Below are positions 1 to 34,837 of a stretch of DNA of 34,837 nucleotides, piece after piece. The notes beneath the pieces were generated by a model. The model saw only the letters and a program-made list of their open reading frames with translations, made no database searches and was not told the DNA's origin. Source of the DNA: Dehalococcoidia bacterium. Its GTDB lineage: Bacteria; Chloroflexota; Dehalococcoidia; DSTF01; JACRBR01. The translations under genes and the position numbers were made by a program. Every line of letters begins with the position of its first letter. Positions within the stretch are counted from its first letter, which is position 1. Location of the stretch: NCBI GenBank assembly GCA_040902535.1, contig JBBDXD010000020.1, forward strand, positions 1 through 34,837. Direction: 5' to 3'.

Positions 1-261
1 GTTTCCGTAGGGGAGAACCCCTAATTGGGGAGGTTGGAAGCTGGAGGGTAGAGGTTGCGGGGGCGGGGGATCGGAAGTCGGAGGTCAGGTGTTTTCGAGC
101 GCGCATGCGGGATGAAGAGGGTGGAGGCTAGACTCGAGAACGCTACGTCAACTCCAGCTTCCAGCTTCCAGCTTCCGACTTCCCGCCTCCGGCGATGTGC
201 TATCGTGCCGTCCGCTACGCTTCCCATAACGCCGTTTGGGCAGCCGGGCGCGGAGGTGAGA
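1..261. repeat. Intergenic region with GGAAGCTGGAG-type short repeats
   Basis: No convincing gene is seen before the sigma-factor start at 262. The stretch opens with a short perfect hairpin (TAGGGG, AGAA loop, CCCCTA) near positions 8-22, which could be the end of an upstream transcript. Copies of GGAAGCTGGAG lie near 35-46. They recur in opposite orientation as three back-to-back copies near 152-176, so the two ends could pair. The same word recurs near 5508-5520. The reading frame is open upstream of 262, but those codons run through the repeat. Confidence 0.6.
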
Positions 262-1626
262 TTGGACGACGGACTGCTGGCGAGCCGGGCCGCTGCGGGC
301 GATCTGGACAGCTTCGGCCAGTTGTACGACCGCTACTTCATCCGCGTGTACGACTTCGCGTGGCGGACGCTGGGCGACCCGGCGGAAGCGGCAGCCGCGA
401 CCGAGGACGCGTTCGCGCGGACGGTGGACGCGCTGCAACATCCCGTCAACGCGCCGACGTTCCGCTCGCTGCTCTTTTCGGCCGCCCATACGGCTGTGGT
501 CGCGCGCGCCGACGCGCCGGGCGACGACCGAAGCGGCGCCGCCCACGATGAGGCGTTCGGCGCATTCGATGTGCCCGACCCCTCGCACATCGAGAATCCG
601 GCGGCCGTGCGGGGAGATTACGAACTGGCGGCGCTCGGATGGGAAGCGTTCGCATCGCTGACGGCACGTGACTACGCGCTGCTCGACCTGCACCTGCGGC
701 AGGGCCTGAGCGTACACGAGATCGCGCACGTGCTGGGCACGAGCAAGAAGGAAGCAGAGGCCATCGTCAGGCGGATGACGAAGGCGGCATCGGAGGCGAT
801 CGACAGTTCGGTGATCGCGCGTCGCGGCACGTGCCCGCAATTGCGCGAGGCGATGTCTCCGTTCGCGATGCCGCCGCTCAACGACGAAGCGCGCGCGGCG
901 GCACAGCAGCACGTTGCAACCTGCGATGTGTGTCAGCAGGAGAAGTTGCGCCTTCCGAACATGCTCGAACTGCTGGCGGCGTTTTCAGCGATCGCCGCGC
1001 CGCATGCGCTCAAGGGGGATGTCTGGGGCAGCCTTGCGGCGCGCTGGCGCATTCCTCCGGCGTCGATGGAAGACACGCTCTTCGAAGACGAACCGTTCGG
1101 TGACATAGAGCACAGTCCGTATGGCGCGCGCGCGGACGTCGCAGGGGGCGTGCCGCCATACTATCCGCGAGAGCGCGCCTACGGGGCCGGACGCGGATCT
1201 GAATGGACGCGCAACAAGGTCATGATTTTCGCGGCGGCGGCGATCGGGCTGCTGGTATTCGCGTTCGCGGGCGGCGCCGTGATCAGCGGTGCGTTCGACG
1301 GCGGCGATGAGGACGGCGGGGCAGTGGCTGCAGACCCGACATCGGACGCGTCGCCGGGCATCTCGACGCCGGACGCGGAGACGCCGGGCGGCCCAGGGGT
1401 GGTGGTAGAGACGCCGACCGAGGATCCGAACGCCACGGCGACCGCGACAGAAGCACCGACCGAGACGCCGGCGCCCCAGGCGACCGCCACGACGCCGCCG
1501 GCGCCCCCGCCACCGCCACCTCCGCCCACGGCGATACCGGCCACGCCGACGCCGGAACCCGTCGATCCCAACCCGACGCCGACGCGCCGGGCGCTGATCC
1601 CGATTGGCACACCCACGGGCCAATAG
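262..1626 (+). CDS. ECF-like sigma factor fused to ZAS zinc-finger anti-sigma domain, TM helix and Pro/Thr-rich tail
   Basis: The TTG at 262 is chosen because GGAGGTGA (252-259) sits just upstream and the protein then begins like sigma factors (MDDGLLASRAAAGDLDSF). It has 454 residues. Region 2 spans about 5-75, with DLDSFGQLYDRY. Its later part is poorly conserved: the usual acidic DxxQ/ExF and WLxxIAxN stretches are weak. Region 4 lies around 125-175 with a helix-turn-helix (GLSVHEIAHVLGTS). After it comes a C191...H217-x3-C221-x2-C224 pattern, which matches the zinc-binding anti-sigma (ZAS/zf-HC2) signature. A hydrophobic helix follows at about 320-345, then about 110 residues rich in Thr, Pro and Ala with a run of prolines. 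The predicted order is cytoplasmic sigma, zinc finger, one membrane pass, outside tail. I infer a membrane-tethered, self-inhibited sigma factor. No separate anti-sigma gene is adjacent. Confidence 0.8.
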   Translation: MDDGLLASRAAAGDLDSFGQLYDRYFIRVYDFAWRTLGDPAEAAAATEDAFARTVDALQHPVNAPTFRSLLFSAAHTAVVARADAPGDDRSGAAHDEAFGAFDVPDPSHIENPAAVRGDYELAALGWEAFASLTARDYALLDLHLRQGLSVHEIAHVLGTSKKEAEAIVRRMTKAASEAIDSSVIARRGTCPQLREAMSPFAMPPLNDEARAAAQQHVATCDVCQQEKLRLPNMLELLAAFSAIAAPHALKGDVWGSLAARWRIPPASMEDTLFEDEPFGDIEHSPYGARADVAGGVPPYYPRERAYGAGRGSEWTRNKVMIFAAAAIGLLVFAFAGGAVISGAFDGGDEDGGAVAADPTSDASPGISTPDAETPGGPGVVVETPTEDPNATATATEAPTETPAPQATATTPPAPPPPPPPPTAIPATPTPEPVDPNPTPTRRALIPIGTPTGQ

Positions 1627-1686
1627 CTCTCCAATGTGACGCTCAGATAACGCGCGCCGGGCCGATGCTATTAGCGGGGGCCGCCG

Positions 1687-2874
1687 GTGAGCGCGGTCAA
1701 GGCCGTCATGCACGCAGCCGAATCGGAACGAGAGCAGCAGTCGCGTTTTTCGTGGCTGTTCGAGTTGCCTCCGCGCACCGAGCGCTCCATGCGGATGGAA
1801 GCGCTGATCGCGCGGCTGCGCCTGCTCGTGATCCTCGTCAACAGCGTCGCGCTGGCGTTCTTCCTCGACACGACGGGCATGCAGACCGACCTGGCGTGGC
1901 TGGCGGTGACGGCTGTGTGGCTGTACGGCGTGCCGGTGGCGGTGCTGCAGCCGTACCGGCGCTGGCGCGTGTTCGAGACGGGCATCATCACGGGCGTGGC
2001 GGACTCGATCGCGACGATGGCGTTCATCGCCGTGACGGGCGCGTCGGACAGCCCGTTCTTCCTGTTGTTTTATCTTTCGGTGGCGGCGATCGCGATGCGC
2101 TTCGACCTGCGGCAGGCGGTGCTTGCGAGCGCGATCTACGCCGCGGCGTACGGGATCATCTATTTCGCGACGTGGGACGCAAGTCAGGACGCGTTCGGCG
2201 TGCTGGGGTTGCGTCTCGCGTACTTGCTGTTCATCGCCGTCGGCGTGGGGCATCTTGCGCGCGAGGAGAATTATCGAGCGCGGCAGATCGATGAAATCGA
2301 GCGCCTGCACGCGGAGAACCAGAAGCTGCATCATCGTTCGGAGCGCGCGGCGCGTCTTGACCGGTTGACGGGGCTCATGAACCGGGCGGCGTTCGAGAAG
2401 GAAGCGCAGAAGGAGCTCCGGCGCGCGAAGTCAGGCGGCTACATCAGCGTGCTGTTCTGCGACATGGACCGCCTCAAGCGCATCAACGACGAACTGGGAC
2501 ACGACGCGGGCGACCGGGTGCTGCGGGCCGTCGGATCGGCGATGAAGCGGACGCTGCGGCGCGAGGACTTGATCGGGCGCTACGGCGGCGACGAGTTTGT
2601 GGTGGTGATGCCGAACGTGACGCGGGAGACGGCGTACGACCGGGCGGACCAGCTCATCGAAGCGGTGCGGTCGGTGAATGACAGCCTGACGGATGACCTG
2701 CGCGTGGGGCTGAGCGTCGGCATCTCGGTGTACCCGTTCGACGCGCAGGATTATCCGACGCTGGTGCGGCTGGCGGACCAGGCGATGTATCTGGCGAAGC
2801 GCGAAGGCGGCGATCGATCGCGGACGGCAAACGACCTGCGGTTGTTCTGGGAAGAGATACCGCATTCGGCCTGA
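1687..2874 (+). CDS. Membrane-bound diguanylate cyclase (GGDEF)
   Basis: This enzyme makes cyclic di-GMP from two GTP. The first ~190 residues hold about six hydrophobic segments and form an unrecognised membrane sensor. A charged, probably coiled-coil linker follows (about 190-220, IDEIERLHAENQKL), then a GGDEF domain to near the C-terminus. The intact GGDEF motif is at residues 300-304. An RxxD (RRED, 291-294) lies five residues before it, which is the allosteric I-site seen in product-inhibited cyclases. No EAL or HD-GYP domain is present. The start is uncertain: GTG 1687 is used, with ATG 1708 as an alternative, and neither has a strong Shine-Dalgarno. It lies 60 bp after the sigma-factor gene on the same strand and could be co-transcribed. 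Confidence 0.9.
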   Translation: MSAVKAVMHAAESEREQQSRFSWLFELPPRTERSMRMEALIARLRLLVILVNSVALAFFLDTTGMQTDLAWLAVTAVWLYGVPVAVLQPYRRWRVFETGIITGVADSIATMAFIAVTGASDSPFFLLFYLSVAAIAMRFDLRQAVLASAIYAAAYGIIYFATWDASQDAFGVLGLRLAYLLFIAVGVGHLAREENYRARQIDEIERLHAENQKLHHRSERAARLDRLTGLMNRAAFEKEAQKELRRAKSGGYISVLFCDMDRLKRINDELGHDAGDRVLRAVGSAMKRTLRREDLIGRYGGDEFVVVMPNVTRETAYDRADQLIEAVRSVNDSLTDDLRVGLSVGISVYPFDAQDYPTLVRLADQAMYLAKREGGDRSRTANDLRLFWEEIPHSA

Positions 2875-2883
2875 CGGCCGTGG

Positions 2884-2907
2884 TTGTCAGTTTTCAGTTT
2901 TCAGTTA
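2884..2907. repeat. CAGTTTT-type short-unit array
   Basis: Just downstream of the cyclase gene, TTGTCAG, TTTTCAG and TTTTCAG stand in tandem. The same family appears at 3761-3805, 8919-8953 and 29340-29372, always at a gene boundary. Confidence 0.6.
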
Positions 2908-2910
2908 CGG

Positions 2911-3186
2911 ACCTCACCCCACGGCCCCCTCTCCGTCTGGCGGAGAGGGGGAGCTTGGTCCGCCGCGCCGGTGCGTTTCACGACGAGATGCTTCGCTTCG
3001 CTCTGCATGACAGCACGGTGCGTTTCATGACGGACCTCACCCCCCGGCCCCCTCTCCGTCTGGCGGAGAGGGGGAGCTTGGTCCGGCGGGCGTGTGCGTG
3101 TCACGACGAGATGCTTTGCTTCGCTCAGCATGACGGCACGGTACGTTTCATGACGGGATGCTTCGCTTTGCTCAGCATGACGCGCG
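2911..3186. repeat. Two tandem ~123-bp intergenic repeats with hairpin cores
   Basis: Two direct copies start at 2911 and 3034. Each contains ACCTCACCCC followed by a perfect 11-bp stem (CCCCCTCTCCG, loop TCTGG, CGGAGAGGGGG) at 2925-2951 and 3048-3074. Each copy then has a GAGATGCTTCGCTTCGCTC-like stretch ending in (A)GCATGAC. A third partial copy of that last stretch runs from about 3157 to 3183. A related hairpin unit occurs 30 kb away at 33085-33125. No coding potential is evident. The arrangement resembles the dispersed palindromic intergenic repeats seen in many bacteria. Confidence 0.8.
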
Positions 3187-3190
3187 GGCG

Positions 3191-3760
3191 TCAGGCGATC
3201 AGCTCGAGGAATTCGCGGAGGATTCTTGCGGTGGCGCCCCAGATGAGGTGCTCGCGCCAGGCGTAGGAATACATCATCACGTCGCGGCCCTGGTAGTTGC
3301 GCAGCTCGGCGACGGTGTTCGCGGGGTCGCGCAGGTGATCGAGCGGCACCTCGAGGATCTCTGCGACTTCGACCTCGCTGTGGGAGAACGCGTATGGCCC
3401 GGGCACGGTGATGCGGCCGACGAAGGGACGCACGAGAAAGTTCGATACGGTGATCATCTCATCGAGCTGGCCGATCAGTTCGATGTGATCTTCGACGACG
3501 CCGATCTCTTCCCACGTCTCGCGCGTCGCGGTGTGCCGCAGGTCGCGGTCGGTGGCGTCGTGCGCGCCGCCGGGAAACGAGATCTGGCCCTTGTGGTGCT
3601 CGACGAGCTCGGAGCGACGCGTGAACAGCACGTGCAGCGATCCATCGAGTTCGTAGAGCGGGAGCAGGACGGCTGCGCGCGCCAACGATGGATCTTCGAT
3701 GTAGGCGGGGTCGTAGGCTTGCATGCGGTCGCGGATGTGGGGGAGGGAGTTCTCAGTCAT
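3191..3760 (-). CDS. Nudix hydrolase, NudL/CoA-pyrophosphatase-like
   Basis: A 189-residue protein with the Nudix signature. FPGGAHDATD is followed by RETWEEIG, and the spacing is the one seen in the CoA-pyrophosphatase branch, with Asp where most Nudix boxes have Glu. The preceding FTRRSELVEHHKGQISFPGG also fits the NudL/YeaB subfamily, which cleaves CoA and related nucleotide pyrophosphates. It is soluble and probably cytoplasmic. The ATG at 3760 has no obvious Shine-Dalgarno and lies directly next to a short-unit repeat array. It is a single-gene unit whose 3' end meets the tandem repeats at 2911-3186. The substrate is inferred from the family only. Confidence 0.88.
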   Translation of the reverse strand: MTENSLPHIRDRMQAYDPAYIEDPSLARAAVLLPLYELDGSLHVLFTRRSELVEHHKGQISFPGGAHDATDRDLRHTATRETWEEIGVVEDHIELIGQLDEMITVSNFLVRPFVGRITVPGPYAFSHSEVEVAEILEVPLDHLRDPANTVAELRNYQGRDVMMYSYAWREHLIWGATARILREFLELIA

Positions 3761-3805
3761 CAGTTGTAAGTCATAGTTGTCAGTTGTTAGTTGTTAGTTT
3801 TAAGT
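3761..3805. repeat. AGTTGT(A/C/T)AGT short-unit array
   Basis: Imperfect tandem units of 7-10 bp (CAGTTGTAAGT, CATAGTTGT, CAGTTGT, TAGTTGT, TAGTTTTAAGT) start right at the first codon of the Nudix gene. They belong to the same family as 2884-2907, 8919-8953 and 29340-29372. The following stretch to 3873 holds nothing else recognisable. Confidence 0.6.
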
Positions 3806-3873
3806 CCCCGCCCCGCCCAAACTGTAGCGATCGCCTTTGGGCCGCAGTGCGAGCGGGCTGATTGGCGTACGGC

Positions 3874-4353
3874 TCATGTGGTGAGGATGGGGACGATGCG
3901 CTTTCTCGCGTCGGCCTTGAGGTAGTCGAAGATCTTCGTGCGTGCGGAGCGAAGCGGCGCCAGTGACGCTTCGTCCGCCGCCGGCTCGATGATCGGCGCC
4001 AACGACGCAAGGCCGGCGCGCAGCGCTTCGTTCTCCTTCCGCAGATCGGACAGCTTGAGGCTATCGGCCGGCGCCGGGACATCGGCGAGGAGTTCGCGCG
4101 CCATGATGATGCTGACGTTGTTGCCGGCGACATTGGCGAGGGCGGCGGCGGTCTCCGCAAGCAGCGCGCGGAGCGTCGTGTTGTGCTCGATGAGGTCGGG
4201 GACGGCGGTGTCGTAGTCGCGCTGGGCGATCGTGAACAATAGCATCGAGAACCCGAATTGCGCGCGGGCGTAGTTTGACTGCAATTCGGGGAGCAAGTGC
4301 GCCATGACGCCGGTCTGGATCGCCTTCAGCACTTCTTCGGGGTAGGGCCTCAT
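3874..4353 (-). CDS. Small partner protein of the phosphotransferase (possibly DUF6285-like)
   Basis: A 159-residue, mostly helical soluble protein without Cys clusters, signal peptide or membrane helix. Its ATG overlaps the stop of the upstream phosphotransferase gene by 4 nt (ATGA), so the two are almost certainly translationally coupled. The open frame continues upstream of this ATG, but those codons lie antisense to nothing new and inside the phosphotransferase gene in another frame, so the downstream ATG is taken. From memory, short proteins annotated DUF6285 commonly follow APH-family phosphotransferase genes of acyl-CoA metabolism clusters. The size and position fit, but the match was not tested. 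No function is claimed. Confidence 0.75.
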   Translation of the reverse strand: MRPYPEEVLKAIQTGVMAHLLPELQSNYARAQFGFSMLLFTIAQRDYDTAVPDLIEHNTTLRALLAETAAALANVAGNNVSIIMARELLADVPAPADSLKLSDLRKENEALRAGLASLAPIIEPAADEASLAPLRSARTKIFDYLKADARKRIVPILTT

Positions 4354-5351
4354 GCGATCAGCTCCATGATCTCCGCTTCGACGCCGGGGTTGATGAACGA
4401 CGTCACGGCGAGCAGCAGGTCGGGCGTCTTCCCCTCGACGATCGACTTCAGCCCGGTAAGAAAGAGCGTCGCGAACTTGACGTTGCCGAAGACCTCCCAG
4501 AACTTCAGCGCGTCGCGATCGACTGCGGCGCCGCCAGCTTCTTCGTACATGCGGATGAACTCGTCGCGAGAACAGAGCCCGCCGACGCGGTCGTCGCCGG
4601 CCCAGCGCCACGACTTGACGACGACCCAGCCGACATCTTCGACCGGATCGCCGGCGTGGGCCATCTCCCAGTCGAGGATGCCCGTGATGCCCGTCCGGTC
4701 GTAGAGGAAGTTGCCAGTGCGGTAGTCGGCGTGCACGAGCGCGAGGCGCGCGGGCGGCGCGGGCTGATGGCGCTTCAACCACGAGAACGCCATCTCCAGC
4801 ACCGGCTGCGGCTCGAGGGAGTCACGGCGCATGACGGCTTCCCAGCGATCGATCTCGTGCTGCGCGGGCGCTTCGCCGGCGGCGGGGCGGTCGATCGACT
4901 TGAGCGCGGCGATGTCGAAGGAGTGGATGCGGGCGAGGATCTCCGCCTTCTGGCGCGCGATCGTGGGGCGGATCTCGGCGAAGTCCGGCGATGTGACGAG
5001 CGCGCGAGCATCCGTCGCGCCAGTAACGCGGCCCATGACGAAGAAGGGCCGCTCGAGCCACTCGCCATCGCGCTCGATCCAGTAGACGGGGGGCACGGGC
5101 ACGCCGGTCTCGCCGAGCGCAGAGTACAGCTCGAACTCCAACTCGTTGTTGCCGTCGAGCAGGCTCGCGGGCGGATCGCGGCGGATGATGAAGCCGCGCT
5201 CGACGGTTGTACCCGCCTCGGACCAGCGTGCGTCGAACGACCACGTCTCGCGCGACGCGCCGCCGACGATGCGCGCGATGTTCGAGACGCTGACATCGGT
5301 CGCGTCGGGGAGGCGATGCTTGAGGTAAGCGGCGACCTTGTCCGGCTGCAT
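4350..5351 (-). CDS. Phosphotransferase family protein (APH/choline-kinase fold)
   Basis: A 333-residue kinase-fold protein. The N-lobe runs to about residue 110 and includes FIIRRDP as the ATP-lysine strand region. The catalytic loop is HADYRTGNF, matching HxDxxxxN, and the metal-binding segment ILDWEMAHAGDP matches the DxD/DWE motif of aminoglycoside phosphotransferases. In the APH family this arrangement transfers a phosphate from ATP to a small-molecule hydroxyl. Members next to a small helical protein are often linked to fatty-acid or acyl-CoA catabolism (ACAD10/11-like) rather than drug resistance. The substrate here is unknown. The start ATG at 5351 lacks a clear Shine-Dalgarno, and a TTGACC lies about 35 nt upstream. 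It is coupled to the downstream small gene by a 4-nt overlap. Confidence 0.88.
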   Translation of the reverse strand: MQPDKVAAYLKHRLPDATDVSVSNIARIVGGASRETWSFDARWSEAGTTVERGFIIRRDPPASLLDGNNELEFELYSALGETGVPVPPVYWIERDGEWLERPFFVMGRVTGATDARALVTSPDFAEIRPTIARQKAEILARIHSFDIAALKSIDRPAAGEAPAQHEIDRWEAVMRRDSLEPQPVLEMAFSWLKRHQPAPPARLALVHADYRTGNFLYDRTGITGILDWEMAHAGDPVEDVGWVVVKSWRWAGDDRVGGLCSRDEFIRMYEEAGGAAVDRDALKFWEVFGNVKFATLFLTGLKSIVEGKTPDLLLAVTSFINPGVEAEIMELIA

Positions 5352-5591
5352 CGTGCAGAAGGGTGTCGCGCCGGTGATGCTGGGTCAAGGCGACGCTTGG
5401 GGTGCAACCACAGATGAACACAGATGTCACTGATGCCGGTTTTGTGGTGAAGTCCGAGGGAATGGCGAAAGGGGATGTCGGAGGCGGAGTGACGGCGCGA
5501 ACAACATTGGAAGCTGGAGGCCAGAGGCAAGAGTCCGATTTGCCGCGCCCAGATGGCGAGACACGCAGGCGTGACGTAGGATTTTCTCGCA
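5352..5591. repeat. Intergenic region with CCACAGATGAACACAGATG-type repeat
   Basis: This is the gap between two diverging genes. At 5405-5436 it carries ACCACAGATGAACACAGATG and a trailing variant. This is a word dispersed in the intergenic DNA of many bacterial genomes. Near 5508-5525 is GGAAGCTGGAGGCCAGAGG, the same family as at the window start. The remaining sequence shows no gene. Confidence 0.5.
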
Positions 5592-6149
5592 ATGCATCGA
5601 TTCACGATCCGGCGATTCTCGCGTGCCGACCAAACGGCGATCGAGGCGCTCGAGCGAAGCGTGGGACCGTACCGGGCGGAAGATGCCGCAGAGGTGGCCA
5701 CGATGCGAGCACGCGCTGCCCACGCGCGCGAAAGCGGCTCAGACTGGCGGCCGCACTCGCCAGAGCCGGACAGCATAACTGACGTTGATCGGTGGTACGC
5801 GGCATTCTGGGTGGCCGAAAGTGCCGATGGCATCATCGGCATGGTGGGCGTGCGCCGCAGTTTCCACGAGGGCGCAGCACCGCCGCGCCACGACTGGCAC
5901 GAGCAAGATAACATCGCCGAACTGCGACGCCTGCGCGTTGCACCGGAGGCCCGACGCGAGGGTGTTGGCACGTCGTTGACGAGGGCCGTCATAGATTGGT
6001 GCCGCAGCGAGCGCTGCCGCGTGCTCTATCTCCACACCACATCGCCGCAGGCGCCAGCGCGGGCGCTCTACGAAGGCCTGGGCTTCCGGGATATCGGTCA
6101 CACGCTCACGGGCGAGTACGAATACGTCTGGTATGCGTTGGAATTCTAG
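5592..6149 (+). CDS. GNAT-family N-acetyltransferase
   Basis: A 185-residue acetyltransferase of the GNAT fold, which uses acetyl-CoA to acylate an amine of unknown identity. Motif A is clear at about residues 113-135 (LRRLRVAPEARREGVGTSL, with R-x-x-G-x-G/A pyrophosphate-binding spacing). Motif B follows (ARALYEGLGFRDIG). The ATG at 5592 follows a TAGGAT (5577-5582) by nine bases and has no Shine-Dalgarno. A very short leader is therefore possible. A perfect 9-bp hairpin starts at its stop codon. Codon choice is slightly less GC-rich than in the neighbouring respiratory genes. Confidence 0.85.
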   Translation: MHRFTIRRFSRADQTAIEALERSVGPYRAEDAAEVATMRARAAHARESGSDWRPHSPEPDSITDVDRWYAAFWVAESADGIIGMVGVRRSFHEGAAPPRHDWHEQDNIAELRRLRVAPEARREGVGTSLTRAVIDWCRSERCRVLYLHTTSPQAPARALYEGLGFRDIGHTLTGEYEYVWYALEF

Positions 6150-6176
6150 CTCGCCGATTTCGAAGAGCGGCGAGCT
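6148..6176. terminator. Hairpin between GNAT gene and tRNA-Ser
   Basis: AGCTCGCCG (6148-6156) pairs perfectly with CGGCGAGCT (6168-6176) around an 11-base loop. It begins inside the GNAT stop codon on the plus strand and lies 13 bases beyond the tRNA 3' end on the minus strand, so it could serve both convergent transcripts. No T-tract follows on either strand, so it is not a classic intrinsic terminator. Confidence 0.45.
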
Positions 6177-6189
6177 GAGGGATTGAAGG

Positions 6190-6281
6190 TGGCGGAGGGG
6201 GAGGGATTCGAACCCTCGATCCCGGTTACCCGGGATAAGCGCTTAGCAGGCGCCCGCACTAGGCCACTATGCGACCCCTCC
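6190..6281 (-). tRNA. tRNA-Ser (anticodon GCU)
   Basis: Read on the minus strand it folds as a class II tRNA. The acceptor GGAGGGG/CCCCTCC is perfect. The anticodon loop CTGCTAA gives anticodon GCU. The long variable arm is a CCCGG-GTAA-CCGGG hairpin typical of tRNA-Ser. The T-arm is GAGGG-TTCGAAT-CCCTC. The discriminator base G is followed by an encoded CCA at 6192-6190. It reads AGC and AGU serine codons. It stands alone between convergent protein genes, and I see no integrase or duplicated 3' end that would mark an integrated element. Confidence 0.96.
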
Positions 6282-6348
6282 AGCGCTGAGGCCCTCTAGT
6301 CTAACAAACAGCTCGGCGATCCAGAGCGCTCGGTCGGCCATCACCGCC

Positions 6349-6354
6349 TATCAT
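6349..6354 (+). promoter_or_regulatory. -10 box TATCAT six bases before the start codon
   Basis: TATCAT is followed by six bases and then the ATG at 6361, with no Shine-Dalgarno possible. This places the transcription start at or next to the A of ATG and suggests a leaderless mRNA. No good -35 box is visible. Confidence 0.5.
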
Positions 6355-6360
6355 TGCAGC

Positions 6361-6645
6361 ATGTCGATCTTTCGTCGCATCTTCGGGCGGGGCGATGATG
6401 ATGCCCCGAAGCGGCTGCCGTCGCCGGACGAGCTGGTGTTGCTGACGCGCACGGAAAGCGAGTTCGAGACGACGCTGTTTCGCGACATGCTTGCGGACGC
6501 TGGCATCGACGCCATGGCCAAGAACCTCGACGCGCTGAGCGTCTACTATCGCATGACGCCGCGGCCGTGGTCGCAAGAGCTGTGGGTGCTGCGGAAAGAC
6601 CTGCGGAGCGCGAAGGAAGTCCTGGAGATCGCGGACGAGGAATGA
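6361..6645 (+). CDS. DUF2007-type putative signal-transducing protein
   Basis: A 94-residue soluble protein. The central part (about 24-90) resembles DUF2007 domains. These have an ELVLLTRTESEFETTLFRDMLADAGI helix-strand pattern that looks like a degraded PII/ferredoxin-like fold, and end in W-x-x-E-LWVLRKDLRSAKEVL. Such proteins are named putative signal-transducing proteins, but no activity is established. The N-terminal 20 residues are basic, then acidic (RIFGRGDDDA). The gene appears leaderless. It ends at 6645, immediately before the stop codon of the opposite-strand GNAT gene, so the two genes are convergent with no gap. Confidence 0.75.
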   Translation: MSIFRRIFGRGDDDAPKRLPSPDELVLLTRTESEFETTLFRDMLADAGIDAMAKNLDALSVYYRMTPRPWSQELWVLRKDLRSAKEVLEIADEE

Positions 6646-7332
6646 TTAGCCGGGCGTCGCGTCGTCGCCTGTAATAGATGTTTGCGGCGGGGTGGCGCGG
6701 TCCTTGAGTTCCTTCACGAGCAGATGCCAGCCGGCGATACCGGCGAGGCGCTCGTACCCGGCGTCGGTGCCGGTCGCGACGAGCGCGTAGCCGTGGCGCA
6801 TGACCATGTCTTTCGCAGGATTTACGACCGACGTGTGCAACGACATTTTCTTGTAGCCGAGGCGCCGCGCTTCCTTTTCGCAGTAGACGCGGGCGTGGGC
6901 GCCGATGCCGCTGTAGCGGTACTTCTCCGTCGTCGTCATCTCGGAGATGTGATACGCGTCTTCGGGCAGCGGCGGGTAGACGCGTTCCTCCGCGCGCCGC
7001 AGGGCGATGAAGCGCGGCAGCGCCCGGACGCCGAACACGCGCGCCCACGCCGCCGCGCGCACGAGTTCAAATTTCCAGCGGTGCAGGATGGCGACCCCGC
7101 CGCGGGGCGATGCCGCCGGGTTGATATCGACGACGACGACGATCTCGCCGTCCATCTCACCGACGTGCACGCCGTCGAGCCCGCGTAGGCGTAGCTGCTG
7201 CGTCCCCCATCTTCGCGCGCGGTCGACGTCGCCGGCGATCGCGATCTCTTCGCACGCCGGGTGCCCATAGATGATGGCGGCTATGTCGTCGAACTCTTCG
7301 GGCCGGGCTTTGCGGAAGACGAGGTCATTCAT
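6646..7332 (-). CDS. GNAT-fold acetyltransferase-like protein
   Basis: A 228-residue protein from ATG 7332. The C-terminal half holds a GNAT motif A (EKYRYSGIGAHARVYCEKEA, about 143-162, with R-x-x-G-x-G) and then KKMSLHTSVVNPAKDMVMRHGY, which fits motif B. The N-terminal half is unusual and contains a possible second, degraded acyltransferase-like unit (RPEEFDDIAAIIYG, then DGEIVVVVDINP). The substrate is unknown. The upstream GATAAT at 7339-7344 leaves six bases before the ATG and suggests a leaderless message. An in-frame start further upstream (7377) would give 15 extra residues of low coding quality and was rejected. Confidence 0.78.
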   Translation of the reverse strand: MNDLVFRKARPEEFDDIAAIIYGHPACEEIAIAGDVDRARRWGTQQLRLRGLDGVHVGEMDGEIVVVVDINPAASPRGGVAILHRWKFELVRAAAWARVFGVRALPRFIALRRAEERVYPPLPEDAYHISEMTTTEKYRYSGIGAHARVYCEKEARRLGYKKMSLHTSVVNPAKDMVMRHGYALVATGTDAGYERLAGIAGWHLLVKELKDRATPPQTSITGDDATPG

Positions 7333-7338
7333 ATGACG

Positions 7339-7344
7339 ATTATC
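7339..7344 (-). promoter_or_regulatory. -10 box GATAAT six bases before the start codon
   Basis: On the minus strand GATAAT is followed by CGTCAT and then the ATG of the GNAT-like gene. There is no room for a leader with a ribosome binding site. Confidence 0.45.
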
Positions 7345-7413
7345 GTCCTCGCGGGCCGCGCGCGGTAATGCCCTCAAGGTGTTGGCGTGCGTGCCTGTGG
7401 CAGACGGCCGGAG

Positions 7414-8889
7414 CTACCAGCGACCCCAGTAGATCGGGTTCGTCATGGCGTGGACGACTTCGCCGCGCTCGGGGCGGCCGCGGAAGCCGCGCACCTCGAG
7501 GCGGAGGTAGTCATCGCCTTCGAGGCGCAGTTCGAAGTCGTCGTCGAAGTCTTCGGTCGGAGCGGTGATCTCGCGGACAAGCCCGCGCTTGCCGAAGTAG
7601 CGCAGGTGCTTGCCATCGGGGCCGCGGTACTTCGTGTGAAAACGCACGGTGGCGCCGTCGCCGGCGTCGAGCAAGTCACCGGCCATTGCTTCGTACGCAG
7701 CGCCATCGCGTTCGGTGCGGGCGCGGAAGTCAGCGTAGGGGCCGTTCGGCGCTTCGGAGAGGAAGACGTGTCCGGCTTCAACGCCCTGCAGGACCGCCTC
7801 GCGCGTGAGGGGGCCATCGACGTAGACCCACGTGCAGGGCTCGCCAGGGCCGTTGGGCTGCGACATCGGCGCGGGGGGCACGCAGTGCGAGTCGCTGCCG
7901 CCGACGGCGATCATGCGCTCGCCGCGGTCGAGGTGGCCGATCCAGCGGAGGAGCGCCGGCTCGTTGAAGTAGCGCCATGGCGCGTTCCACACCTCGACGG
8001 CCTGGTAGCCGCGCAGCGCGTTGTGCTGCCACGGGATCGGCGAGTCGGGATGGTTGATCGAGAACATCGAACCGCGGCGGTTGGCCTCGTCGATGAGCGC
8101 CTGGACGCGGTCGTCGCTGGTGGCGCGCCAGTCGATCCAGTCGTCGAGCGCCCAGACGTTGGCGTGGCCGCCGTACATCGTGATCTCCTCGCCGGGGATG
8201 AGCAGCGGGCCGCCGTCGACGTTGAGGCGCGCGAGGTCGTCCCAGTGGGCGATCGTGTTGTGGTCGGTGAGCGCGAAGTAGTCGAGGCCGACGCGACGGA
8301 CGTAGTCGACGATCTCGTCGACGGTGTTGGCGCCGTCGGAGTGCTCGCTGTGGGCGTGGAGGTCGCCACGATACCAGCGGCCGCGGGCGCCGTTGGCGCC
8401 GCCGGCGATGGTTGGCGTTGCGCTTTCAACAGTCTGGTTGCGACCGGCGAAGGCGCCGCCAGGGACGGGCACGTCTTCGAGGACGTGCTGCGCTTCGGGG
8501 TCGATGTCGAGGTCGACGTTTACGCGGTAGCGGACGACGGGATCATCGATCTTCGAGCAGCCGAACATGATGTTCCATTCGCCGGGCTGGATGGGACCGC
8601 GCAGGTAGCCGGGCGTCGCGCGCTCGCGTTCGATGTAGAAGCTGCTGCGGGCGCCGCCGCTCCAACCTCGAAAGCCGCGCGCTTGGAAGGCGGCGCCGCG
8701 CGGGTCGAAGACGCCGATGTCGATGTTGTTGCCGGAGTGCGTTTCCTGGGCGCCCTGCACCTGGTTCTCGTACCAGTAGCTGACTTCGAGGCGGCGCGTG
8801 CCGGCGGGTACGTCGAACGGCAGGTGGACGTATTCGCTGCGGGCGTGCTCGGGCGTGACGAAGCCTTCGAGGCGGATCTTGTGACGCAT
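7414..8889 (-). CDS. CehA/McbA-like PHP-domain metallohydrolase
   Basis: A 491-residue protein from ATG 8889. The first ~170 residues look like a beta-rich domain. The PHP domain then starts at DLHAHSEHSDG and continues with ALTDHNT, GEEITMYGGHANV, INHPD and GGSDSHC, which supply the metal-binding His, Asp and Glu residues of the PHP fold. The order and the leading beta domain fit the CehA/McbA subfamily, known for carbaryl hydrolases but mostly uncharacterised. The protein probably hydrolyses a phosphate or carbamate ester. No signal peptide is seen. TATACT at 8897-8902 leaves seven bases before the ATG, again suggesting leaderless translation. It is a single gene in an otherwise repeat-flanked interval. 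Confidence 0.85.
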   Translation of the reverse strand: MRHKIRLEGFVTPEHARSEYVHLPFDVPAGTRRLEVSYWYENQVQGAQETHSGNNIDIGVFDPRGAAFQARGFRGWSGGARSSFYIERERATPGYLRGPIQPGEWNIMFGCSKIDDPVVRYRVNVDLDIDPEAQHVLEDVPVPGGAFAGRNQTVESATPTIAGGANGARGRWYRGDLHAHSEHSDGANTVDEIVDYVRRVGLDYFALTDHNTIAHWDDLARLNVDGGPLLIPGEEITMYGGHANVWALDDWIDWRATSDDRVQALIDEANRRGSMFSINHPDSPIPWQHNALRGYQAVEVWNAPWRYFNEPALLRWIGHLDRGERMIAVGGSDSHCVPPAPMSQPNGPGEPCTWVYVDGPLTREAVLQGVEAGHVFLSEAPNGPYADFRARTERDGAAYEAMAGDLLDAGDGATVRFHTKYRGPDGKHLRYFGKRGLVREITAPTEDFDDDFELRLEGDDYLRLEVRGFRGRPERGEVVHAMTNPIYWGRW

Positions 8890-8896
8890 CGGGCGC

Positions 8897-8902
8897 AGTA
8901 TA
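8897..8902 (-). promoter_or_regulatory. -10 box TATACT seven bases before the start codon
   Basis: The minus strand reads TATACT, GCGCCCG, ATG. It is a near-consensus -10 box with no Shine-Dalgarno between it and the start codon of the PHP-domain gene. Confidence 0.5.
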
Positions 8903-8918
8903 CGGCGATGCCAGTTGG

Positions 8919-8953
8919 AAGTCGTCAGTTGTAAGTCGTCAGTTGTCAGTCGT
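8919..8953. repeat. GTCAGTTGTAAGTC short-unit array
   Basis: Tandem imperfect units (AAGTCGTCAGTTGT, AAGTCGTCAGTTGT, CAGTCGTC) sit just upstream of the PHP-domain gene and downstream of the broken GNAT gene. They are of the same family as 2884-2907, 3761-3805 and 29340-29372. Confidence 0.6.
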
Positions 8954-8982
8954 CCGGGCACAGGTCTTGAATGATCGCGGGG

Positions 8983-9457
8983 TTAGACGTGCTGATCCGC
9001 GAGTTCAGCCAACGCACCGCCCGCGAGGCGGTAGGTCGCGGTGCCTTCGGTCTCTTCGGCGCCGACGGAGCGGTAGAAGTCGATCGATGGCTGGTTCCAG
9101 TCGAGCACGGACCACTCGAGCCGGCTGCAACCGCGTTCGACGTGATCTTCGCGAGGGCGGCGAGGAGCGCTTTGCCGTGTCCGTTGCCGGGATGCCTAGG
9201 CTGGACAAAGAGGTCTTCGAGGTACAGGCCGGGTTTGCCGCTGTACGTCGAGAAGTAGTGGAAGAACAACGCGAAGCCGACGGCCTCGCCCTCGTGCTCC
9301 GCGAGGAGCACCTCGGCGTAGGGCGCACGCCGAAGAGGTGCGTGCGCAGCTAGAATTCGTCGAGCGTGACTTCGTGCGCGAGGCGTTCGTATTCGGCGAG
9401 TGCGCGGATGAGCGCGGCGATCGTCGGCGTGTCCTCAGCCGTGGCGTTGCGGATCAT
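8983..9457 (-). pseudogene. Broken GNAT acetyltransferase (one stop, two frameshifts)
   Basis: Reading the minus strand from ATG 9457 gives MIRNATAEDTPTIAALIRAL and on to LDEF. An in-frame TAG then follows at 9350-9352 (codon 36). The same frame resumes with LRTHLFGVRP, then loses one base near 9320-9321. The next frame carries the core (VGFALFF, LEDLFVQPRHPGNGHGKAL, which is motif A) and loses one base near 9146-9152. The third frame ends with SRLEWSVLDWNQPSIDFY and a TAA at 8983-8985. Adding the two missing bases gives 477 nt, exactly 158 codons plus stop, which is the normal length for this GNAT subfamily. The three lesions indicate decay, unless they are base-calling errors. TACGCT lies six bases before the ATG. 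Confidence 0.85.
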
Positions 9458-9496
9458 CCCGAAAGCGTATCGGCGGGGACGATGATGCGAAACGGC

Positions 9497-9516
9497 CATT
9501 GCCGACGGGCGCAATG
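9497..9516. terminator. Weak hairpin after the nuo operon
   Basis: CATTGC and GCAATG form a 6-bp stem with an 8-base loop, about 40 bases after the nuoN stop on the minus strand. Only GCCGTTTCGC follows, so the T-tract is poor. It is a possible transcript end and nothing better is visible in the 96-bp gap. Confidence 0.25.
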
Positions 9517-9553
9517 AGACGACTGTCAAATCACGCTTGCGCAGTTCCAGCCG

Positions 9554-11002
9554 TCAGACGAAGAGGAAGCTGGTCGCGTTGTCGACGGCGTCGAAGAGTT
9601 GCTGCGGGTAGAGACCGACGTAGAAGACGGCGAGCATGAGCAGCGCGGCGAGGCCCTGCATCTCGAGCGGGACGCGCAGGGGCTCGGCGCCATCTTCGGG
9701 TTTGCTGACGAACGCCTGGCGCATGATCTGCAAGTAGTAGTAGAGCGAGATGACGCTGGTGACGACTCCGATGACGGCGAGCCAGTAGTAGCCCGCGTCC
9801 GTCGCGGCCTGGAAGAGGATGAACTTGGTGACGAAGCCGGCGAACAGCGGCAGCCCGGCGAGCGAGAACAGCGCGCCGGCGAGCACGCCGGCGAGCAACG
9901 GCGCACGCTCGCGCATGCCGCGCATGTCGTCGATGCCTTCGCTGCCGGTCATGTGCGTCCAGGCGATGATCACGACGAAGATCGCGAGGTTGGTGAACAT
10001 GTAGCCGGTGAGATGGAGCACGAGCGCCGACGCGGTGTCATGCGAGAGGCCGGCGATGCCCATGAGCATGTACCCGACCTGGCCGACGGACGAATACGCC
10101 ATCAGGCGCTTGATGTTGCTCTGCTGCAGCGCGACGAGATTGCCGAGGAGCATCGTCGCGGCGGCGATGCCGGCAATCATCCAGCTCCAGTCGTCGTGCA
10201 CGACTTCGAAGGCGCCGCTGAACAGGCGCAGCAGCAGCGCGAATCCGGCCGCCTTGGAGGTCGTCGAAAGGTAGGCGGTGACGGTGACGGGCGCGCCTTC
10301 GTAGGCGTCGGGCGTCCACATATGGAAGGGCACGGCGGCGACCTTGAAGCCGAGGCCGGCGACTATCAGCACCAGCCCCATGAGCAGCGCGAAGTCGATG
10401 TCCGTGGCGTCGGTGGAGCCGAGGCTTGCGGCGATGTCGTCGTAGTAGGTGCTGCCCGTGAGGCCGTAGATGAGGCTCATGCCGTAGAGGAACATCGCCG
10501 ACGAGAAGGCGCCGAGCAGCAGGTACTTGAGGCCGGCCTCGTTCGAGCGGCTGTCGAACTTGGCGTAGGAGACGAGGATGTAGAGGCTGAAGCTCAGCAG
10601 TTCGAGCGACAGGTACGCGGTCATCAGCTCGCGCGACGCTGCCATGCCGATGGCGCCGATCGTCGAGAGGATGACGAGCGCGTAGTACTCGCCGGGGTGC
10701 CGGAGGCGATCTTCGACGTAGCGGCCCGAGGCGATGCAGATGACGGCGGCGATGCCGATGAAGAGCACGCGGAAGTACGTCGTGTAGTTATCGATGGCGA
10801 CGACGCGCGCGAAGTCGCTTTCGACGTCGATCCAGGCGAGCGAGATCGCGGCGGTGATCAGCAGACCGGATGCGGCGATCCACGAGAGCCATGCCTTGCG
10901 GAGTTGCGGCAGAAAGAGATCGACGCCGACGACGAGCACGACGAGGCCGGCGAGCATGAACTCGGGGATGAACAGCGTGTAATCGAGGTTCAGGTCGTTC
11001 AC
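9554..11002 (-). CDS. nuoN: NADH-quinone oxidoreductase subunit N
   Basis: A 482-residue membrane protein of the Mrp antiporter-like family (about 14 helices), one of the three proton-pumping subunits of complex I. The functional glutamate is kept in YLSLELLSFSLYIL, and the lysine-bearing discontinuous-helix regions are recognisable (SSVGQVGYMLMGIAG). Length is normal for NuoN. The GTG start at 11002 overlaps the nuoM stop by four bases (GTGA). It is the last gene of the nuo operon, and the broken GNAT gene follows after about 100 bp. Confidence 0.95.
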   Translation of the reverse strand: MNDLNLDYTLFIPEFMLAGLVVLVVGVDLFLPQLRKAWLSWIAASGLLITAAISLAWIDVESDFARVVAIDNYTTYFRVLFIGIAAVICIASGRYVEDRLRHPGEYYALVILSTIGAIGMAASRELMTAYLSLELLSFSLYILVSYAKFDSRSNEAGLKYLLLGAFSSAMFLYGMSLIYGLTGSTYYDDIAASLGSTDATDIDFALLMGLVLIVAGLGFKVAAVPFHMWTPDAYEGAPVTVTAYLSTTSKAAGFALLLRLFSGAFEVVHDDWSWMIAGIAAATMLLGNLVALQQSNIKRLMAYSSVGQVGYMLMGIAGLSHDTASALVLHLTGYMFTNLAIFVVIIAWTHMTGSEGIDDMRGMRERAPLLAGVLAGALFSLAGLPLFAGFVTKFILFQAATDAGYYWLAVIGVVTSVISLYYYLQIMRQAFVSKPEDGAEPLRVPLEMQGLAALLMLAVFYVGLYPQQLFDAVDNATSFLFV

Positions 11003-12504
11003 GTGACCCCCGGCAAGTTGCGCACGCTTTCCTGGATGCGGTCAACGAACGGCGCGGGCCAGAGCCCCATGAAGAGCATGAACGAGAGCAGCAGCACGGC
11101 CGTGCCGCGCTCGAGGTAGGTCATCTCCTGCAGGTCGTTCCACTGTTCGTTGACGGGGCCGAAGAACGACATCGACCACATGCGGAGGATGTACACGGCC
11201 GTCAACATGGCAGCGAAGATGCCGAGCGCGCCGGCCCACGGATACGTCTCGAACGTGCCGACGAAGACGTGGAACTCGGCGACGAAGCCGGCGAGGCCAG
11301 GCAGTCCGAGGGACGCGAGGCCGGCGGTGCCGAAGAAGAACACGAACAACGGCATGCGCTGCACGAGGCCGCTGAAGAGCGTCATGTCGCGGGTGTGCGC
11401 CTGGTCGTAGACCGTGCCGACCATGGCGAAGAAGAGAGCCGTCATGACGCCGTGCGCGAACATCTGCAGCACGGCGCCGTTGACGCCGATGACGTTCATC
11501 GTCGCGAGGCCCATGAGCACGAGTCCCATGTGGCTGACGGACGAGTAGCCGATCATGTACTTGAAGTCGCGCTGCGCCGTGGCGGCGAAGGCGCCATAGA
11601 CGACGTTAGCCGTCGCGAGGATCATCAGGCCGGGCATCCAGAACGTCGCGCCTTCGGGCAGCAGCTGGATGCCGAGTCGGATGATGCCGAACGCGCCGAG
11701 CTTCATCAGCACGCCGGCGTGCAGCATCGACACGGCGGTGGGCGCGGAGACGTGACCATCGGGCGACCAGGTGTGGAAGGGCCAGAGGCCGGCCAGCACG
11801 CCGCAGCCGATGACGAAGAGCGGGAAGACGAGTTTCTGGAAGTCGGGATCGAACTCGTGCGCATAGAGTTCGCGCAGATCGAAGGTGCCGAGGCCGGCTT
11901 CGTGGAAGACGGCGAAGATGCCCATGAAGATGAGGATCGAAGCGGCGACCAGCATGATCGTCAGCTTCATCGCGCTGTATTCCTTGGTGCGCTCGAAGGT
12001 CGGGAAGACGCTGCTGGAGCCCCAGACGGCGATCAGCAGGTACATCGGCAGCACGGCGACTTCGTACCAGAAGAAGAAGAAGAAGAGGTCGAGCGCCGTG
12101 AAGGTGCCGTAGACGCCGGAGACCAGCACCCAGAAGAGGATGAAGAAGTCCTTGTTGTGATGCTCGATCTTCCACGAGATGAGCGCGCCGCCGAACGCGA
12201 CGATGCCGGTCAGCAGCACCATCGGCGCGGCGATGCCATCGATGCCGAACATGAGCGACATGCCGTTCTCTTCGAGGAAGCCGACGTTTTCAAGCCAGTT
12301 GAATCGAATGAGGAACTGGTACTCCTCGCCGCTGTTGACTTCGTAGGCGAAGAAGACGTAGGTGGAGATGGCGAAGAGCGCGGCGCCGGCGAGCGCGCTG
12401 AGCCAGCGCACGACATTCTTGCGTTCGTCGGGCACGAAGACGAGGACCGCGGCAACGAGCAGCGGTATGGCGATCGTCGCGATCAGCCAGTAGCCCGAGT
12501 GCAT
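10999..12504 (-). CDS. nuoM: NADH-quinone oxidoreductase subunit M
   Basis: A 501-residue polytopic membrane protein, the middle antiporter-like subunit of complex I. The conserved Glu lies in FFFWYEVAVLPMYLLIAVWG. LPGLAGFVAEFHVFVG and YSSVSHMGLVLMG are characteristic NuoM/ND4 segments. The start ATG at 12504 has a good Shine-Dalgarno (GGGAGGACC just upstream) and lies 13 bases after nuoL. Length and helix number are normal for the family. Confidence 0.95.
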   Translation of the reverse strand: MHSGYWLIATIAIPLLVAAVLVFVPDERKNVVRWLSALAGAALFAISTYVFFAYEVNSGEEYQFLIRFNWLENVGFLEENGMSLMFGIDGIAAPMVLLTGIVAFGGALISWKIEHHNKDFFILFWVLVSGVYGTFTALDLFFFFFWYEVAVLPMYLLIAVWGSSSVFPTFERTKEYSAMKLTIMLVAASILIFMGIFAVFHEAGLGTFDLRELYAHEFDPDFQKLVFPLFVIGCGVLAGLWPFHTWSPDGHVSAPTAVSMLHAGVLMKLGAFGIIRLGIQLLPEGATFWMPGLMILATANVVYGAFAATAQRDFKYMIGYSSVSHMGLVLMGLATMNVIGVNGAVLQMFAHGVMTALFFAMVGTVYDQAHTRDMTLFSGLVQRMPLFVFFFGTAGLASLGLPGLAGFVAEFHVFVGTFETYPWAGALGIFAAMLTAVYILRMWSMSFFGPVNEQWNDLQEMTYLERGTAVLLLSFMLFMGLWPAPFVDRIQESVRNLPGVT

Positions 12505-12517
12505 GGTCCTCCCTTCT

Positions 12518-14419
12518 CTACGCGCGGTAGCCGAACGCGACGACGGCGATCACGACGATGCCCACGACGATCGCGAGGGCGTAGTTGGGCACGTTGCCCG
12601 TCTGCTGGAACTTGCCAAGCCAGCCCATGAAGCCCGTCGCCTCGCCGGTGCCGTTGACGCCGGTGTCGTTCACGATGGCGCGGTCGAAGACGGCGACGAC
12701 GCGCCCGGTGGCCAGCACGACGTAGTTGATCGCGAGCTGGTACAGCTCATCGATGTAGAAGCGGTTGAGGAACAGGCGGTACAGCAGCGGCGAGAAGGCT
12801 GCCGCGCGGCGAGACGGCTCCGCCGAGCCACCCCAGAGCACGGCGCCGCCGGCAAGTCCGATCAGCACGAGCACAGTCGAGAGGATGGCGACGGTCCAGT
12901 CGACCTGGAACTCCTCTGGCCCTTCGAGGCGGTTGTAGACGAAGCCGAGCCAGCCGCTATGGAAGCCGAGCGCTTCGCCGGCGCCCTCGAAGACGACGAA
13001 CCCGCCGACCAGCGTAAGCGCGGCGAGCAAGATCAGCGGCAGCGTCATGGCCGGTTCTGATTCGTGCGCGTGTTCGTGCACGTGCGCGTCCTTCGGTTCG
13101 CCAAAGAACGTCAGCATGACGACGCGCATCATGTAGAGCGCCGTGAGCGGCAAACTGATGTACAGCACGATGAGCGCGATGTCGCTGAGGTGACCGTGCT
13201 GGACGCCGATGATGATTTCGTCCTTCGCCCAGTAGCCGGAGAGCGGCACCATGCCCGCCATCGCGAGCGCGCCGATGATGAACGCCGGCGCCGTGATCGC
13301 CATTTTGCTCCAGAGGCCGCCGAGTTTGTCGACTTCCTGTTCCTCCGTCGCGTGGATGACGGATCCGGAAGCGAGGAACAGCAATGCCTTGAAGAAAGCG
13401 TGCACGAAGAGATAGAGCATCGCCGCGCCGACGGCGCCGGAGCCGAGCGCGACGAACATCAGGCCGAGCGAGTTGAGCGTCGAGTACGCGACGACGCGCT
13501 TGATGTCGCGCTGGGCCAGCCCGATGAAGCACGACAGCATCACGGTCGTCAGGCCGAGCGCGGTGATCAGTTCCGGCATACCGTGCACGACTTCGAACAA
13601 CGGCAGCATGCGGGCTACGAGGTAGACGCCGGCGACGACCATCGTCGCGGCGTGGATGAGCGCGGAGACCGGCGTCGGGCCCTCCATGGCATCGGGCAGC
13701 CAGACGTGGAGCGGGAACTGCGCCGATTTGCCGATGGCGCCGGCAAACATCAGCACGGCCGATGCGGTGAGCCATTCGCGCTGGATGTCGCCTGCTTCCG
13801 CGGCGTGGAGGATCTCCTGGATGTTGAAGGTGCCGGTCTGCCAGAAGAGGATGATGATGCTGATCAGCAGTCCGACATCGCCGATGCGGGTGGTGATGAA
13901 TGCCTTCTTCGCGGCCTCGGCGGCGGACTGCTTGTCGTTGTAATAACCGATCAGCAGCATCGAACAGAGGCCGACGAGTTCCCAGGCGAAGTAGAGGAGC
14001 AGCAGGTTGTCGGCGAGCACGAGGGCGAGCATGGATGCGACGAAGAACGAGACGATGGCGTAGAACCAGCCGTAGCGTCGGTCGCCCTTCATGTAGCCGG
14101 TCGAGTAGATCATGACGAGCAGGGAGACGAACGTCACGACGAAGAGCATGACGAGCGTGATCTGGTCGACGAACGTGCCCATGCGGATCTCGAGGTAGCC
14201 GGGCGTCTCGAGCCATTGCCAGCTACGCGCGACGCCTTCGAAGTCGCCTTGGCCGATGGCATCGACGAGGTCTTTGCCGATAGGGAAGACGAGCACGAAC
14301 GATGCCGCCATCAGCGCGATGGCGACCCAGTCGCCGCGGCGCGGCAGGTACTGGCTTGTGAGCAAGAGGATGACGAAGCCCGCCAGCGGCAGCGCCGGCA
14401 ACAGCCACGCGTCATCCAT
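12518..14419 (-). CDS. nuoL: NADH-quinone oxidoreductase subunit L
   Basis: A 633-residue membrane protein, the distal antiporter-like subunit of complex I. The proton-channel Glu is in LLLYFAWELVGLCSMLLIG. The typical WLPDAMEGPTPVSALIHAAT segment is present. The C-terminal part includes a hydrophilic His-rich loop (DAHVHEHAHESE) and the long amphipathic helix region that clamps the membrane arm in known structures. Length is normal. The gene starts at ATG 14419, 44 bases after nuoK. Confidence 0.96.
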   Translation of the reverse strand: MDDAWLLPALPLAGFVILLLTSQYLPRRGDWVAIALMAASFVLVFPIGKDLVDAIGQGDFEGVARSWQWLETPGYLEIRMGTFVDQITLVMLFVVTFVSLLVMIYSTGYMKGDRRYGWFYAIVSFFVASMLALVLADNLLLLYFAWELVGLCSMLLIGYYNDKQSAAEAAKKAFITTRIGDVGLLISIIILFWQTGTFNIQEILHAAEAGDIQREWLTASAVLMFAGAIGKSAQFPLHVWLPDAMEGPTPVSALIHAATMVVAGVYLVARMLPLFEVVHGMPELITALGLTTVMLSCFIGLAQRDIKRVVAYSTLNSLGLMFVALGSGAVGAAMLYLFVHAFFKALLFLASGSVIHATEEQEVDKLGGLWSKMAITAPAFIIGALAMAGMVPLSGYWAKDEIIIGVQHGHLSDIALIVLYISLPLTALYMMRVVMLTFFGEPKDAHVHEHAHESEPAMTLPLILLAALTLVGGFVVFEGAGEALGFHSGWLGFVYNRLEGPEEFQVDWTVAILSTVLVLIGLAGGAVLWGGSAEPSRRAAAFSPLLYRLFLNRFYIDELYQLAINYVVLATGRVVAVFDRAIVNDTGVNGTGEATGFMGWLGKFQQTGNVPNYALAIVVGIVVIAVVAFGYRA

Positions 14420-14463
14420 GCCGATTCCGTTGATGGCTTAACTCCCCCTGGTAGCGCGCGCGC

Positions 14464-14790
14464 TCACCACTTGAGCGCGTTGATCTCGTCGACGTTCGCG
14501 GTCCCGCGATTCCTGAATACCCGCAGCACGATCGCGAGCGCCAATCCGACTTCGGCGGCGGCGATCGCGATGATGAAGATGGCGAAGATGATGCCGGTGA
14601 ACAAGGAGGGCGCCGTGTAGACGGCGAACGCGACCATGTTGATGCTCACGGCGTTCAGCATCAATTCAACGGACATGAGGATGAGCACGGCGTTTCGCCG
14701 GGCGAGCACGCCGTAGGCGCCGATGGTGAAGAGCATGCCGCTGAGCACGAGGTAGTGCTCGAGGGGGACATCGGCGGATACGACTTCCAC
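14464..14790 (-). CDS. nuoK: NADH-quinone oxidoreductase subunit K
   Basis: A 108-residue protein with three membrane helices. The two conserved glutamates of the proton path are visible in SVELMLNAVSIN and AIAAAEVGLALAIVL. It starts at GTG 14790, directly after the nuoJ stop, with AGGAGG five bases before the start inside the nuoJ end. Length is normal. Confidence 0.95.
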   Translation of the reverse strand: MEVVSADVPLEHYLVLSGMLFTIGAYGVLARRNAVLILMSVELMLNAVSINMVAFAVYTAPSLFTGIIFAIFIIAIAAAEVGLALAIVLRVFRNRGTANVDEINALKW

Positions 14791-15288
14791 CTAGGCCTCC
14801 TCTCCTTCTTCGCGCATCGCAATGACGATGGCGCCGACGAGCGCGACGAGCAGCACCGCGGACGCCACTTCAAACGGCACGGCCCAGCGGTTGAATAGCG
14901 CATCGCCGATGGTCGCGAAGGGGACGACGGTGATCTCGTCGACGTCACGCGGCCACGTGGTCTGCGACCACATGGCGATGAAGGCCCCGAGCAGTGCCAG
15001 GGCGGCGACGGCGGCGAGCGGCTTCTGGTCGCCATCGAAGCGCTCGTGCAGATCTTCGACGCGCGTGAGCATGAGTGCGAAGACGAGCAGCACCGTGACG
15101 GCGCCGGCGTAGATGAGGATCTGGACGAGCGCGAGAAACTCGACGGAGAGGAGGATGTAGATGCCGGCGACGCCGACGAGCGACATGATCAAGAAGAGAG
15201 CGGCGTAGATGGTGCTCCGAATGAGGACCACACCCAGGCCGCCCGCGAGGACTGTCGCCGCCATGAGATAAAAGAAGAGTAAGGTCAT
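14791..15288 (-). CDS. nuoJ: NADH-quinone oxidoreductase subunit J
   Basis: A 165-residue protein with about five membrane helices. It is recognisable as NuoJ/ND6 by the N-terminal ALFLIMSLVGVAGIYILL and by VEFLALVQILIYAGAVTVLLVF. The start is ATG 15288, which overlaps the nuoI stop by four bases. The frame stays open further upstream, but that is antisense-like sequence inside nuoI. The C-terminal tail (MREEGEEA) carries the Shine-Dalgarno of nuoK. Confidence 0.94.
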   Translation of the reverse strand: MTLLFFYLMAATVLAGGLGVVLIRSTIYAALFLIMSLVGVAGIYILLSVEFLALVQILIYAGAVTVLLVFALMLTRVEDLHERFDGDQKPLAAVAALALLGAFIAMWSQTTWPRDVDEITVVPFATIGDALFNRWAVPFEVASAVLLVALVGAIVIAMREEGEEA

Positions 15289-15749
15289 GCCCTCAGGCCG
15301 GGTTCCACCTTCTTCGCCTTCGACTGAGCGAGCAGCATGTCGAGATCCAACACGAGCTCCTTTCGGTCGAACACCGATAGCTCGTGTCCTGCCCACGTGT
15401 TGTTCATGCCAATCGCCTCGAAGTTACAGACTTCGACGCAGATGTTGCAGCGCATGCAGCGCGCGTAGTCGATCCAGAACTCATCGATGATCTTGCGGCG
15501 TTTGCTTTCGCCCGTGGCGTGCTTAGGGTTGTCCTTCATGACGACGGTCATGCACTCGACGGGGCAGGCGCGCTCGCAGGCATGGCAGCCGGTGCAGAAG
15601 GGCTCATCGACCGCTTCGTCCCAGATGAGGATGGGGAAGGCACGGTCGCGGTTTGCGATCTCGCGGTGAAACTCCGGGTACTGGATGGTGACGGGACGTC
15701 GCAGTGCGGCGCGCGCCGTCATACCAAGACTTCTCAAGATGCCCAGCAT
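15285..15749 (-). CDS. nuoI: NADH-quinone oxidoreductase subunit I (two 4Fe-4S clusters)
   Basis: A 154-residue ferredoxin-like subunit of the peripheral arm. Both cluster motifs are intact: CTGCHACERACP and CMRCNICVEVCN. These bind clusters N6a and N6b, which pass electrons to NuoB. The N-terminus has a short membrane-facing segment. The start ATG at 15749 overlaps the nuoH stop by one base (TGATG). Because NuoE, F and G are absent from this cluster, NuoI may be the exposed electron entry point. Confidence 0.96.
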   Translation of the reverse strand: MLGILRSLGMTARAALRRPVTIQYPEFHREIANRDRAFPILIWDEAVDEPFCTGCHACERACPVECMTVVMKDNPKHATGESKRRKIIDEFWIDYARCMRCNICVEVCNFEAIGMNNTWAGHELSVFDRKELVLDLDMLLAQSKAKKVEPGLRA

Positions 15750-16891
15750 CAGACCGAACTCCTCGCCGGAACGCTGACCATCTGAAGAGGCTCCCGGGGC
15801 TGCACGCGCACCGACTGGTACACGACGAACACGAAGAGCAGCGCCGCGGCACCCGAGGTGATCAACAGAAACACGTCCGGCAAATCATAGACCAGCACCA
15901 GTCCATTGAGGAAGATTTGGACCAGCGCGAAGGGAATCAGCACCTTCCAGGCGTAGGACATCAACTGGTCGATCCGGAGGCGCGGGAAGGTGGCGCGCAC
16001 CCAGAGGAAGAAGACGATGAACAGACCCATCTTCGCGACGGTGAGGAACAGTTGGTATCCCCAGCCGATGTCGCGACCCCACGGCCACTCCCAGCCGCCG
16101 AGGAACACGAAGGCGCCAAGCAGGGCGATGACGTACATGTTCACGTAGGCGGTGAGCTGGAACATCGACCAGCGGATGCCGCTGTATTCGATGAAGACGC
16201 CGCCGGCGACTTCGGACTCGCCGGTCGGGATATCGAAGGGTTGGCGTTCTAGTTCCGCGACGGCGGCGATGAGGAAGATCAGGAAGCCCAGCGGCTGCCA
16301 GACGATCAGCGGCACGACATCCTGGAAGAGGATGATCTGGTAGACGTCGGCTGAGGCGACGATCATCACGACGCCGACCATCGCCAGGATGAGCGGGATC
16401 TCGTACGAGATGAGTTGAGCGGCGGCCCGCATGCCGCCGAGGAACGCGTACTTGCTATCGGAGCCCCAGCCGGCCATCAGGAAGCCGATGAACGACAGCC
16501 CGGAGATCGCCAGCAGGAAGATCAGACTGAGCTCGACGGGCGCGATCACCCAATCGGCCGTGAACGGCACGACGGCGAACGCGATGAACGCGGGCACGAA
16601 GATGGCAAAGACGGCCGCTTCGAAGGTGATGACGTCGGCGGTGGCGGGACGGACGTCCTCCTTGGTGAGCAGCTTGAAGGTGTCAGCGATCGGCTGAAGC
16701 AGGCCGAAGGGACCGGTGCGCGTCGGGCCGAGACGCTGCTGGACGCGTGCGATGAATTTGCGCTCGTACCACGTCGCGTACATGACGGCGACGGTCATCA
16801 CCAGCGTCATGACGATGAGGCCGATGAGCGCGCTCCAAAACGGATGTCCGAGGGCATCGACCATCGGCGCGCGCAGGATCACGTCAGGCAT
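15749..16891 (-). CDS. nuoH: NADH-quinone oxidoreductase subunit H
   Basis: A 380-residue membrane subunit that joins the peripheral and membrane arms and lines the quinone chamber. Family signatures are clear: RLGPTRTGPFGLLQPIADTF with KLLTKEDVRP, and PFDIPTGESEVAGGVFIEYS. About eight helices are present. It starts at ATG 16891, six bases after the nuoD stop. Note that nuoH directly follows nuoD; in the 14-gene order nuoE, F and G would lie between them. Confidence 0.96.
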   Translation of the reverse strand: MPDVILRAPMVDALGHPFWSALIGLIVMTLVMTVAVMYATWYERKFIARVQQRLGPTRTGPFGLLQPIADTFKLLTKEDVRPATADVITFEAAVFAIFVPAFIAFAVVPFTADWVIAPVELSLIFLLAISGLSFIGFLMAGWGSDSKYAFLGGMRAAAQLISYEIPLILAMVGVVMIVASADVYQIILFQDVVPLIVWQPLGFLIFLIAAVAELERQPFDIPTGESEVAGGVFIEYSGIRWSMFQLTAYVNMYVIALLGAFVFLGGWEWPWGRDIGWGYQLFLTVAKMGLFIVFFLWVRATFPRLRIDQLMSYAWKVLIPFALVQIFLNGLVLVYDLPDVFLLITSGAAALLFVFVVYQSVRVQPREPLQMVSVPARSSV

Positions 16892-16897
16892 ACGCTC

Positions 16898-18028
16898 CTA
16901 CCTGTCCACGTCGCACAGCACGATGTCCATCGAACCGAGGATCATGACGGCGTCGGCGAGGAACTGGCCGATCGTCATGTCGCGGAGCGCCGAGAGATTG
17001 CAGAACGAAGGCGAGCGCATCTTCAGGCGGTACGGCTTGTCGCCGCCCTTCGAGACGAGGTAGGCGCCCCATTCGCCGCGGGGCGCTTCGACCTTTGCGT
17101 ATACCTCGCCGGGGGGCGTGCGGAGGCGGCGCGGCATCTTCTCGGGCACGATGGCGCCTTCGGCGGGCATCTGCTCGAGCGCCTGCTCGACGATCGCGAT
17201 CGACTGGCGCATCTCTTCGAGGCGCACCAACCAGCGGTCGTACACGTCGCCGTACCGGCCAACGGGCACCTGGAAGCTGAATCGGTGATAGATCGAGTAG
17301 GGCTCGTCCTTGCGCAGGTCCCAGGGCACGCCGGACGCGCGCAGCATCGGACCGCTGAGCCCGTAGGCGATGGCCTGCTCGGGCGTGAACTTGCCGATGT
17401 TCTGGCACCGCACCATGAAGATCTCGTTGCGTGTGAGCAGATCGTCGAGGTCCTGGATGCCCTTCTTCGTCTTGACGAGCGTTTCGTTGACGCGTGAGAC
17501 GAAGTTGTCGGGGACCTCCCACGCCAGGCCGCCGACACGGAAGTACGCGTACATCAGGCGGTCGCCGGAGACCTCTTCGAAGATGTCCTGCAGGTATTCG
17601 CGCTCGCGGAATGCGTACGTAAAGCTCGTGCCGATGATGCCGGCATCGATGCCGAAGGCGCCGGCGAACATGAAGTGACTGCTCAGGCGGTTCAGTTCGG
17701 TGAGGATGACGCGGATGTACTCGGCGCGCTCCGGCACCTCGATGCCCATGAGGCGTTCGACGGCGAGGCAGTAGCAGAGTTCGGCGCTGAACTGCGCGAG
17801 GTACTCAGTGCGGTCGGCGTAGCCGATGCCCTGCCGGAAGTCCATCGCCTCCATGAGCTTTTCGCCGCCACGGTGCATGTAGCCGATGTGCGGCGTCACA
17901 TCGACGACCTTCTCGCCGTCGACGATGAGCACCATGCGGAAGACGCCGTGCGTGCTCGGATGCTGCGGCCCCATGTTGATGGGCATGTCGATCGTTTCGA
18001 GGTCTCGGCGATCTACTTGCTGGACCAT
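16898..18028 (-). CDS. nuoD: NADH-quinone oxidoreductase subunit D
   Basis: A 376-residue soluble subunit of the quinone-reduction module, related to the large subunit of NiFe hydrogenases. Landmarks are MGPQHPSTHGVFR near the N-terminus, which carries the quinone-site His, IGYMHRGGEKLME, and the C-terminal MILGSMDIVLCDVDR. ATG 18028 is chosen because it overlaps the nuoC stop by one base (TGATG) with GAGGGTGA upstream. A GTG one codon earlier is possible. NuoC and NuoD are separate, not fused. nuoH follows directly. Confidence 0.96.
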   Translation of the reverse strand: MVQQVDRRDLETIDMPINMGPQHPSTHGVFRMVLIVDGEKVVDVTPHIGYMHRGGEKLMEAMDFRQGIGYADRTEYLAQFSAELCYCLAVERLMGIEVPERAEYIRVILTELNRLSSHFMFAGAFGIDAGIIGTSFTYAFREREYLQDIFEEVSGDRLMYAYFRVGGLAWEVPDNFVSRVNETLVKTKKGIQDLDDLLTRNEIFMVRCQNIGKFTPEQAIAYGLSGPMLRASGVPWDLRKDEPYSIYHRFSFQVPVGRYGDVYDRWLVRLEEMRQSIAIVEQALEQMPAEGAIVPEKMPRRLRTPPGEVYAKVEAPRGEWGAYLVSKGGDKPYRLKMRSPSFCNLSALRDMTIGQFLADAVMILGSMDIVLCDVDR

Positions 18029-18945
18029 CACTCGTCACCCTCACCCGCGCCCTCGCGCAGGTTGTCGCCCTGCCACTCCTCGATCTCCTGCAGAGGGTTG
18101 TCCTTGCGGAGCGGGAAGTGGTCGGTCATGTCTTCGGGAAGGAGCAGCGGCACCAGGTTCCAGTGGCCCTCGAAGTGGATGCCGAACATGTCGCGCGTCT
18201 CGCGCTCGTGCCAGTCGGCCGCCGGGTACAGCGCGGCGATGCTCGGCACGACGGCGTCTTCGGTCGTCACGCGCGTTTTCACGGTGAGCGTGTGCGGCTT
18301 CGACATCGACGAGAGGTGGTAGACGACTTCCAGGCCTTCTTCTTGCCAGTCGACGCCGGAGAGACAGCGCAGGTACTTGAGATCGAGGCGCGCGTCGTCG
18401 CGGGCGAGCGTCATGACCTCGACGAGGTCATCGCGGCCGACTTCGATCGCCACGGAGTCGCCGATGGTCGCGGGCACGGTGTACGCCTTCATCTGCACGG
18501 CGGGGAGCGCGGCGGCGAACACCTCGTTGATGCTGCCGGGCGGCGGTTCGACGCGCGGCGCTTCTTTGGGCTCCGCTTCCTTCGCGGGACGTGCGGGGCG
18601 TTCGGCTGCGGGCTTCGGCGTCGGCTTCGGTGCGTCGGCCTTCGTCGCGGCGTCTTGCGGCTGCGCGCCTTCGGGAGCGGGCGCGGCGGCCTCGGCCGGC
18701 TTTTCGATCGATGCGGCGGCGTCCGACGGCAGCGCGCCGGCTGCGGCCGGGTCGGCGAGTTTCTCTTCGGCTGTGAGTTGCTCCTGCACGGGTGGTTCCG
18801 CGGCAGGCTCCGGATCAGCGGCACCGGGTCGCCCAGGATCCGCGCCTTCGATGCCGACGTTGGTGCGCTTGTCCTCGGCCTTCGCCTTGTCGTCAGGCGG
18901 CGGCGCGCCTTCCTGCGCGTCCTTCTCGTCCGGAGGAGGCGTCAT
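18028..18945 (-). CDS. nuoC: NADH-quinone oxidoreductase subunit C with long disordered N-terminal extension
   Basis: A 305-residue protein whose NuoC domain (30 kDa subunit) occupies only about residues 138-305, with the signature ERETRDMFGIHFEGH and the downstream FPLRKD. The first ~138 residues are low-complexity and rich in Ala, Pro, Glu, Asp and Lys (for example KPTPKPAAERPARPAKEAEP), with no Cys and no predicted fold. Ordinary NuoC proteins start close to the domain. ATG 18945 overlaps the nuoB stop by one base (TAATG), and no better internal start with a Shine-Dalgarno is seen before the domain. The extension therefore appears genuinely translated. Its role is unknown; a docking or tethering segment is one guess. 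Confidence 0.92.
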   Translation of the reverse strand: MTPPPDEKDAQEGAPPPDDKAKAEDKRTNVGIEGADPGRPGAADPEPAAEPPVQEQLTAEEKLADPAAAGALPSDAAASIEKPAEAAAPAPEGAQPQDAATKADAPKPTPKPAAERPARPAKEAEPKEAPRVEPPPGSINEVFAAALPAVQMKAYTVPATIGDSVAIEVGRDDLVEVMTLARDDARLDLKYLRCLSGVDWQEEGLEVVYHLSSMSKPHTLTVKTRVTTEDAVVPSIAALYPAADWHERETRDMFGIHFEGHWNLVPLLLPEDMTDHFPLRKDNPLQEIEEWQGDNLREGAGEGDE

Positions 18946-19562
18946 TACAGGCTGCGCTCTTCCATGATCTTGTTCTGGAGCGCGATGAAGCCATCCATGA
19001 GCGCCTCCGGACGCGGCGGGCAGCCCGGTACGTACACGTCGACGGGGATGATCTTGTCGACGCCCTGCAGCACGCGGTCGTAGCGCGTGTAGGGGCCGCC
19101 ATTCGTCGCGCAGGCGCCCATGGAGATCACCCACTTGGGGTTCGGCATCTGCTCGTACAGCAGCTTGACGGCGGGCGCCATCTTCTTCGTCACGGTGCCG
19201 GAGACGATCATCACGTCGGACTGGCGCGGCGACGGCCACGGGACGATGCCGTAGCGGTCGAGGTCATGGTGCGACATGTACGTCGCGATCATTTCGATCG
19301 CGCAGCAGGCGAGGCCGAACGTCATCGGCCATAGCGACGACTTGCGCGCGGCCGCGAGCACGGCATCGGCGGGCACCTGGATGATGCCCGGCAGGATCTG
19401 GCGATAGAGCGCCTCGCCGCGCTCGAACGGTACGGGCGTAAGGAGGTCGAGTTCGCGCTCGGGGCCGGTCCTTTCGCGTTCGGGGACGACGATCGGTTCG
19501 CCCTCGACGCGTTCGGGCGGCTTCGCCGGGGCGGCCCGCGTTTCGTTCAGTACTTGTGCCAC
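18945..19562 (-). CDS. nuoB: NADH-quinone oxidoreductase subunit B (N2 cluster)
   Basis: A 205-residue peripheral-arm subunit holding the terminal 4Fe-4S cluster N2. The ligands are visible in [10 protein letters not shown] (two adjacent Cys), MGACATNGG and [10 protein letters not shown]. The GTG at 19562 is chosen as start. It overlaps the nuoA end by 16 bases and has GGGGGTG a few bases upstream. It leaves an N-terminal tail of about 50 charged residues before the conserved domain, longer than in minimal NuoB proteins. The frame is open further upstream only inside nuoA. Confidence 0.93.
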
Positions 19563-19924
19563 TGCAGCACCCCCTTCTTCCACGCGTATCCCAGTCCGGC
19601 GGCGAGTATGCCGATGAAGATGACCATCTCCCAGAACGCCGTCGCTCCGGCATCGGCGACGGTGACGGCCCACGGGAAGAGAAAGACGGCTTCGACATCG
19701 AAGATGAGGAACAGGATCGCGAACAGGTAGTACCTGACCTGCACCTGGACGCGGGTGCGCCCGATCGGGAGCATGCCGCACTCGTAGGAGATCGACTTAC
19801 CACGCACGCGAGAGTAGGGCGCGAGTACGCGCGCAGCGATGAGGGCGGTAGCTACGAGCATGAACCCGATGTTGACCGCCAGGAAGACGGCAAGGTAATT
19901 CTCGAGCAGAACTTGGAACGGCAA
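19547..19924 (-). CDS. nuoA: NADH-quinone oxidoreductase subunit A
   Basis: A 125-residue protein with three membrane helices. [13 protein letters not shown] and [19 protein letters not shown] are the hallmark NuoA/ND3 segments, including the Cys of the loop and the DVE motif. TTG 19924 is preferred because GGAGAGG lies five bases upstream. A GTG at 19951 would add nine residues with no better ribosome site. It is the first gene of the operon, about 90 bases from a strong promoter at 20021-20048. Confidence 0.94.
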
Positions 19925-20020
19925 GCGATCCTCTCCCGCCCGGACGGCCACGACGGCGGCTACGAAGGCTGCGTGAACCTTGTTCGCCGCGTTCGCGCCT
20001 TCAGCCCAGGTTCACTTGGA

Positions 20021-20048
20021 TCGTAACAATGGTGTGCTTGTAGGTCAA
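20021..20048 (-). promoter_or_regulatory. Promoter of the nuo operon
   Basis: On the minus strand TTGACC (20048-20043) and TACGAT (20026-20021) are separated by about 16-17 bases. Both boxes are close to the housekeeping sigma-70 consensus. The message would start near 20014 and leave a leader of about 90 bases before nuoA. Confidence 0.7.
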
Positions 20049-20051
20049 TTC

Positions 20052-20086
20052 ACAATCGTCCTTTGCACGACGCGAAAGACGATTGT
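20052..20086. promoter_or_regulatory. Perfect 9-bp inverted repeat between divergent promoters
   Basis: ACAATCGTC (20052-20060) and GACGATTGT (20078-20086) are perfect inverted repeats with 17 bases between them. They lie just upstream of the nuo -35 box and about 20 bases upstream of the B12-operon -35 box. Another ACAATCG stands at 20141-20147. The layout suits a dimeric regulator that affects one or both operons. No regulator gene is adjacent. Confidence 0.5.
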
Positions 20087-20104
20087 CGGACGATGTTGGA
20101 ATGC

Positions 20105-20134
20105 TTGACCGAGTGCGCGTGGCGGGCGTATGCT
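20105..20134 (+). promoter_or_regulatory. Promoter of the cobalamin operon
   Basis: TTGACC (20105-20110) and TATGCT (20129-20134) with an 18-base spacer. Transcription would begin near 20141, about 17 bases before the riboswitch P1 helix, exactly where it is needed. Confidence 0.7.
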
Positions 20135-20157
20135 CGGAACACAATCGAATACTTGTT

Positions 20158-20251
20158 CGTGAGGCGTGGCGAAGCCGGTGAGAAGCCGGCGCTGTCCCGC
20201 AACTGTATCCCCGGCGTTTGACCGGGGGAGCCAGGTCGACTGCACCTCACG
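20158..20251 (+). promoter_or_regulatory. Cobalamin (B12) riboswitch aptamer
   Basis: The conserved core is present: AAGCCGGTGAGAAGCCGG, then GCTGTCCCGCAACTGT, then the B12-box-like AGCCAGGTCGACTGC at 20229-20243. A closing P1 helix pairs CGTGAGG (20158-20164) perfectly with CCTCACG (20245-20251). Such aptamers bind adenosyl- or other cobalamins and turn off downstream uptake or synthesis genes. Here the downstream genes are btuFCD and cob genes, which fits. Confidence 0.93.
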
Positions 20252-20308
20252 CTGTCGCGAGGCCTTCGAGGAAAAGGCGCAGGACGCGCTTTTTCGGAAG
20301 CAACTCCC

Positions 20309-20331
20309 GCCCCTGTTCGAACGGCAGGGGC
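20309..20331 (+). terminator. Hairpin in the riboswitch expression platform
   Basis: GCCCCTG and CAGGGGC form a 7-bp stem with a 9-base loop, followed by ATTTCTTAT. It lies between the aptamer and the btuF start. It could be a weak intrinsic terminator or part of an antiterminator switch. The T-tract is interrupted, so Rho or translational control is also possible. Confidence 0.45.
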
Positions 20332-20382
20332 ATTTCTTATGTCTCGAAGCGCCCGCGGCAGTCAGTCACCCGTGGAGGAATG

Positions 20383-21369
20383 ATGACTGTCCACCGCCCC
20401 CTCGTAGCGCTGCTCACCATCGCCCTGCTGGCCATCACGCTCGCCGCATGCGGCGGCGACGATGACAGCGACGCAGACAACGTCGCATCGGCCCCTACCG
20501 CAGCTTCGCCGGCAGGCGAGTTCCCGGTCAGCGTCGACCGGAGCGACGACAAGGAGCTTGTCGTCGATGCGCCGGTGCGGCGGATCGTCTCGCTGTCGCC
20601 GGGCGCGACAGAGATCATCTACGCGATCGGCGCCGAAGACGCACTCGCCGCGGTCGACAACAACGCGAACTATCCGCAGGGGGTGGCGACGCTCTCGGGC
20701 CGCGTCGACGCGTACCAGCCGAACATCGAGGCGATCGCGGGGTTCGAGCCGGACCTCGTGATCGTGGCGAACAACATCGACGGGATCGTCGAAGCGCTCG
20801 ACCGCCTGAGTATTCCGGTGCTGTTCCTCGATATCGACAGCGACGTGACATCGATCGATGACGTGTTCGAACACATCGACATCATGGGGCGCATCACCGG
20901 CCGTACGGACGCATCGGAGGCGCTGCTCGACGGCCTGCGCGGTCGCGTCGATGCGGTCGAAGAGAAGATGGGCATCGACCCGCCGACGACGGTGATACGC
21001 GCCGCGCCGAGCTTCTACCACGAGCTCGACGCCGAGCTGTATTCGATCGCCGACGACACGTTCATCGGCAGCCTGTACGCCATTCTCGGGGCGCGCAACA
21101 TCGCCGGCGACGGCGGCGGCATCGCGTATCCGCAGCTCACGCAGGAAGCGATCATCGCGGCGAATCCCGACGTGATCGTGCTTGCGGACGAGGCCTTCGG
21201 CGTGACGATTGACTCCGTGCGGGCGCGCCCGGGTTGGGATGCGATCGCGGCCGTGCAAAACGACCGCATCTACGCGATCAACCCGGACATCATCAGCAGG
21301 CCGGGGCCGCGCATCGTCGATGCGCTCGAGCAACTGGCGCGTGATCTCTACCCGGAGGTCTTCGAGTAA
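20383..21369 (+). CDS. btuF: Cobalamin ABC transporter substrate-binding lipoprotein
   Basis: A 328-residue periplasmic-binding-type protein. The signal peptide ends in a lipobox (ITLAACGG), so the mature protein is probably lipid-anchored on the outer face of the membrane. The rest matches helical-backbone class III binding proteins (PVRRIVSLSPGATEIIYAIG, FEPDLVIV, NPDVIVLADE). Two ATGs are adjacent at 20380 and 20383. The second is preferred because GGAGG at 20374-20378 is better spaced from it. The B12 riboswitch upstream and cob genes downstream make cobalamin or another corrinoid the likely ligand, although the fold also serves siderophores. Confidence 0.9.
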   Translation: MTVHRPLVALLTIALLAITLAACGGDDDSDADNVASAPTAASPAGEFPVSVDRSDDKELVVDAPVRRIVSLSPGATEIIYAIGAEDALAAVDNNANYPQGVATLSGRVDAYQPNIEAIAGFEPDLVIVANNIDGIVEALDRLSIPVLFLDIDSDVTSIDDVFEHIDIMGRITGRTDASEALLDGLRGRVDAVEEKMGIDPPTTVIRAAPSFYHELDAELYSIADDTFIGSLYAILGARNIAGDGGGIAYPQLTQEAIIAANPDVIVLADEAFGVTIDSVRARPGWDAIAAVQNDRIYAINPDIISRPGPRIVDALEQLARDLYPEVFE

Positions 21370-22463
21370 TGCAGCTCGCGCCGCTCCGCATCGGCCGTAC
21401 GCATGCAGGTGACGGGCATGTGTTGGTCACATGGCATTCGCTCGCGCCAACGCTGGCACTGGCCGCTCTCGCGACGCTGGCCGTCGCGCTGTTCGCGCTC
21501 GGACTCGGCACGGTGCGGATCGCGCCGACGGCGACGATCGCGGTGCTGCTCGACCATGTGCCGTTCATCTCAGTGTCAGGGGGGACGGCGACGGAAGACG
21601 CGATCGTCTGGCACGTGCGCCTGCCGCGCGTGCTGCTGGCGGGGATGGTGGGCGCGACGCTCGGGCTTTCGGGCGCTGCGTACCAGGCGGTGTTTCGCAA
21701 CCCGCTCGCGGAGCCGTACATCATGGGCGTTGCGGCGGGCGCCAGCGTCGGCGCGACGCTGATCATCGTGTCGCCGCTGTTCGTGACGGCGGGGATCTTG
21801 AATCCGCTGCCGCTGGCGGCGTTCGCGGGCGCGATCCTGGCCGTGATGCTGGCGTACGGCCTTGCCCGCGCCGGCCGCGGGTTCTCGACGACGTCGCTGA
21901 TCCTCAGCGGCGTGGCGATCTCGTCGCTGGGTACGTCGATCGTCACCTACCTGATGCTGACGTACAGCGAGCGGACGATCGCCGTGTTGAACTGGGTGCT
22001 GGGCGGCTTCAACACGGCGAAGTGGCTCGACGCCGGCATCTTGCTGCCGTACCTGGTCGTCGCCATCCTGCTGTTGCTCCCGCACGCGCGCATCCTCAAC
22101 GTGCTGCAGCTCGACGAAGAGCAGGCGCGGCAACTCGGCGTCAACGTCGAGCGGGTGCAGGTGACGGTCCTGGCCGTGGCATCGCTGGCAACGGCGGCGG
22201 CGGTGGCGGTCAGCGGCCTGATCGGCTTCGTGGGGCTGATCGTGCCGCACACGGTGCGCATGATCTGGGGGCCGGACTACCGGCGAGTGCTGCCGTTGTC
22301 GGGCTTTTTCGGCGCGTCGTTCCTGATCCTCGCGGACCTGATCGCGCGCACGCTCGATCCCGGGCACGAGATACCGATCGGCGTCGTGACGGCGGTCATC
22401 GGGGCGCCGTTCTTCCTGTTCCTGCTGCGCCGCCATTCGCGGACGATCGTGGAGCGCGCCTGA
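21369..22463 (+). CDS. btuC: Cobalamin ABC transporter permease (FecCD family)
   Basis: A 364-residue membrane protein with about ten helices. Typical FecCD/BtuC segments are [22 protein letters not shown], interrupted here only by reading length, then [19 protein letters not shown] and [15 protein letters not shown]. The last contains the cytoplasmic coupling region for the ATPase. ATG 21369 overlaps the btuF stop by one base (TAATG). The dimeric pore imports corrinoid delivered by BtuF. Confidence 0.92.
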
Positions 22464-23272
22464 TGCTCGATATCCGGGACGTACGGGCGGGCTACGGACG
22501 GCACGAGGTGCTTCTCGGCGTGGATCTCCGCGTCGAACGCGGCGAGATCGTCGCGCTGTTGGGGCCGAACGGCTGCGGCAAGACCACGCTGCTGCGCATC
22601 GTGAGCGGCGTACACGCGGCGACGAGCGGCGTCGCGGCGATCGACGGGCTAGCCGTACACGAAACGCCCGCCGCGGCCATCGCGCGCAAGGTTGCCGTCG
22701 TGGCGCAGTCAGCGCCGTTGCCCGAAGGCTTTACGGCGCTCGAAGTCGTGTTGATGGGACGCACGCCCCACCTGCGCCTGCTGCAGTCCGAAAGCATGCG
22801 CGACATCGAGATCGCGCGCGGGGCGATGGAGCGCACAGAATGCTGGGAGTTGCGGCAGCGATACGTGCAGGAGCTGTCCGGCGGCGAACGACAACGCGTG
22901 GTGATCGCCCGGGCGCTGGCGCAGCAACCGTCGCTGCTCTTGCTCGACGAGCCGACGTCGCACCTCGACATCCAGCACCAGGTGGAGACGTTCCGCCTGA
23001 TGCTGTCGCTCTGCCGCCAACAGCAGCTTGCCGTGCTCGCGGTGGTACACGACCTGACGCTGGCGGCGGCCTTCGCCGACCGCGTCGCGCTGATGGACGG
23101 CGGGCGCATCGCGGCGATAGGCAGTCCCGGCGACGTGCTGAGCGCCGATGCGATCGGGCGGCTGTACGGGATCGCCGTGCGGGTGATGTCGCATCCGGAG
23201 AGCGGCCGCCCTATCATCGTCCCGGACGTCGAAGCGGCCGCGGGCGTAACGACGGCGGAGGCAGCGTCATGA
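22463..23272 (+). CDS. btuD: Cobalamin ABC transporter ATP-binding protein
   Basis: A 269-residue ABC ATPase. Walker A is GPNGCGKTT, the signature is ELSGGERQR, Walker B is [12 protein letters not shown], and the switch His is in VVHDLTLA. Length and motif order fit the FepC/BtuD class. The ATG at 22463 overlaps the btuC stop by one base (TGATG). It powers import through BtuC. The last ~20 residues are a less conserved Ala-rich tail. Confidence 0.93.
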
Positions 23273-23802
23273 GCGAGCAGGCACCGAAGAAGTCGCTGGT
23301 CGTCGTGAACACGGGCAACGGCAAAGGCAAGACGACGGCGGCGCTCGGTGTGCTCTTCCGGGCGTGGGGACGCGGCTACAAGGTGTGCATGCTGCAGTTC
23401 ATCAAGAGCACGACGTCGAACTACGGCGAGAACCGCGCGGCGGCGAAGATTGGCATGGAGATCGTGTCGCTCGGCGGCGGCTTCACGTGGCTTTCGAAGG
23501 ACATCGAGAAGGACAAGGCGCTGGCGCGGGAGTTGTGGCAGCAGTGCCAGGAGAAGATCAGCTCCGGCGAGTACGACATCGTCGTGCTCGACGAGTTCAC
23601 GTATCCGCTGGCCTATGGCTGGCTGCCCACCGAAGACGTGATCGCGTTCCTGCGCGAGCGCCCGAAACGCACGCACGTCATCATCACCGGACGCGACGCG
23701 CCGCAGGAACTGATCGACTACGCCGACCTGGTGACAGACATGCGCGAGGTGAAGCACCCGTTTCAGCAGGGGATCAAGGCGCAGCCGGGGATCGAGTTCT
23801 GA
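23269..23802 (+). CDS. cobO: Cob(I)yrinic acid a,c-diamide adenosyltransferase
   Basis: A 177-residue CobO/BtuR-type enzyme that transfers the adenosyl group of ATP to the reduced corrinoid. The phosphate-binding loop [14 protein letters not shown] lies near the N-terminus. [19 protein letters not shown] and [20 protein letters not shown] are hallmark family segments. The start ATG at 23269 overlaps the btuD stop by four bases. It adenosylates imported corrinoid before nucleotide-loop assembly. Confidence 0.95.
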
Positions 23803-24884
23803 TGGATTGCAGGGCGGTGATCGACGACGCGATCGCAAGCATCCGGACGCCCGACGCATCGGCGCGCGAGGAGGCGCTGGCGCTGCAGGCACGGCTGACG
23901 AAGCCGGCCGGGGCGCTGGGGCGGCTCGAGGAGCTGGCTGTGTGGGCGGCCGGCGTCGCGCGCGAGGCGTCGCCGCTGTTCGAGAAGCCGGTGATCGTCG
24001 TGGCGGCGGCCGACCACGGCGTCGCGGCGGAAGGCGTCAGCGCATATCCGCAGGATGTCACGTGGCAGATGGTGGCGAACTTTCTGCGCGGGGGCGCCGC
24101 GGTCAACGTGCTCGCGCGACAGTGCGGCGCCGAGGTACGCGTCGTCGACGCGGGCGTGGCGCGCGACTTCGACGACAGCGGCGTACACAACGCCAAGTTG
24201 CGACGCGGCACCGACAGCATGACGCGCGGCGCCGCGATGTCCCGCGCCGAAGCGGAGACGCTCGTCGCGCGTGGGATCGCGTACGCGCAAGCGTTGCGCG
24301 GCGAAGGCTACGACGCGTTCGCGCTCGGCGACATGGGCATCGGGAACACGACGGCGGCGGCGGCGGTGACGTCGGTGCTGGCCGGCGTGCCGCCGCGCGT
24401 CGCGACCGGCCGCGGGACGGGCATCGATGACGCAGCCTTCGCACGAAAGCTGGCAGCGATCGAGATGGCGATCGATGTCAACCGGCCCGATCCGTCGGAC
24501 GCAATCGACGTGCTGGCGAAAGTGGGGGGCTTCGAGATCGCGTTTCTCGCCGGCGTCATGGTCGGCGCGGCATCGACGGGGGCGCCGGTGGTGCTCGACG
24601 GCTATCCGACGACGGCGAGCGCGCTGGTCGCGGCGGCGCGGGGTGCGGTCGCCAGCGAGTACATGCTGGCATCGCACATGTCGGCGGAGCCGGGGCACCG
24701 CTTCGCGCTGGCGCACCTTGGTCTGCGGCCGCTGCTCGACCTGGAGATGCGCCTGGGCGAAGGGTCGGGGGCCACGCTCGCGTTGTCGCTGCTCGCGGCG
24801 GCGCTGCGGCTGCCGCGCGAGATGGCGACGTTCGACTCTGCCGGCGTCTCGCGCTCGATTTCGGGGACGCGGCCGGAGGCGTGA
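23802..24884 (+). CDS. cobT: Nicotinate-nucleotide--dimethylbenzimidazole phosphoribosyltransferase
   Basis: A 360-residue CobT that activates the lower-ligand base to alpha-ribazole phosphate. Family segments are LTKPAGALGRLEELA, VAAADHGVAAEGVSAYP, LGDMGIGNTTAAAAV and HMSAEPGHRFALAHLG. The ATG at 23802 overlaps the cobO stop by one base (TGATG). Length is normal. Together with CobU and CobS it completes the nucleotide loop. Nothing here reveals the source of the base. Confidence 0.96.
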   Translation: MDCRAVIDDAIASIRTPDASAREEALALQARLTKPAGALGRLEELAVWAAGVAREASPLFEKPVIVVAAADHGVAAEGVSAYPQDVTWQMVANFLRGGAAVNVLARQCGAEVRVVDAGVARDFDDSGVHNAKLRRGTDSMTRGAAMSRAEAETLVARGIAYAQALRGEGYDAFALGDMGIGNTTAAAAVTSVLAGVPPRVATGRGTGIDDAAFARKLAAIEMAIDVNRPDPSDAIDVLAKVGGFEIAFLAGVMVGAASTGAPVVLDGYPTTASALVAAARGAVASEYMLASHMSAEPGHRFALAHLGLRPLLDLEMRLGEGSGATLALSLLAAALRLPREMATFDSAGVSRSISGTRPEA

Positions 24885-25651
24885 CGGCGCACCCGCTCGT
24901 CGCGCTCGAGTTCCTGACGCGGATCGGCGTCCGCCGCACGCCTCGCGGCGATATGCGACGCGTCGCCGAGTCGCAACTGTGGTTCCCCGCGATCGGCTTG
25001 CTGATGGGACTGACGCTGCTGGGCGTCGACCGTCTCGCGATGCGCGCACTGCCGCAGGCATCGGTGGACGTGCTGCTCGTCGTCGCGCTCGTGGCGCTTA
25101 CCGGCGCGCTGCACCTCGACGGGCTTGCGGACGCGGCAGATGGACTGCTCGGCGGCTACACGCCGGAGCGGCGTCTCGAGATCATGCGCGACGTACACGC
25201 CGGCACGTACGCGATCGTCGCGGTCGTGTGCGTGCTTGCGCTCAAGTGGGCGGGATTCGCGGCGTCTTCGCCGGAGGTGCGCGTAGAGGCGATCGTGCTG
25301 GCGCCGTGCCTCGCGCGCTTCGCGATGCTCGTCGCGATCGTGGCGTTTCCGTACGCGCGCGCGGAGGGCGCGAGCGTCGCGTTTCGGCGAGAAGCGTGGC
25401 CGGCGCAGTTCGCGGTCGCCGCGGCCACGGCGATCGTTGCAGCAGTGGTCCTATTGGGTGGAGGCGGCCTGTACGTCGTGGCGTTCGCGGCGGGCGTCGC
25501 GCTGGCGTTCGGCGCGCTCGCAACGCGCATGACCGGCGGCATGACGGGCGACATGTACGGCGCGACGGTGGAGATCAGCGAAGCGCTGGTCCTGCTGTTC
25601 ATCGCGGCGCTGGCGAGTCGCGGTTGGCTCGACGCGTGGGCGCTGGGATGA
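24881..25651 (+). CDS. cobS: Adenosylcobinamide-GDP ribazoletransferase (cobalamin synthase)
   Basis: A 256-residue integral membrane protein with about six or seven helices. The active-site segment LHLDGLADAADGLLGG and the later GGMTGDMYGATVEISE are typical of CobS, which joins adenosylcobinamide-GDP with alpha-ribazole (phosphate). It starts at GTG 24881, overlapping the cobT stop by four bases (GTGA). The N-terminus FLTRIGVRRTP is also family-like. Confidence 0.95.
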   Translation: MTAHPLVALEFLTRIGVRRTPRGDMRRVAESQLWFPAIGLLMGLTLLGVDRLAMRALPQASVDVLLVVALVALTGALHLDGLADAADGLLGGYTPERRLEIMRDVHAGTYAIVAVVCVLALKWAGFAASSPEVRVEAIVLAPCLARFAMLVAIVAFPYARAEGASVAFRREAWPAQFAVAAATAIVAAVVLLGGGGLYVVAFAAGVALAFGALATRMTGGMTGDMYGATVEISEALVLLFIAALASRGWLDAWALG

Positions 25652-25673
25652 CCGCCGATCTACCCTTGCTGCG

Positions 25674-26270
25674 ATGCTGACGTTCATCCTGGGGGGCGCG
25701 CGCAGCGGCAAGAGCGAGCTTGCGACAAAGCTGGCCGCCGCGAGCGGGCGCCGCGTGGTCTTCATCGCGCCGATGCGCGAACTGGACGACGAGATGCGCG
25801 CGCGCGTCGGTCAGCATCGGGCTTCACGTCCCGCGGACTGGCTGACGGTCGAGGAGCCCATTGAGCTTGCCGGCGCGTTGGCAGAGCACACGCGCGGCGG
25901 CGACTTCGTAGTCGTCGACTGCGTCACCGCCTGGATCTCGAATCTCATCCTCGACGCGTTGCCGGCGGCGGATACAGCATCGGTGGAAACGATTGACGCC
26001 GTGCTGCGTGATGTGAGCGAGCGGGTCGCCGAACTCGGCGGTTGGGCTGCGCGGTTCGATGGCGACGTCGCGATCGTGTCCAACGACGTCGGTGCGGGGG
26101 TCGTGCCGGCATATGCGCTCGGGCGCGTCTTTCGTGACGCCGTGGGGGCCGCGAACAAGACGGTTGCGGCGGCGGCGGATCGCACGTTCTACGTGATGGC
26201 GGGGTTGGCGCTCGACCTGCGGGCGCTCGGCGCCCTGCCGATCGACGCGGCCGCGGGCGACGCGCCATGA
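25674..26270 (+). CDS. cobU: Adenosylcobinamide kinase / adenosylcobinamide-phosphate guanylyltransferase
   Basis: A 198-residue CobU. The P-loop is LGGARSGKSELA at the N-terminus, followed by HRASRPADWLTVEEP and VVVDCVTAWISNL, all family landmarks. It phosphorylates adenosylcobinamide and then adds GMP, which makes the substrate for CobS. It begins 22 bases after cobS, the only non-overlapping junction in the operon. A TACCCT lies seven bases before the ATG, so an internal start site is possible but weak. Confidence 0.94.
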   Translation: MLTFILGGARSGKSELATKLAAASGRRVVFIAPMRELDDEMRARVGQHRASRPADWLTVEEPIELAGALAEHTRGGDFVVVDCVTAWISNLILDALPAADTASVETIDAVLRDVSERVAELGGWAARFDGDVAIVSNDVGAGVVPAYALGRVFRDAVGAANKTVAAAADRTFYVMAGLALDLRALGALPIDAAAGDAP

Positions 26271-27028
26271 TCCCGATTTCCGACAGCGTGCGGACGCGCT
26301 CGGTGCCGTACGTGAACCTCGCGATCATCGTCCTGAACCTGCTGGTGTTCCTGTACGAGGTGTACCTGAGCCAGGATGTCGTGCGCGGGAACGTGACGGA
26401 ACTGGATCTTTTCATCTACGAATGGGGCAACGTGCCCGCGTGCACGTTCGACGAGTTGGGGCGCAACGCCGCCCTGAGCGCGGAAGGACGCGCGATCTGC
26501 GGCGAGCAGAGCCAGCCGCTGCTGACGATGATCACGGCGACGTTCATCCACGGCGGCTGGCTGCACATCGGCGGCAACATGCTGTTCCTGTGGATCTTCG
26601 GCGACAACGTCGAGGACACGATGGGGCACCTGCGCTACCTGGTGTTCTATCTGCTCTGCGGCGTGCTCGCGGGACTGGTGCATGGCGTGACGGACATCGA
26701 CAGCCTGCAACCGGCGGTCGGCGCGAGCGGAGCGATCGCGGGGGTCATGGGTGCGTATATCGTGCTGTTCCCGCGGGCGGTCGTGTACGTGATCTTCGGC
26801 TTCATCTTCATCCCGCTGCCGCTGCCGGCGTTCGTGCTGATCGGCATCTGGATCGTGATCCAGGTGTTCTTCGGCTGGGCGTCGCTCGGCGTCGATACGG
26901 CTTCGGGCGGGGTGGCGTATTTCGCGCACATCGGCGGCTTCGTGGCGGGCGCCGCGCTGGTACACGCGTTCATCCTGGGGCGTAAGCGGCCTCGACGTTC
27001 GACGGGGCGAGCCAGGGAGTACTGGTAG
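26267..27028 (+). CDS. Rhomboid-family intramembrane serine protease
   Basis: A 253-residue membrane protein with about six or seven helices. The catalytic Ser is in VGASGAIAGVMG and the catalytic His in AHIGGFVAG. The helix-2 HxxxN is seen as GGWLHIGGNMLFLW. These are all rhomboid essentials. A roughly 60-residue loop between the first helix and the core contains two Cys (PACTFDE, AICGEQ). The ATG at 26267 overlaps the cobU stop by four bases, so it is translated with the B12 operon although no link to cobalamin is known. The substrate is unknown. Confidence 0.93.
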   Translation: MIPISDSVRTRSVPYVNLAIIVLNLLVFLYEVYLSQDVVRGNVTELDLFIYEWGNVPACTFDELGRNAALSAEGRAICGEQSQPLLTMITATFIHGGWLHIGGNMLFLWIFGDNVEDTMGHLRYLVFYLLCGVLAGLVHGVTDIDSLQPAVGASGAIAGVMGAYIVLFPRAVVYVIFGFIFIPLPLPAFVLIGIWIVIQVFFGWASLGVDTASGGVAYFAHIGGFVAGAALVHAFILGRKRPRRSTGRAREYW

Positions 27029-27143
27029 CGCTGGCGGGCCGCCTACCGTCGACCGGGTGCTATTTTTGGCTGTTATGGCGGCATGGCCGGCGCGTTCTGA
27101 TCTGGGTACGGACCCGGCTGAATTCGGAGGCAACGCGCCGTCA

Positions 27144-27326
27144 ATGACAACTACGCCGCCCCAGGACAACCCCGCAGTCGCCCGCCTGAAGGCCGAGATC
27201 GCCAAGGACCGGGCGCGTCTCTCGGAGCAGCTTGAACGGATGGACCTGGACGATGGTCCGGTGGCGCCCGCGACGGGCACGACGACGGGCCGCCTCTCGC
27301 GCGTGTTCGCATTGATGAGCGCTTAG
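27144..27326 (+). CDS. Small hypothetical protein
   Basis: A 60-residue soluble, charged protein with a short predicted coiled coil (VARLKAEIAKDRARLSEQLERM) at about residues 10-32 and a Thr/Gly-rich tail. I do not recognise it. The codons from 27144 have the strong third-position GC of real genes here. The 23 codons between an in-frame ATG at 27075 and 27144 do not, so the later ATG is preferred. GGAGG is 13 bases upstream, rather far. A TATTTT at 27061-27066 lies eight bases before the 27075 ATG, so the longer 83-residue form cannot be excluded. Confidence 0.5.
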   Translation: MTTTPPQDNPAVARLKAEIAKDRARLSEQLERMDLDDGPVAPATGTTTGRLSRVFALMSA

Positions 27327-27421
27327 CTACCCACCGACTCATAGGCAGGACATTCCGAACGCGGCTTCGCGACTACCCGGTCGTCGATCCTCCCCGACCC
27401 CGCAGGGCGAAAACTTTAACC

Positions 27422-27451
27422 TTGACGCCAGCGTTAAGCTTTCCGTACGAT
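27422..27451 (+). promoter_or_regulatory. Promoter with MerR-type palindrome; -10 seven bases before ATG
   Basis: TTGACG (27422-27427) and TACGAT (27446-27451) with an 18-base spacer, then seven bases and the ATG of the MerR gene. The near-perfect palindrome TTGACGCCAGCGTTAA (27422-27437) covers the -35 box and the start of the spacer, the typical site for MerR-family regulators. The mRNA would start at or beside the ATG. Confidence 0.65.
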
Positions 27452-27458
27452 CAGTCCG

Positions 27459-27950
27459 ATGACCAACAAGCGCCCGGCCGAAGAAGCGCCCGCTGACCAT
27501 GCGCAGCCGTATCTCCAGATCGGCGAGGTGGCGGAGCGCACCGGCGTCACCCAGCGGACGCTGCGGTTCTACGAAGAGAAGGGGCTGCTCCAGCCGCCCT
27601 CCCGCCTCGAAGGCGGCTTTCGTCTTTATTCCGAGTCCGACGTCGAGCGGGTAGAGCGCATCAAGCGCCTGCAGACGCTGCTGGGATTCACGCTGGCCGA
27701 CATCAAGGAGATGGTCGAAGCGGACGAAGTCAAGATGCAGCTTCGGGCGACGTACCGCCGCGACGCGGAGGTCTCCGAACGGCGCGCGAAGATATCGAAG
27801 GCTGTCGAAGTGACCGAGCGGCAGGTTGCGGTCATCGACCAGAAGCTTGCGGCGCTCGAAGACATGAAGACGCACCTGGAAGCGAAGCTCGGCCAATACC
27901 GCACCTGGATCGAGCAACTCGAAAGTACGGCCGCGGCACAGACCACCTGA
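27459..27950 (+). CDS. MerR-family transcriptional regulator
   Basis: A 163-residue protein. The winged helix-turn-helix spans about residues 18-88 (LQIGEVAERTGVTQRTLRFYEEKGLL, with GGFRLYSESDVERV as the wing). A long coiled-coil helix for dimerisation follows at about 90-150. There is no Cys in the whole protein, so it is not a typical metal or SoxR-type redox sensor, and there is no separate ligand domain. The palindrome over its own promoter suggests autoregulation. The MFS exporter starts 43 bases downstream and is the probable co-regulated target. Confidence 0.9.
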   Translation: MTNKRPAEEAPADHAQPYLQIGEVAERTGVTQRTLRFYEEKGLLQPPSRLEGGFRLYSESDVERVERIKRLQTLLGFTLADIKEMVEADEVKMQLRATYRRDAEVSERRAKISKAVEVTERQVAVIDQKLAALEDMKTHLEAKLGQYRTWIEQLESTAAAQTT

Positions 27951-27993
27951 GCCACGGCATCAGAAAGGACCGGGCCAGGACGGCCCGATCAAG

Positions 27994-29337
27994 ATGAGCG
28001 CACCCGCGCCCGACAACGTTCCATCACCAGCGCTACGCTCGCAGGGCTGGCGCGGCACGTTCGCGTCGCTCTCGATCCCCGAGTACTCGCTCTACTTCTG
28101 GGGGATGGTCGCGTTCTTCTTCGGGATGAACATGATGATCATCCTGCGCGGCTACCTGGTGTACGACATCACGGACAGCCCGAGCGCGCTGGCGCTGATC
28201 ATGCTCAGCGTCGCGCTGCCGATGCTGGTGATCGCGCCGATCGGCGGCGTGATCTGCGACCGGGTCGACCGGCGGGCGTTGATGATCTGGGCGCAGAGCG
28301 CGGTGTGCTTGCTGAACGCGATCAACACGGTGCTGATCATGGCCGGCATCGTCGAGTTCTGGCACCTGATGGTGCTCTCGACGCTGTCGGGCGTGGCGTT
28401 TTCCTTCAACATGCCGGCGCGTCAGGCGGTGATTCCAAACCTGGTACCGCGCGAACTGCTGATGAACGCCATGTCGCTCGGTTCCAGCTCGATGAACGCG
28501 ACGCGGATCGTCGCGCCGGCGCTCGGGGGGCTGCTCGTGCCCGTCATCGGTGTCGGTGGTGGATTTGCGGTGCTGACGGCGATGTATGCGATCTCGGTCG
28601 TGATGACGTTCGGCCTCCCGAAGATGCCCGCGGAGAAACGCGACGTTGAAGTCACGTTCTTTGCGGACTTTCGCGCGGGGTTCAGCTATATCAGGAGCAA
28701 CCGGCTGATCATGGGACTGCTGCTGCTGGGCACCGTGCCGATGATCTTCGCGATGCCGTACCAGACGCTGCTGCCGGTCTTCGCGGACGACGTGTGGGAC
28801 GTCGGCGCGGTGGGTTTCGGCGTCATGCAGGCGATGTCCGGGGTCGGCGGGCTGGCGGGCGGGCTGCTCGTCGCGAACATGGACAATTATCCGCACAAGG
28901 GGCGCGTCATGCTCGTCGCCGCCGTCGTGAGCGGCATGTTCCTGGTAGCGTTCGCGCTGTCGCCGTTCTTCGCTGTGGCGCTGCCGATGCTGATCGTCGT
29001 CGGGCTGTGTCAGATGATCTTCATGACGGTGAACAACACGGTAATCACATCGGTGGTCCCCGACAACGTGCGCGGGCGCGTGATGAGCGTGCTGATGATG
29101 TCGTTCGGGTTGATGCCGTTCGGCGCCGTGCCGGCGGGCATTGCTGCGGGGATCATCGGGACGCCGGCGGTCGTCGCGATCGGCGGCGTGATGCTGATCG
29201 TGTCGGTGCTGGCGGCGTACGCGATGTTCCCGCAGTTCCGGACGCTCGACCGGGCGATCCGCGTGCAGCGCGCGGACCGGGACGCGGAATTCAGCCGGAC
29301 GCCACAGCGTTATCCGGCGCAGGCGGCGGGGCGGTAG
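27994..29337 (+). CDS. MFS exporter (EntS-like, MFS_3 type)
   Basis: A 447-residue membrane protein with about twelve helices, of the EntS-like major facilitator branch. The loop 2-3 motif is GGVICDRVDRRALMIWAQ, close to the family G-x-x-x-D-x-x-x-R-R. FNMPARQAVIPNLVPRELLMNAMSL is typical of this branch. These transporters expel siderophores, drugs or other small molecules by proton antiport. No Shine-Dalgarno is directly before ATG 27994. AAAGGA lies about 20 bases upstream, and a small GGGCC/GGCCC hairpin between them could bring it closer. It probably shares an operon with the MerR gene. Confidence 0.88.
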   Translation: MSAPAPDNVPSPALRSQGWRGTFASLSIPEYSLYFWGMVAFFFGMNMMIILRGYLVYDITDSPSALALIMLSVALPMLVIAPIGGVICDRVDRRALMIWAQSAVCLLNAINTVLIMAGIVEFWHLMVLSTLSGVAFSFNMPARQAVIPNLVPRELLMNAMSLGSSSMNATRIVAPALGGLLVPVIGVGGGFAVLTAMYAISVVMTFGLPKMPAEKRDVEVTFFADFRAGFSYIRSNRLIMGLLLLGTVPMIFAMPYQTLLPVFADDVWDVGAVGFGVMQAMSGVGGLAGGLLVANMDNYPHKGRVMLVAAVVSGMFLVAFALSPFFAVALPMLIVVGLCQMIFMTVNNTVITSVVPDNVRGRVMSVLMMSFGLMPFGAVPAGIAAGIIGTPAVVAIGGVMLIVSVLAAYAMFPQFRTLDRAIRVQRADRDAEFSRTPQRYPAQAAGR

Positions 29338-29339
29338 CG

Positions 29340-29454
29340 GTAGTTGTAAGTCTTCAGTTGTAAGTCGTAAGTGGATACGGTCGGGTTGGCGTTCGCATCG
29401 GGCCCGAAGCTCATCGCGGGGTCGTAGTTTTTCATATGTCGGAACGCGCTGGAG
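29340..29454. repeat. Short-unit repeat array and gene-poor spacer
   Basis: TAGTTGTAAGTCTTCAGTTG and further units (TAAGTCGTAAGTG) follow the MFS stop. They are of the same family as 2884-2907, 3761-3805 and 8919-8953. Further on, the minus strand carries a short open frame from an ATG at 29435 (MKNYDPAMSFGPDANANP) that has gene-like codon use but then runs into the repeat. It may be a gene remnant. Confidence 0.5.
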
Positions 29455-29784
29455 TCAAGAGGTTTCCTCGTGCTCGACCGGGAAGTCTTCCCAACGCTCC
29501 CATCGATCGCGGCCACTCTCCGTTAACTCAACCCATATCTCAGGAGAACCCGCAAGAAGATCGACAACGCCCGAATCGTTGTCGATCTCGAGGGAGTGGC
29601 CATTCGGTGTGAGAAGAACGACGTCCCCTTTGGCGCGAAGCCTCCCGATCGCTTCTGCAACTTCTCCTTCCTCGAAGTCGCCGCTCCAAGCAAAGCGCCA
29701 TCCTATCGAATCTCGAAGATTCAACAGTTGGAGGATCAAAGGTAACGTCTCCATGTCATAGCGGAGTACATCCATGATGAACAT
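29455..29784 (-). CDS. Hypothetical protein of atypical composition
   Basis: An open frame for 109 residues, or 106 if it starts at the second ATG (29775). I do not recognise the family. It is soluble and acidic. The centre has a helix-plus-hairpin look (EGEVAEAIGRLRAKGDVVLL), and LTESGRDRWERW near the end recalls winged-helix proteins. Third codon positions are only about half G or C, far below the neighbours, so it may be recently acquired. No good ribosome site is visible. Confidence 0.5.
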   Translation of the reverse strand: MFIMDVLRYDMETLPLILQLLNLRDSIGWRFAWSGDFEEGEVAEAIGRLRAKGDVVLLTPNGHSLEIDNDSGVVDLLAGSPEIWVELTESGRDRWERWEDFPVEHEETS

Positions 29785-29863
29785 TTCGAGCTGATTGGAT
29801 CGTTCATCGGCGCACGTGCGGATTGGCCCATTAGACGCTCGTCATCGGCAATCGACAGGCACG

Positions 29864-30193
29864 CTAGCCGAAGGGCGCGGCGCCGTTCGTCTCGCCTGAC
29901 TCCTCGTCCTCGCTCTCCTCGGAGAACACCCCGGCCTGTACACCGCGCCACACGGTGACGACGAAGTCCTCGCGATGCGGGTCGGACGTGAGCACGAGGC
30001 GCTCATCGATCTCGGCAATCAGGTCCTCGATATCGTCTTCGTCGAAGTCCTGCGGCACGCATAACGTGGCGTGCACGGCGCCTGAGCTGCTGTAGTGGAT
30101 GTCCACGCGGCCGATGACGTCGCCGCCGTCGTCGACGGTGTATGCCTCGGAGTACGGCGTGCGCGATTCGCGCTCGAACTGGTAGTCGCCCAC
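29864..30193 (-). CDS. Hypothetical acidic protein
   Basis: A 109-residue protein starting at GTG 30193, with AAAGGAA about five to seven bases upstream and a possible -10 (TATCCT) further up. It begins MGDYQFERESRTPYSEAY and has alternating strands (VIGRVDIHYSSSGAVHATL), an acidic helix (DEDDIEDLIAEIDERL) and a Glu/Ser-rich tail. There is no membrane helix or Cys pair. I do not recognise the family. Codon use matches the surrounding chromosome, unlike the preceding hypothetical gene. Confidence 0.7.
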   Translation of the reverse strand: MGDYQFERESRTPYSEAYTVDDGGDVIGRVDIHYSSSGAVHATLCVPQDFDEDDIEDLIAEIDERLVLTSDPHREDFVVTVWRGVQAGVFSEESEDEESGETNGAAPFG

Positions 30194-30268
30194 GGAGGTT
30201 CCTTTCGATTCCCGCCGCAACGAGGATACGCGGTGGCGCGCCCACGGTGAAGGCGCGCCAGGCGCGTG

Positions 30269-31129
30269 TCAGCCCAACGATACAGCGACGAGCCCGGCGA
30301 CGATGGCGGCGGCCCCGGCAAGGCGCTGCACGGGGTAGGCCTCGCCCATCAGGCCGAGCCCCATGGCGGCGCCGAACAGGATGCTCACCTCGCGAGCCGG
30401 CGCGACGTAGCTCACGGGCGCCAGCGTGAACGCCACCAGCACCATCAGGTACGCGGCCGGCGTCAGGGCTCCGATGATGATGGTCGCGCGGCGGTGCGCT
30501 GTCCAGGCGTCGAGGGCGTCGCTGCGGACGGTGGCCGACGCGAGCAGGATGGGCGCGAGCACGATCATGCGCGAGATGTCGATGCCGAGTCCGTAGAGCA
30601 CGGGCGGGATGTCATCGACGGCGTTCTTGTCCCAGAGCGAGTACATGGCGATGCAGAGTCCCGTCCCGAGCGCGAAGGCGATCGAGGGCGCCGCGTGCTT
30701 CAGCTCGACCTCGCGCGGGAGCGAAATGATGATGACGCCGGCGACGATCAGGCAGATCCCGACGACGGCGATCGGGGCGGGGCGCTCCTCGAGCAGGATG
30801 ACGGCGCCGATGACGGTGAAGATCGGGCCGGTGCCGCGCGACAGCGGATAGACGACGGAAAGATCGCCGCGACGATAGCCCTCGGTAAGCACGTGAAAGT
30901 AGAGCGTGTGCAGGCAGCCGCTGACAAGCATGAACGCGAGCGCCTCCGGGCCGAATTCGCCGCGGAGCACGACGGCCAGGACGATGGTCAGCGGCAGGAA
31001 GAACAGCACGGAGCAAGCGACGGTCGCGGCGGCGAAGCCGAGTCCGCCGCGCGCGCCCTTCGCGGCGTAGTTCCACGAGGCGTGAAAGACGGCAGCGCCG
31101 AGGACGAGGAGGAGTGCACCGATGGGCAT
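30269..31129 (-). CDS. EamA/DMT-family permease
   Basis: A 286-residue membrane protein with about ten helices in two EamA repeats. The first repeat ends with GPIFTVIGAVILLEERPAP and the second with SILFGAAMGLGLMGEAYPV, each carrying the Glu typical of drug/metabolite transporters. The substrate is unknown. ATG 31129 is chosen because the upstream in-frame stretch encodes a Leu/Ala/Cys-rich run that is simply the translation of the CAGCAAA repeat. TACTAC lies seven bases before the ATG, a weak version of the pattern seen at other single genes here. Confidence 0.85.
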   Translation of the reverse strand: MPIGALLLVLGAAVFHASWNYAAKGARGGLGFAAATVACSVLFFLPLTIVLAVVLRGEFGPEALAFMLVSGCLHTLYFHVLTEGYRRGDLSVVYPLSRGTGPIFTVIGAVILLEERPAPIAVVGICLIVAGVIIISLPREVELKHAAPSIAFALGTGLCIAMYSLWDKNAVDDIPPVLYGLGIDISRMIVLAPILLASATVRSDALDAWTAHRRATIIIGALTPAAYLMVLVAFTLAPVSYVAPAREVSILFGAAMGLGLMGEAYPVQRLAGAAAIVAGLVAVSLG

Positions 31130-31137
31130 GGCGGGGG

Positions 31138-31236
31138 TAGTAAACAGCAAACGAACGACAGCAAACAGCAAAGGGCAAACAGCAAACGGCAAGCAGCAAA
31201 GGGCGACGACAACAGACGACAAACAGCAGACAACAG
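31138..31236. repeat. AAACAGCAAA short-unit array
   Basis: Between the divergent EamA and SDR genes lies an array of degenerate 7-10 bp units (CAGCAAACGAACGA, CAGCAAACAGCAAAGGG, CAAACAGCAAACGG). The repeat forms a long A-rich tract on the plus strand. No gene is seen in 31130-31327. TACAAT at 31290-31295 is a possible -10 box for the following SDR gene. Confidence 0.6.
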
Positions 31237-31327
31237 AGGGGGTTGGCCGAGGGCGAGGGGCTTCTCTCGATCGTGGGGGCCGGGTTGCCTACAATTCGAG
31301 CCTCAATGATCGAAGGGAGGCGGCGGC

Positions 31328-32146
31328 ATGGTGCTGGAACGTTTGCGGCTCGATGGGAGGGTGGCGATCGTCACCGGGGCGGGGCGCGGACTCGGGCGGC
31401 AGATGGCGCTCGCGCTCGCGGAAGCCGGCGCCGACGTCGTGTGCGCGGCGCGGACGGCGGAGCAGATCGACCGGACGAAGGCGGACATCGAAGCGCGCGG
31501 GCGGCGGGCCATCGCGCAGCCGACCGACGTGCAGGACTCGGCGCAGTGCGACGCGCTGATCAAGCGGGCGGCCGGCGAATTCGGACGGCTCGACATCATG
31601 CTTTCGAACGCGGGCATCGGCGACATGCGGGGCGCGAACGCGGAGCTGTGGGACGTCGACGACGGTGACTGGCGGGACACGCTCGACGTCAACCTTTCGA
31701 GTGCGTTCTACTGCGCGCGCGCCGCGTCGAAGCAGATGGTGTCGGAAGGGCACGGCGGCGTGATCATCAACCTGGCGTCGGGGACGGCGATGCGCGCGTA
31801 TCCGATGAGCTTCGGCTACGGCGCGGCGAAGGCGGGCGTGATCGCGCTCACCAAGTCGCTGTCGGCGATGCTGTGGAAGCACGCGATCCGCGTCAACTGC
31901 ATCATCCCGGGCTTCGTGCAGCAGGCGCCGGCGCGCAGCGAGGAGGCGCAGATCTTCGCGCAGACGCGTGGTCGCTACCTGCCTGCGCAACGTCTCGGCG
32001 AGGCGTGGGAGTTGGGGCCGCTCGCCGTGTACCTGGCTTCCGACGCGTCGAGCTATGTGACGGGCCAAGGGTTCGTGATCGACGGCGGCGGCCTGGCCGG
32101 CGGGCTGGCGCCGATCGGTTTCGCGCCAGACGTCGCGCTGGGTTAG
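31328..32146 (+). CDS. Short-chain dehydrogenase/reductase (complete active site)
   Basis: A 272-residue classical SDR. The cofactor loop is VTGAGRGLGRQMA near residue 15, the NNAG-like element is SNAGIG, the active-site Ser is in NLASGTA, and the catalytic YGAAK is at Tyr164/Lys168. It oxidises or reduces an unknown alcohol or carbonyl with NAD(P). GGGAGG at 31316-31321 gives a good ribosome site, so this gene has a conventional leader. It is followed after nine bases by a second SDR gene, and the two probably form an operon. Confidence 0.93.
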   Translation: MVLERLRLDGRVAIVTGAGRGLGRQMALALAEAGADVVCAARTAEQIDRTKADIEARGRRAIAQPTDVQDSAQCDALIKRAAGEFGRLDIMLSNAGIGDMRGANAELWDVDDGDWRDTLDVNLSSAFYCARAASKQMVSEGHGGVIINLASGTAMRAYPMSFGYGAAKAGVIALTKSLSAMLWKHAIRVNCIIPGFVQQAPARSEEAQIFAQTRGRYLPAQRLGEAWELGPLAVYLASDASSYVTGQGFVIDGGGLAGGLAPIGFAPDVALG

Positions 32147-32155
32147 GAGCGAGAG

Positions 32156-32962
32156 ATGCAAAACGAGTGGGGCGACGTCGCGATCTCGGTCGATGCCTAC
32201 AACCTGGCAGGCAAGCGCGCGCTCGTCATCGGTGCGGGCGGCGCGGCGGGGCGGGCGATCGCGCTGGCGCTCGGGGAAGCGGGCGCGGACGTCACCGTGT
32301 CTTCGGCGAGCGAGCGCGGCGACGACGTGATGGCCGCGAAGGGCGTGCAGCGCGAACTGACGAAGATGGGCCGCAAGTCATCGACCGTCGCGACGGACGT
32401 GACGCTGGGCACGGGCGTGCAGGTCATGGTGCGGCAGGTCGCGAAGGAGATGGATGGCATCGACATCCTGGTCAACGCGCCGGACCTCTTCCTCGGCAAG
32501 GCGGCGGAAGCGACGACGGACGTCGAGTTCAACCGCGTCATGCAAGTGAACCTGGCCGGGACGTTTCACGGGTGCCGCGCCGCCGGCAAGGAGATGCTGA
32601 AGCAGGGGCGCGGCGGCCGCATCATCAACGTGACGTCGGCGCTGGGTGAGCGCGCAATAGCGAACGCGGCGGCATACTGCGCGGCGCACGCAGGCGTTCA
32701 CAACCTGACGCGAGCGCTGGCGCAGGAGTGGGGCCCGCAGGGCATCACGGTGAACGCGATCGCGCAGGGGTGGATGGAGTACACGCCGGCGATCGGCAAC
32801 CCGGACCCGGCGGCGAACCAGACGGTGCGCTTCGTGCCGATGAAGCGGGCGGGGACGGCGGAGGAACTGGCGCCGCTGGCGGTGTATCTCGCGTCGGACG
32901 CGTGCGGGTATATCAGCGGGCAGGTGATGTACGTGGATGGCGGGTTGACGACGCATTTGTAG
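32156..32962 (+). CDS. SDR-fold protein with degraded catalytic and cofactor motifs
   Basis: A 268-residue SDR-fold protein. The overall plan is conserved: an N-terminal beta-alpha-beta, Ser161 in NVTSALG, and a GYISGQVMYVDGG C-terminus. Key elements are altered. The active-site Tyr174 is followed by CAAH, so the essential Lys is His178. The cofactor loop is IGAGGAAGRA, with Ala replacing the middle Gly. NNAG has become VNAPD. The codons are clear (TAC TGC GCG GCG CAC), so this is not a frame artefact. AGGAG lies eight bases before the ATG. It follows a complete SDR by nine bases. I infer a non-catalytic or altered partner of that enzyme. Confidence 0.9.
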   Translation: MQNEWGDVAISVDAYNLAGKRALVIGAGGAAGRAIALALGEAGADVTVSSASERGDDVMAAKGVQRELTKMGRKSSTVATDVTLGTGVQVMVRQVAKEMDGIDILVNAPDLFLGKAAEATTDVEFNRVMQVNLAGTFHGCRAAGKEMLKQGRGGRIINVTSALGERAIANAAAYCAAHAGVHNLTRALAQEWGPQGITVNAIAQGWMEYTPAIGNPDPAANQTVRFVPMKRAGTAEELAPLAVYLASDACGYISGQVMYVDGGLTTHL

Positions 32963-32984
32963 TGGTCGTCGGTCGTCGGGTCTC

Positions 32985-33605
32985 GGTCGTCGCGGACGGA
33001 ACCGCAGAGCCGCAGAGGCGCAGAGGGGTTTTCTTTTGTGAGCGCGGGCTTTCAGCCCGCGCGTTGTTGTGCGTGCGCGAAGGACCTCACCCCCGGCCCC
33101 TCTCCGTCAGGCGGAGAGGAGGGACGTTCGTCCGGCACGTTCCTGCGCGTGCAGCGTCGATCTCGGCGTGGGAGGTATCGCCGTGAGGAGATCCTTCGCC
33201 GCGCGTCGCTTGCTCAGGATGACGTTATACGCCGCGCTTGCTCAGGATGACGTGTACACGCCGCGCTTGTTCAGGATGACGTGGAACCTGTCGTCGGTCG
33301 TCAGGGGCGGAACCGCGGAGGCTCACAGGCGCGGAGGGGTTTTCTTTTGTGAGCGCGGGCGTTCAGCCCGCGCTTTTGGTGGCGTGCAACGTTGATCTCG
33401 GAGTGGGAATGGTCGCCGTGAGGAGATCCTTCGCCGCGCTTCGCTTGCTCAGGATGACGTTATACGCCGCGCTTGCACAGGATGACGCGTATACGCCGGG
33501 CTTGCTCAGGATGACGTGTACACGCCGCGCTGGCTCAGGATGGCGTCGCGTTGCGCTTCGCTGGCTCAGGATGAGGTGGGTGGTGGGCGCCTTGCTCTGG
33601 ATGAC
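32985..33605. repeat. Composite intergenic repeat block (two ~310-bp copies)
   Basis: Two diverged direct copies begin near 32998 and 33308. Each contains in order: (i) an (A)CCGCAGAGGCGCAGAGGGG-like word, (ii) GGTTTTCTTTTGTGAGCGC, (iii) a 9-bp hairpin GCGCGGGCT/AGCCCGCGC at 33042-33062 and, with one mismatch, 33353-33373, (iv) GATCTCGG(A/C)GTGGGA with a following GTGAGGAGATCCTTCGCC, and (v) a tandem of 28-31-bp units ending in (T)CAGGATGAC. There are about three units in the first copy and six in the second. The first copy also has an inserted ACCTCACCCC/CTCTCCG hairpin at 33085-33125. No gene is supported in 32963-33629. Confidence 0.85.
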
Positions 33606-33617
33606 GGCGAACGCCAC

Positions 33618-33623
33618 TACAAT
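33618..33623 (+). promoter_or_regulatory. -10 box TACAAT six bases before the start codon
   Basis: TACAAT, GGCGCG, ATG (33630). No Shine-Dalgarno is possible, so a leaderless message is likely. The box lies directly at the edge of the repeat block. Confidence 0.5.
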
Positions 33624-33629
33624 GGCGCG

Positions 33630-34037
33630 ATGGGCAAGCTGACGCGCGCGCAGGTCGATGCGTTCCTCGAGGAGCGGCATACGGTCGTTGTGGGGACGAC
33701 CTACCCGGACGGGCGGCCGCACCTGACGACAGTGTGGTATCGATGGGACAGCGAGGCATTCTGGCTCGCGACAAACCGGACGACGGTGAAGTATCGCAAC
33801 CTGCGGCGGGACCCGCGGATCACGCTGCTGATCGATGCGCCGCCGCGCGAGACGTCGGTCGCGGCGTACGGGAGGGTGGAGGAGATCGCGCGGGATGAAG
33901 GGGCGTGGGACGGGGCGCTGGCGATCGTCGCACGTTACGTCGAGGACGCGCGGGCCTATTTGGAAGAGCGTCGAGACGAGCCGCGTGTGCTTCTACGCGT
34001 CAAACCCGACACAATGGTGACGTGGACACCGGAATGA
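33630..34037 (+). CDS. PNPOx-fold flavin/F420-dependent protein
   Basis: A 135-residue protein of the pyridoxamine-5'-phosphate-oxidase-like split-barrel fold. HTVVVGTTYPDGRPHLTTVWYRWD and later RTTVKYRNLRRDPRITLLID match the general family pattern (strands that bind FMN or coenzyme F420, and the R-N-L-R-R-DPRITL element). Such proteins are small oxidoreductases with mostly unknown substrates. ATG 33630 follows a -10 box by six bases and is the likely true start, because upstream codons are repeat sequence. It ends at 34037. Confidence 0.85.
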   Translation: MGKLTRAQVDAFLEERHTVVVGTTYPDGRPHLTTVWYRWDSEAFWLATNRTTVKYRNLRRDPRITLLIDAPPRETSVAAYGRVEEIARDEGAWDGALAIVARYVEDARAYLEERRDEPRVLLRVKPDTMVTWTPE

Positions 34038-34158
34038 TCTTGGGACGAGCCGTCGACGAGCGCACATCACTTGAGCGTGCCGCCGCTCGTCGCGCACGCG
34101 GACCATGGCGTCCACGTCGCCGGATCGATCTCACGAAGCGCGTTCCGAAGAGCCTGCG
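34038..34158. other. Intergenic spacer, nothing recognised
   Basis: Between the PNPOx-like gene and the HD-domain gene no further gene is supported. An in-frame ATG at 34105 would add 18 residues to the following protein, but that stretch lacks conserved features. Confidence 0.4.
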
Positions 34159-34749
34159 ATGACAGAGTCCGAAGAACTGCTGCGCGCCGCATTGCCCAAG
34201 CTTCCGTCGGGGCTGGCGGAGCACGTGCTGCGCGTGACCGACGAGGCGGCGCGGCTGGCGAGTGTCCACGGCGTCGACCGCGAAGCGGCGAAGATCGCCG
34301 CGCTCGGGCACGACATCCTGCGGGCGCACAGCGGCGACCGGCTGCTGCAGATCGCGGCGGAGCAGGGGTACGCGATCGATGCGGCGGACGCGATCGCGCC
34401 GATCCTCCTGCACGGGCCGCTTTCGGTCGAGATCCTGCGCGAGCAGTACCACGTGCGCGACGCCGACGTGTTGGCGGCGGTGGCGCGCCACACGACCGCG
34501 CACGCCGGGATGTCGCCGCTACAGAAGCTGCTGTTCGTGGCGGACAAGATCGAACCGCACAAGATGGGCGGCCGTCCCGACGTCATTCGCGTCGGCGACC
34601 TGGCGGAGAGCGACCTCGACGCGGCGCTGCTGGCGTATCTCGACTACCAGGTGCAGAACGCGGTCGAGCAGCGTTGGCCGCTGCACCCGAATACGATCGC
34701 GGCGCGGAACGAGCTGATCGCGGCGAAGGTGGGCGGCGCCAGCAAGTAG
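34159..34749 (+). CDS. HD-domain hydrolase, YqeK-like (Ap4A hydrolase family)
   Basis: A 196-residue HD-domain protein. The metal-binding residues are seen as EHVLRVTDEA (first His), AALGHDILRA (HD pair), LLHGPLS, and VARHTTAHAGMSPLQKLLFVADKIEP (later His and Asp). The order fits YqeK, whose members hydrolyse diadenosine tetraphosphate symmetrically to ADP. This gene often neighbours nadD and rsfS, which are not seen here, although the window ends 90 bases later. ATG 34159 has a weak GAAGAG six bases upstream. An ATG at 34105 is a less likely alternative. Confidence 0.85.
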   Translation: MTESEELLRAALPKLPSGLAEHVLRVTDEAARLASVHGVDREAAKIAALGHDILRAHSGDRLLQIAAEQGYAIDAADAIAPILLHGPLSVEILREQYHVRDADVLAAVARHTTAHAGMSPLQKLLFVADKIEPHKMGGRPDVIRVGDLAESDLDAALLAYLDYQVQNAVEQRWPLHPNTIAARNELIAAKVGGASK

Positions 34750-34794
34750 CGGGTTGGCATCGGTGCGCGTCTACTCGCGCCGGCGCGCGATGCC

Positions 34795-34815
34795 GCGCGG
34801 GCTGAAAGCCCGCGC
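34795..34815. repeat. GCGCGGGCT hairpin repeat
   Basis: A perfect 9-bp stem (GCGCGGGCT, GAA loop, AGCCCGCGC). It is the same palindrome as at 33042-33062 and 33353-33373, here with the loop in the opposite orientation. It lies 45 bases after the HD-domain gene and could act as its transcript end. Confidence 0.7.
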
Positions 34816-34837
34816 TCGGTTAGTTCTCGCGGCGCGG

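Follow-up and report, generated by a model that had tools for sequence, protein, structure and literature searches.

The window, by which we mean the whole stretch of 34,837 nucleotides analysed here, bears a gene for a sigma/anti-sigma/membrane fusion protein followed by a gene for a membrane diguanylate cyclase (Table 1). The fusion frame opens with TTG, a position that aligns with the ATG starts of its relatives. Sigma region 2, sigma region 4, the residues C191...H217-x3-C221-x2-C224, a hydrophobic helix and a Pro/Thr-rich tail indeed follow one another in a single polypeptide, as the preliminary description of this DNA had proposed, and the helix lies where it had been placed, at about residues 320-345. 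An intergenic tandem repeat at 2907-3181 contains a 123-nt unit twice, with 92% likeness between the copies, and then a 43-nt portion of it once more.

Table 1. Features of the fusion gene, its upstream region and its downstream neighbour (window coordinates)
Feature	Position	Strand	Basis or remark
Extended -10-like housekeeping promoter element (TGnTATnnT), TGCTATCGT	198..206	+	kept in 7/7 same-family members
Ribosome binding site GGAGGT	252..257	+	sequence; 4 nt 5' of TTG start
Sigma/anti-sigma/membrane fusion protein, 454 aa	262..1626	+	open reading frame; relatives in almost all genomes of the order
Degenerate sigma region 2, aa 1-90	262..531	+	sigma2 HMM 42, against 55-90 in intact members
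A45, replacing near-invariant D of region 2.2	394..396	+	D in 97% of canonical and intact fused proteins
-10 pocket L70, A74, T77, A81, all lost	469..504	+	correspond to SigH W81, I85, N88, N92
Sigma region 4, aa 120-186	619..819	+	recognition-helix N-[A/G]-Y replaced
Zinc anti-sigma (ZAS) domain, aa 187-262	820..1047	+	zf-HC2 match, alignment, AlphaFold2 model
ZAS ligands C191, H217, C221, C224	832-834, 910-912, 922-924, 931-933	+	alignment of relatives
Transmembrane helix, aa ~320-345, N-terminus inside	1219..1296	+	helix survey of members
Pro/Thr-rich extracellular stalk, aa 346-454	1297..1623	+	without folded domain by Pfam
Membrane diguanylate cyclase (GGDEF)	1687..2874	+	GGDEF 152 bits; directly 3' of fusion gene

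Both sigma and zinc-finger models match the protein in HMM searches, as had been anticipated, but none of these matches reaches a curated cut-off. The Pfam scores were 12.7 of 24 bits for Sigma70_r2, 12.4 of 24.1 bits for Sigma70_r4 and 16.3 against a cut-off of 22.2 bits for zf-HC2, the last with an alignment spanning the whole model; among NCBIfam sigma models the best E value, 3e-11, was still below cut-off, and sigma70-ECF scored 33.1 of 42.9. Relatives were therefore needed to decide the identity of the protein. A search of the genome contigs with the window protein as a single sequence returned no relative, and an alignment-based profile later found them. One intact relative (L007) is 49% identical to the window protein, and its own scores are 47.7 bits for Sigma70_r2 (cut-off 24) and 24.5 of 25.7 for Sigma70_r4_2. 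Because this relative passes Sigma70_r2, and because the alignment of the relatives runs unbroken across all domains, the window protein can be assigned as a sigma/ZAS fusion.

The window gene belongs to a family of fused ECF sigma factors in Chloroflexota, in which the sigma part is joined to a class I ZAS, a membrane helix and an extracellular stalk. When 60 related genomes were searched, full-length relatives were found with 41-47% identity in its own family and about 30-40% further out. Profile matches occur in all 18 genomes of the order, and fused members in 16 of them, the exceptions being one genome with a partial match (G013) and one with standalone ECFs only (G002). Strong matches also occur in other parts of the class and of the phylum, so that the domain order sought in related genomes turned out to be widespread in Chloroflexota; the lower-ranking contigs of the profile search were, in every case checked, standalone ECFs without a fused zinc site. 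All four zinc ligands are invariant, both in the 19 sequences of the alignment and in a larger comparison of 45 intact with 17 degenerate members (100% in each set). A membrane helix follows the ZAS domain in 67 of 69 members, the other two being cut short in the available sequence. The residues around it show an inside-positive bias, with 2.1 K/R per 15 residues on the inner and 0.7 on the outer side. Of the outcomes named beforehand as grounds for rejecting the preliminary description, none was observed. The tails differ among members, from plain Pro/Thr stalks to cohesin, weak BACON and Ig-like matches and a PD40 propeller; in the stalk of the window protein no Pfam domain was found, carbohydrate-binding modules included.

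Fusion of both halves in one polypeptide had been presented as unusual, a view that is not supported, since the architecture is already known. The same order has been published for ECF48, ECF52 and ECF53 of Actinobacteria, with proteolytic release proposed (PMC5826349, PMC8999054). Like the window protein, ECF52 (SCO4117 of Streptomyces coelicolor) combines sigma, zinc finger, transmembrane segment and Pro-rich outside part in one protein; in contrast, it is described as exclusive to Actinobacteria and as carrying a carbohydrate-binding domain, whereas the window protein belongs to Chloroflexota, lacks such a domain and has a degenerate sigma region 2. Our family profile finds fused proteins of Streptomyces among its best matches in Actinobacteria, and in a quick tree these fall among fused proteins. 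That tree, which has weak deep support and does not include SCO4117, places two actinobacterial fused clades apart from the clade of the window protein. Another single polypeptide is IutY (ECF243) of Pseudomonas putida, which is released by Prc and RseP (PMC5411451). It resembles the window protein in joining a sigma factor and a membrane anti-sigma factor in one chain, and differs in serving iron cell-surface signalling with a working sigma; in the text consulted, no zinc ZAS site is described for it.

The AlphaFold2 model of residues 1-270 (58 aligned sequences; pLDDT 89.9, pTM 0.88), whose input alignment was rich in intact members, contains a sigma2-sigma4 fold matching SigW, CnrH and RpoE, and the model of intact L007 has the same top structural relatives. 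In VIA-align, sigma2 and sigma4 superpose jointly on SigW of the SigW-RsiW complex (Z 14.9, 2.9 A, 151 residues), and the model also fits CnrH of CnrH-CnrY (Z 13.9), while RNA polymerase-bound SigH can be superposed on both domains only at about 27 A. Since the model fits SigW of the RsiW complex and not RNA polymerase-bound SigH, the predicted resting state is a closed, anti-sigma-inhibited arrangement within one chain. The likeness to SigW-RsiW of Bacillus and to CnrH-CnrY concerns the arrangement of the bound sigma domains; in those systems, sigma and anti-sigma are separate proteins. A putative inhibition of the sigma part by the ZAS domain of the window protein is supported by this predicted arrangement only. 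A different possibility is that the ZAS domain acts in trans and captures a standalone ECF sigma, the dead sigma part being a placeholder. No part of the protein is conserved as well as the ZAS site, and several standalone ECFs are encoded in the window's genome. However, the high-confidence model has the protein's own sigma domains in the anti-sigma-bound arrangement, as though the ZAS were occupied in cis, and the standalone ECFs on contigs C21 and C22 have adjacent zinc-finger matches of their own. We regard action in trans as very unlikely.

The preliminary description had also suggested that region 2 is unusually diverged and that sigma activity might have been lost, and this is strongly supported by the pocket residues, the promoter motif and the absence of a target. 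Against a sigma2 profile built from 32 standalone ECFs, intact fused members score 55-90 bits and the window protein 42, with others as low as 7 and below zero. At positions conserved both in standalone ECFs (41 sequences) and in intact fused members (45 sequences), the window protein carries the changes D45 to A, W70 to L, I74 to A, N77 to T and D/N81 to A; in the reference proteins W70 is conserved in 100% (standalone and intact fused alike) and D45 in 97%. Q48 of region 2.2 is likewise lost. F51 and much of sigma4 are retained, and sigma2 still folds in the model. By spacing and sequence, positions 70, 74, 77 and 81 correspond to W81, I85, N88 and N92 of Mycobacterium tuberculosis SigH, which form or adjoin the -10 pocket and of which W81 and I85, when replaced by alanine, give severe transcription defects (PMC6411747).

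A separate problem is which promoters the intact members recognise. The motif GTAAGAW-N15/16-KGTC is common to intact L006, L007, L012, L013 and the f36 group, where it lies 52-164 nt before the starts. It occurs upstream of 17 intact members at p <= 0.005 and, at that level, of no degenerate member; a genome search with a spacer one base too long, which can serve as a control for spacing, gave no hit at the promoter of any fused gene. It covaries with the N-[A/G]-Y recognition helix of region 4, and the pocket positions that read L, A and T in the window protein are W, I and N/H in all 17 motif-bearing relatives. Genome-wide searches found a site before the fused gene and in few other places. 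Many of the latter are followed, after about 20-90 nt, by a gene for a secreted or membrane protein, in many cases one with a Pro/Thr or acidic stalk (G002, G003, G005, G008, G010, G298 and G313). Sites were also found upstream of a fused paralogue (G008) and of a standalone ECF gene (G002), and for some, such as L226, L231, L235 and L252, a surface-protein target is not evident. On these grounds, the motif is probably a self-recognised promoter of these intact members, and its placement would be the pattern expected of an autoregulated ECF sigma factor.

Among five surface proteins preceded by the motif, Pfam gave a convincing domain in none of four, the fifth matching DUF3558. Two motif-preceded surface protein genes adjoin a fused gene (L258 1567-2286 in G008, L262 882-1478 in G010), and their products end in an LPxAG-like motif, a transmembrane helix and a basic tail, resembling sorted surface proteins. 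The site before the standalone ECF gene in G002 (L261, contig C368, minus strand, 3698-3725) hints at a possible sigma cascade. A standalone ECF closely similar to that of L261 is encoded in the window's genome (C8:22834), which has no motif match.

Indeed, the genome-wide search of the window's own genome gave 0 motif sites at zero or one mismatch, and within the window no site was found even at two mismatches. Upstream of the fusion gene, TGCTATCGT is the sole promoter-like element left; elements of this type lie 52-118 nt before the start in the family and are found in 0.8% of shuffled upstream regions. Many intact groups also lack the GTAAGA motif, and its absence alone is therefore no proof of loss of function. 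Nor does the window genome encode the surface protein that is the target in its intact sisters. This surface protein, METN.../METT..., is a motif target in G002, G003 and G005 and is missing from G000, G001, G004, G006 and G007; in G002, whose assembly is incomplete, motif and targets are present and the fused gene is absent. In the tree, the window gene groups with L008, L009 and L010 (98/96), with intact L006 and L007 as sister. Pocket, promoter and target were lost together in its own family, as one event on the tree and not several.

One could argue that the window protein is still a working sigma, released from the membrane and reading a different promoter through an altered -10 pocket. 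In the model, sigma2 and sigma4 are both well folded, ECF sigma2 sequences are variable, and basic residues of region 4 are partly retained. What makes this unlikely is that four pocket positions changed together, two of them to alanine as in the crippling or weakening SigH mutants, that D45 and Q48 of region 2.2 were lost as well, and that the sole upstream promoter-like element is of the housekeeping type. The evidence points instead to a former sigma factor which, most likely, no longer directs transcription.

Such decay does not seem to be confined to the window copy. The degenerate label changes at least four times on well-supported branches of a tree whose input also included the label columns, and region 2 decay appears to have arisen at least four times in the fused family. 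In two close degenerate pairs dN/dS is 0.13-0.18 for sigma2 and 0.06-0.10 for sigma4, values close to those of intact pairs; another pair, at greater distance, gave 0.44 and 0.25, respectively. These values describe degenerate sister pairs, and the window gene, which has no close relative, stands outside them. The close decayed copies are under purifying selection, and degenerate relatives are retained throughout several genera. These observations bear on the view that the window gene is simply decaying and has no present function, for which one may cite the disappearance of sigma2, promoter and target and the long branch of the gene (0.73). Yet its 454-residue frame is intact, a ribosome binding site and the conserved housekeeping promoter element are in place, zinc ligands and transmembrane helix are retained, and its degenerate relatives are kept by selection, and thus we find simple decay improbable. 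Rather, as region 2 has decayed repeatedly while purifying selection persists in close decayed pairs, the window protein has probably been retained for some membrane function other than that of a sigma factor.

What this function may be is suggested, at most, by the neighbouring diguanylate cyclase gene. In four other genomes of the family, five with the window's, a copy with 60-66% identity lies beside the fusion gene and on its strand, and this adjacency is independent of whether sigma2 is intact or degenerate.

As to activation, it had been supposed that release would need proteolysis or a change in the zinc site rather than dissociation. Our results favour this: since sigma and ZAS are one membrane-anchored polypeptide, working relatives would need one of these two routes, and proteolysis has been proposed in the literature for ECF52 and ECF53 and shown for IutY. 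A rhomboid protease gene had been pointed out in the window as well; the gene (26267-27028) is real (Pfam 117 bits), but no link to the fusion protein was found. It adjoins CobS and CobU genes. Several M50 site-2-type protease matches are also present in the window genome.

Working members probably rest at the membrane in a closed, self-inhibited state, and an outside event at the stalk would lead to intramembrane proteolysis, which would free the sigma part. The freed sigma may then act on its own gene and on a few genes of stalked surface proteins through GTAAGAW-N15/16-KGTC promoters. The window copy retains the zinc site, the anchor, the stalk and the predicted closed fold and has lost the -10 melting pocket, self-promoter and target; it probably persists as a membrane sensor or scaffold, possibly together with the adjacent diguanylate cyclase. 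Computation supplies the architecture, the conservation, the promoter pattern, the co-loss and the predicted closed fold; proteolytic release, loss of activity (read from the residues) and the new role are inferred. For the family at large we suggest, tentatively and with slightly less than even confidence, that Chloroflexota fusions repeatedly became non-transcriptional, the pocket decaying while inhibitor, anchor and stalk remained under selection in a sensor or scaffold.

What seems to be new is that the architecture is widespread in Chloroflexota, with a candidate promoter and regulon. In the literature searched, coverage of which was incomplete, we found no description of such a Chloroflexota branch, nor of a sigma part retired repeatedly while the other parts are kept; a search for a degenerate sigma region 2 in an anti-sigma fusion likewise gave nothing, most subscription papers lying outside its coverage. 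The findings extend a fused architecture described as actinobacterial to a broad phylum. With a candidate promoter and regulon for intact members (the fused gene itself and stalked surface proteins), the release mechanism can be tested. Decayed members, the window gene among them, would offer natural examples of separation of function and would reveal why inhibitor, anchor and stalk are kept without a working sigma. If this is confirmed, it would be a mistake in many Dehalococcoidia to annotate such genes as sigma factors.
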